NCBI GenBank assembly: GCA_026399095.1
Contig: JAPLRP010000019.1
Coordinates: 1 to 64,000, forward strand
Direction of reading: 5' to 3'
DNA length: 64,000 nt
Source of the DNA: Methylococcales bacterium
Lineage (GTDB): Bacteria > Pseudomonadota > Gammaproteobacteria > Methylococcales > Methylomonadaceae
Of the stretch, positions 1 through 64,000 are shown piece after piece. A model generated the notes under the pieces. The model made no database searches. It was not told the origin of the DNA and saw only the letters and a list, made by a program, of their open reading frames with translations. Position numbers and translations under genes: made by a program. Each line of letters begins with the position of its first letter. The first letter of the stretch is position 1.

Positions 1-134
1 CATTCTGGCAACTTGAACACCGATTCTGGAAAAATCCAGAAAAGTGTTCAGCTTGAAACCAGAATGGGTGTTCAAGTTAAATCAGAATAGGTGTTCAGGT
101 CGGATCAGAATGAGTGTTCAAGTTGGGCCAGAAT
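1..134. repeat. IS21-like multi-repeat end(s), element body not in window
   Basis: Four direct copies of a 23-24 base unit begin with GTGTTCA at 44, 68, 91 and 114, each followed by a CAGAAT-type segment. An inverted copy lies at 1-30, so the units diverge from about position 30-44. Multiple short terminal repeats of this kind are typical of IS21-family ends, which is inference from memory of the family. No transposase is visible, so the window edge hides the element body. The repeats run straight into a coding frame that lacks its 5' part, suggesting insertion or deletion damage. Confidence 0.5.
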
Positions 135-1445
135 ATGCAGCTGGCAGCGCAAGCGCATTTTGATGTTATATTGCCATGGGGACAAACAAAACCATTATCT
201 TTATTTTTATTATCGGTTGCTGAATCTGGCGAGCGTAAATCGGGCATTGATGATGTTGTTCTGGGCGCGGCAAAGGCACAAGAACGCGAAGATTTGGCAG
301 GCTATCAAATCGAGCAAGAACAGTATGAAACGGAATTGGCACGCTGGAAAGCCGAAAGCGAGGCACAGAATAAAAAATCAGCAACCAAGAGTCAAGCAGC
401 AAGCGATTTTGCAGCGGCGGCAACGCATGGTAACCCCAAGCCCAAAGCGCCCATTATGCCGTTACGATTTGTCACAGAACCCACGGTCGAGGGTTTATAT
501 AAATTACTGGCAGTTGGTCAGCCCAGCGTCGGGTTATTTTCTGATGAAGCCGGCCTGTTAATTGGCGGTCATGCCATGAACAGTGATAATGCCTTAAAGA
601 CGATGGCGCGGTTGTGTAAATTTTGGGACGGCGCTTCATTTGATCGGGTGCGAGCGGGTGATGGTAGCGGTAGTTTATACGGTCGTCGTCTGGCTATGCA
701 CCAACAAGCACAGCCTGATGTTATGGCAAAACTGCTATGTGACCCCATGGCTAATGGTCAAGGCTTTCTTGCCCGTTGTTTGGTGGCATGGCCTGAATCG
801 ACTATCGGGACAAGATACATTGATAAACTTGAATGGTCTGGAGATCGTAAAGAGTTAAAGCGCCTATTTGCTGTACTCATTGGGCTAATGCAAGCAGAGC
901 CGCGAACAGCAATGTCAGAGCAAGAACTTGATCCGGTAGTGTTGCCATTAGATGACGATGCAAAACTAATGGCTATCGAGGCAATGAATCAATTTGAAAC
1001 GCTTATGCAAAGTGGCAATGATTTATTTGAGATCAGGGAGCGCACAGCAAAAGCGGTAGAAAATGCGTGTCGAATTGCTGGCGTGTTAGCGGTCATTGAT
1101 GACGGTATGGCTACGCGGTCAATCTGTGCAAAGCATCTTGCTCAAGGCTTAACACTTATTCAGTGGTATTTAAAAGAAGCGCTACGCATCCGAGGCGCGG
1201 CGGTTATATCTCAAGCTGTAAAAGATGCTGAATCATTATCTAAATGGTTGGATGAGCAAGGTCTAAGGGTTTTTAGATCAAGGCAGGTGCAAACACTAGG
1301 GCCTAGTCAGTTACGCCCAAAACCTCGCTTTCAAGCCGCTGTAAAAGAACTGGTCGATAATGGTTATTTACTACTCAATGAGCCAAACACCACCGTTGAT
1401 AATGTAAAGGCAAAATTATCATGGCGAGTTGTTCATGTGGTTTAA
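135..1445 (+). CDS. DUF3987 family protein of a mobile element, 5'-truncated
   Basis: The product resembles the C-terminal half of DUF3987 proteins, which sit in replication modules of integrated elements and plasmids and often follow primase-type domains. The recognisable stretch is SLFLLSVAESGERKSGIDD near the start, followed by a Gln/Glu/Lys-rich helix, a GLFSDEAGLLIGGHAM segment and a winged-helix-like C-terminus. The frame opens abruptly inside the family domain immediately after the repeats at 1-134. The first ATG (135) has no ribosome binding site, and a GTG at 114 lies inside the repeat. I therefore infer loss of the 5' end. The stop overlaps the start of the next gene. Whether a stable protein is made is doubtful. 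Confidence 0.7.
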   Translation: MQLAAQAHFDVILPWGQTKPLSLFLLSVAESGERKSGIDDVVLGAAKAQEREDLAGYQIEQEQYETELARWKAESEAQNKKSATKSQAASDFAAAATHGNPKPKAPIMPLRFVTEPTVEGLYKLLAVGQPSVGLFSDEAGLLIGGHAMNSDNALKTMARLCKFWDGASFDRVRAGDGSGSLYGRRLAMHQQAQPDVMAKLLCDPMANGQGFLARCLVAWPESTIGTRYIDKLEWSGDRKELKRLFAVLIGLMQAEPRTAMSEQELDPVVLPLDDDAKLMAIEAMNQFETLMQSGNDLFEIRERTAKAVENACRIAGVLAVIDDGMATRSICAKHLAQGLTLIQWYLKEALRIRGAAVISQAVKDAESLSKWLDEQGLRVFRSRQVQTLGPSQLRPKPRFQAAVKELVDNGYLLLNEPNTTVDNVKAKLSWRVVHVV

Positions 1446-1911
1446 CCCGTCGGAATTACTAATTAAGGGAATCATACCCCCTGCTACTTTCGCTACTCTT
1501 GCTACTTTGGAGGTAGAGAGTAGCAAAGTAGCAAGAGTAGCAGACCCCTTACCAGTGAAAACCAATGATTTAGGTTTGGAAAGTAGCGGAGTAGCAGAAG
1601 TAGCACCCCCCGATAATCAAACCTTTGTCAGTTGCGGGAAATGTTTGGGCTTCAAATCCCATAACGCACATGGCAAGGGAGCGGGTTATTGTCTTCTTGG
1701 CGGTGATTATGGGCTATGGTCTGAAACACAGCACCAATGCACAAAGTTTGATGCCTGCGTCGTTATTCAAGATTATGTTGTTACCGTTGGCGCTGCAACA
1801 GTCACTTGCTATACGCCTAATGGTCAAGCGTTTGAGCTAGAAGCGAGAGACCCAGAACATGCTGCATGGTTACAACGAATGAACCCTAAACCACAAGGAA
1901 AAATAAAATGA
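1435..1911 (+). CDS. Hypothetical Cys-rich protein of mobile element
   Basis: A 158-residue protein begins at an ATG inside the end of the DUF3987 gene. Residues about 15-55 are an Ala/Thr/Val repeat region (FATLATLE, KVARVADP, GVAEVAPP) encoded by the gctac/gtagc DNA repeats described at 1492-1541. Then comes a cluster of five cysteines (CGKC, GYC, HQC, DAC) that could bind zinc or an Fe-S cluster. I recall this arrangement downstream of DUF3987 genes in other elements, but know no function. Its stop overlaps the next start (ATGA). Confidence 0.6.
   Translation: MWFNPSELLIKGIIPPATFATLATLEVESSKVARVADPLPVKTNDLGLESSGVAEVAPPDNQTFVSCGKCLGFKSHNAHGKGAGYCLLGGDYGLWSETQHQCTKFDACVVIQDYVVTVGAATVTCYTPNGQAFELEARDPEHAAWLQRMNPKPQGKIK
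1492..1541 (+). repeat. Perfect 18-bp inverted repeat inside coding sequence
   Basis: Bases 1492-1509 are exactly the reverse complement of 1524-1541, with a 14-base loop. Further gtagc units follow to about 1607. The structure lies near the 5' end of the Cys-rich protein gene, where it would form a strong mRNA hairpin in the ribosome's path. Confidence 0.85.
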
Positions 1912-2180
1912 TAGAAAAAAAGATAGAGTTAATTGGAGAAGCATTTGGGGCGGCTATGTCTGCTATACAGGAAACACTTGGGGATGATGCCACTCAAGAG
2001 ATTGTTTTTAATATTGCGCTTAATATAACAATGGCGCTTATGACTGGAAACGGTGAGGCTTCGTATGAAGATACGATAGATAATCGAGATCAGTTATTTA
2101 ATGCGATAAACAAATATATAGAGATCAGGGCAAAGCCGGTTAGTAAAGAGACGGACAACATTGTAAGAGTTGCTTTTTAA
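1908..2180 (+). CDS. Hypothetical protein, 90 aa
   Basis: A small acidic, probably all-helical protein. It starts with an ATG that overlaps the preceding stop (ATGA), which implies translational coupling in the element's operon. Residues about 7-50 form hydrophobic amphipathic helices (EAFGAAMSAIQETL, IVFNIALNITMALM). I do not recognise a family. Context suggests an accessory function of the mobile element. Confidence 0.5.
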   Translation: MIEKKIELIGEAFGAAMSAIQETLGDDATQEIVFNIALNITMALMTGNGEASYEDTIDNRDQLFNAINKYIEIRAKPVSKETDNIVRVAF

Positions 2181-2199
2181 ACCACTAAGGAACAATCAA

Positions 2200-2724
2200 A
2201 TGCAAAATGTTAAAAATGAAGTAAATGATACAAATGTTTTTTTTACAGAAAACAACGCTTGGCTACGAGATATTACTATTAAAGCCATTCAACAGGCGGG
2301 TGGCAATCCTAAAGAACAAGACGCGGAATTTATGAAGGCGCGGTTTGAAAAGATTATTAAGCAAGGCTTGAATGTTGAGACGCGAGAAACGGAAAAGAGA
2401 AACCAGCGGTTAATTAAAGAAAAGTTGTTAAAAGATAACCAAGACCTTGAACCAAATTATTTTTACGAAGTAACTGCTTATGTTGATGGCCATTACCGAG
2501 AAGAAATTGAAGATGATTTTGTATGGCGGTTATTACCAGCGGCTTCGGTGCGAGTGCTTATACATGAAGATGCTGATAGAGATTATGCGGTTAATATTCT
2601 CAATCGTATCGCTGGCGTAATGAGTAAAACAACAGACTGGCATGAAGGTAAAGAGCATCGTAACGCCTTGATTGAATCTTTAGACGAGGATGCCAAGTTA
2701 TACGATGAATATATACCTTTCTAG
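2200..2724 (+). CDS. Hypothetical protein of mobile element
   Basis: A charged protein of about 174 residues. I chose ATG 2200 because an AAGGA ribosome binding site lies about 8 bases upstream; an in-frame TTG at 2170 would overlap the previous gene. Residues about 35-85 are strongly Lys/Glu-rich and helical (EKIIKQGLNVETRETEKRNQ). The C-terminal half contains aromatic and acidic segments (EEIEDDFVWRLLPAASV). I recognise no domain. The gene is followed by a hairpin and then another small ORF of the same operon. Confidence 0.5.
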   Translation: MQNVKNEVNDTNVFFTENNAWLRDITIKAIQQAGGNPKEQDAEFMKARFEKIIKQGLNVETRETEKRNQRLIKEKLLKDNQDLEPNYFYEVTAYVDGHYREEIEDDFVWRLLPAASVRVLIHEDADRDYAVNILNRIAGVMSKTTDWHEGKEHRNALIESLDEDAKLYDEYIPF

Positions 2725-2737
2725 GTACTAAAAAAAG

Positions 2738-2765
2738 CCGTCATAGGCTTATATGTTTATGACGG
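2738..2765 (+). terminator. Hairpin after unknown gene, terminator-like
   Basis: An 8-base perfect stem (CCGTCATA / TATGACGG) with a 12-base loop sits 14 bases after the stop at 2724. There is no T tract, so it may slow or process RNA rather than terminate. A ribosome binding site for the next gene follows. Confidence 0.4.
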
Positions 2766-2787
2766 TGTCTTACTCAAGGATAAAAAA

Positions 2788-2988
2788 ATGGCCTATATTA
2801 GAAAGTATCCAGCAAAACCTGTTAATGATGATGGTTTTGATTTTGAAAGGGCGTGTGATGAATGGCAAATACTCAGCTTATGGGACTCTCTACCCGATTG
2901 TCTAAAGACTACCAGACTTTTAGGGGAGGTTTTGCGGTTGGCGCAAGCATCACCGGATTTAGCGTTAAAAATGAATTTAAGAGGTTGA
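2788..2988 (+). CDS. Hypothetical protein, 66 aa
   Basis: A short protein with a good ribosome binding site (AAGGA, 8 bases before ATG). The sequence is acidic in the middle (DDGFDFERACDEW) and helical after that (LGEVLRLAQASPDLALKM). I do not recognise it. It is followed three bases later by the next gene, which supports operon membership. It may be a small regulator or accessory protein of the element. Confidence 0.45.
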   Translation: MAYIRKYPAKPVNDDGFDFERACDEWQILSLWDSLPDCLKTTRLLGEVLRLAQASPDLALKMNLRG

Positions 2989-2991
2989 AGA

Positions 2992-3588
2992 ATGGCAGTT
3001 AAAAAGAAAGAGCCTAAAATCAAATCTAGTCACCAAGTTATCGTTGATAAATATGATGATGAAGACCCAGATGAAGCGATTGCAAAAACACTTACAATGC
3101 CAGAAGTGGGCGCGGCTGGTACTATCAGAGGTTTAAACAATATCCATGATGTTAATGCCCTAACCAAGATATTGAGCCAACAAACAGCGGATGTTGTCGG
3201 TGGGAACATGACAAGACCCGAAGCCATGCTGTTAAGCCAAGCTCACACACTAGACGCATTGTTTAACAGTTTGGTGATGAAAGGTCTTAATCAATCGCAC
3301 ATGCCCCACTATGATAGTTTTTTACGATTGGCATATAAAGCACAGGCACAATGCCGATCAACGCTTCAAACATTATCAGATATAAAAAATCCATCCGTTG
3401 TTTATGCCAAGCAAGCTAATATCACCAATGGCAATCAACAGATTAATAACGGGGTATCTGCTCCACGTACGCAAGAAAATCAAAATTATTCAAACGAACT
3501 ATTGGAGCATACCCATGGCGAACGGCTGGACACTAGAAAGAAAAGCGCGGCAATCCCAGTTAATTCAGAGCTGGCAGCCGTGGAATAA
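2992..3588 (+). CDS. Conserved mobile-element protein of unknown function
   Basis: A 198-residue protein with a basic N-terminus. Its central segment, with motifs RPEAMLLSQAHTLDALF and FLRLAYKAQAQCRSTL followed by KNPSVVYAKQANI, I recognise as recurring in integrated elements and prophages of beta- and gammaproteobacteria. It usually lies next to the small gene that overlaps it here. The function is not known to me; a terminase- or packaging-related role is only a guess. The last 25 codons overlap the next gene in another frame. Confidence 0.6.
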   Translation: MAVKKKEPKIKSSHQVIVDKYDDEDPDEAIAKTLTMPEVGAAGTIRGLNNIHDVNALTKILSQQTADVVGGNMTRPEAMLLSQAHTLDALFNSLVMKGLNQSHMPHYDSFLRLAYKAQAQCRSTLQTLSDIKNPSVVYAKQANITNGNQQINNGVSAPRTQENQNYSNELLEHTHGERLDTRKKSAAIPVNSELAAVE

Positions 3589-3724
3589 ATCAACAGGCGC
3601 AAGAACTCCAGAGGGAAAGGCCATATCATCAAGAAATGCTCACAAGGGCGGCATAAGATCAATATGCAGAGAAATGAATGTATTGTTTCGTGACTATAAG
3701 GCCATGATGAAACAGTTTGAATGA
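3515..3724 (+). CDS. Small basic mobile-element protein overlapping its upstream gene
   Basis: A 69-residue basic protein begins with MANGWTLERKARQSQLIQSW, then a GARTPEGKAISSRNAHKGG segment. I recognise this as a conserved small family paired with the upstream gene. The GGAG ribosome binding site at 3503-3506 supports ATG 3515. The gene overlaps the upstream one by 74 bases in a different frame. Function unknown; the basic Arg/Lys/Ser motif suggests nucleic acid binding (inference). Confidence 0.65.
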   Translation: MANGWTLERKARQSQLIQSWQPWNKSTGARTPEGKAISSRNAHKGGIRSICREMNVLFRDYKAMMKQFE

Positions 3725-3935
3725 TTGGTACGCAAAACAGAAGTACGCAAAGAAGTACGCACGCAAAACCATTTATTAAGGGTACACTCTTATGTTTTTT
3801 GGCAGTATTTATTTAAATCTGACTGGTTTAAACCGGCTTTTTTTATGTCATTCCCAATCAAGCCCATGATTAAAGTGTACCCATAGGCGTACCCTTTCTT
3901 AGCTTTAAAAAAATCATATTAATAAAATCATAAAG
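3725..3935. other. Probable right boundary of mobile element with short repeats
   Basis: No gene is visible. GTACGCA occurs directly repeated at 3728, 3743 and 3755, and its inverse (GCGTACC) near 3888. A 9-base inverted pair GGGTACACT (3780-3788) and AGTGTACCC (3874-3882) frames the centre. A weak palindrome followed by T's is at about 3820-3845. Short direct and inverted sites of this kind resemble recombinase arm sites at an attachment site. Ordinary chromosomal genes begin at 3936, so I place the element border here by inference. Confidence 0.35.
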
Positions 3936-4613
3936 TTAAGCAATCAATCCATGCTCTGCAAAAGAATAGGGAGCACCGTCACCAATAATAAAATGATCCA
4001 GCACCCGAATATCGAATAACGCTAGAGCTTGTTTCAGCTTTTCTGTGATTTGTTTATCAGACTGGCTTGGTTCGGTGATGCCTGAAGGGTGGTTATGGGC
4101 AAATATTACAGCTGCTGCATTATAATCCAGAGCCTGTTTTACTACTTCTCGGGGATAAACACTCGCACCGTCTATCGTTCCTTTAAATAATTCAGCGAAT
4201 CTGATAACCCTGTGTTGATTATCCAGAAATAAACAGGCAAAAACTTCGTAAGCATATCCGCGTAAATGGGCGCTTAGATAAGCCTTGGTTATATCTAGAC
4301 TGGTTAAGGCACTTCCGCGGTCAAGAATCTCTTTAAAATGGCGTTTAGCCATTTCAAGCACAGCTTGTAGCTGGGCATATTTAGCGCTACCTAAGCCATG
4401 ACCCATGCAAAAGTGTTGTTGATCAGCATTAAGCAAACCTTTTAAAGAGCCAAAGTCGTTTAGCAAGTCACGAGCTAAATCTACAGCCGATTTACCGTGA
4501 GTGCCTGTCCGTAAAAAAATAGCCAACAATTCTGCATCGGTTAAGGCGTCTGAGCCTCGTTGCAATAATTTTTCTCTAGGCCTGTCTTCTGCCGGCCAAT
4601 CCTTAATAGCCAT
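3936..4613 (-). CDS. radC: RadC family protein (JAMM/MPN+)
   Basis: The 225-residue protein matches the usual RadC length when started at the ATG at 4613 ([17 protein letters not shown]). A longer in-frame extension upstream is unlike the family. Residues 1-90 hold the helix-hairpin-helix part and the C-terminal 120 residues the JAB/MPN domain. The metal-binding JAMM motif is visible as HNHPSG followed by a downstream Asp (SQSDKQ). Despite its name the role in DNA repair is unproven, and related proteins occur on mobile elements. It lies just beyond the element border and is followed on the other side by a DUF1348 gene. Confidence 0.9.
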
Positions 4614-4681
4614 TTGACGATTCTTTATGCGAGTTAAAATTAAAATATAGAAGAAATTGACTGTGTTTACCAGGAACCCCC

Positions 4682-5161
4682 TTAAAGATTTAAGCAGCTT
4701 AAAGAGGGATGATGCTCTGGACGGTGGCCTTGTGGCCAATGAAATTTGCGATCTGTTTGTTTAATGGGTAAGTCATTGATACTTGCATAGCGGCATTGCA
4801 TTAATCCATTTTCATCAAATTCCCAGTTTTCATTTCCATAAGATCTAAACCATTCGTTAGATTCATTATGCCACTCGTAAGCAAAACGAACCGCGATTCG
4901 GTTGTTATCAAAAGCCCATAGCTCTTTTATTAAGCGATACTCCAATTCTTTTGACCATTTTTTGATCAGGAAATCTATAATCTGCTCTCGACCTGTAATA
5001 AACTCTGCACGGTTTCGCCATTGGCTATTGCTGGAATAGGCTGTGGCTATACGTTCTGGATCTTGATTGTTCCAGGCATCTTCAGCCATACGCACTTTTT
5101 GTATGGCTGTATCATGAGTAAAAGGTGGAAACGGTGGCCGTTCATCAAGATTTGTTGGCAT
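4682..5161 (-). CDS. DUF1348 (NTF2-like/SnoaL-fold) protein
   Basis: A 159-residue soluble protein of the NTF2-like superfamily, DUF1348 group. It shows the characteristic opening ([20 protein letters not shown]), the [14 protein letters not shown] segment, and the aromatic-rich [21 protein letters not shown] core that forms the curved sheet. An AGGA ribosome binding site precedes ATG 5161. No catalytic residues can be named; proteins of this fold are often small-molecule binding or isomerase-like. The gene stands alone between radC and the end of the DAB-like operon. Confidence 0.8.
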
Positions 5162-5189
5162 TGAAAATTCCTGATTAATTCATTTTAGC

Positions 5190-6734
5190 TTAGGGTGAAA
5201 ATAATCCTGCAATCTCATTATTTCTCACCGCCGGTTGATTTAACAAATGCGACAACCATGCTTCTGCTGCTATCTGATTTGTTTTTAAAATAGTATTCGG
5301 AAAAAAGCCAACGATTAAAATTAGCAGTGCTGGTGCACAAATTAGGGCCAGTTCACGAGGACGTAAGTCTTGTGTCTGGTTAATAGCGGCCTGAGTAATA
5401 GGGCCGAAAAATGCTCTTCGACTAAAAGATAGCATATAAGCAGCACTGAGAACTGCGCCTGCCAATGCTGAAATGCCCAAGCTATGATGAGCGGTTAATG
5501 CACCAATAACCAATAATAATTCAGCCGGAAAACCGCTAGTGCCGGGAACACCGATACTGGCTAGTGCAAACAGAAAGTAGAAGCTGGTTAATTTTGGCAT
5601 TACATTAGCCAAGCCGCCTAAATGTATGGATTCTGTACTACCTAGTCGATGTTGAATAAACCCCGCTATAAGCATAAGTGAACTGGAAACTAGAGTGAAA
5701 TTGAACAGTTGAAAAATAGCACCTTGGATGCCCTGCATGGTTAAAGAGGCAATGCCGATTATGACTAAGCCAACGTGGCTAATACTGGCGTAGGCCAGTA
5801 AACGCCGAAAATTGGTTTGTTGTAGAGCAATCAAAGCACCATAAATTAGGGTAATTGCGCCTAAAATACCCAATACCCAACTGTATTCGACAGCCGCAGA
5901 AGGTGCTAAAGGCATAGTAAATCGTAATATGCCATAGATGCCAAGTTTTAATCCGATTAATAAGGCCGTTATCTGAGTGGGGCCTTCCATTGTGACGGTG
6001 GGCAACCATGTATGAAAAGGAACTAAAGGGGCTTTAACTGCAAAGCCTAAAAGGAGTAGTCCGAAGACAATAGCTTGTAAATCATCGGGCAACTGAGTTT
6101 TCAAAAGTACCGGTAAGTTGAAAGACAGATCTTCGGGAAGGGTGCCACCCACATCAACAGCGTGATTCATAGCCAGTATAATGAACGCAAATAAAAGCGG
6201 GACACCGCCAAACAGCATAAACAGAGTATATTTCATTCCCGCGTTCCGACGCTTGGGACCGATGCCCCATAAGCCAATCAAAAAGAAGATGGGTGGTAAT
6301 GTCAGCTCCCAGAATAAAAAAAACAGAACTGTATCGAGCGCAGAAAATATGCCGATAGTGATGCCTTCCAGAAACAGCAGTAAAGCAAAATGAAAACGTT
6401 GTAAATGTTGTATTGAATTCCAAGAGGCAGCGATCGTCATCAGGGTTAGCAATGCGGTCATGGGTAAAAATAATACTGAAATACCATCAATACCAATCAG
6501 AAATTCGATGTTTAAATTTGGTATCCAGGGATAATGCTCTAAAAGTTGGAAGTTATCGCCTTCAGAAGCATTAAATAATAGTAGCACTAGTAACGTCAGA
6601 ATAAGTTCCAGACCAGCTATTACCAAGGCAATCTTTTTAGCCAGTTTTATGTTGCTAATAACTCCGGTTAAAATGGCGCCCAATAAAGGAAATAAAATGG
6701 TCAGACTGAGTATTGGAAAGCCGGAATTACTCAT
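5190..6734 (-). CDS. NuoM-like antiporter subunit, last gene of DAB-like operon
   Basis: A 514-residue polytopic membrane protein of the proton-conducting antiporter family (PF00361), closest in appearance to NuoM. The pumping residues look intact: TM5 Glu in FLFWELTLPP, TM7 Lys in FAVKAPLVPFHTWLP, the broken-helix Lys in IGLKLGIYGILRF, and TM12 Glu in GFPAELLLV. Its start overlaps the preceding stop by 4 bases (ATGA), so it is translationally coupled. In complex I such subunits move protons. Here, without other nuo genes in the window, it probably works with the DabA protein encoded upstream (inference). Confidence 0.85.
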   Translation of the reverse strand: MSNSGFPILSLTILFPLLGAILTGVISNIKLAKKIALVIAGLELILTLLVLLLFNASEGDNFQLLEHYPWIPNLNIEFLIGIDGISVLFLPMTALLTLMTIAASWNSIQHLQRFHFALLLFLEGITIGIFSALDTVLFFLFWELTLPPIFFLIGLWGIGPKRRNAGMKYTLFMLFGGVPLLFAFIILAMNHAVDVGGTLPEDLSFNLPVLLKTQLPDDLQAIVFGLLLLGFAVKAPLVPFHTWLPTVTMEGPTQITALLIGLKLGIYGILRFTMPLAPSAAVEYSWVLGILGAITLIYGALIALQQTNFRRLLAYASISHVGLVIIGIASLTMQGIQGAIFQLFNFTLVSSSLMLIAGFIQHRLGSTESIHLGGLANVMPKLTSFYFLFALASIGVPGTSGFPAELLLVIGALTAHHSLGISALAGAVLSAAYMLSFSRRAFFGPITQAAINQTQDLRPRELALICAPALLILIVGFFPNTILKTNQIAAEAWLSHLLNQPAVRNNEIAGLFSP

Positions 6735-8293
6735 TTTGATTGCCCTTGCTTGGTTACCGCATCATTGTTGTATTGTTGTGCGCCATGCATGGGATAATGC
6801 TCGCCCAAGTCAGTTGCTTCCTGGTCTATAAAGTTCAACCATGGGGTTGAGTAAAAACCGGTAATAATAAGTAACGAGCAAATCACTACAGTTATAATGC
6901 GTTCTTTTCTGATGGGGTGGTGGATACTACTGTATGGTTGATGAACACGTTTGGGAGTTGCTATAAATATTTGTTGAAAGGCGCGGAGCAAGAAGGCCGC
7001 AGCAAGGACGTTCCCAATCAAGATGGTTATGGCTAATAACCAGCCATCTTCTTCAATTACACCTTCAATGAGTAAATGAGCGGCATCATATCCAGGTGTT
7101 CCGGGCATAACCATAGTGCTTAGGGCAGAGATTAAAAACAACAAAGCGATGGTAGAGTTGGTATCAAATAGGCCGCCTAGTCGGGGAATGAAAGCGGTGC
7201 GTGTTCGCTCATAAATTAAACCAACACTAAAAAGCATACCTGCTGTTGCAAGACCATAAGCAATGCACAATAAGAGACAACCCTCAAGACCGTATTCGTT
7301 AAAACTGAAAAGTCCGATAACCAACATTCCCGTATGACTGACAACAGCAAAGGCTATCAGTCTGCGGATATTAATCTGCATCAATGCCAGTAATGCACCA
7401 TAGAGGATACTGATTAAACTTAAGGTCAAGACGAAATTAGCCCATTGTTCAGCGACACCTGGAACCAGAGGTAAAATAAAACGAATAACAGCATAAATCC
7501 CCAGTTTCAATCCTACTATAAAAATAGCGCTACTGGCCACCGTTCCTTGTTCCGCCAGTAATGGCAACCAGCCGTGGAATGGAAATAAGGGCATGCGAAT
7601 TGCAAATCCAAAAAACAACAGTATAAAAATCAATACTTCATCATGCAAATAAGCATTGTTTTGTTTTAGCGTTAGCCAATCAAAGGTAAGAGCATGTTCC
7701 GAGTCAATTAAGCCAAAAGCAAGTAACAGAAAGCCTGCCAAAGTCATCAGTAAGCCGCTTCCCCAATATTGCAGTAATAAAGTAATTACCCGCTGCCTGT
7801 TTTGGCCGGTTCCTGCATGGGTATTTAATAAAACCACCGGAATTAGTTCCAGTAAACACCACAGCCAAAACTGCATAAGATTTAGAGTTACAAAAGCACC
7901 GATTAAAATGCCTTCATAGCCAAGTAAGCAGGCAATAAATAACCGATCTGTTGAATGTCGGGTAATTAATGTATATACCAAAGCCATCAAGGTTAAAACA
8001 GCTGTTAATGGGATAAATAAAATATTTGCTCCATCAACACCAGTGCTGTAACTAAACCAGCCTAATTGAACTTGTTCGGCGAGATGAATGCCAGGATTGC
8101 CAGAGTCAAAAATAGCTAATAAATACAAGCTGAGTATTGCCGTAATTAATGTTCCTGTGAATCCAAATCGGAGTGCAATTGTTGGAGAGCGGGAATAAAG
8201 GATTGCAATCATAGTTGCAAGTGGAATAAATGTAAGCGCACTTAATAGTGGAAAGGGTGCGGATTCTGACCAAAAAGTAATAGGGACTTCCAT
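6731..8293 (-). CDS. Divergent NuoM/N-like subunit lacking canonical pumping residues
   Basis: A 520-residue membrane protein of the same antiporter family. Aligned by eye without gaps to its neighbour, the TM5 Glu is replaced by Leu (a Glu lies two residues later, CLLELIP), the TM7 Lys is Arg (FAIRMPLFPFHGWLP) and the TM12 Glu is Ala (GYDAAHLLIEG). The broken-helix Lys is kept (VGLKLGIYAVIRF). This suggests a structural or altered-conduction subunit. I chose ATG 8293 (MEVPITFW); an upstream TTG at 8311 would overlap the previous gene. Product function is inferred from operon context. Confidence 0.8.
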   Translation of the reverse strand: MEVPITFWSESAPFPLLSALTFIPLATMIAILYSRSPTIALRFGFTGTLITAILSLYLLAIFDSGNPGIHLAEQVQLGWFSYSTGVDGANILFIPLTAVLTLMALVYTLITRHSTDRLFIACLLGYEGILIGAFVTLNLMQFWLWCLLELIPVVLLNTHAGTGQNRQRVITLLLQYWGSGLLMTLAGFLLLAFGLIDSEHALTFDWLTLKQNNAYLHDEVLIFILLFFGFAIRMPLFPFHGWLPLLAEQGTVASSAIFIVGLKLGIYAVIRFILPLVPGVAEQWANFVLTLSLISILYGALLALMQINIRRLIAFAVVSHTGMLVIGLFSFNEYGLEGCLLLCIAYGLATAGMLFSVGLIYERTRTAFIPRLGGLFDTNSTIALLFLISALSTMVMPGTPGYDAAHLLIEGVIEEDGWLLAITILIGNVLAAAFLLRAFQQIFIATPKRVHQPYSSIHHPIRKERIITVVICSLLIITGFYSTPWLNFIDQEATDLGEHYPMHGAQQYNNDAVTKQGQSK

Positions 8294-8300
8294 CAGAATC

Positions 8301-9863
8301 TCAAAATGCAAGTAACAATGTTATTAATACAAACAAGACCAAATAACGCGGCCTTAAAATTAATTGTTCAAATTTATTTGCACCTTGCCCAAGCTTTCGA
8401 CCAAGATGTATGGCGTCTTTTCCTATACCGCGCAATACGAAGCGATCTTCGAACCAATGTACCAAGCTTGCAAGTAATTCAGTTAGTTTGCCAGCCAAGC
8501 CGCTACTCTGGGCAAATTGATCAGCGTTATTGTCCAGTCGGGCTCCTATTATTCTTTCTTCTAGCTGTGCGAGTGACGATATGGTTTTAATTGCAGGAGC
8601 AGGAGCACCCATAAATGGATCAATAAAATGATCATCAAAATAGTTTAGGTCGTGTGCCAGTCGGCGAATAGGCCTTACTAATGTCCAATCAGTTATTTGA
8701 TCAAGCCAGAACCTTTGTAGTGAAGCCATGTAGAGCCAATGAAATTTTGCAATCGCAGGCGTGACTGGTTTTATGGGATTATCCATTACCTGATGCATTA
8801 GTGATGGCGCTGTTAAAAATAAATAACTTCGAACTATGGCATGTGCACAAAGATGCCACCTTCCCAGATCCCAGAAGCCTAAGCCACACTCCAGAAACAT
8901 CAGTCCGATTTGACCCGAGGTAGCAAAAACCAAAGAACTTTTTACATCAGTCTGTGTCAGGCCAACAATAAAGCTGTAGAGGGCTGTCAAGGCACCTGAT
9001 GCAATCAGTATGGACATCGCTAACGGAGCCTGTTCAAAAATAGGTTCCAAAAGACAGACGAGATAAACGCCGGCATGAATCATTATGGCACCGTAAAATA
9101 TGGCGCTGGATGGTGTTGGACCTTCCATTGCTCTTGCAAGCCATGGTGTAAAAGGCAGTTGGGCTGATTTTGCCAGTGAAGCAATTGTAAAGCACAGGGA
9201 AATTCCGGTTGCTTCATTCGAACTCAGTTGTTCAGAGAGTGCATTTAAATCGTTCCAGTTAATACTGTCTGCCCAGCTATAAGTAAAACCGATTCCCAGA
9301 ATAAAACCGGCATCGCCAATACGGTTGGTGACAAATACTCGGGTTGCATTAATGCTGGCAACCGGACGATTATAGGCGTAGGTTATCAATAAATAGGAAC
9401 AAAGTCCTGCTATTTCCCAGCCAAAAAAAGTACCCACTGCATTTCCCGATAATACCAATAAGAACATGGCTGAAGCAAAAAGGCTCAAGATAAAGAAAAA
9501 CCGATGGAATCCAGCCTCTCTATGCATATAGTTTGTTGAAAAACGCATTATGATAAGCAGTAATATAGAAAATAAAGCCGCCAATACAACATTGAAGCCG
9601 GTTGTAATAAAATTGACTGAAATATTTAAGGAATCGCTGCTTAACCATTGTCCAATTTGCAAAGAACCGGTATTTTCTTGTGTTAAATCGGCGGTCAGTA
9701 ATACCAGAGCAAGCAGGCATGACATGCTGATAGCCCAAGTGGCTATAATGGCTGTTTTTCCTTCGCTGGCTTCACCGTTAAGTAGGCCTGATAACTGACC
9801 CATGCCGATAATTACGGCAGCGATAAAAGGCAATAAAGGAACGAAAACAACTAACGCATCCAT
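8301..9863 (-). CDS. dabB: DabB-type NuoL-like subunit
   Basis: A 520-residue NuoL/DabB-like membrane protein directly downstream of the DabA gene (3 bases apart), the partner arrangement known from DAB carbon-uptake systems. TM5 Glu (FFGWEIAGLCSYLL) and TM7 Lys (ASLAKSAQLPFTPWL) are present. After the TM9-10 region (WHLCAHAIVRSYLFL) the sequence passes to a roughly 130-residue hydrophilic C-terminus ending in one hydrophobic helix, so part of the usual TM11-14 region seems absent. Complex I NuoL is about 610 residues. It is expected to couple cation movement to DabA (known family role, inferred here). Confidence 0.8.
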   Translation of the reverse strand: MDALVVFVPLLPFIAAVIIGMGQLSGLLNGEASEGKTAIIATWAISMSCLLALVLLTADLTQENTGSLQIGQWLSSDSLNISVNFITTGFNVVLAALFSILLLIIMRFSTNYMHREAGFHRFFFILSLFASAMFLLVLSGNAVGTFFGWEIAGLCSYLLITYAYNRPVASINATRVFVTNRIGDAGFILGIGFTYSWADSINWNDLNALSEQLSSNEATGISLCFTIASLAKSAQLPFTPWLARAMEGPTPSSAIFYGAIMIHAGVYLVCLLEPIFEQAPLAMSILIASGALTALYSFIVGLTQTDVKSSLVFATSGQIGLMFLECGLGFWDLGRWHLCAHAIVRSYLFLTAPSLMHQVMDNPIKPVTPAIAKFHWLYMASLQRFWLDQITDWTLVRPIRRLAHDLNYFDDHFIDPFMGAPAPAIKTISSLAQLEERIIGARLDNNADQFAQSSGLAGKLTELLASLVHWFEDRFVLRGIGKDAIHLGRKLGQGANKFEQLILRPRYLVLFVLITLLLAF

Positions 9864-9866
9864 AAT

Positions 9867-12800
9867 TTATGCTTCCAGTTTTGGCTGTTTTATCAGCATG
9901 GGTGGAACGGGCAACGTTTGATTACGGTAACAATCGTGTGAGTTGTCTCTGACAGGAATGTCTTTGACTTCTGTTTGCCATAGAACAAATCCTGATCCCG
10001 GTTCAAATATAAATATCTCACCACTTTCAGGATCTTTGGTGCTTAAATGAATCCAGCCACCTGCAATCAGCTCCCGTAAGCTTTCTTGGTCAGCGTAAAT
10101 ACGTTCCAGTACAGATGTTTTTGCCTCAACCACTAGTTGTAAACGCATGGCTTCATGAATTTCAACCATTTGTTGAGGTAGGCCGGTACGTAAATCACTG
10201 CTGGCTCCTTCCATGACACCAAAAAAACCAGTGACGTTATGTGGCACTTTAGATCCACAACCCAAACGTTCATTATTAACAGTCGAAAAATAATATTCAA
10301 GGTTAATCCCTGCACCAACCGGAGCTACTGCAAGCAAAATACCTTCTAATATTTTTCCTTCAGGGTCTTGGGTTGGATCATAAGAAATAAGGAAGACACG
10401 GCGGTCAAAAAAAGCACCTTGTGTCAGTGATCTTCTACCGACGACTGCTGAAGCATTGGTAGCATGTCCCAGTTCAGGTCGCGTCTGAGAGAAATCAGTT
10501 GCTCGTTCTTCGATGTGTGCCAAGGCTTCTTTTGGCGTTGGCTTGCGTGGCGCGGAAGCAAGTCTGCGGCAGCGCTCATGGGCTGACATACGCTGCGCAT
10601 GTCTTAATGCTCGTTGCAGGTTTTCAAGATTGCTTAGTCGTTCTTTTGGAACGTCTGTTAAATCAAACCAGGAAATAGCCTCATTACAGGTGTTATGTTC
10701 AGCTCCAATAAACCATGCGTCGGCTGGAATATTGATGTCCTGTTCAGCTAAAATTTTGCGGATCTCAGGACGATTTGCCATAGCAGCGAATACTCGCGCA
10801 TTAGGGCCGCCATGACGACCACTGCAAGCGCCACAGTCATAAGCGGCCAAATGTGGATTATTCTGACTGATGGAGCCATGTCCCATTAGGACGACTATTT
10901 CTGAAAAGCCGGAAGTCAAACCCGTATTACGAAGTAAACCGGCAATGCGGGCGGCCTGTTCATTATCCGTAAAACCTTGTTTGGGATGGTCAATAGAAGG
11001 GAGTGTCAGCTTATCGATTGATGTAAAACTGAGTTCGGTTTTAACTTCTGGGGAAATCCATTCAGATATTTTTGTAAGTAGACAGTGTTGATATTTGGGT
11101 AGTAAGGATTTTGCTAGTAGTCCTATTAACATCAAAGGTGCAGTCGCATCAATCAGAGGATGTGGCAATAATAAATTGCGACGAAATCCATGATTTAGCC
11201 AATTAGTAATCCATTGATTTAACTTACGTCCACGACTATGGTTGGCTAGGGTCTCTTCGCTGCCTGTTCGCGGTACTTCATTAACTTCATGGCTGGGCGT
11301 TATTACAACCGGGCACAAAGCAGTAACTTTGCAGTCATCAAGGCCTTTGTAATTCATGGCGACACCAAAAAAACCAGCCGCGCCCAAGGTTTCAATGGCA
11401 GGATTGAACTCTTCAAGGTGACGACGAAAACCTTCTTCGCGGTCATCCATACAAAATATGATTTGTGACTCAGGTCGATTTTCGCGGATAGACCAGTGAC
11501 CACGATTGTGATTAGCTCGAAGTGCCTGAAAAAAACTTTCTCTATAATTTAGTTCGTAGGCATACAACCATATCTTACAACGTTCAGTGACGTTAAACTC
11601 ATCCAGCAGAGTCAATATAGCGTGCAAGTCATTTTTTGTTAGCGTTTGTACTTGTTTATCGTCTAGGCCCAAATGTTGAAATAAACGAAATAAACGCCAA
11701 CCACTTTTATGTACAGTATGACTAACGCTGTTTTCAGTCATAGGACTGCACTGCCAAGTCCAAATCAGTTCAGCAAGCTGTTGCCATTCGGCGCGATTAT
11801 TTCGATCAGGATCTGCTTGAGTAATTAATGATTCGGCTAATTGACCTAAGTATTCCGGTAACTCGCCTTGGTACAGCCATCTACGTACTGTAAATTCGGG
11901 TGTATTTTTTCGGAAATAAGATCGTAGCGAGCTAATATTAGCCTCAATTTTCCATAAGTCTGTGCAGATTTGATTGAGCCATAGCCTGTCCAAAGTGAGT
12001 CGAATGGCAAGATAGTCGGCCAGTGTTGGCGTTACATTATTTGCACTTTGGTAATGAGTATGGCGTTGTCGCCAGTTAATGAGTCCCGACCAGCCAGGCA
12101 ATTCAAGGGCGAGTCTTTGTAGATAACTTGTCCATTTAATAGCAGGTATTTCTAACTGACTGAGTTGGAGAATAATGTTATCAATGGGATCTTCAGGTAA
12201 TTCAGATATTATTTTTTGCCAGTTTGGTAACTCATGTAAAAAAGGATTCGCATCATAAGTTATGGTGGCTCGCCATCTGGCGTAAAAACTTAAGTAACTG
12301 TTATCGGATGTGTGCCACGAAGCTACACCTTCATCCATTGCTGATGCACAGATTCGAATCAATTGCGGGCGAACAGAATCGAGTATGTCAACGCCGCATA
12401 ATTTAAGGATAAATCCGCGTAATGTGATGGTATAGCCAACTTGAGATAATAAGTCTTCCAGTGCTGAAGAGTCATTTGGAGGCAATGGCTGTTTTTCTTG
12501 TGCTATATCTTGATATGCTGATAACCATTCTTCAGCTTGCTCTAGGCATAAATCAAGCATTGCCTCTGGATGAAGCACTGCGTGCTGCAAATCAAGTTTG
12601 CTAAGGATAGTTTCCCAAACCTTTTTGATAGTAAGTGCTTGATCAGTATTGTTGGCAAATAACAGGCTACGAACTGATTCTGGCACATCCGGTTGTGCAG
12701 CATCTAAAGCTCCTAGCTCATTGGTATGCCAATTTAATTGACTAATGCTGAGGCCTTCCAACTGATATAGCAGAGCGATAAGATAAATATCATTTCGCTT

Positions 12801-13127
12801 GATAATACGACCTTCCAAGGTGCAAACAGATTGATCCGGATTTAAGTTCGGACATTTTGCCAGTGAAGAACTTAGGCCGCTTTTGGTGATGCGTCCCTGC
12901 TGATAATAAAGACGGCTTTGCGCTTCAGGCAGATAAGCGAAAATACCTGTTAAGGCTTCGTATTCAGCTAATGCTTCTTCAAAGGGAAGGTGTTGAAATC
13001 CATGTAGGGTATTGTGGTGTACAAAATCGAGAATGGGCGCTTGTCCTGGTAGAACATGGTCTAAACGATCTAGGGCAGAGATGATTAATTCGCGGCTATT
13101 GGCGGGGTGTAAAAATGATTTTTGCAT
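9867..13127 (-). CDS. dabA: DabA-type inorganic carbon transporter subunit (DUF2309)
   Basis: A soluble or peripheral 1086-residue DUF2309 protein. In the characterised DAB system DabA is a beta-carbonic-anhydrase-like zinc protein that, with DabB, accumulates bicarbonate. The four zinc ligands can be placed: C559 and D561 in IFCMDD, H750 in LMGHGS, and C765 in YDCGAC. The 15-residue His-Cys spacing matches the characterised protein as I remember it. The protein is longer than the roughly 830-residue DabA2, mainly at the N-terminus (PILDFVHHNTLHGFQHLPFEEAL is recognisable near residue 40). ATG 13127 is preferred to TTG 13133. It sits between a NuoM gene and dabB. Confidence 0.88.
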   Translation of the reverse strand: MQKSFLHPANSRELIISALDRLDHVLPGQAPILDFVHHNTLHGFQHLPFEEALAEYEALTGIFAYLPEAQSRLYYQQGRITKSGLSSSLAKCPNLNPDQSVCTLEGRIIKRNDIYLIALLYQLEGLSISQLNWHTNELGALDAAQPDVPESVRSLLFANNTDQALTIKKVWETILSKLDLQHAVLHPEAMLDLCLEQAEEWLSAYQDIAQEKQPLPPNDSSALEDLLSQVGYTITLRGFILKLCGVDILDSVRPQLIRICASAMDEGVASWHTSDNSYLSFYARWRATITYDANPFLHELPNWQKIISELPEDPIDNIILQLSQLEIPAIKWTSYLQRLALELPGWSGLINWRQRHTHYQSANNVTPTLADYLAIRLTLDRLWLNQICTDLWKIEANISSLRSYFRKNTPEFTVRRWLYQGELPEYLGQLAESLITQADPDRNNRAEWQQLAELIWTWQCSPMTENSVSHTVHKSGWRLFRLFQHLGLDDKQVQTLTKNDLHAILTLLDEFNVTERCKIWLYAYELNYRESFFQALRANHNRGHWSIRENRPESQIIFCMDDREEGFRRHLEEFNPAIETLGAAGFFGVAMNYKGLDDCKVTALCPVVITPSHEVNEVPRTGSEETLANHSRGRKLNQWITNWLNHGFRRNLLLPHPLIDATAPLMLIGLLAKSLLPKYQHCLLTKISEWISPEVKTELSFTSIDKLTLPSIDHPKQGFTDNEQAARIAGLLRNTGLTSGFSEIVVLMGHGSISQNNPHLAAYDCGACSGRHGGPNARVFAAMANRPEIRKILAEQDINIPADAWFIGAEHNTCNEAISWFDLTDVPKERLSNLENLQRALRHAQRMSAHERCRRLASAPRKPTPKEALAHIEERATDFSQTRPELGHATNASAVVGRRSLTQGAFFDRRVFLISYDPTQDPEGKILEGILLAVAPVGAGINLEYYFSTVNNERLGCGSKVPHNVTGFFGVMEGASSDLRTGLPQQMVEIHEAMRLQLVVEAKTSVLERIYADQESLRELIAGGWIHLSTKDPESGEIFIFEPGSGFVLWQTEVKDIPVRDNSHDCYRNQTLPVPPMLIKQPKLEA

Positions 13128-13135
13128 GATCAATT

Positions 13136-14608
13136 TTATAAAAGCCGTTGACTGATTTGGTTATTAATTTGAGAAATCGTCGCAGCTGACAGGTCAATTA
13201 AAGGTGTGGGCATTAGGCCAAATATGATGATGCACGAAACCAGTAATCCAGCAGCAAGCAGTTCGGTCGTATTAAGATCGGCAATGTGTAGCATTTTTGA
13301 TTTTACCGGGCCGGTTAATAATAGTCCAATAGTTCGCATAGAGTAAGCTGCACTTATTAGTAGGCTCAAGCTGAAGAACACCATTAAGCCGCCCCATTGC
13401 TGAAAACCACCAATTAGAGTATTGAGTTCAGCAACGAAGCCAATTGAGCCGGGCAAACCCATTGCCGCTAGTAATGTTAAGGTCATAAGTAAGGCAAAGC
13501 GCGGCATAATTTGCACTAGTGAGCTGTAATCCTGAATATTACGAGTGTGTGTGCGTTCATATAGCAAGCCAGCCAGTAAAAACATGGCTCCCGCAATCAA
13601 TCCATGAGCTGTCATTTGTAATACTGCACCGGTAATCCCAATTTCATTCAAGGTAGCAATACCTAATAAAACAATGCCCATGTGGCTCAATGATGAATAA
13701 GCTATCATGGCTTTTATGTCGCTTTGACGCCAAGCCAATAAACCGCCATAAAGCATCCCGAATAGCGAAAGAAAAATAAGTACGGGCTGAAGGGCATGCG
13801 CAGCCTCGGGCAGCATGGTTACAACTCTTATAAGACCATACGCTCCCATTTTTAGTAAAATGCCTGATAACAAAATACTGATCGGACTAGGTGCCTCAAC
13901 ATGAGCTAGCGGTAGCCAGCCGTGCAATGGGAAAATAGGCATTTTAACGCCAAAGCCACATAAAAAGCCGAGCAGAACTAAAATCTGTTCAAGCCTGGGC
14001 ATGTCTCGTGCTGCCTGATGCATCGTCGTCATCAAAGACCCACTGTGCTCAAGGTCATACTGACTAATCGCCAGTAAGCTAATGAGCATAAAAACCGAAC
14101 CGCCCATGGTGTAGAGTACAAAATTTAGACTGGCTGTATGGCGGCGCTTACCACCCCAGCGACCAATAAGAAAAAACAGCGGAATTAAAGTGACTTCCCA
14201 AAAGACATAAAATAGCGCCCAGTCCTGTGCCAGAAAGACACCTAGCATGCCAAATTCAAGTAGCAGGATGCAAATGTGGTAGCCCTTAATGTTACTTGAA
14301 ATAGAAAAAGAAGCCAGCAAGGCAATGGAGGTCAGAAGTGTTGCTAAAGCGAGCATAGGCAATGATATTCCGTCAATTCCCAATGCGTATGCGCTGCCAA
14401 GATTAGGATTAAGCGGAAAATATTCGCTGAATTGAAGTTCGGGATTTTGTTGATTATATAAACTGACTAACCAGCAACTTAGCAAGAAAGAGAGGGTGGA
14501 AAAAAGATTAGCAATGATGCGGATTGACTTGTAATTATGGCTTGGAGTAAAAGCTAAAAGTAAAGCTCCCGCAGATGGAGTCCAGAGTAGTAGGCTAAGA
14601 ATTCCCAT
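13136..14608 (-). CDS. NuoM-like antiporter subunit, first gene of DAB-like operon
   Basis: A 490-residue NuoM-like membrane protein with a clean AGGAG ribosome binding site before ATG 14608. The key residues are intact: TM5 Glu (YVFWEVTLIPLFF), TM7 Lys (GFGVKMPIFPLHGWLP), the helix-break Lys (SGILLKMGAYGLIRV) and TM12 Glu (GFVAELNTLIG). It heads a five-gene minus-strand operon (this gene, dabA, dabB, two NuoM-like genes) with gaps of 3 to 8 bases or short overlaps. The operon diverges from the SUF regulator, and the shared intergenic region (14609-14821) must contain its promoter. Confidence 0.85.
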   Translation of the reverse strand: MGILSLLLWTPSAGALLLAFTPSHNYKSIRIIANLFSTLSFLLSCWLVSLYNQQNPELQFSEYFPLNPNLGSAYALGIDGISLPMLALATLLTSIALLASFSISSNIKGYHICILLLEFGMLGVFLAQDWALFYVFWEVTLIPLFFLIGRWGGKRRHTASLNFVLYTMGGSVFMLISLLAISQYDLEHSGSLMTTMHQAARDMPRLEQILVLLGFLCGFGVKMPIFPLHGWLPLAHVEAPSPISILLSGILLKMGAYGLIRVVTMLPEAAHALQPVLIFLSLFGMLYGGLLAWRQSDIKAMIAYSSLSHMGIVLLGIATLNEIGITGAVLQMTAHGLIAGAMFLLAGLLYERTHTRNIQDYSSLVQIMPRFALLMTLTLLAAMGLPGSIGFVAELNTLIGGFQQWGGLMVFFSLSLLISAAYSMRTIGLLLTGPVKSKMLHIADLNTTELLAAGLLVSCIIIFGLMPTPLIDLSAATISQINNQISQRLL

Positions 14609-14768
14609 AATATTTCTCCTTTAGCCTAATCTTGTCCTGATGTTTACTATGGTGACAATTATACGGTTAAGCGTTAAATTGGCAAGGTTTAGAACATTAA
14701 AGCTCATTTATCGGACTTATCCTGCTAATTGGATTGCTAATGTAGCATACGTAATAAAAACCAAGCTC

Positions 14769-14797
14769 TTTACTGTGAATTTAAATAGTACTATAAT
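14769..14797 (+). promoter_or_regulatory. Predicted sigma70 promoter of the SUF operon
   Basis: TTTACT (14769-14774), a 17-base spacer and TATAAT (14792-14797) lie 25 bases before the regulator start. A GTAC...GTAC inverted pair (14788-14802) straddles the -10 box and could be an operator for the Rrf2-type regulator (inference). Confidence 0.55.
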
Positions 14798-14821
14798 GGT
14801 ACACAATTATTTGGAGCAATT

Positions 14822-15286
14822 ATGTTACGGTTAAGTAAGCTAACGGATTACGCAACAGTCATTTTGAGCTTTATGGCCAAACATGATACGGATGTTCATG
14901 CAGCTATGGAAATAGCGTCAGTAACTGGTATTGCGCTACCGACAGTAAGTAAGATTCTCAAGCTTTTGGTTAATGCCAAGGTTTTGATTTCTACGCGCGG
15001 CGCGAAGGGTGGGTATACCTTAGCCAGAGCCCCGGAAAAAATTACGGTTGCCAATGTTATTGGTGCGCTTGAAGGACCGATTGCGTTAACCGAGTGTAGT
15101 ATCTCCCTGCAGGCCTGCGAACAGGCCTCGGGTTGTGATATACGAGGTAACTGGAGCTTGATAAATCAAGCTATCCATAATGCTCTAGAATCAGTCACGA
15201 TAGCCGATATGATTAAACCAAACCATGCTCAAGACCAAGATTGGAAGCAAGAGTTTTTGATCCCTGTCGCCAGTTTATATCGTTAA
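14822..15286 (+). CDS. Rrf2-family SUF system regulator, IscR-like
   Basis: A 154-residue Rrf2-family DNA-binding protein. Residues about 1-60 form the winged helix (LRLSKLTDYATVILSFMA, IALPTVSKILKLL). A loop carries three cysteines (C92, C99, C105) at positions matching the [2Fe-2S] ligands of IscR. It is the first gene of the sufBCDSU run, so it most likely senses iron-sulfur status and represses the operon and itself. It belongs with the gammaproteobacterial/Xanthomonas-type SUF regulator group by length and context. Confidence 0.88.
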   Translation: MLRLSKLTDYATVILSFMAKHDTDVHAAMEIASVTGIALPTVSKILKLLVNAKVLISTRGAKGGYTLARAPEKITVANVIGALEGPIALTECSISLQACEQASGCDIRGNWSLINQAIHNALESVTIADMIKPNHAQDQDWKQEFLIPVASLYR

Positions 15287-15341
15287 GCAGAATATTTGTC
15301 TGCATTTATTATTACGTCCTTGTACTTTATAGAGAATTTTT

Positions 15342-16790
15342 ATGTCAGCAAGTGCACAAGAAATCAACAATCTAATTAATCAGGAATACAAACAAGGGTT
15401 TGTGACTGAATTGGAAACCGATACATTTCCGCCTGGATTGGATGACTCGGTTATTCACAAGTTGTCTAAGATCAAAAATGAGCCCGAATTTATGCTCGAG
15501 TATCGGTTAAAAGCTTTTAGGCATTGGCAAACATTGAAATCGCCGGAATGGGCATTTGTAAACTTTGATCCGATAGATTATCAATCTATTAGTTATTACT
15601 CCGCACCTAAACGGAAAGAAGATGGTCCAAAAAGCCTGGATGAAATCGATCCTCAAGTCTTGGAGGCCTATAAGAAACTAGGCATTCCGTTGGATGAGCA
15701 AGAACGTTTGGCGGGTATTGCCGTTGATGCCGTTTTTGATAGCGTATCGGTGGCCACTACTTTTAAAGGTAAGTTGAAAGATGTGGGTGTTATTTTCTGC
15801 CCAATTTCAGAAGCCTTGCGAGATCATCCAGACTTGATTAAGCAGTATTTAGGCTCGGTCGTACCACATACGGATAATTATTTTGCCGCTTTAAATGCAG
15901 CGGTATTTACCGATGGTTCCTTTGTCTATATTCCTAAAGGTGTGCGTTGTCCGATGGAATTGTCAACTTATTTCAGAATTAACGCCGCCAATACCGGGCA
16001 ATTTGAACGTACTTTAATTATTGCCGATGAAGGTAGTCATGTCAGCTATCTTGAAGGCTGCACCGCACCTATGCGTGATGAAAATCAACTACATGCGGCG
16101 GTCGTTGAATTGATAGCGATGAAAGATGCGGTGATTAAATACTCTACCGTGCAAAACTGGTATCCCGGTGATAAAAATGGCTTGGGTGGTATTTATAATT
16201 TTGTAACCAAGCGTGCTGATTGCCGTGGTGATAATTCCAAGGTGTCGTGGACACAGGTAGAAACCGGTTCGGCAATTACTTGGAAATATCCCAGTTGTAT
16301 TTTGACGGGTGATAATGCGGTCGGTGAATTTTATTCGGTAGCACTAACCAATAATTATCAACAAGCTGATACCGGAACTAAGATGATTCATATCGGTAAA
16401 AACACTCGTAGCACGATTGTTTCAAAGGGTATTTCAGCGGGAAAAGCTCAAAATACATATCGTGGTCTAGTTAAGGTTTTGAAAAGCGCAGAAAATGCGC
16501 GTAACTATACTCAATGCGACTCTCTTTTGGTGGGTGATCAATGCGGGGCACATACGTTTCCTTATATTGAAGTCAAGCAGCCTTCTGCTCAAGTTGAGCA
16601 TGAAGCAACCACGTCTAAAATTAGCGAAGATCAGTTATTTTTCTGTCAACAACGTGGACTCTCAGCAGAGGATGCGGTATCCATGATCGTCAATGGTTTT
16701 TGTAAAGAAGTATTTAAGGAACTGCCAATGGAGTTTGCAGTCGAAGCACAGGCCTTGTTGGGCTTGAGTCTTGAAGGTTCAGTAGGATAA
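15342..16790 (+). CDS. sufB: Fe-S cluster assembly protein SufB
   Basis: A 482-residue SufB of normal length. It is the scaffold subunit of the cytosolic SufBC2D complex that builds Fe-S clusters. Conserved stretches include [16 protein letters not shown], the SYLEGCTAP beta-helix segment and the C-terminal [17 protein letters not shown]. It lies 55 bases after the regulator, with GAG as a weak ribosome binding site. Together with sufC and sufD it forms the core of the operon. Confidence 0.97.
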
Positions 16791-16849
16791 ATTGATAAAA
16801 TTTTTAATATTGGGGTGTAAAGCCCTTTAAATGAAACAGGTAAAATAGC

Positions 16850-17605
16850 ATGCTTAGCATAAAAAATCTTCACGTTAGCGTCGGTGACAAGCCCATTCTT
16901 AAAGGAATTAATCTTGAAATCAATGACGGTGAAATCCATGCGATTATGGGCCCCAATGGCTCCGGTAAAAGCACTTTATCTCATATCTTGTCAGGCAAGA
17001 GTGGCTATACGGTAACTGAAGGCTCAGTAACCTATCAAGGTAAAGATTTATTGGAAATGCCGCCAGAAATCAGAGCGCGTGAAGGTGTTTTTTTGGCATT
17101 TCAATATCCGGTAGAAATTCCCGGAGTCAGTAATATTTACCTTTTAAAAGCGGCTCTTAATTCGATTCGTAAACATCATGGGCAGTCTGAAGTGGATGCG
17201 ATGGATTTCTTGACTTTGGTTAAAGGCAAGGTGCGTTTACTGGAAATGGACGAGAAATTTCTTTATCGTGCTGTCAATGAAGGTTTTTCGGGTGGTGAAA
17301 AAAAACGTAATGAAATTTTACAAATGGCGATCTTGGAACCCAAGCTTTGTATCCTTGATGAAACTGATTCCGGTCTGGATATTGATGCGTTAAAAATAGT
17401 TTCGGAAGGCGTTAATTCGTTGCGCTCACCTGATAGATCATTTGTGATGGTCACGCATTACCAACGTCTACTGGATTACATAAAGCCGGATTTTGTCCAT
17501 GTTTTGGCGAATGGCCAAATTGTTAAATCAGGCGGTGCTGAACTGGCACTAGAACTTGAAGAAAAAGGCTACAGTTGGCTGGAAGATGCTCAGGCGGCAG
17601 CATAA
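16850..17605 (+). CDS. sufC: Fe-S cluster assembly ATPase SufC
   Basis: A 251-residue ABC-type ATPase. Walker A is GPNGSGKST (about residues 34-42), the signature is FSGGEKKR and Walker B is LCILDETDSGLD, all diagnostic of SufC. It drives conformational change in the SufB-SufD heterodimer during cluster assembly. A 59-base gap separates it from sufB, and its stop codon overlaps the sufD start by one base. Confidence 0.97.
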   Translation: MLSIKNLHVSVGDKPILKGINLEINDGEIHAIMGPNGSGKSTLSHILSGKSGYTVTEGSVTYQGKDLLEMPPEIRAREGVFLAFQYPVEIPGVSNIYLLKAALNSIRKHHGQSEVDAMDFLTLVKGKVRLLEMDEKFLYRAVNEGFSGGEKKRNEILQMAILEPKLCILDETDSGLDIDALKIVSEGVNSLRSPDRSFVMVTHYQRLLDYIKPDFVHVLANGQIVKSGGAELALELEEKGYSWLEDAQAAA

Positions 17606-18927
17606 TGACAACGGCACTAGCAAGCCCATATGCGGCTGAATACCAAACGATAGCCTCGGGATTGCCAGGGCAAGAACTACCTTGGTTGGCGGCGTTACGT
17701 AGTGAAGCGTTAGAGAAATTCTCAGAGCAAGGTTTTCCCTCTCTTCGTCAAGAAGAGTGGCGTTATACCAATGTTTCAGCAATCGAGAAAAAGTTGTTTT
17801 CGCCTGCGGCAACTGTTGCCGGAAGGAGTATTGACAAGGCTTGGTTGAAATTATATCAAATACAAGATGCATGGTCGGTAGTTTTGGTTGATGGTCATTT
17901 TTCCGCAGAACTGTCGGATTTAGATGAGCTGCCAGAAAATGTTTTGATTATGGGTATGACGGAAGCGCTGATAAAGCAGTCGGAAACCTTGGAAAAATAT
18001 ATCAATAAAGCGGTTAATGCTGAAGAACATGGTTTTATTGCTTTTAATACAGCGTGGTTTACTGACGGGTTGTTTGTTCAAGTCGCAGCTAAACAAGTAT
18101 TGGCAAAGCCAATCCAAGTAATGCATTTATCTACTAAGCCAGAGGTCTTGACTGCTACACGGACAGTTATTGTTATTGATCAAATGGCAGAAGCTAACAT
18201 CATAGAAACTTTTGTTGGCTTGGATAATGCTTATTTATCGGCGGCAGTTGCCGAAGTTTTTGTTGGTCAGAATGCAGATTTAACATTGTATAAAACTCAA
18301 TTTGAATCTGAAAAAGCTTATCACTTTAGTGGTACTTACGTTAAGCAAGAGCGAGATGCGAGGTTTACGCATCATAACTTCGCTTTGGGTGGTTTGTTGG
18401 CGAGGTCTGATCTTCATACAGAGCTGGGTCAGGCGTCCGAGTGTGAACTAAACGGTTTATATTTAGGTGTCAAACGCCAACATATTGACAATCATACCCG
18501 CATTAACCATTTAAAGCCTCATGGCATAAGTCGCGAGCTTTATAAAGGTGTGCTGGATGATAGGGCCAGAGGTGTTTTTCAAGGGCGAGTAATTGTAGCG
18601 GAAGACGCACAAAAAACGGATTCGCAAATGAATAATCGTAATCTGCTGTTATCAAGCGACGCTGAAGCAGATAGCAAGCCTCAGTTAGAAATTTATGCGG
18701 ATGATGTTAAATGTGGGCACGGGGTTACAGTCGGGCAGTTGGATGAAAAATCTATTTTTTATCTGCAGTCACGCTGTGTTGATGAAGAAATAGCACGTAA
18801 TATGTTGACCTTTGCTTTTGCCAATGAAATGGTTGATAAGATAAAGATAAAAGAGTTGCATGATATGATTTTAGAGCAAGTGCTAACGCGCTTCCCTCAG
18901 GAAGGTGTTAACAAGGAGTGGTTATGA
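17605..18927 (+). CDS. sufD: Fe-S cluster assembly protein SufD
   Basis: A 440-residue SufD, paralogous to SufB and partner in SufBC2D. Recognisable features are the N-terminal EEWRYTNVSAIEKKLF motif, the beta-helix core and the C-terminal CGHGVTVGQLDEKSIFYLQSRC segment, where the conserved His is retained. ATG 17605 overlaps the sufC stop (TAATG), so translation is coupled. Confidence 0.96.
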   Translation: MTTALASPYAAEYQTIASGLPGQELPWLAALRSEALEKFSEQGFPSLRQEEWRYTNVSAIEKKLFSPAATVAGRSIDKAWLKLYQIQDAWSVVLVDGHFSAELSDLDELPENVLIMGMTEALIKQSETLEKYINKAVNAEEHGFIAFNTAWFTDGLFVQVAAKQVLAKPIQVMHLSTKPEVLTATRTVIVIDQMAEANIIETFVGLDNAYLSAAVAEVFVGQNADLTLYKTQFESEKAYHFSGTYVKQERDARFTHHNFALGGLLARSDLHTELGQASECELNGLYLGVKRQHIDNHTRINHLKPHGISRELYKGVLDDRARGVFQGRVIVAEDAQKTDSQMNNRNLLLSSDAEADSKPQLEIYADDVKCGHGVTVGQLDEKSIFYLQSRCVDEEIARNMLTFAFANEMVDKIKIKELHDMILEQVLTRFPQEGVNKEWL

Positions 18928-20147
18928 CAGTATTTGATGTACAAAAAATACGCCAAGATTTTCCTATTCTTAAAGAAAAAATTCGTGGTAAAGATTTGGT
19001 TTATCTGGATAATGCCGCCACTTGCCAAAAGCCGCAGGCAGTTATTGACAGTATTGTCCATTTATATAGTCATGACTATGCCAATGTCCATCGCGGTGTT
19101 CATACCTTAAGTGTTCGTTCTACTGACAAATTTGAAGGTGCGCGGACTAAAGTCAAAGAATTTATTAATGCCGGCAGCGAAAAAGAAATTATTTTTGTTA
19201 AAGGCGCAACCGAAGCCATTAATTTAGTTGCGCAAACTTATGGTAAGGCCAATATTAAGCTGGGTGATGAAATAATCATTACGGCGATGGAGCATCATTC
19301 CAATATTGTGCCTTGGCAGATGTTGTGCGAGCAGACCGGTGCGATCTTAAAAATTGCCCCGATCAGCCAGCAGGGTGAATTGATATTTGATGAGTTTAAA
19401 AAACTAGTTAATGATAAAACAAAGCTGATTTCTGTTGTTCATATGTCCAATGCTTTGGGCACAATTAATCCCGTTAAAGAGATTATTGCTATCGCACATG
19501 AAAAAGGGGTTCCTGTGCTATTGGATGGTGCGCAGGCCATTCCACATATAACAGTCGATGTACAAGAGTTGGATTGTGATTTTTATGTTTTTTCTGCCCA
19601 TAAGTTATATGCCCCGACAGGCGTAGGTGTGCTATACGGCAAACAAGCTTTGCTTGAAGCCATGCCTCCGTATCAAGGAGGTGGTGATATGATCCGTAAA
19701 GTAACTTTTGAAGAAACTGAATATAATGTTTTACCTTATAAGTTTGAAGCGGGTACGCCAAATATAGCTGATGTCGTGGGTTTAGGTGCCGCGATAGATT
19801 ATCTAAATACAATCGGAATGGCTAAAATCGCGGCTTATGAGGCAGAGTTACTGGCCTACGCTACGGAAAAAGCGCAATCAATACAAGGTCTCCGAATAAT
19901 TGGTGAGGCTGATCATAAAGGAGCCATCTTATCTTTTGTTTTGGATAAAATACATCCGCACGATATAGGGACTATGCTCGATAGTTTAGGTATAGCAATA
20001 AGGGCAGGACATCACTGCGCCATGCCTGTGATGGATTTTTATAAAGTACCCGCTACGGCAAGAGCTTCTTTTGCAATGTATAATACCAAAGAAGAAATTG
20101 ATGTATTAATGAATGGGATAGAATCCTTGATTGAGGTATTTGGCTAA
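18924..20147 (+). CDS. sufS: Cysteine desulfurase SufS
   Basis: A 407-residue class-V aminotransferase-fold enzyme that takes sulfur from cysteine using PLP. The PLP lysine lies in FSAHKLYAPTGVG and the catalytic cysteine is C365 in RAGHHCAMPVM, on the short loop typical of SufS (type II). AAGGAG precedes ATG 18924 by about 6 bases. The gene overlaps the end of sufD by 4 bases and the start of sufU by one. Confidence 0.97.
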   Translation: MTVFDVQKIRQDFPILKEKIRGKDLVYLDNAATCQKPQAVIDSIVHLYSHDYANVHRGVHTLSVRSTDKFEGARTKVKEFINAGSEKEIIFVKGATEAINLVAQTYGKANIKLGDEIIITAMEHHSNIVPWQMLCEQTGAILKIAPISQQGELIFDEFKKLVNDKTKLISVVHMSNALGTINPVKEIIAIAHEKGVPVLLDGAQAIPHITVDVQELDCDFYVFSAHKLYAPTGVGVLYGKQALLEAMPPYQGGGDMIRKVTFEETEYNVLPYKFEAGTPNIADVVGLGAAIDYLNTIGMAKIAAYEAELLAYATEKAQSIQGLRIIGEADHKGAILSFVLDKIHPHDIGTMLDSLGIAIRAGHHCAMPVMDFYKVPATARASFAMYNTKEEIDVLMNGIESLIEVFG

Positions 20148-20599
20148 TGTTTGATGATTTACGAGATCTTTATCAAGAGGTTATTTTTGATCACAATCGT
20201 AACCCACGTAATTTTCGAATTATTGAAAATTCGGATAAAAAGGTAGAGGGATTTAATCCGCTATGCGGTGATCGGTTGACTTTATATTTGCAAATGGAAG
20301 GTGATGTGATTGCTGATGCTAGCTTTCAAGGATCAGGATGTGCAATTTCCACTGCATCAGTTTCTTTAATGACTGAAATTGTCAAAGGAAAAACCGAGCA
20401 GGAAGCCGAAGAATTATTCAAAAAGTTTCATGAAATGACGACAGGTAAAGATGAAAATTTTAATCTCGAAGCAATTGGAAAGTTAGCCGTACTGGCGGGT
20501 GTGCGTGAATATCCTGCTCGGGTTAAATGTGCTACTTTGGCTTGGCATACACTGGATGCAGCGATAAAAAACGAGCAACAAGCGATATCTACGGAATAA
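20147..20599 (+). CDS. sufU: SufU-type Fe-S assembly protein
   Basis: A 150-residue IscU-like fold protein. Conserved ligands are C40 and D42 (LCGD), C65 (GSGCAIS) and C128 (RVKCATLAW), the zinc-coordinating set of SufU, which accepts persulfide from SufS in organisms lacking SufE. No sufE is visible in this operon, which fits. Its start overlaps the sufS stop. Confidence 0.93.
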   Translation: MFDDLRDLYQEVIFDHNRNPRNFRIIENSDKKVEGFNPLCGDRLTLYLQMEGDVIADASFQGSGCAISTASVSLMTEIVKGKTEQEAEELFKKFHEMTTGKDENFNLEAIGKLAVLAGVREYPARVKCATLAWHTLDAAIKNEQQAISTE

Positions 20600-20617
20600 G
20601 ATTTCCTCACAAAATCA

Positions 20618-21385
20618 GTGCAAAAATATACAGGAAAACTGGCTGTACTTTATCAAGGGCAAGGAGATAGCCTGCCTTTTCAACGGCTTGCAGAAAAGCT
20701 AAACGTTCCCTTATATCAAGTTATTAATGATGATTGTCCGGAAAGTTTTTTTTTAACGTGGCGCGATGGTTCTTTAAAGCTGCTTGATAAAGAGCTGTTA
20801 AAAAAAGGTGGATTGGTCGTTGATATAGAGCCTCGTAACGGCGAGCAAAGATCATGGCCAGCTCCAAAACAAGGTCCATTGGCACAGGCTCTCGGACGAA
20901 AAACTCGCACGGTGATTGATGCAACCACTGGTTGGGGTCAAGACAGCCTGCATATATTCCGTATGGGCTATGAATTACTTTGTATAGAGCGTTCGCCGGT
21001 AATGGCAGAATTACTGTTTGATGGGTTTAGGCGTCTTGCCGAGCAGGATTGGATGCAAAGCCTTAATCTACAACCTCCTCGATTAATAAACGGTAACGCC
21101 ATAGAGCTCTTTACTGCTTTAGCGTTTCAGCCGGATTGTATTTATCTAGACCCCATGTTTCCTCCTAAGCGAAAAAAGTCAGCATTGGCAAAAAAATCAA
21201 TGGTGGTTTTGCGTGATTTATTAGGTGATGACCAAGATAAAGAAGAGCTTTTTGCAGCGGCAGTAAAAGCCGCTGGAAAGCGAGTTGTTGTTAAAAGTCC
21301 GGATTATGCAGAGCCTTTGGGAGGTAAGCCCAATGAGAGTTATCAGGGAAAATTGATACGTTATGATGTTTATTTTAAAGACTAA
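20618..21385 (+). CDS. rsmJ: 16S rRNA (guanine1516-N2)-methyltransferase RsmJ
   Basis: A 255-residue SAM-dependent methyltransferase of the RsmJ/YhiQ family, which methylates G1516 of 16S rRNA. SAM motif I is DATTGWGQDS, and the family signature LDPMFPPKRKKSALAKKSM is clear. The likely start is GTG 20618, 18 bases after sufU. Its place inside a SUF operon looks like read-through organisation rather than a functional link. Confidence 0.9.
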   Translation: MQKYTGKLAVLYQGQGDSLPFQRLAEKLNVPLYQVINDDCPESFFLTWRDGSLKLLDKELLKKGGLVVDIEPRNGEQRSWPAPKQGPLAQALGRKTRTVIDATTGWGQDSLHIFRMGYELLCIERSPVMAELLFDGFRRLAEQDWMQSLNLQPPRLINGNAIELFTALAFQPDCIYLDPMFPPKRKKSALAKKSMVVLRDLLGDDQDKEELFAAAVKAAGKRVVVKSPDYAEPLGGKPNESYQGKLIRYDVYFKD

Positions 21386-21401
21386 AGTTCGAGGCTAGAG
21401 C

Positions 21402-21722
21402 ATGTCAGATTGGGTAAATGTAATAGATGAAGCTGCATTGGCAAATGGTGAAAATATTGTTATTGATATCGATGGAACAGATGTAGTTGTATTTAAAATT
21501 GAAGGTATTTTTTATGCGATTGAAGATGTTTGTTCGCATGATGGAGGAGAAATAGCGAGCGGTGAATTAGATGGAGATGAGATTGTTTGTCCGCGTCATG
21601 GTGCACGATTTTGTGTTAAAACGGGTGCGGTTAAATCTCCACCAGCCTATGAAGGGATAAGTTGTTTACCTGTGCGGATTGAAAATGGAAAAGTGCAGGT
21701 TAGGGATGATCGTTGGGATTAA
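21402..21722 (+). CDS. Rieske-type [2Fe-2S] ferredoxin (NirD/HcaC-like)
   Basis: A 106-residue soluble Rieske protein. The cluster ligands are C44-x-H46 and C63-x2-H66 (CSH and CPRH boxes). Such small Rieske ferredoxins often close SUF operons, where they may serve as electron carriers or cluster recipients (inference from context). It follows rsmJ by 16 bases. A hairpin downstream likely ends the operon. Confidence 0.88.
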   Translation: MSDWVNVIDEAALANGENIVIDIDGTDVVVFKIEGIFYAIEDVCSHDGGEIASGELDGDEIVCPRHGARFCVKTGAVKSPPAYEGISCLPVRIENGKVQVRDDRWD

Positions 21723-21742
21723 GTTGTTTTGTAAAAGTATAA

Positions 21743-21764
21743 CAGGTCAGTCATTATTGACCTG
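21743..21764 (+). terminator. Weak terminator-like hairpin after SUF operon
   Basis: A perfect 7-base stem (CAGGTCA / TGACCTG) with an 8-base loop lies 21 bases after the Rieske gene. The tail ATTGTTAC has few T's, so termination would be weak. Confidence 0.4.
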
Positions 21765-21873
21765 ATTGTTACAAAATATAACCATTTGATTAATAAAGGT
21801 TTGAAGGCCAATATCAATCAAATAGCTAAGGCATTTCAATTAAAGTGTAATGTTGTTGGTTTTGGTGGGTTGA

Positions 21874-22311
21874 TTAGTCTTTAACGCCAGATAAGCCAAT
21901 AATTGACCAGTTTTCAAAATCAAGAGCACCTTCTTGATCATCGCCATTATTATACGTAATCCGACAGGCATACTTTTTATTGCTAGTAATTGTTTTGTCG
22001 CCACCGGATACGTTGATTTCCGCACTAATCAAATATTGATAATTACCAAGCGTCCAAGCGTTAAGTGGTTTTTCAGGAAAAACAATGGTCACATCAGGTC
22101 CAAGTTCAGATTTAATGTAATTATTACAGTGCATAAAGGCAATGTTGGATAAAGGAGTTGAAATGGCTTGTTGGCTTGATTGGTCTTTGCTATCAACCAG
22201 AAATAGATCTGACGATGCAACTTTATAAATAAAAGGCATGACGAGCTTATATTGGGTTAATAAAAGAGCAATTAAACCAACGACAAATATTAAAAAGCGG
22301 TATTTTTTCAT
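21874..22311 (-). CDS. Hypothetical single-pass membrane or exported protein
   Basis: A 145-residue protein with one N-terminal hydrophobic helix (about residues 5-30), then a probably periplasmic domain with two cysteines (HCNNYI and YACRITY) that could form a disulfide. Sequence near the C-terminus (ALDFENWSIIGLSGVKD) suggests a small beta-rich fold. I do not recognise a family. It is transcribed opposite to both flanking operons, and the AT-rich region upstream holds its promoter and that of pmoCAB. Confidence 0.5.
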   Translation of the reverse strand: MKKYRFLIFVVGLIALLLTQYKLVMPFIYKVASSDLFLVDSKDQSSQQAISTPLSNIAFMHCNNYIKSELGPDVTIVFPEKPLNAWTLGNYQYLISAEINVSGGDKTITSNKKYACRITYNNGDDQEGALDFENWSIIGLSGVKD

Positions 22312-22447
22312 AAAAATTTAATGTTGTTAATGAAATTAATAATTGAATATATAACAGAATTTTAACAGAAATCAATATATTAAACGTAAGTTAATTTAGA
22401 AAAAAAGTATTAGCGATTAGCAAAATTAATTTGGTAATGTTTTTGAC

Positions 22448-22475
22448 TTGACAAGGCTAGTTGAGCTGGTAGACT
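22448..22475 (+). promoter_or_regulatory. Predicted sigma70 promoter of pmoCAB
   Basis: TTGACA (22448-22453), a 16-base spacer and TAGACT (22470-22475) give a promoter about 127 bases before pmoC. Known pmoCAB operons are read from sigma70-type promoters with long leaders, which fits. The leader carries a strong AGGAGG ribosome binding site at 22591-22596. Confidence 0.6.
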
Positions 22476-22602
22476 GATAGCTCACTAAATTGACTTGGTG
22501 GCACTTTCCCTTAAAATCTTAAGAAAGAAAGTGAGAAAATGGAGTTATTTATAGAGTCCTAGTCAAACGACTTAGGAATTTGTTAATTTTTAGGAGGTAG
22601 AA

Positions 22603-23355
22603 ATGGCAGCTACAACTGAATCAGTGAAAGCTGATGCTGCGGAAAAACCGCTGTTGAATGTAAGAAATTTGGTGCTCGGTTCATTAGTGTACATTATTTT
22701 TTACGGTTGGGTTCGTTGGTACGAAGGTGTTTACGGCTGGTCAGCTGGCTTAGATTCATTCGCGCCAGAATTCGAAACATACTGGATGAACTTTTTGTAC
22801 ATTGAGTTCGTTCTAGAAGTATGTACTGCAGGTATCCTGTGGGGATATATCTGGAAATCTCGTGATCGTAAAGTGATGTCAATCACTCCAAGAGAAGAGT
22901 TAAGAAGGCATTTCACTCATTGGACTTGGTTGGTATGTTACGCTTGGGCTATTTATTACGGCGCTAGCTACTTCACCGAGCAAGATGGTACTTGGCATCA
23001 AACTATTGTTCGTGATACTGACTTTACACCAAGTCACATCATTGAATTTTACTTGAGCTACCCAATCTACATCATTACTGGTGGTGCTTCATTCTTGTAC
23101 GCTAGAACAAGATTGCCAGCTTACCAACAAGGTTTGTCTTTGATGTATTTGGTATCAGTAGTTGGTCCATTCATGATCTTGCCAAATGTTGGCTTGAACG
23201 AATGGGGTCACACTTTCTGGTTTATGGAAGAATTGTTTGTTGCTCCTTTACACTACGGCTTCGTATTCTTCGGATGGGCTGCTCTTGGTGTTCTAGGTGT
23301 TGTAAACATAGAAGTTCAAGCAATATCTAAACTTCTGAAAAAAGACTTAGCTTAA
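22603..23355 (+). CDS. pmoC: Particulate methane monooxygenase subunit C
   Basis: A 250-residue integral membrane subunit of copper-dependent pMMO, which oxidises methane to methanol in intracytoplasmic membranes. The metal ligands D128, H132 and H145 are present (QDGTWHQ and TPSHIIEFY), equivalent to D156, H160 and H173 in Methylococcus capsulatus. About six hydrophobic helices are visible. It is the first gene of pmoCAB, with a strong AGGAGG site. Codon choice is highly uniform compared with neighbours, as expected for a very highly expressed gene. Confidence 0.97.
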   Translation: MAATTESVKADAAEKPLLNVRNLVLGSLVYIIFYGWVRWYEGVYGWSAGLDSFAPEFETYWMNFLYIEFVLEVCTAGILWGYIWKSRDRKVMSITPREELRRHFTHWTWLVCYAWAIYYGASYFTEQDGTWHQTIVRDTDFTPSHIIEFYLSYPIYIITGGASFLYARTRLPAYQQGLSLMYLVSVVGPFMILPNVGLNEWGHTFWFMEELFVAPLHYGFVFFGWAALGVLGVVNIEVQAISKLLKKDLA

Positions 23356-23375
23356 TTTAAGTCTTGGCTGTAATA

Positions 23376-23432
23376 ACTATCTCCTCGCTGTTTCGCCCTG
23401 TTTCAAGGCGAAACAGCAAAGTGGAAGATAGT
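23376..23432 (+). promoter_or_regulatory. pmoC-pmoA intergenic hairpin
   Basis: A perfect 11-base stem (23387-23397 with 23407-23417, 9-base loop) is enclosed by a second 7-base stem (ACTATCT 23376-23382 with AGATAGT 23426-23432). There is no T tract, so it is more likely an RNA processing or stability element that sets subunit ratios than a terminator (inference). A further 8-base inverted pair covers the pmoC stop (23342-23349 / 23358-23365). Confidence 0.65.
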
Positions 23433-23471
23433 AATTAATAAAAATAATTTAAATCCTTTAGGAGGTAAGCT

Positions 23472-24221
23472 ATGAGCGCATCTCAATCAGCTGTACGTTC
23501 ACGCGCAGAAGCCGTTAAAGTTTCTCGCACGTTCGATTGGCTAATTTTGTTTACATTGTTCTTTGTTGTACTAGGTGGTTATCACATTCACTATATGTTA
23601 ACCGGTGGTGACTGGGATTTCTGGACTGACTGGAAAGATAGACGTCTATGGGTAACCGTAGCACCAATCGTTTCAATCACTTTCCCTGCTGCTGTTCAAG
23701 CATGTTTGTGGTACCGTTACCGTTTGCCATTTGGTGCGGTAGTTTGTATTTTAGGTCTTCTTTTAGGTGAGTGGGTCAACAGATACTTAAACTTCTGGGG
23801 TTGGACTTATTTCCCAGTAAACTTCTGCTTCCCATCAAACCTTATGCCAGGTGCTATTGTTCTTGACGTAATTTTGATGTTATCAGGCAGTTTAACTGTA
23901 ACTGCTGTAGTTGGTGGTTTGGCTTACGGTTTGTTGTTCTACCCAGGTAACTGGCCAGTTATTGCTCCATTACATGTACCTGTTGAATATAACGGTATGA
24001 TGATGACATTGGCTGACTTACAAGGTTACCACTACGTAAGAACTGGTACTCCTGAGTATATCAGAATGGTTGAAAAAGGTACTTTAAGAACTTTCGGTAA
24101 AGACGTTGCTCCAGTATCTGCGTTCTTTTCTGGTTTCGTAAGTATTATTATTTACTTCCTTTGGCATTTCTTCGGAAAATGGTTTGCACAAACCACTTTC
24201 GTTAACAGTGAAAATTTCTAA
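23472..24221 (+). CDS. pmoA: Particulate methane monooxygenase subunit A
   Basis: A 249-residue membrane subunit of pMMO with the standard marker-gene motifs GGDWDFWTDWKDRRLWVTV, FWGWTYFPVNF and the C-terminal VRTGTPEYIRMVEKGTLRTF. These place it in true pmoA, not amoA, and the C-A-B order excludes pxmABC. An AGGAGG site precedes the ATG. Several positions in the middle (FCFPSNLMPG, GGLAYGLLF) differ from the Methylobacter pmoA I remember, so it may be a less common Methylococcales lineage (inference). Confidence 0.97.
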   Translation: MSASQSAVRSRAEAVKVSRTFDWLILFTLFFVVLGGYHIHYMLTGGDWDFWTDWKDRRLWVTVAPIVSITFPAAVQACLWYRYRLPFGAVVCILGLLLGEWVNRYLNFWGWTYFPVNFCFPSNLMPGAIVLDVILMLSGSLTVTAVVGGLAYGLLFYPGNWPVIAPLHVPVEYNGMMMTLADLQGYHYVRTGTPEYIRMVEKGTLRTFGKDVAPVSAFFSGFVSIIIYFLWHFFGKWFAQTTFVNSENF

Positions 24222-24226
24222 TTAAA

Positions 24227-24302
24227 AGTTCTAATAATTAAAGAACTGGACAATTAAGATTGCCAGATATACTAATAAAAGATTCTCTATTAATAGAGGG
24301 GG
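24227..24302 (+). promoter_or_regulatory. pmoA-pmoB spacer hairpins; one overlaps the pmoB ribosome binding site
   Basis: A 6-base stem (AGTTCT 24227-24232 / AGAACT 24242-24247) is followed by a 14-base palindrome CTCTATTAATAGAG (24285-24298). Its last bases are part of the GAGGGGG ribosome binding site (24296-24302), 8 bases before pmoB. Folding would partly hide the site and could tune PmoB translation. Confidence 0.5.
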
Positions 24303-24309
24303 ATATAAT

Positions 24310-25554
24310 ATGAAAATATTAAAAGACAAGGTTGCAAAATTATCCTTTGTCGCACTGCTGCTCACTATGACAGCAGCGATGTTTTACACACCAACTGCAT
24401 CTGCTCATGGTGAAAAGTCGCAGGCTGCATTTATGCGTATGCGTACAATTCACTGGTTTGATCTTAACTGGTCAAAAGATGAAGTGCCTGTTAACGATAC
24501 AATGACACTAACTGGTAAATTCTATGTGTTTCAAGGCTGGCCTGAAACTGTTGATAAACCAGAAGTATCATTTTTAAACGTTGGTATTCCTGGTCCTGTA
24601 TTTATTCGTGCAGGATCTTGGATTGGCGGTCAATTAGTTCCACGTTCAGTTTCTTTGGAACTGGGTGAAACTTATGAATTTAAAGTATTGTTAAAAGCTC
24701 GTCGTCCTGGTGACTGGCACGTTCACGCAATGATGAACGTAAAAGGCGGTGGTCCAATTATTGGTCCTGGTAAATGGGTAACCATTACTGGTTCAATGTC
24801 AGATTTTACCAACCCAATTACTACCTTAACTGGTGAAACTATTGACTTGGAAACTTATAATCTGAGCAATACTTACTTCTGGCATGGTCTTTGGTATGCT
24901 ATTGGTTTGCTTTGGTTAGCTTATTGGGCACGTAAACCAATGTTTGTTCCACGTTCTATTGCTGTTGAAGCTGGTAAAGCAGATACTTTAATTTCTGGAA
25001 CAGATAAAAAAGTTGCATTGGGTTTTGGTGTAGGTGTTATCGCTATCGTTGCTATGTCAATGGCATCAACTAATGATAAATTCCCTATTACTACTCCGTT
25101 GCAAGCTGGTTTATTACGTGGTATGAAAACCATTGAAATGCCGGTTGCAACTGTTAAAGTTAAGATTGAAGATGCGACTTATCGTGTTCCAGGTCGTGCT
25201 ATGCAAATGACTATGACTATCACTAACAATGGTGACTCTCCAGTACGTTTAGGTGAGTTCAACACTGCTGGTGTTCGTTTCTTGGATCCTGAAGTTTCTG
25301 TAGATGAATCAGGTTATCCTGATGATTTGTTGGCTGAAGAAGGTTTGACTGTTAGCGATAACAGCCCACTTGCTCCTGGTCAATCAAAAACAGTTCAAGT
25401 AACTGCTTCTGACGCTGCTTGGGAAGTATATCGTTTAGCTGATTTGATATACGATCCAGATAGTCGTTTCGCTGGTTTGTTGTTCTTCTATGATGCAGCT
25501 GGTAATCGTCAAATGATTACTATTGATGCGCCATTAATTCCATCTTTCATCTAA
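24310..25554 (+). CDS. pmoB: Particulate methane monooxygenase subunit B
   Basis: A 414-residue pMMO subunit with large periplasmic cupredoxin domains. Residues 1-32 are a signal peptide ending in ASA, so mature PmoB begins at H33, the N-terminal copper ligand. H137 and H139 (DWHVHAMM) complete the Cu(B) site, and H48 is also kept. Two hydrophobic helices (about 184-205 and 235-252) separate the cupredoxin domains. Numbering of the ligands coincides with M. capsulatus. It is the last gene of the operon and followed by a strong terminator. Confidence 0.97.
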   Translation: MKILKDKVAKLSFVALLLTMTAAMFYTPTASAHGEKSQAAFMRMRTIHWFDLNWSKDEVPVNDTMTLTGKFYVFQGWPETVDKPEVSFLNVGIPGPVFIRAGSWIGGQLVPRSVSLELGETYEFKVLLKARRPGDWHVHAMMNVKGGGPIIGPGKWVTITGSMSDFTNPITTLTGETIDLETYNLSNTYFWHGLWYAIGLLWLAYWARKPMFVPRSIAVEAGKADTLISGTDKKVALGFGVGVIAIVAMSMASTNDKFPITTPLQAGLLRGMKTIEMPVATVKVKIEDATYRVPGRAMQMTMTITNNGDSPVRLGEFNTAGVRFLDPEVSVDESGYPDDLLAEEGLTVSDNSPLAPGQSKTVQVTASDAAWEVYRLADLIYDPDSRFAGLLFFYDAAGNRQMITIDAPLIPSFI

Positions 25555-25563
25555 TGAAAAGAT

Positions 25564-25631
25564 AACTAGATCCGAAAAGATCTAGTTAGGAATATAAAAC
25601 CCCGTTACCTGTGAAGGTAGCGGGGTTTTTT
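25564..25631 (+). terminator. pmoCAB terminator with upstream second hairpin
   Basis: A 9-base perfect stem (25564-25572 / 25579-25587) is followed by a GC-rich stem-loop (CCCCG...CGGGG, about 25600-25625, 4-base loop) and a run of nine T's. The second is a textbook intrinsic terminator; the first may protect the 3' end. Confidence 0.9.
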
Positions 25632-26380
25632 TTTAGTAAGATAAAAGAAAATAGTTATCTTGAGGAAGCCCAATATATTTTCTTGCCCGCGAATGAGTAT
25701 AAGTATTAACAAAGAGAGTTTCCGCTAGTTTCAGCAATGAGCAATGAATAATTCAAAGCAACATGGTGGCAGAACATGTCCAGATTAGTGTTCGGCGTAT
25801 GTGTCTTTTAATTAATCAGTGATTAATAATTAAAATCAGATAGTAATAAAAGTGAAAATTATTGCTAGCTTAAACTCATTTTCAGTATTGAGAGTACCAG
25901 TTTCAGTTGAAATTAAGCTAAAGCAGTTACTGTAAGGTTTGTTAACTGCAGGTATTTTGGAAATAGCAGTTGCTATAAGGTCTATTGCAGCAAGTATTTT
26001 GGAAATAGTAGCTACTGTAGGGTCTGTTGTAGTAGTCTATTTTTAGCAATTGCAATTGCAATTGCAATTACAATAGCAATAGCAGTTACAGTAAGATTTA
26101 TGGCTGCAAGTAATTGCAGTGGAAGCTGTTATTTAGGTAAGTCGTTTGATAGTAAGTTAATTCTTTTAGATGCAATAAAGAAGATATCTTCCAGATGGTT
26201 TACGATTCTAAGAATGTGTTTGGTAAGTTTTGATATATCAATTATGTTCGTTTTATTTTCACTAAATGAGAATGCCGTACATGACGTTTAACTGGAAAAG
26301 AAACCGGGATATTTTCTTTTTACACACCAACAAGTATGTTGGTTAGTAAGCACTAGTTTGCAATTGAAAAACCAGGCGTA
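25632..26380. repeat. Gene-free spacer with degenerate tandem repeats and a hexanucleotide run
   Basis: No credible gene is present; the 63-codon frame at 26100 lacks any supporting feature. Three copies of a 42-43 base unit start at 25923, 25966 and 26008 (gcagtta/ctgta-agg start, tattttggaaata end), and a fourth starts near 26082. Between the third and fourth lies a run of (CAATTG)-like hexamers (about 26045-26080). A small inverted pair (CCAACA / TGTTGG) is near 26330. The spacer separates pmoCAB from the convergent helical-protein genes. Confidence 0.6.
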
Positions 26381-26414
26381 AAAAAACCCCACTAGTTATT
26401 GATAGTGAGGTTTT
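26381..26414 (-). terminator. Intrinsic terminator of the helical periplasmic protein gene
   Basis: On the minus strand an AAAACCTCACTA / TAGTGGGGTTTT stem with an 8-base loop ends in seven T's. It lies about 95 bases beyond the stop of the gene at 26510-26896. Confidence 0.75.
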
Positions 26415-26509
26415 AAATATATCGTAATTCTTATATTTAATAACAGCAGTTTAGCTTATAAAAGCATAAATTAGTTATTTATAATAGAACTAGTAACTTA
26501 TATCGACGC

Positions 26510-26896
26510 TTACAATAAATCTTTAAGAGCTAAAAAAGATTTTTGAGCAGCCGCTAATTCTTCTTCAGCTGCTTTTTTATCGCCTTCGTTTACGTGTTTA
26601 CGGGCAGATTTAAGTTTGTTATGAATCTTATCTCTTGCAGCAAATACTTTGTCGCTTGCATTGATTTCTTTGCTGGATGAGAGTGCATCTTTAATCAGGT
26701 CAGAAACTTGTTCAGCACTGTCGCCTTTTTTAAGTGCGTCTAAAGCCGCGCCAATTTTACCGGCAACTAAATCAATTGCTTCAGTTGGTGAATAAATAAT
26801 TCGACCTGCATCAGCTTCAGCTAAAGTTGCAGTTGAGAATGTGCCCATTGAAGAGGCTATGGCAATGGCAAGAGCGGCTTTTTTTAAATTAATCAT
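26510..26896 (-). CDS. Small helical periplasmic protein, paralogue A
   Basis: A 128-residue protein with a signal peptide (about residues 1-26, ending TLA-EA). The mature part is almost entirely predicted helix with heptad-like Ala/Leu/Lys spacing (AALDALKKGDSAEQVSDLIKDALSSSKEI, then KIHNKLKSARKHVNEGDKKAAEEELAAAQKSFL). It matches the neighbour at 27121 in length, order of helices and phrases such as A-L-x-K-G, S-K-E and L-K-x-A-R, so they are paralogues. SmbP-like metal-binding helical proteins are a possible comparison, but His residues are few. Function unknown. Confidence 0.75.
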   Translation of the reverse strand: MINLKKAALAIAIASSMGTFSTATLAEADAGRIIYSPTEAIDLVAGKIGAALDALKKGDSAEQVSDLIKDALSSSKEINASDKVFAARDKIHNKLKSARKHVNEGDKKAAEEELAAAQKSFLALKDLL

Positions 26897-27052
26897 GTTG
26901 TTAACTCCTCAAGTTGATTTTTTTATTTATTTGGAAAGCTGTATTTTACTAATAGCTTGGCCAAGCTAAATAATACCATAATAACTATGGAAATTAGATA
27001 GTAAATGTAATGGCTTTGATATTATTAATTTTATATTGTACAAATGGTGCAA

Positions 27053-27084
27053 TCGCTTATGAATTAAGATTTGGTCATAAGCGA
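27053..27084 (-). terminator. Hairpin downstream of paralogue B
   Basis: A perfect 10-base stem (TCGCTTATGA / TCATAAGCGA) with a 12-base loop lies about 36 bases beyond the stop of the gene at 27121. No T tract follows on the minus strand, so it may stabilise RNA or be a weak terminator. Confidence 0.45.
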
Positions 27085-27120
27085 CATAACTAATTTATGA
27101 TCTACTTTGGCGCTGATTAA

Positions 27121-27516
27121 TTAATGAGCAGCGTCGTAGATTTTTTTCATTTCAGCATAAATTTCTAAGCCTTTGTTGATTTCTTCTAAAGCTTTGTCAT
27201 TATGGTTTTCAAGAGCATCTTCACGAGCAGTTTTTAAGCTAGTGTTCAATTTTTGACGTAAACGTTCAGTTTGCTCATAACGGAATTCTTTTACAGATTG
27301 ACGAGCGGCATTAATAGCATTAAGCGCTGTTTCACCATCACCGCCTTTGATTAGGGCTTCTTTTGCTTCTATCATACTTGCTTCAGTATTTTTTGCTGCT
27401 TCTAGAACGGCTGCATTTTTATCTTTATGTTCTTCAGCTGAAAATGCAGAAGAAGAGATAGCAAGCAATGAAGCGGCCATAACAGAAGAAAGTACAAATT
27501 TGTTCAAAAACTTCAT
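27121..27516 (-). CDS. Small helical periplasmic protein, paralogue B
   Basis: A 131-residue exported protein; the signal peptide covers about residues 1-27 (cleavage after AFSA). The mature chain is rich in Ala, Glu and Lys and predicted as a helical hairpin or bundle (AKNTEASMIEAKEALIKGGDGETALNAINAAR, LNTSLKTAREDALENHNDKALEEINKGLEIY). It is a paralogue of the gene at 26510, same strand, 224 bases apart with separate terminator-like hairpins, so each probably has its own promoter. Proximity to pmoCAB suggests a membrane or copper related role, but this is inference. Confidence 0.75.
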   Translation of the reverse strand: MKFLNKFVLSSVMAASLLAISSSAFSAEEHKDKNAAVLEAAKNTEASMIEAKEALIKGGDGETALNAINAARQSVKEFRYEQTERLRQKLNTSLKTAREDALENHNDKALEEINKGLEIYAEMKKIYDAAH

Positions 27517-27711
27517 ATATTTTAACCTTGGTAATTGGGTAGATTGGATTTGGAATTAAATTAATATAATAAAATAACTGGCTTACTAATTAATTGACTA
27601 ATGTCGTCGGTTATTTTAGCATAAAATAAAATACTTAATAGTACATCATCAATTTTCAATATCTATAAAAACTATTATGTAGTCTTCTTGGTTAAAATAC
27701 ATTTTACGATT

Positions 27712-28491
27712 TTAATTAATGTCTCTTGCAAGTCGGAACCCGATATCACCTGTTCGACTACTTGGTAAACCGCTATAACGAATAGATGACCGTAAATTGA
27801 CGTTTTTACCAACCCAACTTCCACCACGATAAACCCGATATTGACCGACATCAGGGCCCTTTGGGTCTTTTTCAGGACTACTTTGATAATAATTGGGATC
27901 ATACCAGTCTTGAACCCACTCCCAGACATTGCCATGCATATCATGGAGTCCCCACGCATTTGGTTTTTTAAGGGCTACTTCATGGCTGGCACCACCGTAT
28001 CCTTCATCACCAAACCAAGCGTAAGTCGTTAATTCTTTTTGTTTATCGCCAAAATAATAAAGGCTTTTGCTGCCAGCTCTTGCAGAATATTCCCATTCAG
28101 CTTCACTGGGCAAACGAAATAAGTTACCCTCTTCTTGGTTATTTAAGCGTTTGATAAAATCTTGAGCGTCATTCCAGCTTACTTTTTCAACAGGTTTATA
28201 GAGAGCTTTTGATTTACTGGGATTACTTCCCATGATGGTTTCCCACTGTTTCTGGGTGATTTCCGTTTCACCTAGATAGAAAGGTTTTTCAATACAAACC
28301 CGATGTTGTGGCGACTCAACAGGGCTACTTTCTTTGAGATCCGTATCTTTACCCATCAAAAAACAGCCTGCTTCAATTTTAACGAAACGAATACCGGCAA
28401 AAGACTGATAATCTATTGCTACTGCTGCCGAACCGAAGCAGCTATAGGCAGCAAAGCCAACGACAACTTTTAAGGTTTTTGAATATTTCAT
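27712..28491 (-). CDS. Exported SUMF1/FGE-sulfatase-fold protein without catalytic cysteines
   Basis: A 259-residue protein with a signal peptide (about 1-25) and the SUMF1 fold: IRFVKIEAGCFLMG, PFYLGETEITQKQW, PVEKVSWNDAQDFIKRL, RLPSEAEWEYSARAG, NAWGLHDMHGNVWEWVQDW and the C-terminal RGGSW...GFRLARD. In true formylglycine-generating enzymes a cysteine pair lies after RGGSW; here that stretch (VGKNVNLRSSIRYSG) has none. It is therefore likely a non-FGE family member, binding or modifying an unknown periplasmic target. AGGGA precedes the ATG. It diverges from the BNR lipoprotein gene. Confidence 0.85.
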   Translation of the reverse strand: MKYSKTLKVVVGFAAYSCFGSAAVAIDYQSFAGIRFVKIEAGCFLMGKDTDLKESSPVESPQHRVCIEKPFYLGETEITQKQWETIMGSNPSKSKALYKPVEKVSWNDAQDFIKRLNNQEEGNLFRLPSEAEWEYSARAGSKSLYYFGDKQKELTTYAWFGDEGYGGASHEVALKKPNAWGLHDMHGNVWEWVQDWYDPNYYQSSPEKDPKGPDVGQYRVYRGGSWVGKNVNLRSSIRYSGLPSSRTGDIGFRLARDIN

Positions 28492-28622
28492 ATAGTCCCT
28501 TCTTTTAAAGTGAGATAATTAGATCAGTGTATAAACCTTCTTTATTATATAGAAAAATTTGGGTTTACCCTTTATTTTCCCTACATTGGCAGGTAGTTTT
28601 TAATCTTTTATCATTTTTATTT

Positions 28623-29807
28623 ATGAATAGACTTTCTTGTATCTTATTGATGGTTTGTATAGTTATATTGCTCTTAAGTGCTTGTGTTAATTTGCAGCCG
28701 CTTCTAACTACTCGTTTAATGATGCCTAATGATTCAGATGAGATTATCAGCTTTGATGTAACTGAAGACAATGGATTCGTTCACGCGCTGTATGTAGTAA
28801 GAACTTCAAAAAATAGTCATCGAGCGATTATTCGTTATTCATTTTCTAAAGATGGTGGAGAGCATTGGACATCACCTAGTGATGTTGGTGATGAGATAAA
28901 CCTTATTTCATATCAGGGTAACGATGTTCAGCTTGCTGTCGAGGGAAATAATTTAGTCGCGATTTGGCAAATTAAAGGTGAATTACCGGGCATGGGGCCA
29001 ATGGCAAGCCGTTATTCACATGACGGTGGAAAAACTTGGTTTTTTGGTGAAAATCCGGCCGGCGATAATAATGGGGACCAAGCACATATTGATTTAATAG
29101 CTGATGACAAAGGAATATTTCATGTTGTCTGGTTGGCTGATCCTGAAGAAAACGGTCGTCAAAGTATACGATATGCTCGCTCTCTTGACGGGGGAGAGCA
29201 TTGGCAAGCGAGTCAGAAATTAGATGACTCTACTTGCTCATGTTGCTGGAATACCCTGGTAGTTTCATCAACGGGTGATATAAATGTATTATATCGAGAT
29301 ATGCAACCGCGTGATATGGCATTAATGCAGTCTACCGATCAAGGTGAAGCTTGGCATCGCATTAGCACTGTTGGTGACTTTAAATGGCAATTTGATGGTT
29401 GTCCGCATATCGGTGGGGGCTTGGCAAATGCCGAAGGTGTTTTTTATAGTAGTGTGTGGACCGGTTTGGAAGGTAAAGCCGGGTTATATTTTCTAAAGTC
29501 TGGCGATAATGGAAAAGGATGGAGTGCGCCCGTGCCTTTAGGCAGGATGGCAAGTCATAGTGACATTGCAGCCAACAAAAATAAAGTCGTGGTGATTTGG
29601 GATGAAATAGATCAAGAGGGTTCAAGTGTTTATTCCGCCAAATCTTTGGATGGCGGCACTACATGGACCACACCAAGCCGTTTGTCATCAGTGGGTAAAA
29701 TGGCAGTTTTCCCGCGTATTGTTTCGACAGCGCAAGGTTTCTTGGCAATGTGGACAGAAACTCGAAGTAAACAACCTGCTCAGTTGATGATTAAAATACT
29801 TGATTAA
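28623..29807 (+). CDS. Lipoprotein with six-bladed BNR/Asp-box sialidase-like propeller and Cys cluster
   Basis: About 394 residues from ATG 28623, which gives a proper lipoprotein signal (LLLSAC lipobox). Six Asp-boxes of the S-x-D-x-G-x-x-W type are visible (SKDGGEHW, SHDGGKTW, SLDGGEHW, STDQGEAW, SGDNGKGW, SLDGGTTW), indicating a six-bladed propeller. Between blades three and four is a CSCCW cluster, and later DGCPHIGGG; four cysteines and a histidine could bind metal. Sialidase activity is not implied by the fold. It precedes copC on the same strand, so I place it in periplasmic metal or enzyme handling (inference). Confidence 0.85.
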   Translation: MNRLSCILLMVCIVILLLSACVNLQPLLTTRLMMPNDSDEIISFDVTEDNGFVHALYVVRTSKNSHRAIIRYSFSKDGGEHWTSPSDVGDEINLISYQGNDVQLAVEGNNLVAIWQIKGELPGMGPMASRYSHDGGKTWFFGENPAGDNNGDQAHIDLIADDKGIFHVVWLADPEENGRQSIRYARSLDGGEHWQASQKLDDSTCSCCWNTLVVSSTGDINVLYRDMQPRDMALMQSTDQGEAWHRISTVGDFKWQFDGCPHIGGGLANAEGVFYSSVWTGLEGKAGLYFLKSGDNGKGWSAPVPLGRMASHSDIAANKNKVVVIWDEIDQEGSSVYSAKSLDGGTTWTTPSRLSSVGKMAVFPRIVSTAQGFLAMWTETRSKQPAQLMIKILD

Positions 29808-29987
29808 CGATGTAGAGAGTGTAAAAGGCTATTTCTGGTTTTGCAGGAACTAAATAATAGATATAAAAAAATGAGTACTTATTTTAAAGCAATTGAAGCT
29901 TACCTTTTTACTGTGTATTATGTTGTGTTGCATTATATAATGAGTCGTCTAAACCACCGTCAGTTTACACTTACATTCATAAAAATT

Positions 29988-30380
29988 ATGACTAACTGCC
30001 AATACAATAAAAAAAATAATCCACTGGTTCGTGGGCTTGTCCTAATAATGGCTTTAGCTGTTCCCATGCCATTGTTCGCTCATGCAATTATGGTTCGATC
30101 TGCACCTGAGGCGAATGCCACGCTTGCCGTTTCTCCAAAACAAATAGATGTCTGGTTTAATGATAAAGTCGGCACGGAATACATTGCTCTTGCAGTGATT
30201 GATAGTAAAGGCAAACGCGTCGACAATAAAGATGTACAGCAAGAAACCTTTGATCAATCCCATCTTTATGCCACTGTGCCAACCTTGGTACCTGATATCT
30301 ATACTGTGCGTTACCGTGTCGTTTCTATCGACACACATATCGTTACAGGAAAATACCAATTTACTATAAAAGCCCCTTGA
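29988..30380 (+). CDS. copC: CopC-domain copper-binding protein
   Basis: A 130-residue periplasmic CopC-fold protein. ATG 29988 gives a signal peptide ending in PLFA before H-A-I-M-V, so the mature protein starts with the histidine typical of the CopC Cu(II) site. A longer frame upstream contains unlikely leader sequence. The C-terminal SIDTHIVTGKYQFTI holds the second conserved His (D-x-H). CopC proteins bind Cu(II) with high affinity in the periplasm. Its stop is adjacent to the next gene. Confidence 0.88.
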   Translation: MTNCQYNKKNNPLVRGLVLIMALAVPMPLFAHAIMVRSAPEANATLAVSPKQIDVWFNDKVGTEYIALAVIDSKGKRVDNKDVQQETFDQSHLYATVPTLVPDIYTVRYRVVSIDTHIVTGKYQFTIKAP

Positions 30381-30382
30381 TT

Positions 30383-31036
30383 ATGAAATATAGAAATATT
30401 ATTACCTGGTTATCAAGTTTATTACTGGTTGCGGTGCTGCTGTCTGCATGCGATAGAAATAAACTGGGTACGCAGCCACAAGTTCCCGATTTAAATAGTG
30501 TTGGTTGTTTGATTACCAATGATTTCTATGCCGTACATCTTAGTGTTTATGTCAAAACTTCAGTAGCTATAAAAGATAGTAGTGATAGGGCCGCTTTACT
30601 AAGACCTTATTGTCAGGAGCTTCCTAATCCCGGTAAAGTTTTCTTGGCGGCTGATTTAATTGACCGTGATATTCGTAAAACTCCTATTGGTATTCGCGTA
30701 GTTGAGCTTGAACTTGTTGGTCCGGATGACACCAAGCCCGAAGATTTTAAAGAGGTAAGCACCATTACCGAGGTTGCGCCTAAAATGTATACTAGGGGTG
30801 TGGTCGAAGCTCAGGCCGATATTAATAAAAATGGCTATTACGCCATGTATTTATTAATTGGAGGTGATGAAGCCATTTCTGATGAAGATAAAATGAGAAT
30901 TGCTTTCCATGTCGGTGGTGATCCTGATGCTTTACCAAAAAAGACAAAAATGATGATTGCTGGTGGTGTAGTAGCGCTGTTCATTATACTCATTGTGGTT
31001 CCGGTTTGGATTCATAAAAGACGTAAAGTTAAGTAG
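30383..31036 (+). CDS. Predicted lipoprotein with C-terminal membrane helix, function unknown
   Basis: About 217 residues. The N-terminus has a lipobox (LLSACDRN), the middle is a probably beta-rich domain of about 150 residues (FLAADLIDRDIRKTPIGIRVVELEL and GYYAMYLLIGGDEA), and the C-terminus has one transmembrane helix (about 190-211) followed by a basic tail HKRRKVK. It starts two bases after the copC stop and is followed by a HupE-like gene 19 bases later, so these act as one operon. The layout (lipid anchor plus C-terminal helix) is unusual. I recognise no family. Confidence 0.65.
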   Translation: MKYRNIITWLSSLLLVAVLLSACDRNKLGTQPQVPDLNSVGCLITNDFYAVHLSVYVKTSVAIKDSSDRAALLRPYCQELPNPGKVFLAADLIDRDIRKTPIGIRVVELELVGPDDTKPEDFKEVSTITEVAPKMYTRGVVEAQADINKNGYYAMYLLIGGDEAISDEDKMRIAFHVGGDPDALPKKTKMMIAGGVVALFIILIVVPVWIHKRRKVK

Positions 31037-31055
31037 TTGAGAGCAAAAAATCTTA

Positions 31056-32165
31056 ATGATGAGTAAAATAATTGCAGTTATTTTATTGGCGAGTTACGCG
31101 CAGTTCAGTGCTGCACACGACCCTGGATTAAGTTCGGCTGATCTAGTTATTAAAGCGCAAGCTATCGATGCTAAAGTTACCTTCTCTTTGCAAGATATCG
31201 AAGCGTTTGTGCCTATGGATAGCGACTTGGATGCAGAAGTAACTGCAACAGAGCAGGAAGCATCAAAGCCCGAAATTGCTAAATGGGTTATGCAAGGCGT
31301 TCAGGTTATGGAAGATGATCAACCCGTCCAACCGACTGATAAGGGTGTCGTTACTTTTGACCAGAAAAATAATGCTTTTATTGAATTTCGTTATGCGCAA
31401 ATAACTGCTCAGAAAATTACATTTCAGGCAAATTTCCTAGATAAATTACCCGCAAATCATAAGCAGTTTGTTACCATAAAAGATGAAGCAGGGCTGGGTC
31501 TGGGTGAAAAGATGTTATCTCGATCTGATAATTCTATAGCGCTGATAATCCCTGTGGCAGATAGCACAAAAGAGGCAAATGAAGCTAATACAGCAAGTCA
31601 AAAATCATCTATGTTTAGTGAGTTTTTGCTCTTAGGTATTGAGCATATTCTCACGGGTTACGATCATTTGTTGTTTTTATTATCGTTACTTATTGTTACG
31701 CGTAGTTTCTGGCCGGCTTTTAAAATCATTACTTACTTCACTATTGCCCATTCAATTACATTGGGATTGGCAGCGCTTAATGTTGTTGATATACCTGCTT
31801 ATATCGTTGAGCCATTGATTGCGGCAACTATTATTTATGTAGCCTTAGAAAACATAGTGCGTGGAGAAAATCCTAAAGGGAGGGAATGGTTGGCTTTCTT
31901 TTTTGGTTTAATACATGGCTTTGGTTTTGCAGCCGTGTTACGTGAAATGGGAATATCTTCTTACGAAACAGGCATTGTGGTTCCCCTGTTTTCCTTTAAT
32001 CTGGGCGTGGAGTTGGGGCAAATTACAGTTACTGTGATTGCTTTACCTATTATTTGGCGGTTGCATAAACAACCCAAAATAGAACCCAAGCTGACGCCTG
32101 TTTGCTCGGTTTTAATTGCTTTAGCGGGCGGTTATTGGTTGGTAGAGCGCACTTTATTGAGCTAA
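31056..32165 (+). CDS. HupE/UreJ-type membrane protein with periplasmic N-terminal domain
   Basis: A 369-residue protein with a signal peptide (about 1-20, cleavage before HDPG), a roughly 160-residue periplasmic domain, then six to seven transmembrane helices of the HupE/UreJ_2 family. The recognisable signature is FLLLGIEHILTGYDHLLFLLSLL, followed by FTIAHSITLGLAAL and FFFGLIHGFGFAAVL, whose His and Asp residues form the presumed metal path. Family members transport or handle Ni, Co or possibly Cu. It ends the copC operon, supporting a metal role here. Confidence 0.85.
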   Translation: MMSKIIAVILLASYAQFSAAHDPGLSSADLVIKAQAIDAKVTFSLQDIEAFVPMDSDLDAEVTATEQEASKPEIAKWVMQGVQVMEDDQPVQPTDKGVVTFDQKNNAFIEFRYAQITAQKITFQANFLDKLPANHKQFVTIKDEAGLGLGEKMLSRSDNSIALIIPVADSTKEANEANTASQKSSMFSEFLLLGIEHILTGYDHLLFLLSLLIVTRSFWPAFKIITYFTIAHSITLGLAALNVVDIPAYIVEPLIAATIIYVALENIVRGENPKGREWLAFFFGLIHGFGFAAVLREMGISSYETGIVVPLFSFNLGVELGQITVTVIALPIIWRLHKQPKIEPKLTPVCSVLIALAGGYWLVERTLLS

Positions 32166-32321
32166 GCAATAATCCCCATTCAAACTCAGTGTCGTTTCTT
32201 AGGAGTAAAATTGGGTGGTTAAAGTAAGAAAGAAAAGATTGATCAGATTATTAAACTGCTTTTATTTCTGGAATTTTGACAATTCTTTTTTTAACCATTC
32301 ATTCAAAAACGACTCAATTAG

Positions 32322-33110
32322 TTATTGAGTGAGTTGAAAAGTAAACCGTTGAACGGCACGCTGAGTTACAGCGACGCCATTGACAATTTTTTCTTTAAAC
32401 TTCCATTGATTAATTGCATCCAATGCAACTTCATCGAAAATATCTTCCGGCTCTGAGCTGACAACCTCAGCTTTATCAACAGAGCCATCTGTTTGAATAG
32501 TAAATTCGACTTTAACCCAGCCTTCTATATGACGGTTTTTTAGCCTTTGAGGGTAATCAGGCGATACCCGAAACAAGGGTACGACACCAGAAACTACCGT
32601 TTTGCTATCATCTTGCCCGCTACCTGCCGCTTTTGTGGTTTTAGCGTTAACCATTGAGGTTGATGAGGCAGAAGCTGAAGGTGCAGCAACCGGCGTAGAA
32701 GCAGGAGCGGAGGGACCGGGTACAAATTTGGGAACAGGAATGGCTTCTTTGATCTCGACAGGTTGTGGTGCCGGTTTTTTTATTAGGGTTGGTTTTTTAA
32801 GCGGCTTTACTGGTTTTACGACCGGTTTAGGTTTAATCGGTTCTTTTTTAACCGGGGGTGAAGGCGCCACTTCTGTCACCTGTTTTTTTTCAGCTGACCC
32901 TAGTGTTGATAGCATTGCCACTTCCATCAGTACAGCGGGTTTTTTGGTTTCAGTAGCGGGTGTATTAAGTAAGTAAAGCGCTAAGCTCACATGTAAGGTC
33001 ACCACGACCATTAACAGCATAATTGCGACTATACGTGATTTCTGCTGCTGTTGTAATTGATCAATGTTCAGATAATTACAATGCATAGGTTTTGATAAAG
33101 GCATGGACAT
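32322..33110 (-). CDS. tonB: Energy transducer TonB
   Basis: A 262-residue TonB family protein: short cytoplasmic N-terminus, one transmembrane helix (about 29-50), a long Pro/Lys/Glu linker (VKKEPIKPKPVVKPVKPLKKP), and the C-terminal domain ending RVSPDYPQRLKNRHIEGWVKVEFTI...AINQWKF. It couples proton motive force to outer membrane receptors. It directly follows the TonB-dependent receptor gene (28 bases), implying a dedicated pair. An actcaat/attgagt hairpin overlaps its stop. Confidence 0.92.
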   Translation of the reverse strand: MSMPLSKPMHCNYLNIDQLQQQQKSRIVAIMLLMVVVTLHVSLALYLLNTPATETKKPAVLMEVAMLSTLGSAEKKQVTEVAPSPPVKKEPIKPKPVVKPVKPLKKPTLIKKPAPQPVEIKEAIPVPKFVPGPSAPASTPVAAPSASASSTSMVNAKTTKAAGSGQDDSKTVVSGVVPLFRVSPDYPQRLKNRHIEGWVKVEFTIQTDGSVDKAEVVSSEPEDIFDEVALDAINQWKFKEKIVNGVAVTQRAVQRFTFQLTQ

Positions 33111-33137
33111 GGATACTATTGCTCTAGCTGATATAAC

Positions 33138-35474
33138 TTAAAAATTAACGGTAATAGTGCCGCGTACCATTCTCGGTTCAACGGGATGCTTCATAATACC
33201 ATACTGCGCATCGGTTCCGGCTGGATAGCGATAGTCATAAGCGTAGGCAATATCATTGGCGGTCGAGCCAAAAATATTAAAAAGGTCAATTTCAACTTTG
33301 AATTTCTTGTGTTGGTAACCTGAGCTTAGATTAACTATGTTGGTGTCACCCGCCCAATAGGAGCCTGATTCGTCCAAAGGTACATCGCCAAAATGGCGCA
33401 GGCGAACCGAGCCAAATAAGCCGTTGGGTGCAACCACTGTGGCGCCGGTAGTGATAACACTACCTACCGAGTTGGGTATGTAGCTATTGGTTGCCCCATC
33501 CGGAGTTTGAGCAAAGTGCGCAGAAGTAAAGGCAAAGTCGGCATCCAGCGTTAACCATTCGGTGGGCTTGTAGTAGTTGGTAAACTCTACGCCGTAACGT
33601 TCAGATTTTCCGTTGACTTCAGTGGTACCTGCATCTCCCACAAAAACCAGTTCCTGATCACTTTCCAGCCACCATAATGCCAGGGTACTATTGAGGCCCT
33701 GAATAGCACTGCTGCGAATACCTGTTTCAGCACCACGAGAAGTGGCCATGGGAGAAATGCTGGCAGAGTTGCTTTCTAATGCAGAGCCCTTGGTTGGATC
33801 GAGTTGGATGGTGGTTCCCCGCGCATCGTTGGAGTGGTAACCGTAACCTGCATTGACAAAATATTCAGTTTTGTACCAGGGGCCCAGTATCAGGCTGAGC
33901 TTTGGGCTGAATACAGCTTGACTGGCGTTACCTGAATTGGCGGCATTGATGCTGGCCGCGATAGTCGGGTTGATATTCGTTAAGCCGTTGGCCAGCACAG
34001 TGACGTCATTATTAATAAAATCCCCTCTTAATCCAGTAATGGTGCGTACTTTTTCATGCCAATAGGTTTGGTTTTTAAAGTATATGCCGCCCGTACTTTG
34101 ACTGACATCGTTGTGGTTGACGGTACTAAGATATTGCCGGTTAACGGTATGATCCAGGCCGACATTCATTATGTCATCATAACGAAATTGCAAGCCGTAG
34201 CTGTTATCCATGTTAAAGCCAAACAGCTTATTATAACGGGTATGTTCGATATTGCCGCCAGTCTGTATACGATGTTCAAATTGATGAATCTGATCACCTT
34301 GAGTAGGGTTATCTAAGTAGCCGGTAAAGTTGGAATAGAGATCGAGGTCTGAGTAAAGAGCGTAGATGTTGGCATCATTTTGCCAGTTATCACCTTTGTT
34401 CCACATGTTACTTGATAAGCTAAAGCGATCTGTGTCACCGCCATCACTTGGATCCATTGTGCCATAGAGGTTTAGAGTACCGTTATCAACAGCCGTTTGC
34501 GGAATTTGATTGGTTGCTGTCCAACTGTTGGTGTAGGCCTTGGCAAAAATAGAAGTCCCCCAATTGCCTTGGTCCAGTGTATAGCGCATCATACCGTTAA
34601 ATTTATGGGAGTCTTCCGGTTTTTGCCATACGCCGTTGTAAAAATTAAATTCGCCGGCATAAAGCAAATTACCACTACCGACTTTGTTTGAATTCGCGAT
34701 CAGGGTACGATAATAGTCGTATTCGCCAGCGGTAAACTTCATGATTCCTTCTGGAAGTTTTTCCATTGAGAACATTTTTGAATAGCCTGCAGCAGAAAAA
34801 TCTCCAATTTCTGCATAATAAGGTCCTTTACCGTATTCTATATTCTTTACCAGCTCGGGAATGACGCTATTAATGTCCATATAGCCTTGCCCATGAGCGT
34901 GCGTGGGCATATTCATTGGGATGCCGTCCACATAAGTGGTAAAGTCGGTGCCGTGATCAAGATTAAACCCCCGTAGGAAATATTGATTGGCTTTGCCGGA
35001 GCCACTATGCTGAGTAGCCAAGACACCTGGAATGACTTCTAAAACTTCGCCACTACGAGACAGGGGGCGATATTCAAATTGTGCCTGATTAACTTCCCCT
35101 TGCGAAGCCGAGCCGGCTATACCAATAAGATCTTTTGTTCGCGCATCTTCAGTAACGAACATTTCATCAAGTTCCATTGTTTCATTTTTGGCGCTTTTTG
35201 ACTTTGGTTTCGTTGTAGCTACTGATGCTTTTTTTTGTTTTTTCGACTTCGTTTTTGCTGTTGGTTTGGTTGTGTTTTTAGTCTTGCTGGTTTCAGAGAT
35301 CTCTTCGATTTGATTGGTTTCAGTTGTGCTGTTGAGTTTGTCGTCTGCGAAAGATATTTCAGTATAATTAAACATAAATGCACAAGCTGCTATTACTAAG
35401 CCGGTTTTTTGCAAGCGCAGAGTTTGAAATTTACAGGACAAATCAGGCATTGAATTTGGTTTTCGTGATCTCAT
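33138..35474 (-). CDS. TonB-dependent outer membrane receptor
   Basis: A 778-residue TonB-dependent receptor with a signal peptide (about 1-43, ending SFADDK), a Lys/Thr-rich N-terminal linker, then the plug (GEVLEVIPGVLATQHSGSGKANQYFLRGF), and a 22-strand barrel ending in ITVNF. The plug carries a striking HG-rich stretch THAHGQGY that could bind a metal. Adjacent tonB and a HupE gene suggest uptake of Ni, Co or Cu chelates (inference). AGAGGA precedes ATG 35474. The first 32 bases overlap the end of the upstream HupE frame. Confidence 0.9.
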   Translation of the reverse strand: MRSRKPNSMPDLSCKFQTLRLQKTGLVIAACAFMFNYTEISFADDKLNSTTETNQIEEISETSKTKNTTKPTAKTKSKKQKKASVATTKPKSKSAKNETMELDEMFVTEDARTKDLIGIAGSASQGEVNQAQFEYRPLSRSGEVLEVIPGVLATQHSGSGKANQYFLRGFNLDHGTDFTTYVDGIPMNMPTHAHGQGYMDINSVIPELVKNIEYGKGPYYAEIGDFSAAGYSKMFSMEKLPEGIMKFTAGEYDYYRTLIANSNKVGSGNLLYAGEFNFYNGVWQKPEDSHKFNGMMRYTLDQGNWGTSIFAKAYTNSWTATNQIPQTAVDNGTLNLYGTMDPSDGGDTDRFSLSSNMWNKGDNWQNDANIYALYSDLDLYSNFTGYLDNPTQGDQIHQFEHRIQTGGNIEHTRYNKLFGFNMDNSYGLQFRYDDIMNVGLDHTVNRQYLSTVNHNDVSQSTGGIYFKNQTYWHEKVRTITGLRGDFINNDVTVLANGLTNINPTIAASINAANSGNASQAVFSPKLSLILGPWYKTEYFVNAGYGYHSNDARGTTIQLDPTKGSALESNSASISPMATSRGAETGIRSSAIQGLNSTLALWWLESDQELVFVGDAGTTEVNGKSERYGVEFTNYYKPTEWLTLDADFAFTSAHFAQTPDGATNSYIPNSVGSVITTGATVVAPNGLFGSVRLRHFGDVPLDESGSYWAGDTNIVNLSSGYQHKKFKVEIDLFNIFGSTANDIAYAYDYRYPAGTDAQYGIMKHPVEPRMVRGTITVNF

Positions 35475-36831
35475 GCATTTCCTCTATTTTATTGTTATTG
35501 ATTGTATTTAAACGATTTATAAATTGCGATGGCCAACGCTGTCGAGCAATGCGAATAGGCAAAGAAAAGCTATACAGACTTGATGTAAGTTGCGTCTGTA
35601 GTATGAGTGGGTTGCTGAAATATAAAGCGCGACTGATCGATGGATGCAGTGCGATAGGAGCTTTTAAGAATGGCGACTTGCAGAAAGCAAGTTCGTTAGA
35701 ATTGTGAGTTGTGACAATCAGGTAGGTAGAAAAAACAGGAGGTGAAGTTGCACCTACACCATTAGTCAAAAAACTGGTTGCAAGCAAGTAAAACGATTGG
35801 GGTAAATTTAGATAACGAATAGCTTCTAGAGAAGAACTATTGTTATAAACAGGAATAGGGATAAATAAAACAGCAGGAGAATAAAAACGAGGCGTGTTAT
35901 TAACAAGTAAAACGGTAGGCGGTGAGGTCACACCTACGCCGCCCGCTAAAAAATGAGTACCTGTCTGATGATTTACAAGCAAGTTGGTGATTGTTGGTTT
36001 ATTCACCAAGGCCATGCTGACATGGAAAATGTTACCACTAAGTTCTCTATCAGGGTCAGGCATGGAAGCGATAATAGCCTGATACTGTTTTGTTGCACTT
36101 ATATCAACTAAGCTTTCTCCTTCGCTAAATAACACCTGTCGATTATATGCACTGTTTGATGTTGCCAAGGTGTTTGGACTTATGTGACCGTTAGCATGTT
36201 GAGTTTCTGCTAGAGCGGTCAATTTAGTTGATGAATTGTTGCTCGCAGGCTGTGCGTAAATTATCTGACTTAAAAAAAGTGCGAAAATAACGATGATTAA
36301 ACGGACGACTAAAATACCTGCGCCATGTAGTAGTAGTGTGGCTACCATGAATCCTAAGGTATAAGAAATCAGGCTGGCTGAAGTTGATATTTCTTGTCCG
36401 TGGGCAAAGCCATGAAAAAAAGCGAAGAAGGCTACAATTAGAACGTTGGTGTGGCTGCTAAAACGAATTTTTCGTGTAATTAATCCAATAAGTATTAAAC
36501 TGGATAGCAAAACAATTGCTTCCGCGCCGGGTAATATAATTCCTGCTGCACCGGCCAAACCACCCAGGCTCATGACGCCGACAAAGGTTGTTGGTAACAG
36601 CCAAATTGCATTACCCCGTAATTGCGCAGCCCAAATACCTACGGCAAGCATGGCGAGTAAATGGTCTGCACCATGTAACGGATGGATGAATCCACTTGTC
36701 CAGTCGGTAATGTCAACAGTTGCCATTAGATTTTTAATCAATACCAAAACTAATGCCAACACTAAGCCAAAGCCAAGCGGTAACCGCTGACGTTTGCATA
36801 AGGCTGAAAGTGTTGATATTGGGTTTAGCAT
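35443..36831 (-). CDS. HupE/UreJ-family protein with long unusual C-terminal extension
   Basis: A 462-residue frame. Residues about 25-200 are a HupE/UreJ metal permease-like domain with several helices and HPLHGADHLLAML, AFFAFFHGFAHGQE motifs. The remaining roughly 260 residues are unlike the family, which normally ends near 200. That part contains two similar segments (FLAGGVGVTSPPTVLLV and FLTNGVGATSPPVFSTYL) and overlaps the receptor start. Either this is a real fusion, or the normal stop was lost and the gene reads through a repeat-bearing spacer. An in-frame extension overlapping a good downstream ribosome binding site favours the latter in part. Confidence 0.65.
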   Translation of the reverse strand: MLNPISTLSALCKRQRLPLGFGLVLALVLVLIKNLMATVDITDWTSGFIHPLHGADHLLAMLAVGIWAAQLRGNAIWLLPTTFVGVMSLGGLAGAAGIILPGAEAIVLLSSLILIGLITRKIRFSSHTNVLIVAFFAFFHGFAHGQEISTSASLISYTLGFMVATLLLHGAGILVVRLIIVIFALFLSQIIYAQPASNNSSTKLTALAETQHANGHISPNTLATSNSAYNRQVLFSEGESLVDISATKQYQAIIASMPDPDRELSGNIFHVSMALVNKPTITNLLVNHQTGTHFLAGGVGVTSPPTVLLVNNTPRFYSPAVLFIPIPVYNNSSSLEAIRYLNLPQSFYLLATSFLTNGVGATSPPVFSTYLIVTTHNSNELAFCKSPFLKAPIALHPSISRALYFSNPLILQTQLTSSLYSFSLPIRIARQRWPSQFINRLNTINNNKIEEMHEITKTKFNA

Positions 36832-37174
36832 TAAATGGTTAGGTTTTTCATAAAATAAAAGGTGATAAATTCTGGGCTATTTTTTAATTTTATGCAAGTT
36901 TATGTTTTTTGTGCAGATAGTTTTAGTATTTCATCTTATTTTAGTTACTAGAAAAAATTTATCTATGTGGAGCTTGATAGCTTCATATCGAATGGGATAA
37001 ATCAATGAATTTAACATCAGTATATCAATGTTAATGCGACAATTTGCCGCGCGTCTTTCTGTCGCGCGACAATCTGCCGCATTCCAAATGTTAAATTAAT
37101 TTATTAAACTATCTGCGACTTATAAATCAGTCGTATAAATTTACTTAATTAATCTAATAGTTCGGAGATAAACA
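36832..37174. other. Intergenic region with 15-bp direct repeats and palindrome
   Basis: No gene seen. GCGACAATTTGCCGC (37036-37050) and GCGACAATCTGCCGC (37066-37080) are near-identical direct repeats. TGTCGCGCGACA (37060-37071) is a perfect 12-base palindrome overlapping the second repeat. Arrangement upstream of the gene at 37175 suggests an operator for a dimeric regulator (inference). Confidence 0.5.
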
Positions 37175-37501
37175 ATGAAAAAAAATAGTTTAATGATTTT
37201 TGGCGCTATGGCTCTTATCGTTGTAGCAGGTTTAAAAGTTACTATTGCGGGCAGTAGCGAACCAAACCCAAACGATAATCCACATAATTCAATGCATCGT
37301 TGGGTAAATAACATTGAAGAGTCCAGTGCTTTTGTTGGGATTAAGGAAGATCAATCGGTTGCCTGGTTTGTGGCGCATACTAAAGAAGCCCGTGAGCAAA
37401 ATAAAGCTTGCTATGATAATCCGGCAATAAAATTATCTACCAATTGCATTAATTCCTTAAATGCCTTACAACTAGCTTTTGCTGGTGCTAGCGGTCGTTG
37501 A
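37175..37501 (+). CDS. Hypothetical secreted protein
   Basis: A 108-residue protein with a signal peptide (residues 1-26, ending TIAG). The mature part contains two cysteines (NKACYDN and TNCINSL), probably a disulfide, and tryptophans in HRWVNNIEESSAF and VAWFVAHTKEA. CGGAG precedes ATG 37175. I do not recognise a family. It stands alone with a repeat-bearing upstream region and a downstream hairpin, so it is its own transcription unit. Confidence 0.6.
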   Translation: MKKNSLMIFGAMALIVVAGLKVTIAGSSEPNPNDNPHNSMHRWVNNIEESSAFVGIKEDQSVAWFVAHTKEAREQNKACYDNPAIKLSTNCINSLNALQLAFAGASGR

Positions 37502-37946
37502 GAAATGCTGACCTTTTGCGGGTAAATGTTATTTACTTTACCCGCGATAGCTTATGCCGCAGTTCTTATAAAATCAGCTTGTTGCCCCAGTAATACTGTT
37601 GTTTAATAACATCCTTAGTACGACATCAATAATAAAAACTAAGTTGTTATTATTCCTCAAAACCCGGCTACGAAAGAAACCTACCGTTACAGGTCTGCAA
37701 TCTTTTTGTATGACCCTTGTTAAATTCTCTCATTTTAAAAATACAAATTCTCGTGACTGATTGCGTAGCGTTAGGTATCCAGTTATATTTAAGCCTGTAG
37801 TGTTTTAAAAATAGCGTTTTGCGGTGACTTGGTTAGAATATTCTGTATGTCATTTCTACTGTTGCTTTTTGATGGAGTCAACAAAAGCAATAATGCCAAT
37901 AAAAATTAGAACTTGCCGGATTTTGCCGGTTAATCAGGAGTAATAA
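37502..37946. other. Gene-free spacer with terminator-like hairpin
   Basis: A perfect 9-base stem GCGGGTAAA (37518-37526) / TTTACCCGC (37537-37545) follows the preceding gene but has no T tract. The rest has no convincing frame or RNA; a CAGGAG ribosome binding site for sucC is at about 37935. The promoter of sucCD must lie here but no clear boxes stand out. Confidence 0.4.
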
Positions 37947-39113
37947 ATGAATATTCATGAGTATCAGGCCAAGCAGTTATTTCAAAATTATGCAATACCC
38001 GTACCTCAAGGAATGCATGCAAACACCTCAGAAAGAGCTAAAGCAATTGCCGAGGAATTAGGCGGTGAAGGCTGGGTAGTAAAGGCACAGGTTCATGCCG
38101 GTGGCAGGGGTAAAGTGGGTGGTGTGAAAGTCGCAAACAATTTAACTGAAGTAGTTGAAATAAGCGAGAGTTTGCTCGGCAAAAGATTGGTAACTATTCA
38201 AACAGTTAGCGCCGGTTTACCAATCAATTCATTATTGATAGAAAAGCTTTATCCCATTAAGCGTGAGTTATATCTCAGTATTTTGGTTGATCGAGCCAGT
38301 GAGAGAATTATTTTTATAGCTTCGGTAGCAGGTGGTATGGATATAGAAACCATTGCACATGAGTCACCTGAAAAAATTATTTCTGTACCTGTCCATCCAT
38401 CAGCAGGGTTGCAATCTTATCAGTGTCGAAAAGTGGCTTATACCTTGGGACTTAAAGGAACTCAGATTAAAGCGTTGACTAAAATAATGCAAGGTATGTA
38501 TGAGTTGTTTTTGGATAAAGATGCCAGTCAAATTGAAATTAATCCTTTAATTGAAACCGAAAGCGGCGATTTATTAGCATTAGACGCTAAAATAAATTTT
38601 GATGATAACGCAGTTGCAATTCATTCGGATATTTTAGCCATGAAAGATCCGACCCAAGAAGACGATAAAGAAAATTATGCCCAGCAATATGGACTTAATT
38701 ACATAACCTTGGAAGGTAATATAGGTTGTATGGTCAATGGCGCCGGCTTGGCAATGGCGACTATGGATCTTGTTAAATTAAAGGGTGGTTTGCCTGCAAA
38801 CTTTCTTGATGTGGGCGGCGGAACGAATGTCGAGAAAGTATGTGAGGCATTCAAACTGATTCTTTCTGATAAAAGCGTTAAAGCCGTTTTGGTTAATATT
38901 TTTGGAGGTATCGTTCAGTGTGATGTGATTGCTGCCGGAATTCTGGCTGCTATTGAACAGATTCACGTTACTATTCCTGTCGTGGTTCGGCTGGAAGGCA
39001 CCAATGTTGAGCAAGGCAGAGCATTATTAAGCAACACAGGTCTTAATATTTATCCTGCGGATGATTTAGCGCATGCAGCAGAACAAGTAGTAGCTTTAGC
39101 GGAGGCGGTATGA
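37947..39113 (+). CDS. sucC: ATP-grasp CoA ligase beta subunit (SucC or malate-CoA ligase MtkA)
   Basis: A 388-residue beta subunit of the succinyl-CoA synthetase family. It carries the N-terminal ATP-grasp ([31 protein letters not shown]), [20 protein letters not shown] for metal binding and [17 protein letters not shown] in the ligase domain. Succinyl-CoA synthetase works in the TCA cycle; malate thiokinase of the serine cycle is closely related and cannot be separated by eye. The stop overlaps the alpha subunit start. CAGGAG precedes the ATG. Confidence 0.9.
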
Positions 39114-39976
39114 GTATTTTAATTAATAAAGACACTAAAGTTATTTGCCAAGGATTTACAGGTAAGCAAGGCACCTTTCACTCCCAACAAACACTGGATT
39201 ATGGGACACAATTGGTTGGCGGTGTAACGCCCGAGCGTGGCGGAGAGAAGCATTTGGGTTTGCCTGTTTTTAATACTGTTGACGATGCGGTTAAGAGCAC
39301 TGGCGCTAATGCCAGCGTTATTTATGTGCCGCCTTTTTATGCGGCTGATGCAATTCTTGAGGCCGTTGATGCCGGTATTAAAATTATAGTTTGCATCACC
39401 GAAGGTATTCCTATTCTACAAATGTTACGTGTTAAAGCTGCAATGGCCGGGTCGGGCGCCTTATTAATCGGGCCTAATTGTCCGGGTGTAATAACGCCGG
39501 GTGAATGTAAAATCGGCATTATGCCGGGTAAAATTCACCTGCCGGGTTCTATAGGGATTGTGTCACGCTCTGGAACCTTAACGTATGAATCGGTTCATCA
39601 AACGACCCAACAAGGCTTGGGACAAAGCACTTGTGTGGGAATTGGTGGCGATCCCATTCACGGGATGAATTTTGTTGATGTGCTGAGTCGTTTTCAGGAA
39701 GATGAAGATACAAAAGGTATCGTTATGGTTGGTGAAATTGGTGGTAGTGAAGAAGAAGATGCCGCTGACTATATTAAAGCCTATGTAACTAAACCTGTTG
39801 TAGCTTATATTGCAGGACAAACGGCACCCGCTGGTAAGCGTATGGGGCATGCAGGCGCAATTGTAACGGGCGGTAAAGGAACAGCGAAAGGTAAAATTGC
39901 CGCGCTTAAAAGTGCCGGAATTGAGGTTTGTGTTTCCCCTACCGATATCGGTGTTGCAATGAAGGGTTGTTTTTAG
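39110..39976 (+). CDS. sucD: CoA ligase alpha subunit (SucD or MtkB)
   Basis: A 288-residue alpha subunit with a CoA-binding Rossmann domain ([20 protein letters not shown]) and the phospho-histidine H247 in [14 protein letters not shown], matching H246 of E. coli Suc[22 protein letters not shown] is also diagnostic. Overlaps sucC by 4 bases. The C-terminus (GVAMKGCF) is slightly short. As for the beta subunit, malate-CoA ligase is the alternative assignment. Confidence 0.9.
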
Positions 39977-40006
39977 GGGTTGTTTAGCCGCATTTTAGTA
40001 TTGCTA

Positions 40007-40039
40007 TCGCGAGACTCTTTTTTATTAGAGCTCTCGCGA
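40007..40039. terminator. Bidirectional hairpin between convergent sucD and miaA
   Basis: TCGCGAGA (40007-40014) pairs with TCTCGCGA (40032-40039), extended inside by CTCT/AGAG. It lies between two convergent genes about 30 bases after sucD. T's occur only in the loop, so strength is uncertain. Confidence 0.5.
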
Positions 40040-40042
40040 ATC

Positions 40043-40987
40043 TTAACTCGAGATACAGTGTTTTGTGAACGCTAAAGTAGCGTCAAACAAATTAGTTTGC
40101 CCGCTCTGAAAAAGCGTTGCATCAGTTTCTTTACGGAGCCAGGTAAATTGACGTTTAGCTAATTGTCTTGTTGCGATAATGGCTTTTTCTGTCATGGCTT
40201 CAAAATCATCTGCACCTTGCAAATAGGCCCAGGCTTGTCGATAACCCACTGCGCGTATTGAGGACATTTTTTCGTTTAGATTGCCACGATGGTAAAGTTT
40301 TTCGACTTCGTTGATAAAACCTTGTTCAAGCATTACATGGAAACGTTGAGCGATAATTTCATGAAGAATTTTTCGGTCTGATGGTGCAACAATCAGCTTT
40401 ATTTTTTGATAAGGCAACGCTTCTGATTGTGCAGAGTCAAAAAATGAAGATAAGGTTTTGCCGCTGATTGCGAAAACTTCTAAAGCGCGTTGGACACGTT
40501 GAGGATCATTAGGGTGAATTCTTGCAGCTGCGAGCGGATCAATTTCAGCGAGACGGTTATGTAGGGCTTCTTTACCTGATCTCTCTAAATCCAGATCTAA
40601 TTGAGCCCTAATTAAAGGATTCGCCTCAGGCAATACAGCAAGTCCATTAAACAAAGCATTAAAATAAAGCATGGTGCCTCCGACCAATATTGGTATTTTT
40701 CCGCGCCCTGTTATTGCCGCCATTAAAGTAAGTGCTTGCGTTCTGAATTGACCTGTTGAGAAAGATTCTGAGGGATCTAAAATATCAAGTAGATGATGAG
40801 GAATACCCCCTCTTTCTTCTAGCGTCGGTTTTGCTGTGCCTATATTCATATCTCTAAAGACCAGAGCAGAATCTACACTAATAATTTCTCCATCCAACGC
40901 ATTTGCCAGTTTTACAGAAAGCGCTGTTTTACCCGAAGCTGTTGGCCCCATTAAAAAAATAGCTGGAGGGAGCGAGTGTTTTGGCAT
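40043..40987 (-). CDS. miaA: tRNA dimethylallyltransferase MiaA
   Basis: A 314-residue enzyme that adds dimethylallyl to A37 of tRNAs reading UNN codons. The N-terminal P-loop is LMGPTASGKTALS, followed by ISVDSALVFRDMNIGTAKP with the catalytic Asp and VGGTMLYFNAL. The C-terminal RQLAKRQFTWLRKE is conserved. It lies 39 bases downstream of mutL on the same strand, the usual mutL-miaA order of gammaproteobacteria; hfq does not follow here. Confidence 0.96.
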   Translation of the reverse strand: MPKHSLPPAIFLMGPTASGKTALSVKLANALDGEIISVDSALVFRDMNIGTAKPTLEERGGIPHHLLDILDPSESFSTGQFRTQALTLMAAITGRGKIPILVGGTMLYFNALFNGLAVLPEANPLIRAQLDLDLERSGKEALHNRLAEIDPLAAARIHPNDPQRVQRALEVFAISGKTLSSFFDSAQSEALPYQKIKLIVAPSDRKILHEIIAQRFHVMLEQGFINEVEKLYHRGNLNEKMSSIRAVGYRQAWAYLQGADDFEAMTEKAIIATRQLAKRQFTWLRKETDATLFQSGQTNLFDATLAFTKHCISS

Positions 40988-41026
40988 TATTATAGATTCA
41001 CGGAATGAGATTGGGGTGCAATTTAT

Positions 41027-42850
41027 TTATTGCCCGCGCAAGAAGAATTTATCGAGGTCTTGGGTGGATAATTCAATCCAGGTTGGTCTGCCGTGATTAC
41101 ATTGTCCAATTCTTTCGGTTTGCTCCATATCCCTCAGTAAAGCATTCATTTCTTCTATGGTTAAACGACGGTGCGCACGAACCGATCCATGACAGGCAAT
41201 AGTTGCCAAAAGTTGGTTGGTTTGTTCCTGTATCCGAAGGCTCATGCCATGTACAGAAATATCCGCCAAAACATCACGAATTAACTTTTCTTTGTCGATA
41301 TTGCCCAATAATGCCGGTGTTGACCGCAGAATGATGGTTTCAGGTCCTGAACGATTCAATTCAAATCCAAGTGAATTAAAAAACTCATACTCTTGCTCTG
41401 CTAAATCAGCTTCTGATGAGCTGACATTGATCTTAATAGGTAACAACAGGGGTTGGCTTGGAATTGCACCTTGATGATATTGTTGTTTCAGTCGTTCGTA
41501 AGTAATCCGTTCATGTGCCGCATGCGTATCAACCAAGATGATTCCTGTTGGCGTTTCGGCCAAAATATAAATATTGTGTAAGTGTGCAACAGCATAGCCT
41601 AACGGGGCATTAACAGTTGTTTCGGGTAGTGGTTGATCTTGATGTTTTTGTGAGGGCTTGTCTTCAGGATACAAAGAAGCATAAGACTTAATCGTTTCAG
41701 CTACCGTTAAAGTTAGTGAGCTTTGCTGTGGTGGTCTATGATTGAAAGCGGCAGCAGAATTAAAATATTGGCGTGTTGCGGGTTGAGAGAGAACTTCTGA
41801 ATTCGTTTGTCCGTTGGCCGCAATCTCAATTCGTGAAATGCTGTGCTCAGGCCTTAAATCTGCTAGTGATCGGTGCAGGGCGGTAAATAAAAAGTCATGA
41901 ACCAGTCGGCCTTCTCTAAATCTGACTTCCAGTTTTGCAGGATGTGCATTGACATCAACTAGGGTAGGGTCTAGTGTTAAATACAAAACAAAGACAGGGT
42001 GGCGACCATGAAATAAAACGTCCTGAAAAGCTTGTTTAACTGCATGTGCAACCAGCTTATCTCTTATTAATCGGCCATTTACATAGAAAAACTGCATATC
42101 TTGTTGGCTACGAGAAAAGGTGGGTAAACCAACCCAGCCGGTTAAATGTAAGCCTGATGCTGAAAACTCAATCTTAACCGAATTTTCAATAAAGGTTGAT
42201 CCACATATATTGCCGATTCTTTGCTCTTGGGCTGAATCGGTTTTTGCCGGTTTTAGATTAAATACTTCTTTTTGATTATGGGTAAGGGTAAAGCCAATAT
42301 CAAAACGGCTAAGCGCCATTCTTTTTATTAATGTTTCTATGTGGGCAAATTCGGTTTTTTCGGTTTTTAGGAACTTGCGTCTGGCCGGCGTATTATAGAA
42401 TAAATCCCGCACATCTATTGTGGTGCCTTGAGGGTGAGGGTCTGGTTGAGGATTAAAGTTTCTTTCCGATCCATCTGCAGTGACACACCAAGCGCATTCT
42501 GCATCCTTAGTGCGCGAAATCAGAGTCAGTCTTGCAACAGAACTGATGCTGGGTAAAGCTTCGCCACGAAAACCCATGCTGGAAACTTGTTCTAAATCTT
42601 GCAGGGTTGCAATTTTACTGGTGGCATGCCTTGATAAGGCTAAGGGCAAATCTTCTTTAACGATGCCACAACCATCGTCCCTTATTTTTATAAGTCGAGT
42701 GCCACCTTGTTCTACTTCTATAGTAATTTGTCCTGCACCGGCATCAAAACAGTTTTCAACCAATTCTTTAACGACAGATGAGGGTCTTTCTACAACTTCG
42801 CCAGCGGCAATCTGATTGATTAATTGAATCGGTAGTGAATGAATGCGCAT
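41027..42850 (-). CDS. mutL: DNA mismatch repair protein MutL
   Basis: About 607 residues from ATG 42850 (MRIHSLPIQLINQIAAGEVVERP), the usual family start; an in-frame ATG at 42904 would add 18 residues. The GHKL ATPase motifs ELVENCFDAGA, RDDGCGI and MGFRGEALPSI are present. The C-terminal domain has DTHAAHERITYE and CNHGRPTW, as in Pseudomonas-like MutLs with endonuclease activity, so a MutH partner may be unnecessary (inference). It is followed by miaA. Confidence 0.95.
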   Translation of the reverse strand: MRIHSLPIQLINQIAAGEVVERPSSVVKELVENCFDAGAGQITIEVEQGGTRLIKIRDDGCGIVKEDLPLALSRHATSKIATLQDLEQVSSMGFRGEALPSISSVARLTLISRTKDAECAWCVTADGSERNFNPQPDPHPQGTTIDVRDLFYNTPARRKFLKTEKTEFAHIETLIKRMALSRFDIGFTLTHNQKEVFNLKPAKTDSAQEQRIGNICGSTFIENSVKIEFSASGLHLTGWVGLPTFSRSQQDMQFFYVNGRLIRDKLVAHAVKQAFQDVLFHGRHPVFVLYLTLDPTLVDVNAHPAKLEVRFREGRLVHDFLFTALHRSLADLRPEHSISRIEIAANGQTNSEVLSQPATRQYFNSAAAFNHRPPQQSSLTLTVAETIKSYASLYPEDKPSQKHQDQPLPETTVNAPLGYAVAHLHNIYILAETPTGIILVDTHAAHERITYERLKQQYHQGAIPSQPLLLPIKINVSSSEADLAEQEYEFFNSLGFELNRSGPETIILRSTPALLGNIDKEKLIRDVLADISVHGMSLRIQEQTNQLLATIACHGSVRAHRRLTIEEMNALLRDMEQTERIGQCNHGRPTWIELSTQDLDKFFLRGQ

Positions 42851-43093
42851 TAGCTTGGGTATAAGTAGGGCAGAAGGTGGGTAAATAGAAATGTTTTTAT
42901 CCATTCAGAGAGGGGGGGGCGATTTCTGATGCACAGAAACAATCAAGCTTCTGTGACGGTGTATTTACGATTATTATTGATAATTAATTGTATCAGCTAC
43001 TAATCTATGTGTGAGCAATTAACTACTACATAAAGATAAAATTATACCCTAGATATAGTTAGGCCTTATAACTTTTAAAATTGAGGTCTTACG

Positions 43094-43341
43094 ATGAATT
43101 TGGACGTTATTAAAGAAATTTTGCTTTATTGTCTTGCTTTCAATTATGGAATGCTTGTGATTTGGTTTGGTTTGTTGTTTTCTGGTTTGCCCACGATTTT
43201 GTATATCGTCTGCACAGTCGGTGGTTTATTTTATCGTTAGAAACCTTTGATCAACTGCACTATGTCAGTATGGCATTTTATAAGATTGGAATAATCATAC
43301 TAAACATAGCGCCTCTTGTGGCATTCTGGCTTGCGTTTTAA
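43094..43341 (+). pseudogene. DUF6868-family membrane protein gene with a frameshift
   Basis: The first part reads from ATG 43094 (MNLDVIKEILLYCLAFNYGMLVIWF), and the second part continues in the frame one base back (WFAHDFVYRLHSRWFILSLETFDQLHYVSMAFYKIGIIILNIAP). Together they form one DUF6868-like two-helix membrane protein of about 80 residues; separately neither is complete. The shift falls around 43160-43185, which has TTTT and TTG/GTT runs. Could be a mutation, a sequencing error in a T run, or a programmed shift; the first is most likely. Confidence 0.7.
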
Positions 43342-43365
43342 AGCGACTTAGAGCAGTAGACTGAG

Positions 43366-43575
43366 TTAATATGATAGTCGATATTGTTTTCTTGAACATT
43401 GTCCGTAGATTAAAATGCCTCCACCGACTGCTTCCTCTATTATTGAAGCAATGCCAAAGTCAGAATGTTCAATGGTATGAATTAAAACGTCAATAGTATG
43501 TCTTTGGGTATTGATGATATTGGACTCATCAAGAATGCAATTAAGTTGCTGTAAATTTAATAGCTGAATTTTCAT
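43366..43575 (-). CDS. Hypothetical protein, 69 aa
   Basis: A short frame with plausible composition (MKIQLLNLQQLNCILDESNI start; IIEEAVGGGILIYGQ near the end). There is no strong ribosome binding site. It is convergent with the frameshifted gene and diverges from the histidine kinase. A near-perfect inverted repeat lies just upstream of its start. I do not recognise a family. Confidence 0.4.
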   Translation of the reverse strand: MKIQLLNLQQLNCILDESNIINTQRHTIDVLIHTIEHSDFGIASIIEEAVGGGILIYGQCSRKQYRLSY

Positions 43576-43585
43576 TTTGTTAAAA

Positions 43586-43600
43586 TTTAGTTTAACTAAA
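43586..43600. promoter_or_regulatory. 15-base inverted repeat in divergent promoter region
   Basis: TTTAGTT-T-AACTAAA is symmetrical. It lies 10 bases upstream of the 69-residue ORF and about 155 bases before the histidine kinase gene, and could be an operator. AT-rich sequence makes chance possible. Confidence 0.3.
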
Positions 43601-43754
43601 ATTTAAAGTGTAGTTTATATCAAAGGATTTGCCAGATTCTAGAATGATTTTATGGGCCGGCAATACTTTTATGGTTTCTGCAGCTAAACTGTATGAAAAA
43701 AGGACAATTATAAGCCAGCGTTAATTGCAATTACTCTCAGGAAGCCTATTCGCA

Positions 43755-45614
43755 ATGTCCACTAAATCCATGAAGAATGGGAGTGCTAAAATTCTCCAAA
43801 AAGAAGCAGAGCAATTACTTGTTAAATTATCAAAAGATTTTGGATTGGTGTCATCTATAGACATTGAAAAGTTGTTGTTTGAATTTAAAGCTCATCAAAT
43901 AGAGTTGGAAGCACAAAATGATGAATTAAAACGAACGCATCAGCAATTGATCGCCTCTTATGATGATTTTGAGATGATCTATAATTTATCCCCTGTCGCT
44001 TATCTAACGCTAGATGAGCATGGCATTATTAAAAAAGCCAATATTGCCGCCATGCAATTATTGAATGGTTCTAAAGAGGGTCTTTTAAACAATAAGCTGG
44101 GGGATTATATGTATCCTACAGATCAGGAAGAATATAATTTTTTTATCCATGATCTTGTCTATGGAGCAAATAATAAAATGCTAAATGCGAAGCTGGCTAC
44201 CCAGAATAACGTCTCAATAAAATCTGAATGTCCGGGGCTGGGGCTATATAGTTGTTCTAGATCATTTTGCACTCATAATAGCCAGTTTATTTATGTAGAA
44301 TTACGCGGTAGCGTTAATAAATGTAATGCCGGTAATGTTCAAATTTACTTAGCAATTCAGGATATTACAGAATATAAATACACTCAGGAAACTATTTCTT
44401 GTCTAAATGAAAAAATGGAGGAAAAGATTCATGAACAGACAACCAAGCTTATTGAAAGTAATTTGGATTTAACTAAAAAAATCAAAGAGCTTAATCATTT
44501 TAAGCACCAATTATGTGAGCGGGAGGCTAAACTTAATGCCATTTTTAATGCCTCTATAGAAGGCATTATAACCATCGATACGTCTGGTAATATAGTCTCT
44601 ACCAATGCGGCTGTGGCCACTATTTTTGGTTACAGTGAAGCTGAACTTATAGGTAGTCGTTTTGACAAATTAATGTCGACCTCGCGAAGAAAAAAAAATG
44701 GCCGTGAGGTAAAAAAATATCTTCATTCTAAAATCCCCAGTATTATTGGTTTAATTCGCGAGGTTGACGGCATTCGTAAGGACGGCTCGGTAGTGCCTTT
44801 GGATATCTCATTGGTAGAATTTTCAATAGATAGTATGAGCTATTTTGCCGGTATTGTCCGCGATGTAAGTTTGCGTAAACATCAGGAGCAGCAAGAGAAA
44901 AAGCACCTGGAAGAGCTGGCTCATGTTACCCGTCTTTGTCTTATGGGTGAGATTGGATCAGGTATTGCCCACGAAATTAATCAGCCACTAACCGCCATTG
45001 CAAATTATACACAGGCTAGTTTGTGTTTTATTAAGACTGAAAATCCAGACCTTGGCAAGCTGAGAGATATCTTGTTCAAGATACATCAGCAGGCACTTAA
45101 AGCGGGGCAGATCATTCATCGTATGAAGGATTTTGTCAGTCATAGAAATGTATATCGTATAGATAGGGATATCAATACCTTGGTTGAAGATGCTGTTAGC
45201 TTATGTGCCACTGACTTAAAGCAAAATAATATACGCCTGAAGCTTGAGTTGGAAAAAAATATTCCAGTTGTTTCTATTGATGACGTTCAAATTGAGCAGA
45301 TTTTGTTAAACCTGATAAGAAATAGTATTGATGCCTTAAAAGAGTTGTCAAAAAATATACAACGTCAATTGTCCATCGAAACTCATTTGATAAATCAAAA
45401 TGCTATAGAGGTCAGGATAAAAGATAACGGCATTGGTATTAATGAAGAGCAGCAAAAAAAAATATTAACCCTATTTTACACTACAAAAGCAGGCGGAATG
45501 GGAATGGGGTTGTCCATCAGTCGCTCCATTGTAGAAGCGCATGAAGGTGTTTTTCATTTCAATAGTAAACCGGAAAAAGGCACAACTTTTTATTTTACCT
45601 TGCCCTTAAAGTGA
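43755..45614 (+). CDS. Soluble PAS sensor histidine kinase, FixL/NtrB-like
   Basis: About 619 residues from ATG 43755 with an AGGA site upstream. There is an N-terminal coiled coil, a first PAS domain (about 70-170; MIYNLSPVAYLTLDEHGIIKKAN), a coiled linker, a second PAS domain (about 260-380; LNAIFNASIEGIITIDTSGNIVS), then HisKA (GIAHEINQPLTAIANY, the phosphorylated His) and HATPase_c (QILLNLIRNSIDAL, DNGIGI, GMGMGLSISRSIVEAHEG). No transmembrane helix, so a cytosolic signal is sensed. The response regulator follows 7 bases later. Confidence 0.93.
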   Translation: MSTKSMKNGSAKILQKEAEQLLVKLSKDFGLVSSIDIEKLLFEFKAHQIELEAQNDELKRTHQQLIASYDDFEMIYNLSPVAYLTLDEHGIIKKANIAAMQLLNGSKEGLLNNKLGDYMYPTDQEEYNFFIHDLVYGANNKMLNAKLATQNNVSIKSECPGLGLYSCSRSFCTHNSQFIYVELRGSVNKCNAGNVQIYLAIQDITEYKYTQETISCLNEKMEEKIHEQTTKLIESNLDLTKKIKELNHFKHQLCEREAKLNAIFNASIEGIITIDTSGNIVSTNAAVATIFGYSEAELIGSRFDKLMSTSRRKKNGREVKKYLHSKIPSIIGLIREVDGIRKDGSVVPLDISLVEFSIDSMSYFAGIVRDVSLRKHQEQQEKKHLEELAHVTRLCLMGEIGSGIAHEINQPLTAIANYTQASLCFIKTENPDLGKLRDILFKIHQQALKAGQIIHRMKDFVSHRNVYRIDRDINTLVEDAVSLCATDLKQNNIRLKLELEKNIPVVSIDDVQIEQILLNLIRNSIDALKELSKNIQRQLSIETHLINQNAIEVRIKDNGIGINEEQQKKILTLFYTTKAGGMGMGLSISRSIVEAHEGVFHFNSKPEKGTTFYFTLPLK

Positions 45615-45621
45615 GCAATTT

Positions 45622-46263
45622 ATGAATGATAACAACGCTGACAGTTTAGTTTATTTGGTTGATGATGAATTTGCGATTCGTGATTCCTTAGCGCTTATTA
45701 TTGAATCAACCGGGCTAACGGTTAGAAGTTTTGAATCAGCAGAAGACTTTTTAAATAATTATAGTTTTAATCATACTGGCTGCCTAATCTTGGATGTTAG
45801 GATGCCTGAGATGAGTGGCCTTGAACTTCAGGATGAATTATTAGCTAGAGGCATTTCCATTCCAATTATATTTATAAGTGGGCATGCCAGAGTTTCAGAC
45901 TCCGCAAAAGCTTTTAGATCCGGTGCGGTTGATTTTCTGGAAAAACCATTTGACTATGAACTTCTATTGGAGCGAATCAAAGAGGCGCTTCAAAAGGACG
46001 TTGCCAACAGGAAGCAGCTTAATGAGTATCTTACTATAAAAAATCGCCTCGATTACTTAACTGTTCGCGAGCAAGAGCTACTTTCTCTGATAGTAAAGGG
46101 TTATTCAAATAAAGAAATGGCAAAAGAGCTGGGTATCAGTAATCGTACGGTGGAAGCCCATCGGGCACGTATCATGAGAAAAATGCAGGCAGAAAATCTT
46201 GCAGATTTAATGGTGTTGGCTGCGCGTTCAGACGTTTTAAATGATAAATTTAGCCAAGAGTAG
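45622..46263 (+). CDS. FixJ/NarL-like response regulator
   Basis: A 213-residue regulator. The receiver has acidic residues D14 and D15, phospho-acceptor D58 (LILDVRMPEMSG) and a Lys in FLEKPFD. The LuxR-type HTH is LTVREQELLSLIVKGYSNKEMAKELGISNRTVEAHRARIMRKM. Same strand as the kinase, 7 bases away, so they form a pair. In FixLJ systems the pair responds to oxygen, but no heme-binding residue can be named in the PAS domains here. Confidence 0.94.
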   Translation: MNDNNADSLVYLVDDEFAIRDSLALIIESTGLTVRSFESAEDFLNNYSFNHTGCLILDVRMPEMSGLELQDELLARGISIPIIFISGHARVSDSAKAFRSGAVDFLEKPFDYELLLERIKEALQKDVANRKQLNEYLTIKNRLDYLTVREQELLSLIVKGYSNKEMAKELGISNRTVEAHRARIMRKMQAENLADLMVLAARSDVLNDKFSQE

Positions 46264-46352
46264 GTATTTATACGGATTGTCAACTTAGGTATTTTGTTTA
46301 TAAAATGCTTAACGGAGACAAACTCTTTGCATTACAAAGGCCAGGAGGGGAA

Positions 46353-46544
46353 ATGAAAAACGAACACACTTCAATAAATGATATTTATAGCGGCGGCATA
46401 GATCTTGATGAATTTCGGGAGATGGTTGCTAAAAATGCCTACTATAGAGCAGAAAAAAGAGCTTTTGACGCCGGTCATGAATTAGAAGACTGGCTTGAAG
46501 CTGAGCGGGAAATTAGTAGTCAGCGCCGATATTGGCTTCGATAA
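46353..46544 (+). CDS. DUF2934 small protein
   Basis: A 63-residue protein of the DUF2934 family (MVAKNAYYRAEKRAFDAGHELEDWLEAEREI), recognised from the conserved A-Y-x-R-A and GH-x2-DW-x2-AE pattern. The ATG at 46353 has a perfect AGGAGG site; an upstream start at 46305 lacks one. Function unknown; such proteins often accompany stress genes. It follows the response regulator by about 90 bases and may belong to its regulon (inference). Confidence 0.8.
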   Translation: MKNEHTSINDIYSGGIDLDEFREMVAKNAYYRAEKRAFDAGHELEDWLEAEREISSQRRYWLR

Positions 46545-46805
46545 TTAGCTAGGAAGGATTTTTGACAACCTATAAGTTACAAAGAATCTTTTGGTTTTAA
46601 GGTGATTTATGACTCCCTTAAATAAAATAAAGTCTCAAAGATACACTATTCTTAATAAGTGGTGAGCTTCGTGTCTCGGTTTTTTAGCTGAAGTCATTAC
46701 AAAGTATTGTAATCCGGTAAATGGTTGGTTTTTAGTAAATAGACACATTTATTTAAAGTCAGTCATTAGAAGAGATAATTGACTATTCAAGCAGTGGTAT
46801 TTAAG

Positions 46806-47483
46806 ATGAAACGTAACAAAATAATTGATGGTTGCATACGCGACAAACTCAAACAGCACAAGTACTGTATTGCTTTTCATGAGGCAGGGCATGCCGCTGC
46901 CATTTATTTAAATAACAAAGCCAGGAATTTGCCCCCTATTTTTTTTCAAATTATATTTAAGGATATAAGTGAATCTCCAGACTATAATCGATCAGCTTAC
47001 CAATCAACCGCTGATGATAGTGTCGCAAGAGTTGAAGGTGGACGCTTAATACAATCGTTACCCTTCACAGTTGATGGTATGGCGCATAAATTGATTGAAC
47101 AAAATGAAGCTATAACTCCTTTGGTAAAAGACTATTTAATTGCCTATGAAGCTGACATTATTAACTTGCTGGTTGGCCCCTTGGCGGAGGCTAAATATGT
47201 ATATAACAGGGACGATGAATTGTTTAATCATACCTTGGTCAATTTAAAATCACTTAAAAATTATGGCGGTGATTCTGATCTTGCCTTGGTTCGTGAATAT
47301 GTAGAGAGTTTTTCTAAATGCAAGAAGTTACAAGATGCAAAAATGGACGAAATGTTTGGCCTAGCCTGTGAGTTTATCAGTGATGCTTCAAACTGGAAAG
47401 CCATTACCAAGCTGGCTGATTTTATACTTAAAAGTAACAAAAATATTATCAGTTGCGAAGAGGTTGCTTCTGTACTTGCCTAG
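46806..47483 (+). CDS. M41/FtsH-peptidase-like zinc protease without AAA domain
   Basis: About 225 residues. The zinc motif HEAGH (H25-E26-x2-H29) lies in CIAFHEAGHAAAIYL, and the later NYGGDSDLALVREYV resembles the third-ligand region of M41 peptidases, preceded by EADIINLLVGPLAEAKYV. There is no Walker motif or transmembrane helix, so the FtsH ATPase is missing. Likely an uncoupled peptidase or a non-catalytic relative. ATG 46806 is the first good start. It follows the two-component/DUF2934 set. Confidence 0.75.
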   Translation: MKRNKIIDGCIRDKLKQHKYCIAFHEAGHAAAIYLNNKARNLPPIFFQIIFKDISESPDYNRSAYQSTADDSVARVEGGRLIQSLPFTVDGMAHKLIEQNEAITPLVKDYLIAYEADIINLLVGPLAEAKYVYNRDDELFNHTLVNLKSLKNYGGDSDLALVREYVESFSKCKKLQDAKMDEMFGLACEFISDASNWKAITKLADFILKSNKNIISCEEVASVLA

Positions 47484-47504
47484 AAAAACTTTCAGCCTAA
47501 AAAC

Positions 47505-47524
47505 AAATAAGAGTGGTCTTATTT
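47505..47524 (+). terminator. Hairpin after M41-like peptidase gene
   Basis: AAATAAGA (47505-47512) / TCTTATTT (47517-47524) with a 4-base loop lies 22 bases after the stop. The stem is AT-rich and no T run follows, so it is a weak candidate. Confidence 0.45.
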
Positions 47525-48180
47525 AGATGGGTATTTGGTTTTTTGCCTATTTGTAAGCGCAACGGAGTAACTTTATAGCGCTAATTTAGTACTTGTCACT
47601 TATAAATTACGATTTATTTTTGTTAACTTAAAAGAATAGAGTTGATACAAGCGGTGGTTAATTTTAGGGCTAATAAAAATTACAGGTTAACGGGAGCAAT
47701 TCCATGTGTTTAAGCTGCATTTAAATTACTTTATATACAATAAGTTAAAAATACCATTGGCTATAATGATATGATTCTACTCGTATGATCTTTGCTTTAA
47801 TTAGGTGAGAGAGTGTTTTTGCCCTTCTGGATTAAAGATTTATTTTTTGGTCGAGGTATTCGAAAAATACCAGGTTTTTGATAATTCGCTTATGTTTTTT
47901 CTTTTAAGAATTAGACAAGTAGGTTATGATAATATCAGGTTGTTAAAGTATTTTAACAGGTAACTTTGGGTTTTAATTTTTTTTGATAAAAATTTTTTAA
48001 CTTTTTTTGATGCTGGATTGAACCTTTATTAAGTTTGCTGCAATTAACGTTTAACAACGATAAAGTTTATTCTTAACGGATCATAAAAAAATGGATTATT
48101 TATGATTCAAATAAAATTAAAGAATAGTGCAATAACATAAAACTTACCAACAAAGACTTCAGATTTAAGGCTTACATATC
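47525..48180. other. AT-rich gene-free spacer
   Basis: No coding frame or RNA gene is evident. Several short AT inverted repeats occur (for example TGTTAAA near 47940). The region lies between the stand-alone peptidase and a truncated transposase and is probably decayed mobile DNA. Confidence 0.4.
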
Positions 48181-48462
48181 ATGATTAAAATTAAAGAAAT
48201 TTCAGAAGAAGAAAAAATAACCCTGGAAAATATGAAAAAGAATCATCCAGGTTACATGCCTCGCATGAGAGCACATGCTGTTTTATTGAGTGAATCAGGA
48301 TTTGAGCTTCAAGAATTATCTGAAATATTTGGCGTATGCAGACAAACAACAGCAACTTGGCTAAAAGCATGGTCAAAAGGTGGTGTTTCTGCTTTACTTG
48401 ACAAGCCTCGCAGTGGTCGGCCACGTAAAGTCACTGCTGAAGACCATCAAGCGTCTACATAA
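48181..48462 (+). pseudogene. IS630-family transposase fragment (N-terminal HTH)
   Basis: A 93-residue frame with a winged-helix/HTH domain (ELSEIFGVCRQTTATWLKAWSKGGVSALLDKPRSGRPRKVTAED) typical of IS630-Tc1 transposase N-termini. It stops where the linker should lead into the DDE catalytic domain, which is not found downstream. The terminus (HQAST) is frame junk. A remnant of an insertion sequence, or a domesticated HTH protein if expressed. Confidence 0.75.
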
Positions 48463-48593
48463 TTTAAACTGACTCTTAGTATTTTATCAAAAGACCTTGG
48501 TTGCAATAATCAGGGTTTAAATGGCATATGCTTCATATCAAATATCAGTCCAACAGTTTTGTGTGTAGCGTTATCATTAACATGTTTTGCTCC

Positions 48594-48918
48594 TTACTCT
48601 CTAGCTATAATTTCAAAGCCATTTGACGCACTTTCTACTTTTGATGCTTTGATAGCCTTTCTATTTTCACTGGGGTCAATCCCATCTGCTATTTAGGCTT
48701 CTTGCAGAGTCTTTTTTTTCTCTGGTTTGTTTTAAGGTGGTTTCTGGGTAAACTCCTAGTGTTAATGTTTTTCTTTTATCTGCAAATCGATAATCAAGTC
48801 TAAAGTATTTGCTGCTATTTTTGTGTACAAGTAATTGCATTCATTTTTCATCTGAAAGCTTGTAAGACTTATCAGGTTTAGGTTTTGCATTCTTTATGGC
48901 GGTATCTGAAAGGGGCAT
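48594..48918 (-). pseudogene. Decayed P4-type tyrosine integrase, N-terminal remnant
   Basis: Read on the minus strand from ATG 48918, the sequence gives MPLSDTAIKNAKPKPDKSYK, then after an in-frame stop KYFRLDYRFADKRKTLTLGVYPETTL and, after a frameshift, ADGIDPSENRKAIKASK...FEIIARE. This is the arm-binding (DUF4102) N-terminus of P4-type integrases. Homology seems to continue past the TAA at 48594 to about 48515. The catalytic R-H-R-Y domain is missing. Lying just downstream of tRNA-Cys, it marks a vanished island. Confidence 0.8.
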
Positions 48919-49013
48919 GACGGCATAAGATTCAAATTATTTTAATATACCGCTAGCTATCCGCCACTAATGACGGTATGTCAATATATCTAAATGTACT
49001 TCGTTGGACAATA

Positions 49014-49046
49014 AAAAACCCGCTAAGCCATGTGACTTGCGGGTTT
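49014..49046 (-). terminator. Terminator downstream of tRNA-Cys
   Basis: AAACCCGC pairs with GCGGGTTT (49016-49023 / 49039-49046), and on the minus strand a T tract follows. It lies 34 bases after the tRNA-Cys 3' end. Confidence 0.7.
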
Positions 49047-49079
49047 CTGTATGTCTTTGTATCTGTCTGAATCAACCTG

Positions 49080-49153
49080 TGGAGGTTGCGGGCGGAATCG
49101 AACCGCCGTAGATGGCTTTGCAGGCCACTGCATAACCATTTTGCTACGCAACC
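49080..49153 (-). tRNA. tRNA-Cys (GCA)
   Basis: On the minus strand a 74-nt cloverleaf including encoded CCA. The acceptor stem GGTTGCG pairs with CGCAACC, the anticodon loop contains GCA, and the T arm has GGTTCGATTCC. The encoded CCA is at 49080-49082. Confidence 0.95.
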
Positions 49154-49166
49154 ATAAAGGTAAAAT

Positions 49167-49196
49167 AAAAAAGCCGCGATGATTCGCGGCTTTTTT
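49167..49196. terminator. Bidirectional hairpin between the two tRNA genes
   Basis: AAAAAAGCCGCGA (49167-49179) pairs with TCGCGGCTTTTTT (49184-49196) around a 4-base loop, with T runs on both strands. It is between tRNA-Gly (upstream on minus) and tRNA-Cys, so the two tRNAs may be separately transcribed or processed. Confidence 0.7.
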
Positions 49197-49205
49197 ATTT
49201 TATAT

Positions 49206-49280
49206 TGGAGCGGGAAACGAGATTCGAACTCGCGACCCCAACCTTGGCAAGGTTGTGCTCTACCACTGAGCTATTCCCGC
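49206..49280 (-). tRNA. tRNA-Gly (GCC)
   Basis: On the minus strand a cloverleaf of about 75 nt including CCA. The acceptor GCGGGAA pairs with TTCCCGC, the D arm is AGCTCAGTGGTAGAGC, the anticodon is GCC within CTTGCCAAGG, and the T arm has GGTTCGAATC-type sequence. Confidence 0.95.
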
Positions 49281-49336
49281 ACTTAAATCAATTAGAGTAT
49301 TATATATATTTTAAAAACGCTGTCAATTGATATTTA

Positions 49337-49855
49337 TCACTGAATATCAATTGCTAAAGCCCAAGCTTCGTTTCCTTTGCAGTCGCCATTCTCAATTCTG
49401 ACTTTTGCATAGGCTTTTTGCTTTCCATAAGCATCTGAAAATTCGAGTACTGAAACCGGTGTTCCTTGTGGAATATGTTGGCAAACACCTGCTCTGTCTG
49501 CTTCTTCGGTATCATCATAAGCCGCAATAGTGCCAGGAGTTCCAACCAATCGAACAGTCGCGGAAGGATCATAAGAGTTAGCACTTTTTAGTGTGTATTG
49601 TTGACCTATTACAAGGTCTTTAAGAACAGGGCCTGTTAGAAGCGGTTTTGAGCTACTGCCACCCATTGACATCATTAGAACAAGAAGGACGACTATGCCG
49701 CCTATACTTCCAAAAAACACTTTAGGATTTGTTTCTTTTAAGCTTAAAAAAGAAGAAATAAAACTGCCGCCACTGCTTGGTGACGAATCAACTGTTGGAT
49801 TAGTATCTTCTGTTTTTACGATTTCTTCTTGATTGGCGTTATCTTCAGTGCTCAT
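49337..49855 (-). CDS. Hypothetical single-pass membrane protein
   Basis: A 172-residue protein: an acidic, Ser/Thr-rich cytoplasmic N-terminus (about 45 residues), one transmembrane helix (FFGSIGGIVVLLVLMMSMGG), then an extracytoplasmic domain with two cysteines (AGVCQHI and NGDCKGN). The C-terminal domain resembles an SH3-like fold in layout (QGTPVSVLEFSDAYGKQKAYAKVRI), but this is only impression. No family recognised. The gene is alone, directly upstream of the tRNAs on the same strand. Confidence 0.65.
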   Translation of the reverse strand: MSTEDNANQEEIVKTEDTNPTVDSSPSSGGSFISSFLSLKETNPKVFFGSIGGIVVLLVLMMSMGGSSSKPLLTGPVLKDLVIGQQYTLKSANSYDPSATVRLVGTPGTIAAYDDTEEADRAGVCQHIPQGTPVSVLEFSDAYGKQKAYAKVRIENGDCKGNEAWALAIDIQ

Positions 49856-50203
49856 TTCTCATCCTCATATTAGTTTGATTATATTTATTATAATTATAAA
49901 TATTGCTTAATGAATTAGTTTAATTTTAACCAAGCAATAGGCAAGCGTTGTTAGTAAATCATTTAATTTAACAAAAAAGTAGGCACTTTATTAAAAGTAT
50001 ACCTACTAGATTGGTAAACTTACCACAATGACAAAACTTTTCAAGTGCTTAATAGCACTTTTCTGTCAGAATTTACACTATACTTTAAGATTAAATGATG
50101 TTGTAGCCTTTTTTACAGGACGGCTGTTTTTCTGGTTTTTAGTACTAACTAATAACAATTATCTATAGGGTAAGGGATCAACTCAAATGAATCCGTTGAA
50201 TTT
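49856..50203. other. Gene-free spacer with hairpins
   Basis: AAGTGCT (50043-50049) / AGCACTT (50054-50060) with loop TAAT is a terminator-like hairpin beyond the end of the ABC operon. A GTAGG...CCTAC inverted pair is at about 49980-50008. No frame or RNA gene is convincing. Confidence 0.4.
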
Positions 50204-51007
50204 TTAACCTCCTCCTTTTTTAACCATCATGCCTTTTGATGGATTATAGCCAATGATGGCAGCCGTCATAAACAGCATAAAAGCACACAAGGTATAAATA
50301 AAGGCGTATTTATTAAACTGTCCATACAAGGCAAAACGTATTAATTCAACTGCTTGAGAAAACGGGTTGTATTGCGCCATTTGGCTAAGCAGTACACTGG
50401 ATTCTTTCATTTTCCATAAAGGATACAGTGCGGTTGACATAAAAAACATCGGAAAAATGACAAAATTCATGACGCCGGCAAAATTTTCCAGTTGTTTTAT
50501 GAAGGATGATAATAATAATCCCAGTGCCCCCAGCATTAATCCGGACAGCATCAAGGTTGGCAATACCCACAAGTAGCCTTGCCATGGGGCATGAATGTCA
50601 TAAAACCAGGCAATAGCTAAAAACACATAGACCTGCAAGATGGATACGCCTGTGCCTGCCAGTAATTTACTGAGCAATAAAAACCATCGCGGTAACGGAC
50701 AGACCATCAGTATGCGCATACTGCCCATTTCCCGATCATAAACCATGGATAATGAACTCTGCATGCCGTTAAAGAGCTGTATCATGCCAATCAGTCCCGG
50801 CGTAATATAAACTTCATACAGAATGTAGGTTTCGTAAGGCGGTGTGATGGCAAGCCCCAAGGCCGCTCTAAAGCCGGCGGCAAAAACAAACAGCCAGACC
50901 AACGGCCTGACCAGTGCGGAAATAAAGCGTTCCCGTTGAGTAACAAATCGCCATAATTCACGTCCGATAATGCCCCACATTGCCCGCCAGTAATGCATCA
51001 TGTTCAT
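50204..51007 (-). CDS. ABC-2 type permease of alcohol/PQQ-associated ABC system
   Basis: A 267-residue ABC-2 type membrane protein with six helices. The N-terminal cytoplasmic FVTQRERFISALVRPLVWLFVF and the conserved QLFNGMQSSLSMVYDREMGSMRILMVCPL are typical of PedC-like permeases. It is the last of four coupled genes (permease, ATPase, propeller, binding protein) found near PQQ-alcohol dehydrogenase clusters in other bacteria. It probably exports or inserts a factor needed for alcohol oxidation; the substrate is unknown. Confidence 0.85.
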   Translation of the reverse strand: MNMMHYWRAMWGIIGRELWRFVTQRERFISALVRPLVWLFVFAAGFRAALGLAITPPYETYILYEVYITPGLIGMIQLFNGMQSSLSMVYDREMGSMRILMVCPLPRWFLLLSKLLAGTGVSILQVYVFLAIAWFYDIHAPWQGYLWVLPTLMLSGLMLGALGLLLSSFIKQLENFAGVMNFVIFPMFFMSTALYPLWKMKESSVLLSQMAQYNPFSQAVELIRFALYGQFNKYAFIYTLCAFMLFMTAAIIGYNPSKGMMVKKGGG

Positions 51008-51744
51008 GCCTGCCCGCCTTGTGTCAAGTTGTAAAAAGCATCTTTTACCATGGTCGTATTCGTTATTTTTAAAACGTCATCCACTGTGCCATTGGCTTTT
51101 ATTTGGCCTTTATGCAGCACGATTAAATGATCGTTCGGATAAATTTCATCGATTAAATGGCTCGCCCATAAAACCGCCAGTTTTTCATCAACGGCCAACT
51201 GATGCACATAGTCAACAATAGCTAACCGGCTGGGTACATCCAGGCCCACAGTCGGCTCATCCAGCAATAACAAGGCCGGTTTATGCAGTAATGCACGGGC
51301 AATTTCTACGCGACGTCGATGCCCGCCATTAAGTTGGCGAATTTTCTCAAACCGTCGATCAAACATGTTTAAGCGTTCCAGCTCTTTCTGAATCCGTTGC
51401 ACGGCTTCTTTACGTCCCAAGCCATGCAAGGCGGTGTGGTAACGTAAATTTTGCATGACGGTTAAATCCATATCCAGGGTGGTTTGTTGAAAAACTACGC
51501 CCAGCTTTGCCAAGGCTTGGCGAGTTTGCTGCTTAATATCAAAACCACACAACTCGATACGACCTTCATGGGTGTCATACAAGCGGGTGATTAACGAAAA
51601 CAACGTGCTCTTACCGGCACCGTTAGGGCCCAAGAGCAAGGTGCATTCACCGGCACATATCTTAAAACTGACCTGATCCAGCGCTTTCTTGCCACTGTAA
51701 GAAAAACTCAAGTTTTCGATGGATAATGCGATGGCTGGCTTCAT
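51004..51744 (-). CDS. ABC transporter ATP-binding protein, PQQ/alcohol-associated
   Basis: A 246-residue ATPase with Walker A GPNGAGKST, signature LNGGHRRRVEIARA (an NGGH variant of the canonical SGGQ) and Walker B LLLLDEPTVGLD. It overlaps the permease start by 4 bases (ATGA). The signature variant and partners match the PQQ-dependent alcohol dehydrogenase-associated ABC ATPases. Confidence 0.88.
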   Translation of the reverse strand: MKPAIALSIENLSFSYSGKKALDQVSFKICAGECTLLLGPNGAGKSTLFSLITRLYDTHEGRIELCGFDIKQQTRQALAKLGVVFQQTTLDMDLTVMQNLRYHTALHGLGRKEAVQRIQKELERLNMFDRRFEKIRQLNGGHRRRVEIARALLHKPALLLLDEPTVGLDVPSRLAIVDYVHQLAVDEKLAVLWASHLIDEIYPNDHLIVLHKGQIKANGTVDDVLKITNTTMVKDAFYNLTQGGQA

Positions 51745-52709
51745 GGTTTTACCACTACGCCCCAGGGATAATTTCCCACGCCAACTGATTTAGTCACAGT
51801 TTGATTTTCCAAATCAATAATGGAGATATCGTTACTGGTGCCGTTGGTGGTATAAAGACGTTTTTGATCAGGAGAAAAAGCCAGATTCCAAACCCGTTGG
51901 CCGACCAACAGCGTTTTTTCAACTTCAAACGTTTTGCCATTAATCACGGCCACACGATTTGCAGGTCCCAAGGCTACATAGCCTCTATTGCTGTCTTTAT
52001 CAATGACTACGCCTACCGGCTGAATTTTATCGGCAGTCACACCGGAAACCTCAAACTTGATGGTTTTGATGATTTGCTGGGTCTTGGTATCCAGAATCAT
52101 TAAGGTGCCGGCCATTTCTGAAGTGACCCACAATTGCTGGCTATCTGCGGTAAAACCAACGGCTCTCGGACGTGGATCAACCAGCGTGTTTTCAATGATC
52201 GTGTTGGTTTTGGTATCAATCCAGTGCACCATATTAGTGGTTTCTGAAGCGCTAATCAGCCACTTATTATCGGGACTAACAGTAATGCCTTCGGGTTCCA
52301 CGCCGACCTTGATTTGCTTGATGACTTTCTTTTTGGCAATATCAATAACCGTCACCAAGCTATCATCTTCGTTTGATACGTAGATCTTGTCACCGGCAGG
52401 ATTTAAAGCAAAAGTCTCAGGATCATCACCCGACGGTAATTTGCCGAGTTCTTTTAAGGTTTCGGCATCAATTATTTTTATCGTGTTGTCGTCACTGGTG
52501 GCGATGTATAGCAACTTGTTATCTGGGCTGAGGGCAATACCCCGGGGGCGTTGACCTATCGGCACCGTTTTGGTTAGCTTGCGGGTTATCGGATCAACCA
52601 CCGCTAGCGCATTATCTTTTTCCAGTGTGACAAAAACGGTTTCAGCGTGAACGGGTCCTGCCAATGCGAGTGCTAAAAATACACCTAAGCCCTGTTTTTT
52701 CAATATCAT
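51741..52709 (-). CDS. PQQ-associated YVTN-family beta-propeller protein
   Basis: A 322-residue periplasmic propeller with a signal peptide ending PVHAE. Repeats of the type S-P-D-N-K-x-L-Y-I and V-I-D-x-x-T are seen seven or so times (LSPDNKLLYIATSDDNTIKIIDA, FSPDQKRLYTTNGTSNDISIIDL). It overlaps the ATPase by 4 bases and follows the binding protein immediately, so it belongs to the operon. It probably binds a ligand or partner of the ABC transporter. Confidence 0.88.
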   Translation of the reverse strand: MILKKQGLGVFLALALAGPVHAETVFVTLEKDNALAVVDPITRKLTKTVPIGQRPRGIALSPDNKLLYIATSDDNTIKIIDAETLKELGKLPSGDDPETFALNPAGDKIYVSNEDDSLVTVIDIAKKKVIKQIKVGVEPEGITVSPDNKWLISASETTNMVHWIDTKTNTIIENTLVDPRPRAVGFTADSQQLWVTSEMAGTLMILDTKTQQIIKTIKFEVSGVTADKIQPVGVVIDKDSNRGYVALGPANRVAVINGKTFEVEKTLLVGQRVWNLAFSPDQKRLYTTNGTSNDISIIDLENQTVTKSVGVGNYPWGVVVKP

Positions 52710-53906
52710 TTATTTATCCCACTTACATTGTGATTCAGGTTGATCATAACCTAAAGTATCCAATTCGGTTTTTGGATGTAAAAAGCCTTCAATGGGCGCA
52801 ACAGCGACTAATGATCTAGGCGCTACCAGTAAAACAGGTTGCCGTAACTGACCATCCCACGACCGAAAGGACAAAGGATTGCCCGTGTAGCCATTTAAGG
52901 CAAAGGCATCGCTTAGCATGTAATCTTTGACGGTGTTTAATTTGTTGGCATTGGTGCGTGTAGCGGCTTCACCGATGGCTCTAACAGCCAAATAAGCCGC
53001 ATAATCGGGCTCTTCCATCCAGCGCCCCGCTTTTTCTTTAAAGCGGTTTTGAATCTGTACTGCGCCCCATTGTTCATGTGTTTTGTGCCAAGGCGTAGCA
53101 ATTAGACCTTGAGTACCGATTACAGGTCTTGGAATCCAGGTGCGATAATCCAAATAGTCACCAAACTGACCCTGTTCATCCGCCACCACCAAGACATCAT
53201 AATCATCATCGGTTTGGGTAAATACCGCCACATCCGATTGTATAGTGCGTCTTGCATCGTAGGTATGTTCCCAAGTTTTTTCTGCCACTATATTCATGCC
53301 AAAACGTTTGGCAGAGCGCTTAATCGCATCAGCAAATAAACGATCTTCTTGAGCCTGGCCGATTATTAGAAACCATTTAGTCCAGCGTTTTTTCATCATA
53401 TATTGCGCCAAGGCGTCAGCACGCATGGCGCGACTGGGCAGCAGGTGCAAAACATTACGGCGGCATTGCTCATTGCGCAACGCATCATCCACCGTTGCCA
53501 CATCAAATAACAGCATTTTTTTGGCAGCAGGCAAATCAGAAAGTTGGTTTAATTGTACCGCTGGTAAATTAACCACAACATATTGAAATTTACTGCTGAT
53601 TTCTTTATTAAAAGTATCGGTAACAGCACCCTCCAGCGGTGCTATGAATGTTTTTAAATTAAATTGCTGCCCGGTAAATTCTCCAGTGGTATTATCATCA
53701 TCAATACCCAGTTCTGCACCAATGATGCCTTTATTTTTAATGAAAGGATCCCAACTGGAGAGTTGTGGAGGGATTGCTTGTTCTTGGCTTAAATAGGCGA
53801 TATTAATTTGCTGTTTAGGTTTTGCACAAACAAGACTGGCATTTAATAACAGAAAAATTAATAAAAAAGATATCAGTCCATGAAAGGCTGTGTTGTTTGA
53901 TTGCAT
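52710..53906 (-). CDS. Periplasmic binding protein of PQQ-associated ABC system
   Basis: A 398-residue periplasmic protein with a signal peptide (about 1-28, cut after VCA). The fold is that of amino-acid or branched-chain type binding proteins (two lobes; KWFLIIGQAQEDRLFADAIKRSAKRF, DVAVFTQTDDDYDVLVVADE). Phrases such as GAQWDPFIKNKG-like opening (LSSWDPFIKNKGIIGAELG) match the PQQ-dependent alcohol dehydrogenase-associated group. First gene of its operon; the next starts immediately at the stop. Confidence 0.87.
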   Translation of the reverse strand: MQSNNTAFHGLISFLLIFLLLNASLVCAKPKQQINIAYLSQEQAIPPQLSSWDPFIKNKGIIGAELGIDDDNTTGEFTGQQFNLKTFIAPLEGAVTDTFNKEISSKFQYVVVNLPAVQLNQLSDLPAAKKMLLFDVATVDDALRNEQCRRNVLHLLPSRAMRADALAQYMMKKRWTKWFLIIGQAQEDRLFADAIKRSAKRFGMNIVAEKTWEHTYDARRTIQSDVAVFTQTDDDYDVLVVADEQGQFGDYLDYRTWIPRPVIGTQGLIATPWHKTHEQWGAVQIQNRFKEKAGRWMEEPDYAAYLAVRAIGEAATRTNANKLNTVKDYMLSDAFALNGYTGNPLSFRSWDGQLRQPVLLVAPRSLVAVAPIEGFLHPKTELDTLGYDQPESQCKWDK

Positions 53907-54037
53907 TTGATGTTAACAATAAAAGTTCGTATTTGCCAATTCTAACGGATTCAAAAAATTTTTTTTAGTTTTCGTATAAGTATAATTAATTTCAGTTTAT
54001 TTTTAGAGTTTAGCTTCAATTTAAAGACCTATCTAAA

Positions 54038-54862
54038 ATGACATACAGTACTTTAAGTGAAATAATTATTTATCCGGTAAAATCATTAACCGGCATTAGT
54101 GTTGGTACTTGGCCTGTTATTACAACAGGGCTTTTGTATGACAGAAAATGGATGTTGATTGATACAGAAAGACAATTTTTAAGTCAGAGAAAGCTACCGA
54201 AAATGGCTTTAATTAAAACAGCGTTAACTGACACACATCTAATTTTGTCTGCCTCAGGAATGGAAAGCTTGTTAATACCATTATTCCAGACGGATGGTGA
54301 GATGGTTAATAGTAAGGTATGGCATGACCAATGTGATGCGCGGAGTGTATCACTGGAAGCAGATCAATGGTTGAGCCATTTTTTAAAAATAGAGTGTCGA
54401 TTGGTTTATCAACCTGATGAAATGATTCGTCAGGTTGATCCGAATTATGCCTATCCCACTGACAACGTAGCATTTTCTGACGGCTTTCCGTTTTTAATTA
54501 TTTCAGAAAATTCATTGGCTTCATTAAATCAGGAAATGCAGTTGAATTTATCAATGAGCCGTTTTAGACCTAATCTGGTTATTTCCGGTTGCCCCGGCTA
54601 CGCAGAAGATAGCTGGAGAGAAATCAGTATTGGCGCTATTGATTTTAGGTTGCCCAAGCCTTGTTCACGCTGCTCTGTTCCAGCTATAGACCCGGAAACA
54701 GCAGAAATTGGTAAAGAACCACTAACTACACTTAGTCGCATCAGGAAATGGGATAACAAGATTTATTTTGGACAAAACGCCCTGCATAATCAGCGTGGAT
54801 TATTAACCATCGGCGATGCCGTAAAGGTAAAAGTGATGGGAGCAAAGCAACCACTGCTTTAA
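54038..54862 (+). CDS. MOSC domain protein, YcbX-like
   Basis: A 274-residue protein with the N-terminal MOSC beta-barrel (LSEIIIYPVKSLTGISVGTWP) and the MOSC domain (RFRPNLVISGCPGYAED, KPCSRCSVPAIDPETAEIG). The cysteine in PCSRC is the presumed molybdenum-cofactor ligand. Family members reduce N-hydroxylated bases (YcbX, YiiM). It is shorter than E. coli YcbX, which carries a C-terminal ferredoxin, absent here. Single gene, divergent from the ABC system. Confidence 0.85.
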   Translation: MTYSTLSEIIIYPVKSLTGISVGTWPVITTGLLYDRKWMLIDTERQFLSQRKLPKMALIKTALTDTHLILSASGMESLLIPLFQTDGEMVNSKVWHDQCDARSVSLEADQWLSHFLKIECRLVYQPDEMIRQVDPNYAYPTDNVAFSDGFPFLIISENSLASLNQEMQLNLSMSRFRPNLVISGCPGYAEDSWREISIGAIDFRLPKPCSRCSVPAIDPETAEIGKEPLTTLSRIRKWDNKIYFGQNALHNQRGLLTIGDAVKVKVMGAKQPLL

Positions 54863-54917
54863 TTAAAGAGACTTTGAATTTTGTAATTTCCACTGCTTAA
54901 CTGAGAAGGAAAAATCA

Positions 54918-55613
54918 ATGATGCCTCATCATCACGAAACCCACCGCACTCATCGTATTGGCTGGTTACGCGCTGCTGTTTTAGGCGCAAATGATGGTAT
55001 TGTTTCTACGGCCAGTTTAATTGTAGGTATTGCCGCCTCCCATGCTGCTCATAATGATATTGTATTGGCTGGTGTCGCAGGACTGGTTGCGGGAGCGATG
55101 TCGATGGCTGCCGGTGAATATGTGTCAGTCAGCTCACAAGCCGATACCGAACAAGCCGATTTAGCGCGAGAACGCAGAGAACTGGATGAAAATAGTGAAC
55201 ATGAACAAAAAGAACTTCAAGCCATTTATATAGCTCGAGGTCTTGATTCGGTTTTAGCTGAACAAGTTGCCCTCCAACTCATGAGTCATGATGCTTTGGC
55301 TGCTCACGCCCGTGATGAGTTGGGTATTTCAGTAACAGGTACCGCGAGGCCTATTCAAGCAGCACTGACTTCGGCAACTACTTTCGCCATTGGCGCAGTC
55401 TTGCCACTATTGATTGTCCTGCTTGTGCCTGAACCATACTTAATAGTAGTTGTCTCATCCGCCTCCTTGCTATTTTTGGCATTACTGGGGACTTTAGCGG
55501 CATATGCCGGTGGCTCCGGAATTATTAAGAGTGCTTTTCGGGTAACCTTCTGGGGTGCATTAGCTATGGGTTTGACTGCAGGTGTTGGAGCTTTTTTTGG
55601 AACAGTGGTTTAA
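54918..55613 (+). CDS. VIT1/CCC1 family iron/manganese transporter
   Basis: A 231-residue VIT-family protein. It has a His-rich N-terminus (MMPHHHETHRTHR), the first helix WLRAAVLGANDGIVSTASLIVG, the AAGEYVSVSSQADTEQAD motif, a long charged cytosolic linker, and three C-terminal helices. The family exports Fe2+ or Mn2+ from the cytosol. The N-terminal His stretch is a plausible metal site. AGAAGGA precedes the ATG. Confidence 0.9.
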   Translation: MMPHHHETHRTHRIGWLRAAVLGANDGIVSTASLIVGIAASHAAHNDIVLAGVAGLVAGAMSMAAGEYVSVSSQADTEQADLARERRELDENSEHEQKELQAIYIARGLDSVLAEQVALQLMSHDALAAHARDELGISVTGTARPIQAALTSATTFAIGAVLPLLIVLLVPEPYLIVVVSSASLLFLALLGTLAAYAGGSGIIKSAFRVTFWGALAMGLTAGVGAFFGTVV

Positions 55614-55663
55614 AACTTTGTGTCGTAAAATTGAACAATTATTGATAACAACTGATATTTGCT

Positions 55664-56557
55664 ATGCCTGTTAAAAACCAGCCGATTGCTATTTTTGGTG
55701 AAGTGCTTATAGATCAATTTCCTGATGGTTTGCAAGTATTAGGTGGTGCCCCTTTTAACGTGGCTTGGCATCTTCAAGCTTTTGGGCAGGCCCCTTGTTT
55801 TATCAGCCGGGTTGGTAATGATTTGATAGGTGAGCTTATATTAAAGGAGATGAGCGCTTGGGGTATGGCCATTGAAAATGTGCAAATTGATCCTGATTAT
55901 CCTACGGGAACGGTTAAAGTTGCTATCAAGGATAACGAGCCTAGTTATGAGATTCTGGCAGATCAGGCTTATGATTTTATCGCTACACAACAATTAAACT
56001 TATTAACCCCCTACAATGTTCTTTATCATGGTTCGTTGGCATTGCGTAATGATGCTTCAGAACGCACACTTAAGGCTCTAAAGGCCTGTCATGCCGGCAA
56101 GGTTTTTATTGATGTTAATTTGAGAACGCCTTGGTGGAACAAGGCATCAGTTGGGCTGTGGTTGAGCGCAGCCAATTGGGCCAAGCTTAATCATGAGGAG
56201 TTAATGCAATTAGCGCCAGTACAAAACACGTTGCAAGAGTCGATGCGTTTACTTTTGGCTCAATATAAGCTGGATGTTTTAATCGTTACTTGTGGCAGTA
56301 TGGGTGCTATGGCACTTAATAATGTCGGTGAGTTTGTTGAGATTACCCCATCGACCAATTTGAAAATAGTTGATACGGTGGGTGCTGGCGATGCTTTTTC
56401 TGCGGTTTTGTTGCTGGGAATTCAAAAAAATTGGCCATTATCTTTGACAATGGCCAGGTCGCAAGACTTTGCCTCTGCATTGGTAACACAACGTGGAGCA
56501 ACAGTTCAGGATTTAGAGTTTTATCGGGGATTTATTCGAGAATGGAATCTGGATTGA
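55664..56557 (+). CDS. PfkB-family sugar kinase, fructokinase-like
   Basis: A 297-residue carbohydrate kinase. It has the N-terminal GGAPFNVAWHLQAFG substrate motif, a GxGD box (VDTVGAGDAFSAVLLLG) with the catalytic Asp, and NEL-type contacts (WAKLNHEELMQL). Fructokinase is the best guess, since gammaproteobacterial methanotrophs metabolise sucrose. The ATG lies 50 bases after the VIT gene. Confidence 0.88.
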   Translation: MPVKNQPIAIFGEVLIDQFPDGLQVLGGAPFNVAWHLQAFGQAPCFISRVGNDLIGELILKEMSAWGMAIENVQIDPDYPTGTVKVAIKDNEPSYEILADQAYDFIATQQLNLLTPYNVLYHGSLALRNDASERTLKALKACHAGKVFIDVNLRTPWWNKASVGLWLSAANWAKLNHEELMQLAPVQNTLQESMRLLLAQYKLDVLIVTCGSMGAMALNNVGEFVEITPSTNLKIVDTVGAGDAFSAVLLLGIQKNWPLSLTMARSQDFASALVTQRGATVQDLEFYRGFIREWNLD

Positions 56558-56743
56558 TTTATACATCAGGAATGGTTGTTAAATCTACTGGCATATTACC
56601 AAGTCAGTATAGATCGTTAAATTAATGCCTGGATTTTCGGCACTTTTAACCGTATTCTTTGTCCGATAAAGTTTTAAGATAAAGCGGTTTTTTGGTTTTT
56701 TAAGAGCCTGATTGCGCTTAAATGATAATTAATATTTTAAATT

Positions 56744-58462
56744 ATGAATACTATAAAACAATTACTTAAACCTGAAGAAGAACGGCGTTTTTTTGCGTCT
56801 TTAGTTTTTTTTCTGCTGATATTATTAATGTTGTTTTCTCATGGTACTTTTGCAGCGGACATTACGGTTTCTTTAGATCGTAATCCGGTCAATCTGGATG
56901 AGTCTTTCCAGATAATGTTTACAGCGACTGAATCACCCGACGATGATCCGGACTTTACCCCTTTGGAGCAGGACTTTTCAATACTTAACCAAAGTAACAG
57001 TAGTAGCTCTTCATGGGTCAACGGAAAATCCAGCAAGACGGTGCTTTGGACTGTTAATGTGATGGCTAAACACTTGGGTAGCTTGGTTATTCCCGCCATT
57101 AAATTTGGTAAGGATGTCAGCAATTCTTCTACTGTTTTGGTAGCCGATAATGCCACTAAAAAAACGGTCAATACTGACGAAGATTTATACATAGAAGTTG
57201 AGGCAACACCAGAAAATCCGTTTATACAATCTCAAGTTTTCTATACCTTGCGTTTATATACTAAGGTTGATATTTCTCAAGCAAGGCTTAATGAACCTGA
57301 TTTGGCAGACGCAGTGATTGAGCGTTTGGGTGAAGACAGTAACTACAATACTCAGGTTAACGGGTTGAATTATTCTGTGACTGAGCGTAAATATGCACTG
57401 TTTCCACAAAAAAGTGGCCAATTAACTATTAAGCCGCTGATATTAACAGCGGAGGTTCTGACTAATAGTCGACCCAGTTTTAATGGTTTTTTTAATTCAC
57501 AAATGAGTAAGACTAAGCGTGTTGAATCGAAAGCAATTACTCTGAATGTAAAGCCTGTGCCTACAGCGTTTACTGGCAAACACTGGTTATCTGCAGAGCA
57601 ACTGGTTTTAAAGCAGGAATGGTCAGGTGACATTCAACAAATGAAAGTTGGAGAGCCGTTGACCAGAACGTTAAGCCTAATTGCAAAAGGTACAACAGTC
57701 GGCCAACTTCCAGAATTAAATACGACCGAGACTAATGATAATTTAAAAGCTTATCCCGATCAGCCAGTATTGCAGGAACAGAAAAAAGTCGATGGATTAC
57801 TGGCTTTTAGGGAAGAAAAAATAGCCCTTATACCCTCAAAATCAGGCAGCTATACCTTGCCTGCTATTGAAATTCCTTGGTTTAACACTAAAAGCCAAAA
57901 AATGGAACTAGCGAAAATCCCGGAAACAACTTTGTCTACAGTTGCTGTAGCTTCACAATCCGAAGTTATTAATCCGATCGTTACCCCAGAAGTACCAAAA
58001 AACACAGAAACCAGCTTGGTGATTGAAAGCCCTAAAAAAACTAATATTTGGTTATGGGTTTCTCTGCTTTTAGCTGTGGGTTGGTTAATAACAGTGATTG
58101 TTTTTTTAACTAAACGTAAAGTCACAGAGCCTGTGATTGAAATTAATGATTCAGACATTAAGTTAAAAGACTGCATCAAGAATTTAAAATATGCCTGTAG
58201 GGCTAATGATGCGGCAGCGACTAAAAATGCTTTGCTTGAATGGGGTCGACAAAAGTTTAATGTGGCCAATCTTGGTGCCATCGCGGAGTATTCTGATGCT
58301 CGCTTAAGAGATGAGATTTTGGATTTAAATCAAACTTTATATGGTAAGGGAGTAGGTCAGTGGCAAGGTAAAAAATTATTTCAGGCTTTTACTGAAAATA
58401 AAGCCAGAGAAAAAATCGCAGTTACTGAGGATAACAGTTTGGAACCGCTTTATCGTTTGTAG
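56744..58462 (+). CDS. batD: BatD family protein
   Basis: A 572-residue BatD protein, periplasmic with one C-terminal membrane helix (WLWVSLLLAVGWLITVIVFL) and an N-terminal signal region (FFLLILLMLFSHGTFAADI). Several beta-rich segments carry VNLDESFQIMF, YPDQPVLQEQKKVDGLLAFREEK motifs typical of BatD. BatABCDE are co-encoded in many genomes; here BatD stands alone. Its role in stress or aerotolerance is not well proven. A strong terminator lies downstream. Confidence 0.82.
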   Translation: MNTIKQLLKPEEERRFFASLVFFLLILLMLFSHGTFAADITVSLDRNPVNLDESFQIMFTATESPDDDPDFTPLEQDFSILNQSNSSSSSWVNGKSSKTVLWTVNVMAKHLGSLVIPAIKFGKDVSNSSTVLVADNATKKTVNTDEDLYIEVEATPENPFIQSQVFYTLRLYTKVDISQARLNEPDLADAVIERLGEDSNYNTQVNGLNYSVTERKYALFPQKSGQLTIKPLILTAEVLTNSRPSFNGFFNSQMSKTKRVESKAITLNVKPVPTAFTGKHWLSAEQLVLKQEWSGDIQQMKVGEPLTRTLSLIAKGTTVGQLPELNTTETNDNLKAYPDQPVLQEQKKVDGLLAFREEKIALIPSKSGSYTLPAIEIPWFNTKSQKMELAKIPETTLSTVAVASQSEVINPIVTPEVPKNTETSLVIESPKKTNIWLWVSLLLAVGWLITVIVFLTKRKVTEPVIEINDSDIKLKDCIKNLKYACRANDAAATKNALLEWGRQKFNVANLGAIAEYSDARLRDEILDLNQTLYGKGVGQWQGKKLFQAFTENKAREKIAVTEDNSLEPLYRL

Positions 58463-58619
58463 ATTTTAAGGTAAAAGGCTAGCTAGCAATCTACAGACAC
58501 GAAAAAATTATTCCAGCGTTACCTGTTGTTTGAATAAAGTAGTCTTTGATCGGATATTTTTTTAAATATGCTCGTGCCTCTTGTGTCGAATTAAGGTCTC
58601 TTGGTTTTAGTTTACACTT

Positions 58620-58676
58620 GCCACAGATTCACAGATAAATTTTACTCTCTGAATCTGTGGCGTTTTTATTTTTATG
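58620..58676 (+). terminator. Intrinsic terminator after batD
   Basis: A 12-base perfect stem (58620-58631 / 58650-58661) is followed by GTTTTTATTTTT. It lies about 158 bases beyond the batD stop and 20 bases before the next gene. Confidence 0.85.
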
Positions 58677-58695
58677 AAAGATCTAAATAATCAAC

Positions 58696-59430
58696 TTGGT
58701 ATTATCCTTGTCAATCTTCCATTTTCAACAGTTTTCAGTTATACAGAAACAGTCAGCCATGAAAGTCTGCACGGATGCGGTTTTATTTGGAGCTATGGCA
58801 CCCGTTAATACGGGAGCTAGGGTTTTGGATATCGGTGCAGGTACTGGTGTATTGTCTTTAATGGCGGCTCAGTTAGGTGCGGCTCAAGTAACAGCAGTAG
58901 AGTTGACACTTCAAGCTTACGAAGAAGCTCAGCTAAATTTTGATAATAGTCCTTGGACTGATCATCTCGTCGTTGTTCATCAGGATGTTCAAAGCTTTGC
59001 CTGTTCTGACAATGGCCAATATGATCTTATTATTTGTAACCCACCCTTTTTTAAGAATCATAGCAAGACCGCAGATTCGCTTAGAAAAATTGCCAGGCAC
59101 AATGATGAATTATCTTTTACTGATTTAATTAAAAGCGCTGAGGTTGTGTTGTCAGGTGAGGGCTTGTTTTATGTGTTGCTTCCCACTCATGCAATAGAAA
59201 AATTCGCTGAAGCAGCTTTGTTGTCCGGTTTTTATGTAAACTATCAAACAGATTTTCGTGGTTATGTTCATAACGAGGCCAAAGTTTCTGCTTTGACCTT
59301 TAGTCGCGTAGAAGTAATTTTTACCAGGACATTATTGACCATTTACGAATCTCACAGGGTTTATTCACAAGACAGTGAACGTTACTTGTCGCCCTTTCTT
59401 TTGAGGTTTGCTATCGCTAACAAAGTATGA
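58696..59430 (+). CDS. trmN6: tRNA1(Val) (adenine37-N6)-methyltransferase, TrmN6-like
   Basis: A 244-residue SAM methyltransferase. Family marks are FHFQQFSVIQ and AMKVCTDAVLFGA, SAM motif I LDIGAGTGVLSLMAA and catalytic IICNPPFF. The family acts on A37 of valine tRNA1. No ATG precedes the conserved N-terminus, so TTG 58696 or TTG 58711 must be used, or an indel has damaged the start. A hairpin terminator sits just upstream. Confidence 0.83.
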   Translation: MVLSLSIFHFQQFSVIQKQSAMKVCTDAVLFGAMAPVNTGARVLDIGAGTGVLSLMAAQLGAAQVTAVELTLQAYEEAQLNFDNSPWTDHLVVVHQDVQSFACSDNGQYDLIICNPPFFKNHSKTADSLRKIARHNDELSFTDLIKSAEVVLSGEGLFYVLLPTHAIEKFAEAALLSGFYVNYQTDFRGYVHNEAKVSALTFSRVEVIFTRTLLTIYESHRVYSQDSERYLSPFLLRFAIANKV

Positions 59431-59507
59431 ATAACAACAATAAGATGGCCAAATTGCTTGCTGGTTTTGTCAACACATCCTTGTGTTGAGGTATTTACTA
59501 AATCGAA

Positions 59508-59903
59508 TTATCTGACAACTTTGTGTCCGCGACCGCTCATGCAATTATTAAATGAGCTTTTATACTTGTCTTCGGCACTGACACCTTTATAGGCGCCGCC
59601 GCCAAAGCCACCCGCCGCAGCACCAATTGCAGCGCCTGTGCCGGGACTTCCAGCAAATGCGCCAATAATGGCACCGCCAGCAGCACCCAATAATGCACCG
59701 GTGCCTGCACCGACAGCGGTTTCAGTGGCTGTGCCGCCCGATGCTTGACTTGCCAATTGTTTGCATTCGGCCATATCTTGATTAATGCGATAAGCATTGG
59801 GATCGTTGTAAGAATCAACAGTGGGCGTCCACCCACCTTGGCTAGCGCAAGCAGTCAGTAAAATACTACCGATAAAAATACCGCTGGTTGTTAATTTTTT
59901 CAT
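59508..59903 (-). CDS. Glycine-zipper lipoprotein
   Basis: A 131-residue outer membrane-type lipoprotein with lipobox LLTACAS. A long glycine zipper (AVGAGTGALLGAAGGAIIGAF, GTGAAIGAAAGGFGGGAYKG) inserts into membranes, and two further cysteines (AECKQLA, NNCMSGRG) may form a disulfide. The family is linked to envelope stress, without certain function. An AGAGGTAA site precedes the ATG. Single gene. Confidence 0.85.
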   Translation of the reverse strand: MKKLTTSGIFIGSILLTACASQGGWTPTVDSYNDPNAYRINQDMAECKQLASQASGGTATETAVGAGTGALLGAAGGAIIGAFAGSPGTGAAIGAAAGGFGGGAYKGVSAEDKYKSSFNNCMSGRGHKVVR

Positions 59904-59974
59904 ATTGATTACCTCTAGAAAGTTATGGTTGCAGTTTATTGATTTATTATGAATACAATCTGAACGCAGTAGGC

Positions 59975-62458
59975 TTATAGATCTCTTAAAACCAGTAGTG
60001 GGGATTTATTCAGAATATGTCTAACACCCCAGCATCCTGCTATGCCAATGAATAAAATGCCTATAAAGGGTATTATAGCCCACAAATATAAGCTGGGCTG
60101 ATATTCTATAGCCAATACTCGTGTATATAAAGCATAAATAATAGCTTCTGATACGGCTACTGCCAACAATCCGGAAATCAATCCAAGCGCACTAAATTCA
60201 ATGATATGGGTCTTTCTTAGAAATGACTTTTTAGCACCTAGTGTGCGCATTAAGGCACCTTCATAAATCCGATTATCTAAAGTAGCATAAACCGCAGCAA
60301 ATAAAACGGTAAATCCTGCCATTAAGGCAAAGTAAAGCAAGTAGTTGATAGCTTGTGTTAATTGTGTCAGTATTTTTTTAAATTGCCGTAAAATTAAATC
60401 AACTTCAAGAATAGTGGTTGCTGGAAACTTTTTTATCAAGGTGTTTAATATATTTTTTTGTGTTTCTGGTAAATAAAAGCTGGTGATAAAAGTACTGGGA
60501 TAGTTGTCTAGTGAGCCTGGTGAAAAAACCATATAAAAATTAGGCTTCATGGTATCCCATCTAAGTTCGCGAATACTGGTAACGGTGGCGTTCATTTGTT
60601 GATTGCCAACGGTAAACGTCAGAAGGTCTCCCAATTTGATTTTTAGGTTATCGGCTAGTTTTTTTTCAATAGATACCAAGCCGATTTGTTGGCTTATCCA
60701 CCAATTTCCGGCCACTATTTTATTGTCCTCGGGAAGTTCTTTTGCCCAGGTAAGGCTTAGCTCTCTATTTGTTGCATTTTCGCCTTGGGTATCCTTGGTG
60801 ACGAATTTTTGTACCGGGGTGTTATTAATTTCTACCAACCTACCTTTAACTACCGGAAAAAATTGACTTTCATTAATGTTTTTTTCTTGTAACTCTTGTT
60901 TAAAAGCCGCCTGTTGGTTGGGAAATATGTTCAAGGCAAAATGATTGGGTGCGTTATCGGGTAATTGTTTTTGCCAGTTGTCGATTAAGTCGGTACGCAC
61001 GGTAAAACTGATTACCATTGCGACTAAAGTAATACTAAAGGCCAGAATTTGACTAATGCTGGCTGGACTGTTTTTTAATAAACCCTGTAAGCCAAACCGC
61101 CAAGGCAGGCTCATTGATGGAAGTAACTGTCTGGCTAGTATCAATAAAACATAAATTAAAAGCCCTAAAACTAATAATGTTAGCATCCCAACCACTAAGA
61201 TAGCGGTTGTCATTTTAATATCATTCGTATACTTCCAAATTAACAAACCAATTAGGCCAATCGAAAAGCCATAAATCAACCATGCACTAGTGGGCAACGG
61301 TTCCAGTTCGCGACGTAATACACGAAGAGGTGATACATGTTTAAGTCTTAATAGGGGCGGTAACGCAAAGCCGGTTAAAGTGACCATGCCGACGATAAAA
61401 CCAAAAGAAATGGCTAATAAACCAGACTTGGCAATTTGTTGTGGAAGTAATTCTTTTAGTAGATGAAATAAAGCTTCTTGTGCAAACCAGCCTAACAAAC
61501 AACCCAAAGCACTGGCTACGATTCCCAACACAATAAACTGACTGCTATAAAGCCAAAGTATTTCATTTTGTTTGCAACCTAAGCAACGTAAGAGGGCGGT
61601 AGCATTAAAATGTCGTTCGGTATAACGGCGGGTTGCCATGGCAATGGCTACGCCTGAGATTAAAATGACCAATATACTGGAAAGTCCCAGATAACGATCT
61701 GCGCGATTTAATGCAGAACCTAGTTCAGGTCGGTCTTCATGAATATCCAGCGTACGCTGCGATGGATTTAATTGCGGCTTAACCCATTGTTTAAATTCAG
61801 TTAATGCCGGAACCTCCCCGCTGAATTGAAAGAAATAACGAACCTGACTGCCGGGTTGTATTATTCCGGTGGCTTGTAAATCTGTCAGATTAATCATTAC
61901 ACGTGGAGAAAAGCTGTAAAAATCGCCTTTTTTATCGGGTTCATAGGTAATGATACGAGTAATGGTTAGTTGTTTTTCTCCAACGGTTAACGGGTCGCCT
62001 AATTTAAGTTTGAGCGCAGATAAAATTCGTTTTTCAAGCCATACGGTTCCTTGCTCAGGTCCACCATTAGTGATTGTTTCGGTCAAATAGTCTTCTTTTG
62101 TCGTTTTTAAAAAACCCCGTAAAGGATAATAGGCACTAACGGCTTTAATACCAGCTAGTAAAAGTTCATCATGCTCGATTAATACACTTGAAAATTCAGC
62201 GGTGCTTGCTTGCGCCAAATTAAGTTGCTTGGCTTTAGTTAACCAGTCAGTCGATATCGGGGCAGGGCTGGAAATGACTAAATCCGCAGCTAAAAATTCA
62301 GCGCTTTGGTTGCTCATGGTTCGCTGCAGACGGTCTGAAAAAATTGCGATGGCAGTTGAGCTGGTCACGGCAATTATTAAAGCTATTATCAGTATTGTTA
62401 GTTCACCGGAGCGACTGTCACGCCATAATAATCGTAGAGCCAGATTGAAGCGACTCAC
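59975..62458 (-). CDS. ybbP: ABC permease of YbbP type (FtsX/MacB-like)
   Basis: An 827-residue permease with ten or so helices arranged as two FtsX-type repeats (VILISGVAIAMATRRYTERHFNA; YALMAGFTVLFAAVYATLDNR) and large periplasmic domains. The N-terminal LALRLLWRDSRSGELTIL is characteristic of the YbbP family. It overlaps the ATPase gene by 4 bases. YbbAP with TesA form a known set that probably extracts hydrophobic compounds from the inner membrane. Confidence 0.9.
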   Translation of the reverse strand: MSRFNLALRLLWRDSRSGELTILIIALIIAVTSSTAIAIFSDRLQRTMSNQSAEFLAADLVISSPAPISTDWLTKAKQLNLAQASTAEFSSVLIEHDELLLAGIKAVSAYYPLRGFLKTTKEDYLTETITNGGPEQGTVWLEKRILSALKLKLGDPLTVGEKQLTITRIITYEPDKKGDFYSFSPRVMINLTDLQATGIIQPGSQVRYFFQFSGEVPALTEFKQWVKPQLNPSQRTLDIHEDRPELGSALNRADRYLGLSSILVILISGVAIAMATRRYTERHFNATALLRCLGCKQNEILWLYSSQFIVLGIVASALGCLLGWFAQEALFHLLKELLPQQIAKSGLLAISFGFIVGMVTLTGFALPPLLRLKHVSPLRVLRRELEPLPTSAWLIYGFSIGLIGLLIWKYTNDIKMTTAILVVGMLTLLVLGLLIYVLLILARQLLPSMSLPWRFGLQGLLKNSPASISQILAFSITLVAMVISFTVRTDLIDNWQKQLPDNAPNHFALNIFPNQQAAFKQELQEKNINESQFFPVVKGRLVEINNTPVQKFVTKDTQGENATNRELSLTWAKELPEDNKIVAGNWWISQQIGLVSIEKKLADNLKIKLGDLLTFTVGNQQMNATVTSIRELRWDTMKPNFYMVFSPGSLDNYPSTFITSFYLPETQKNILNTLIKKFPATTILEVDLILRQFKKILTQLTQAINYLLYFALMAGFTVLFAAVYATLDNRIYEGALMRTLGAKKSFLRKTHIIEFSALGLISGLLAVAVSEAIIYALYTRVLAIEYQPSLYLWAIIPFIGILFIGIAGCWGVRHILNKSPLLVLRDL

Positions 62459-63144
62459 ACTATTAGTCCAGCATTAAGTTGAATGGTTCTATCACAAAGG
62501 GATGCCAAATTGTGATCATGTGTCACCAGAATCAAGGTGGTTTTGTTTTCAAGATTAAGCTCGAATAGTAAATCAATAATTGTTTTACCGGTTTTACTAT
62601 CTAGATTGCCGGTAGGTTCATCGGCAAAAAGAATGGCAGGTTTTGTGACAAACGCTCTGGCAAGGGCTACTCTTTGCTGCTCTCCACCAGATAGCTGTTT
62701 GGATGTATGTGATAGACGATGAGATAAACCTACTCTATGTAATAAAGCAGTTGCTGCAATCCTGGCATTTTTGTCACCACTTAACTCTAGGGGCAACATT
62801 ACATTCTCCAAGGCAGTAAGCCCCGGCAATAATTGAAATGACTGAAAAACAAAGCCAATCAATGCATTACGCACAGTTGCACGACCATCTTCGGTCATGT
62901 TAGTTAACGACTTTCCATTAAGGGTGATTGACCCGTAACTAGGTGTATCCAATCCTGCCAACAAGCTTATTAGAGTGGATTTTCCCGAGCCAGATTCACC
63001 AATAATGGCAATACTTTCACCGGATTTGATTATCAAATCTATCGATGCCAATATATGCAATATTCCTTCAGAAGTTACCACCGATTTACCTAGGCCTTCT
63101 GTTATTATAATGTCGTTAGATTTTTGATTAACTTGAGTTTGCAT
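62455..63144 (-). CDS. ybbA: ABC ATP-binding protein YbbA
   Basis: About 229 residues from ATG 63144 (MQTQVNQKSNDIII); an upstream frame to 63204 would run into tesA. It has Walker A GESGSGKST, signature LSGGEQQRVALARA and Walker B AILFADEPTGNLD, as in LolD/MacB-type ATPases. Coupled to ybbP by a 4-base overlap, and divergent from tesA with a one-base gap between ATGs. Confidence 0.9.
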   Translation of the reverse strand: MQTQVNQKSNDIIITEGLGKSVVTSEGILHILASIDLIIKSGESIAIIGESGSGKSTLISLLAGLDTPSYGSITLNGKSLTNMTEDGRATVRNALIGFVFQSFQLLPGLTALENVMLPLELSGDKNARIAATALLHRVGLSHRLSHTSKQLSGGEQQRVALARAFVTKPAILFADEPTGNLDSKTGKTIIDLLFELNLENKTTLILVTHDHNLASLCDRTIQLNAGLIV

Positions 63145-63145
63145 A

Positions 63146-63754
63146 ATGCGTATATTGTTATTTACAGTGATAATTTTATTAATGCCTATGTCTGCAATAG
63201 CCAAGCCATCAACGATAGTCGTTTTCGGAGATAGTATCAGTGCTGGTTACGGAATTGAAGTACAAGAAGGTTGGGTTGCGTTATTAAACAAAAAACTCAA
63301 GGAAACGAATAGCAATTACATAATTAGTAATGCCAGCATCAGTGGCGAAACCACCGCAGGAGGCTTAGCGCGTATTGATCAAGTTTTAACAACACAAAAA
63401 CCGGCTATTATATTGCTTCAGCTTGGTGCGAATGATGGTTTGCGTGGTCTTTCTCCTGTAATGATGAAAAATAATCTTTTTGATATAGTCCGCAGATCGC
63501 AAAAGTCCGGAGCAAAAGTGATTTTATTGGGAATGAAAATCCCACCCAATTATGGTAAACGTTACGTTGATATGTTTTATAATGTTTATCCAGAATTGTC
63601 CAAAGAAATGGGTATTCCAATGGTCCCTTTTCTTCTCGAAGATGTTGCTTTGGATAAAGATTTGATGCAAGCTGACAGACTTCATCCTAATGCCAAAGCA
63701 CAGCCTATACTTGCCGACAAAATTAAGCCTTATCTTATTCCTCTACTTAAATAA
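63146..63754 (+). CDS. tesA: TesA-type GDSL esterase / lysophospholipase
   Basis: A 202-residue periplasmic SGNH hydrolase with a signal peptide (1-19, ending AIA-K). Catalytic blocks are FGDSISAGYG (Ser), GANDGLRG (Asn) and DRLHPNA (Asp, His). E. coli TesA cleaves thioesters and lysophospholipids, and its gene is next to ybbA as here. Its ATG starts one base from that of ybbA on the other strand. Confidence 0.93.
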   Translation: MRILLFTVIILLMPMSAIAKPSTIVVFGDSISAGYGIEVQEGWVALLNKKLKETNSNYIISNASISGETTAGGLARIDQVLTTQKPAIILLQLGANDGLRGLSPVMMKNNLFDIVRRSQKSGAKVILLGMKIPPNYGKRYVDMFYNVYPELSKEMGIPMVPFLLEDVALDKDLMQADRLHPNAKAQPILADKIKPYLIPLLK

Positions 63755-63767
63755 ACGAGAGTTACTG

Positions 63768-64000
63768 ATGACAGTGTTAACATTGAAACAAGCCAATCTT
63801 ATTATAAACACCGCTACTCATATAGCGAGAGAATTAAATCTGGCGCCTCTTACGGTTATTGTTCTGGATACCGCTGGTCATGTAAAAGCCATGCAAAGAG
63901 AAGACGGCGCCAGTATGATCAGGCAACAAATTGCTACGGCAAAAGCTTGGGGAGCCGTTAACATGGGCGTATCATCTCGAAGTTTGGCTGGTGTTGCGGC
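63768..64000 (+). CDS. GlcG/HbpS heme-binding-like family protein, cut by window end
   Basis: At least 77 residues beginning MTVLTLKQANLIINTATHIA, followed by LAPLTVIVLDTAGHVKAMQREDGAS and QQIATAKAWGAVNMGVSSRSLAG, typical of the GlcG/HbpS (DUF336) family. These small proteins bind heme or cobalamin-like molecules in some bacteria. It lies 13 bases after tesA. The gene runs off the window at 64000. Confidence 0.85.
   Translation, partial: MTVLTLKQANLIINTATHIARELNLAPLTVIVLDTAGHVKAMQREDGASMIRQQIATAKAWGAVNMGVSSRSLAGVA

Follow-up and report, generated by a model that had tools for sequence, protein, structure and literature searches.

A conserved five-gene DAB-type operon with three NuoM-like subunits in a Methylococcales bacterium and its predicted role in inorganic carbon conversion

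The window is a stretch of 64,000 nucleotides from a Methylococcales bacterium (contig JAPLRP010000019.1, positions 1 to 64,000). Between positions 5190 and 14608 its minus strand carries five open reading frames, here termed M1, dabA, L, M2 and M3. These genes and the associated features are:

13136..14608, minus strand: M1, NuoM-like subunit, first gene of the operon; 490 aa; TIGR01972 at 483 bits, above cut-off; own clade in the tree
9867..13133, minus strand: dabA, long type, predicted CO2-hydrating subunit, tandem beta-carbonic-anhydrase-like; 1088 aa; PF10070 at 818 bits
8301..9863, minus strand: L, DabB-type subunit by tree and profile matches; 520 aa
6731..8311, minus strand: M2, divergent NuoM-like subunit; 526 aa
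5190..6734, minus strand: M3, NuoM-like subunit; 514 aa; TIGR01972 at 458 bits
11439..11453, minus strand: CMDDR motif of DabA with Zn ligand C561 and Asp-Arg dyad D563/R565 (translation; equivalents of DabA2 C351, D353 and R355)
10833..10880, minus strand: DabA Zn ligands H752 and C767 (translation; equivalents of DabA2 H524 and C539)
11055..11258, minus strand: predicted helical "finger" of DabA, residues 626-693 (AF2 secondary structure and alignments)
14658..14685, minus strand: promoter-like site TTGCCA-16-TATAAT, 50 nt upstream of M1, 11/12 to consensus (consensus match only)
4682..5161, minus strand: DUF1348 (SnoaL-like) gene, 28 nt downstream of M3 (ORF and Pfam)

The genes are separated by 2 nt (M1/dabA) and 3 nt (dabA/L) or overlap by 11 nt (L/M2) and 4 nt (M2/M3), in agreement with the original prediction of a tightly spaced five-gene operon. 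All four membrane proteins matched Proton_antipo_M (PF00361) in a Pfam profile search. The operon was also correctly predicted to be larger than a two-gene DAB; three NuoM-like genes are added, and it is thus not of the DAB2 type, which consists of dabA and dabB only. Promoter-like matches were not enriched relative to shuffled sequences in the region upstream of M1 as a whole.

The identity of DabA (DUF2309) was borne out by its PF10070 score and by the presence of all five Zn and catalytic residues, that is, the Cys/His/Cys ligands and the Asp-Arg dyad found in DAB systems. The equivalents of C561, D563 and R565 were conserved in 72-73 of 73 orthologues and those of H752 and C767 in all 73. 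The sequence matched DabA2 (9rd0_A) with an E-value of 1e-73. An AF2 model of DabA (pLDDT 81.6, pTM 0.81) had the beta-carbonic anhydrase CsoSCA as its best structural matches (Z ~10.5), and the modelled protein resembles a tandem beta-carbonic anhydrase. In an ungapped reading of the finger D662 takes the place of DabA2 Glu444, the automatic finger alignment being shifted by several residues, and an Asp is present at this position in only 29 of the 73 orthologues. Glu444 is therefore unusable as a marker for DAB membership and, since it is not conserved in the long-type DabA, the proton route of DAB2 cannot be copied to this system. In a midpoint-rooted tree the long-type DabA grouped more closely with DabA1 and two further multi-subunit types, the two-gene DabA being more distant.

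L had been described as DabB/NuoL-like, of which the DabB part stands. In the subunit tree L groups with canonical DabB, with an SH-aLRT support of 99, and apart from NuoL. It resembles NuoL over residues 1-361 only, followed by a short C-terminal part, and lacks equivalents of K399 and D400 in TM12 of NuoL. By tree and alignment L is a true DabB, C-terminally shortened, and not a NuoL, so that a DabB-type PF00361 subunit adjoins dabA as in other DAB systems. In DAB2, the DabA finger occupies the place of the missing NuoL TM12 charges (PMC13144422).

The same tree placed M1, M2 and M3 with NuoM and not with MrpA or MrpD, and apart from the NuoM of complex I. All three exceeded the NDH_I_M cut-off. 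They formed separate clades with supports of 100, 100 and 98, respectively, and on this phylogeny are therefore three old and distinct NuoM-like subunits; branching was broadly parallel among all four membrane subunits. M1 retains the TM5 Glu (E138), TM7 Lys (K222), TM8 Lys (K253) and TM12 Glu (E394) of the proton path, all conserved in 71 of 71 orthologues. M3 likewise retains all four (E143, K234, K263, E405; 48 of 48 orthologues). M2 has kept only one of these four residues, the TM8 Lys (K269): the TM5 and TM12 Glu are lost and the TM7 Lys is replaced by Arg (R239). M2 also has a charge set of its own (R239, D409, H412, E416) that is invariant or nearly so in orthologues, and the view that M2 is simply dead was softened for this reason. 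The proposed four antiporter-family subunits are thus present by fold; in functional terms only M1 and M3 resemble typical proton translocators, since L is a shortened DabB and M2 lacks three canonical charges.

A neighbourhood search recovered the order M1-dabA-L-M2-M3 on one strand in 77 of the 86 loci with room for all five genes (76 of 84 after removal of duplicates), and the arrangement is therefore not due to chance. According to record names, the owners include methanotrophs, ammonia and nitrite oxidisers, sulfur oxidisers, animal symbionts and Magnetococcales, with Nitrosomonas, Nitrosospira, Nitrotoga, Thiobacillus and Thiodiazotropha among the names. As judged from these sequences, the operon is a widespread, little-studied DAB variant and not the oddity of one genome; a restriction to methanotrophs, or to this genome, was rejected. 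In three pairs with intact operons, each of the five genes had a dN/dS of ~0.02-0.12. At 12 distinct Methylococcales loci the operon has same-strand neighbours for both a beta-carbonic anhydrase and a SulP transporter, and at other loci SulP is found directly upstream of M1. Natural fusions of L with M2 were seen at four distinct loci, all from Competibacteraceae. The sequences of these fusions and flanking genes fit one inorganic-carbon complex. In an AF2 model of the fusion, based on an alignment in which some rows are two adjacent same-frame genes read through the intervening stop, the M2 half had a NuoM fold (Z 52) and superposed on NuoM at 1.8 A. The model (overall pTM 0.57) was good for M2, but not for L or the L-M2 packing.

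The operon is not always found in one piece. Some Competibacteraceae loci have dabA and L::M2 with neither M1 nor M3 nearby, as far as the loci themselves were searched, and in some relatives within one genus the operon is split into M1-dabA and L-M2-M3 at two loci. In one lineage of Methylomonadaceae methanotrophs DabA is shortened or diverged, with the Zn ligands gone in 10 of 15 genomes, yet the membrane subunits are retained. M1, L and M3 of this lineage are under purifying selection (dN/dS ~0.06-0.18), and their proton-path residues erode too. Because the membrane subunits persist while DabA erodes, these sequences suggest that the membrane arm may do something else besides carbon uptake.

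The organism is a methanotroph, as predicted, with pmoCAB at 22603-25554, and RuBisCO was not detectable in its genome. The idea that this non-autotrophic setting is special did not survive, since many owners of the operon are of autotroph type. Nor is the operon likely to be coupled to energy metabolism here in the way that complex I is. The genome, which is 98% complete, has no match to NuoH and no PF00361 gene outside two DAB loci, and an NQR2/RnfD-family gene is found in place of complex I. By gene content the host lacks complex I, and an interpretation of the operon as a complex I remnant or accessory was rejected. The second of these loci is an ordinary two-gene DAB, and the genome has five beta-carbonic anhydrase matches.

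Among known systems, DAB2 of Halothiobacillus neapolitanus (DabA2-DabB2, PDB 9rd0) shares the Zn site, the dyad and a DabB-type subunit without the NuoL TM12 charges. It differs in having two subunits only and none that are NuoM-like, in the length of DabA2 (870 aa versus 1088 aa), in the essential finger Glu444, which reads as Asp here, and in DabB2 Ile151, which is Glu here (E150 of L). DAB1, composed of DabA1, DabB1 and a small membrane protein in H. neapolitanus and with a like cluster in Nitrobacter, has the same two core families. In the Nitrobacter cluster the membrane gene comes first, a hypothetical gene lies in the middle, and PII and RuBisCO/carboxysome genes are neighbours, whereas here the order differs and the hypothetical, PII and RuBisCO/carboxysome genes are absent. 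MpsAB of Staphylococcus aureus also has the two core families and supplies inorganic carbon in a non-autotroph, but has two subunits, and its sodium dependence has been argued (PMC13144422). The operon shares with the membrane arm of respiratory complex I (NuoL, M, N) the presence of several antiporter-type subunits, three of them NuoM-like. It differs in lacking NuoH, J, K and redox subunits, in having a DabB in place of NuoL, and in having three NuoM-type copies and none of the NuoN type. The small subunits B, C, E, F and G that accompany MrpA and MrpD in Mrp antiporters are absent from the operon. A works-like analogy is offered by cyanobacterial NDH-1MS/CUP, in which CO2 is hydrated on a membrane arm of NuoL/NuoM type; it has an electron-transfer arm, for which the operon contains no gene, and its CUP proteins are unrelated.

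The layout is not wholly new. Extra NuoM (COG1008) and SulP (COG0659) genes were noted in 2017 where ybcC (COG3002/DUF2309) lies upstream of a nuoL homologue (PMC5700660). Here, too, dabA precedes the nuoL homologue and NuoM-type genes are close by. The Clade C ybcC operons of that study very probably are of the five-gene type; its main text proposes an ion-exporting enzyme, and neither the order of the subunits nor their residues nor a role in carbon metabolism is treated there. The layout is partly known from the literature, and no named subtype with this layout was found in the literature searched, which did not include the main DAB papers.

We consider it probable, from sequence comparison, that the product of the operon is a DAB family member (DabAB/MpsAB-type) with five subunits, acting as a larger, proton-driven converter of CO2 to bicarbonate. 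A larger cation-driven inorganic-carbon system was the best supported idea in the original prediction, and the beta-carbonic anhydrase and SulP genes of relatives strengthen it. DabA would provide the cytoplasmic Zn site at which CO2 is hydrated to bicarbonate, and L, its membrane partner, would let protons in to drive or gate the hydration. M1 and M3 would be two further, apparently competent, proton-translocating modules. M2, adjoining L, would be a modified module with charges of its own, probably a connector or an altered channel. Together the subunits would form a complex-I-like membrane arm without the electron-transfer part, through which the proton motive force would power a vectorial hydration of CO2, either coupled to more protons than one or working at a lower force than in a two-gene DAB. 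In this methanotroph, in which RuBisCO was not detectable, the bicarbonate would be used in anaplerotic and biosynthetic carboxylations, and in related autotrophs it would be used in CO2 fixation. We infer the assembly of all five subunits into one complex, the direction of coupling, its stoichiometry and the physiological role.

The five-subunit converter is favoured by the intact Zn site, the beta-carbonic anhydrase fold, L being a DabB, the well-supported separate clades of M1, M2 and M3, the conserved order, the fusions, the beta-carbonic anhydrase and SulP neighbours, the invariant proton residues of M1 and M3, the low dN/dS and the lack of another complex for M1-M3 to serve. Against it stand the fusion model, which leaves the L-M2 packing unfixed, the non-conserved finger Glu444, the Competibacteraceae loci without nearby M1 and M3, the lineage with eroding DabA, and the two-gene DAB and five beta-carbonic anhydrase matches of the host, which make the need for such a complex less evident. 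These same Competibacteraceae loci, the operons split in one genus and the complete proton paths of M1 and M3 would also suit a converter made of dabA and L alone, with M1-M3 as a separate or loosely attached, merely co-transcribed cation/proton antiporter of the Mrp/NuoM type by which local pH or membrane potential is set. We regard this as unlikely: in nearly all loci dabA is flanked by M1 and L, four distinct loci have an L::M2 fusion, the four membrane-subunit clades are broadly parallel, and the Mrp small subunits are missing. It is less probable again that the whole complex serves cation/proton antiport or pH homeostasis, with a regulatory or structural DabA, comparable to MpsAB in its "membrane potential generating" and sodium interpretations. 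The continued constraint on M1, L and M3 in the lineage with eroding DabA agrees with this, as does the argument that MpsAB uses sodium, unlike DAB2 (PMC13144422). Yet the Zn site is intact in the window and in 73 orthologues, the proton-path residues erode along with DabA in the derived lineage, and the neighbouring genes indicate inorganic carbon.

CO2 hydration is too near equilibrium to power the export of several ions, which disfavours reverse operation, in which an exergonic DabA reaction would drive ion export and more membrane subunits would export more ions. This proposal was published before the Zn site was known (PMC5700660), and antiporter-type subunits are indeed multiplied here as in complex I. 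The beta-carbonic-anhydrase-like site of DabA, and the membrane-potential-coupled hydration deduced for DAB2 (PMC13144422), make it highly improbable. We give next to no credence to the idea that M1-M3 are spares of, or alternatives to, subunits of respiratory complex I. Their scores above the NDH_I_M cut-off would allow it, but the host has no NuoH and no PF00361 gene outside the two DAB loci, their clades lie apart from the complex I NuoM, and relatives owning complex I have the five genes in addition.

A more specific version of the five-subunit converter is possible, although less likely than not. Here, a redox-free arm of four antiporter-type subunits on a Zn carbonic anhydrase head would move several protons per CO2 hydrated, to gather carbon when CO2 is very scarce or the proton motive force is low, and would be modular, so that one methanotroph lineage repurposed the arm as DabA lost its catalytic site. 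A five-subunit converter as such would widen the DAB family, so far a carbonic anhydrase of two subunits, to include a multi-subunit machine borrowing NuoM-type modules, and the number of protons per CO2 would become testable through gain or loss of M1 and M3. The operon would also be a natural comparison for long-distance coupling by the antiporter-type subunits of complex I. Its owners span methanotrophs, nitrifiers, sulfur oxidisers, symbionts and Magnetococcales, so that what the operon does is relevant to the acquisition of carbon in several element cycles.

The DUF1348 gene downstream of M3 is possibly co-transcribed with it. Apparently the same gene adjoins M3 in one relative (L034).

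The original prediction of five minus-strand genes at 5190-14608 agrees exactly with the open reading frames:

13136-14608, minus strand, M1, NuoM-like subunit
9867-13133, minus strand, dabA, predicted CO2-hydrating subunit (PF10070, 818 bits)
8301-9863, minus strand, L, DabB-type subunit (Proton_antipo_M)
6731-8311, minus strand, M2, NuoM-like subunit (Proton_antipo_M)
5190-6734, minus strand, M3, NuoM-like subunit (Proton_antipo_M)

Going from M1 to M3, the first two junctions are gaps (2 and 3 nt) and the last two are overlaps (11 and 4 nt). A promoter-like site (11 of 12 consensus matches) located 50 nt 5' of M1 gives weak support, since the region shows no enrichment of sites of this type. 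The divergent neighbour encodes an Rrf2-family regulator (PF02082), and the genes beyond it resemble a suf cluster as judged by reading. A DUF1348 (SnoaL-like) gene at 4682-5161 lies 28 nt 3' of M3, and a similar-looking gene adjoins M3 in another fetched locus (L034).

On sequence grounds the operon is real and conserved and is a variant of the known DAB kind. By its two core subunits it appears to be a DAB family member of neither described subtype. DabA phylogeny resolves the long type, to which the window protein belongs, as a single clade (support 99) distinct from the two-gene DabA as well as from the clade holding DabA1 and two other types. The zinc ligands C561, H752, and C767 correspond to C351, H524, and C539 of DabA2, and the dyad D563/R565 to D353/R355; these residues are conserved in 72-73 of the 73 orthologues. 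Mutation of the zinc-ligand and dyad residues of DabA2 led to impaired low-CO2 growth (PMC13144422). For the window DabA, the AF2 model (pLDDT 81.6, pTM 0.81) had its best matches among carboxysomal beta-carbonic anhydrases (Z about 10.5, with an rmsd of 4.2-4.5 Å across 287-310 residues), and the group after these (Z about 6) again consisted of beta-carbonic anhydrases.

The four membrane subunits all carry the Pfam domain Proton_antipo_M, and their placement comes from a quick maximum-likelihood analysis of 119 membrane proteins with SH-aLRT support only. L clustered with canonical DabB (99), adjoining DabB1 and distant from NuoL, and its match to the NCBIfam NuoL model was under the cut-off and confined to residues 3-361. 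Of the originally predicted DabB/NuoL likeness the tree supports DabB, and the NuoM likeness of M1-M3 was borne out. These three scored 483, 277, and 458 bits against NDH_I_M (NCBIfam; cut-off 263.8) and fell inside the NuoM clade (99), separate from MrpA/D, HyfB/D/F, and NuoN. M1, M2, and M3 each formed a clade (100, 100, and 98), with M2 and M3 as sisters (99).

The host draft genome (98.4% complete, 94 contigs), on which all absences rest, gave no match to NuoH or RuBisCO and no PF00361 protein outside the two DAB loci. Without NuoH and a further PF00361 protein, M1-M3 are very unlikely to be complex I parts in this host. Five beta-carbonic-anhydrase matches, one of them weak, and one NQR2/RnfD-family protein were found. 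The five-gene operon coexists with an ordinary two-gene DAB of 875 and 632 aa (contig C15; L033:5492-10014), alongside which no carbon genes were recognised. Since pmoCAB is present in the window, the host is a methanotroph, as predicted.

In L the residues E150, R181, D184, K232, K308, and H341 were conserved in 54-55 of 55 orthologues. Arg occupies the position of NuoL K342, and no residues of L aligned to NuoL K399/D400, the region at which the DabA finger inserts in DAB2 (PMC13144422). The finger of the window DabA is predicted to be helical, within residues 626-693. By ungapped reading, D662 would be the counterpart of DabA2 Glu444, a residue essential in DAB2; automatic alignment shifts at this point, and with that proviso 29 of 73 orthologues have Asp there. 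The TM5 Glu, TM7 Lys, TM8 Lys, and TM12 Glu were conserved in M1 (71/71) and M3 (48/48). In M2 both Glu residues are gone from their columns and the TM7 Lys is Arg (52/52). Because M2 retains the TM8 Lys and has its own set near TM12 (D409 in 51, H412 in 52, and E416 in 45 of 52), it is, judged by these residues, altered and not plainly dead.

In the simplest account, three NuoM-type modules would enlarge a DAB complex in which protons drive CO2 hydration, and the whole would work like DAB2. The cyanobacterial NDH-1 CO2 complexes serve as working analogy. The layout is not entirely new: a 2017 study describes NuoM and SulP genes beside ybcC/DUF2309, 5' of a nuoL homologue, and guesses that the number of ions rises with the number of membrane genes (PMC5700660). 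In the literature searched there was no description of the subunit anatomy, the M2 alterations, the L::M2 fusion, the neighbouring carbon genes or the derived lineage.

DabA matched in 198 of 311 Methylococcales genomes, and well over half of the matches listed were the long form, as full or partial copies. The first 18 Methylococcales operons to be read all have the order M1-dabA-L-M2-M3; the L frame is broken in one and the M3 frame in another. Long-type DabA also occurs in about a dozen further gammaproteobacterial families and in additional families within the phylum. The best 80 named loci, which are not a census, include Methylobacter, Methylomonas, Nitrosomonas, Nitrosospira, Nitrosovibrio, Nitrotoga, Thiobacillus, Sulfurimicrobium, Thiothrix, Thiodiazotropha, a Solemya symbiont, Competibacteraceae, Magnetococcales, and others. 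The neighbourhood search proposed with the prediction found the order conserved on one strand in 77 of 86 loci with room for five genes (76 of 84 after dropping twice-fetched loci); as loci were fetched through DabA, this is the order given a long DabA, not a frequency in nature. The remaining loci have an L::M2 fusion, a broken L frame (one locus), a tandem dabA-L duplication (one locus), or fewer genes (two loci). A Thiothrix MAG carries the tandem repeat M1-dabA-L-dabA-L-M2 within a single operon (L165:8956-20915). Four distinct Competibacteraceae loci encode L and M2 as a single protein of 1039-1045 aa. The M2 half of its model superposes on NuoM of E. coli (Z 52.2, 1.8 Å); the overall model is weak (pTM 0.57) and does not fix the packing of the halves.

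At 12 distinct Methylococcales loci the operon has both beta-carbonic anhydrase and SulP genes as same-strand flanking genes; in Magnetococcales and Thiodiazotropha loci a SulP gene lies directly 5' of M1. Transporters of the SulP family may have sulfate or bicarbonate as substrate, and for a can-sulP pair of Acidithiobacillus the case has been made for a bicarbonate system (PMC6458275). Sequences from Methylomonadaceae, Nitrosomonadaceae, and Nitrotoga clustered together in all four membrane subunits, which suggests that the operon was transferred as a unit. In three intact pairs all five genes had a dN/dS of 0.02-0.12; one of these pairs was close to saturation at synonymous sites.

The gene beside M1 encodes a shortened or diverged DabA in Methylomonadaceae genus g20, two g25 genomes, and one g28 genome (L231:5474-7576, L234:8491-10323, L299:2656-4245, L300:2594-4186, L307:2438-5584, and others). 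The derived DabAs of 15 genomes form one clade (support 100); zinc-ligand positions were lost in 10, two of which lack the whole carbonic-anhydrase half, and kept in five. M2 was present in 19 of 20 g20 genomes, and M1, L, and M3 were still open frames where read. The membrane arm can thus apparently persist without a working zinc site. Proton-path residues also drift (M3 E143Q in 9 of 9 read; M1 K222 and E394 altered in several), and dN/dS was 0.10-0.26 for DabA and 0.06-0.18 for the membrane subunits. Within this lineage catalysis and the proton path both appear to relax, without matching each other residue by residue. In some g20 relatives (L232/L233, L230/L231, L234/L235) M1-dabA and L-M2-M3 lie at two separate genome sites, with DabA intact in one relative and eroded in two.

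Two other clusters were seen. A different, even larger one (G335, L100:374-12281) joins a DabA of 950 aa and SulP to an Mrp-type set, with NuoL- and NuoM-like genes and the Mrp/Mbh small subunits MnhE, MnhB, MbhD/E, and NuoK-like. In the other (G305, L238:2802-11278) a DabA of 1108 aa precedes one NuoL-like protein of full length and a pair of NuoM-like proteins, and by reading a SulP-like ORF lies 5' on the opposite strand; the NuoM-like genes of this cluster fall near complex-I NuoM, apart from M1-M3.
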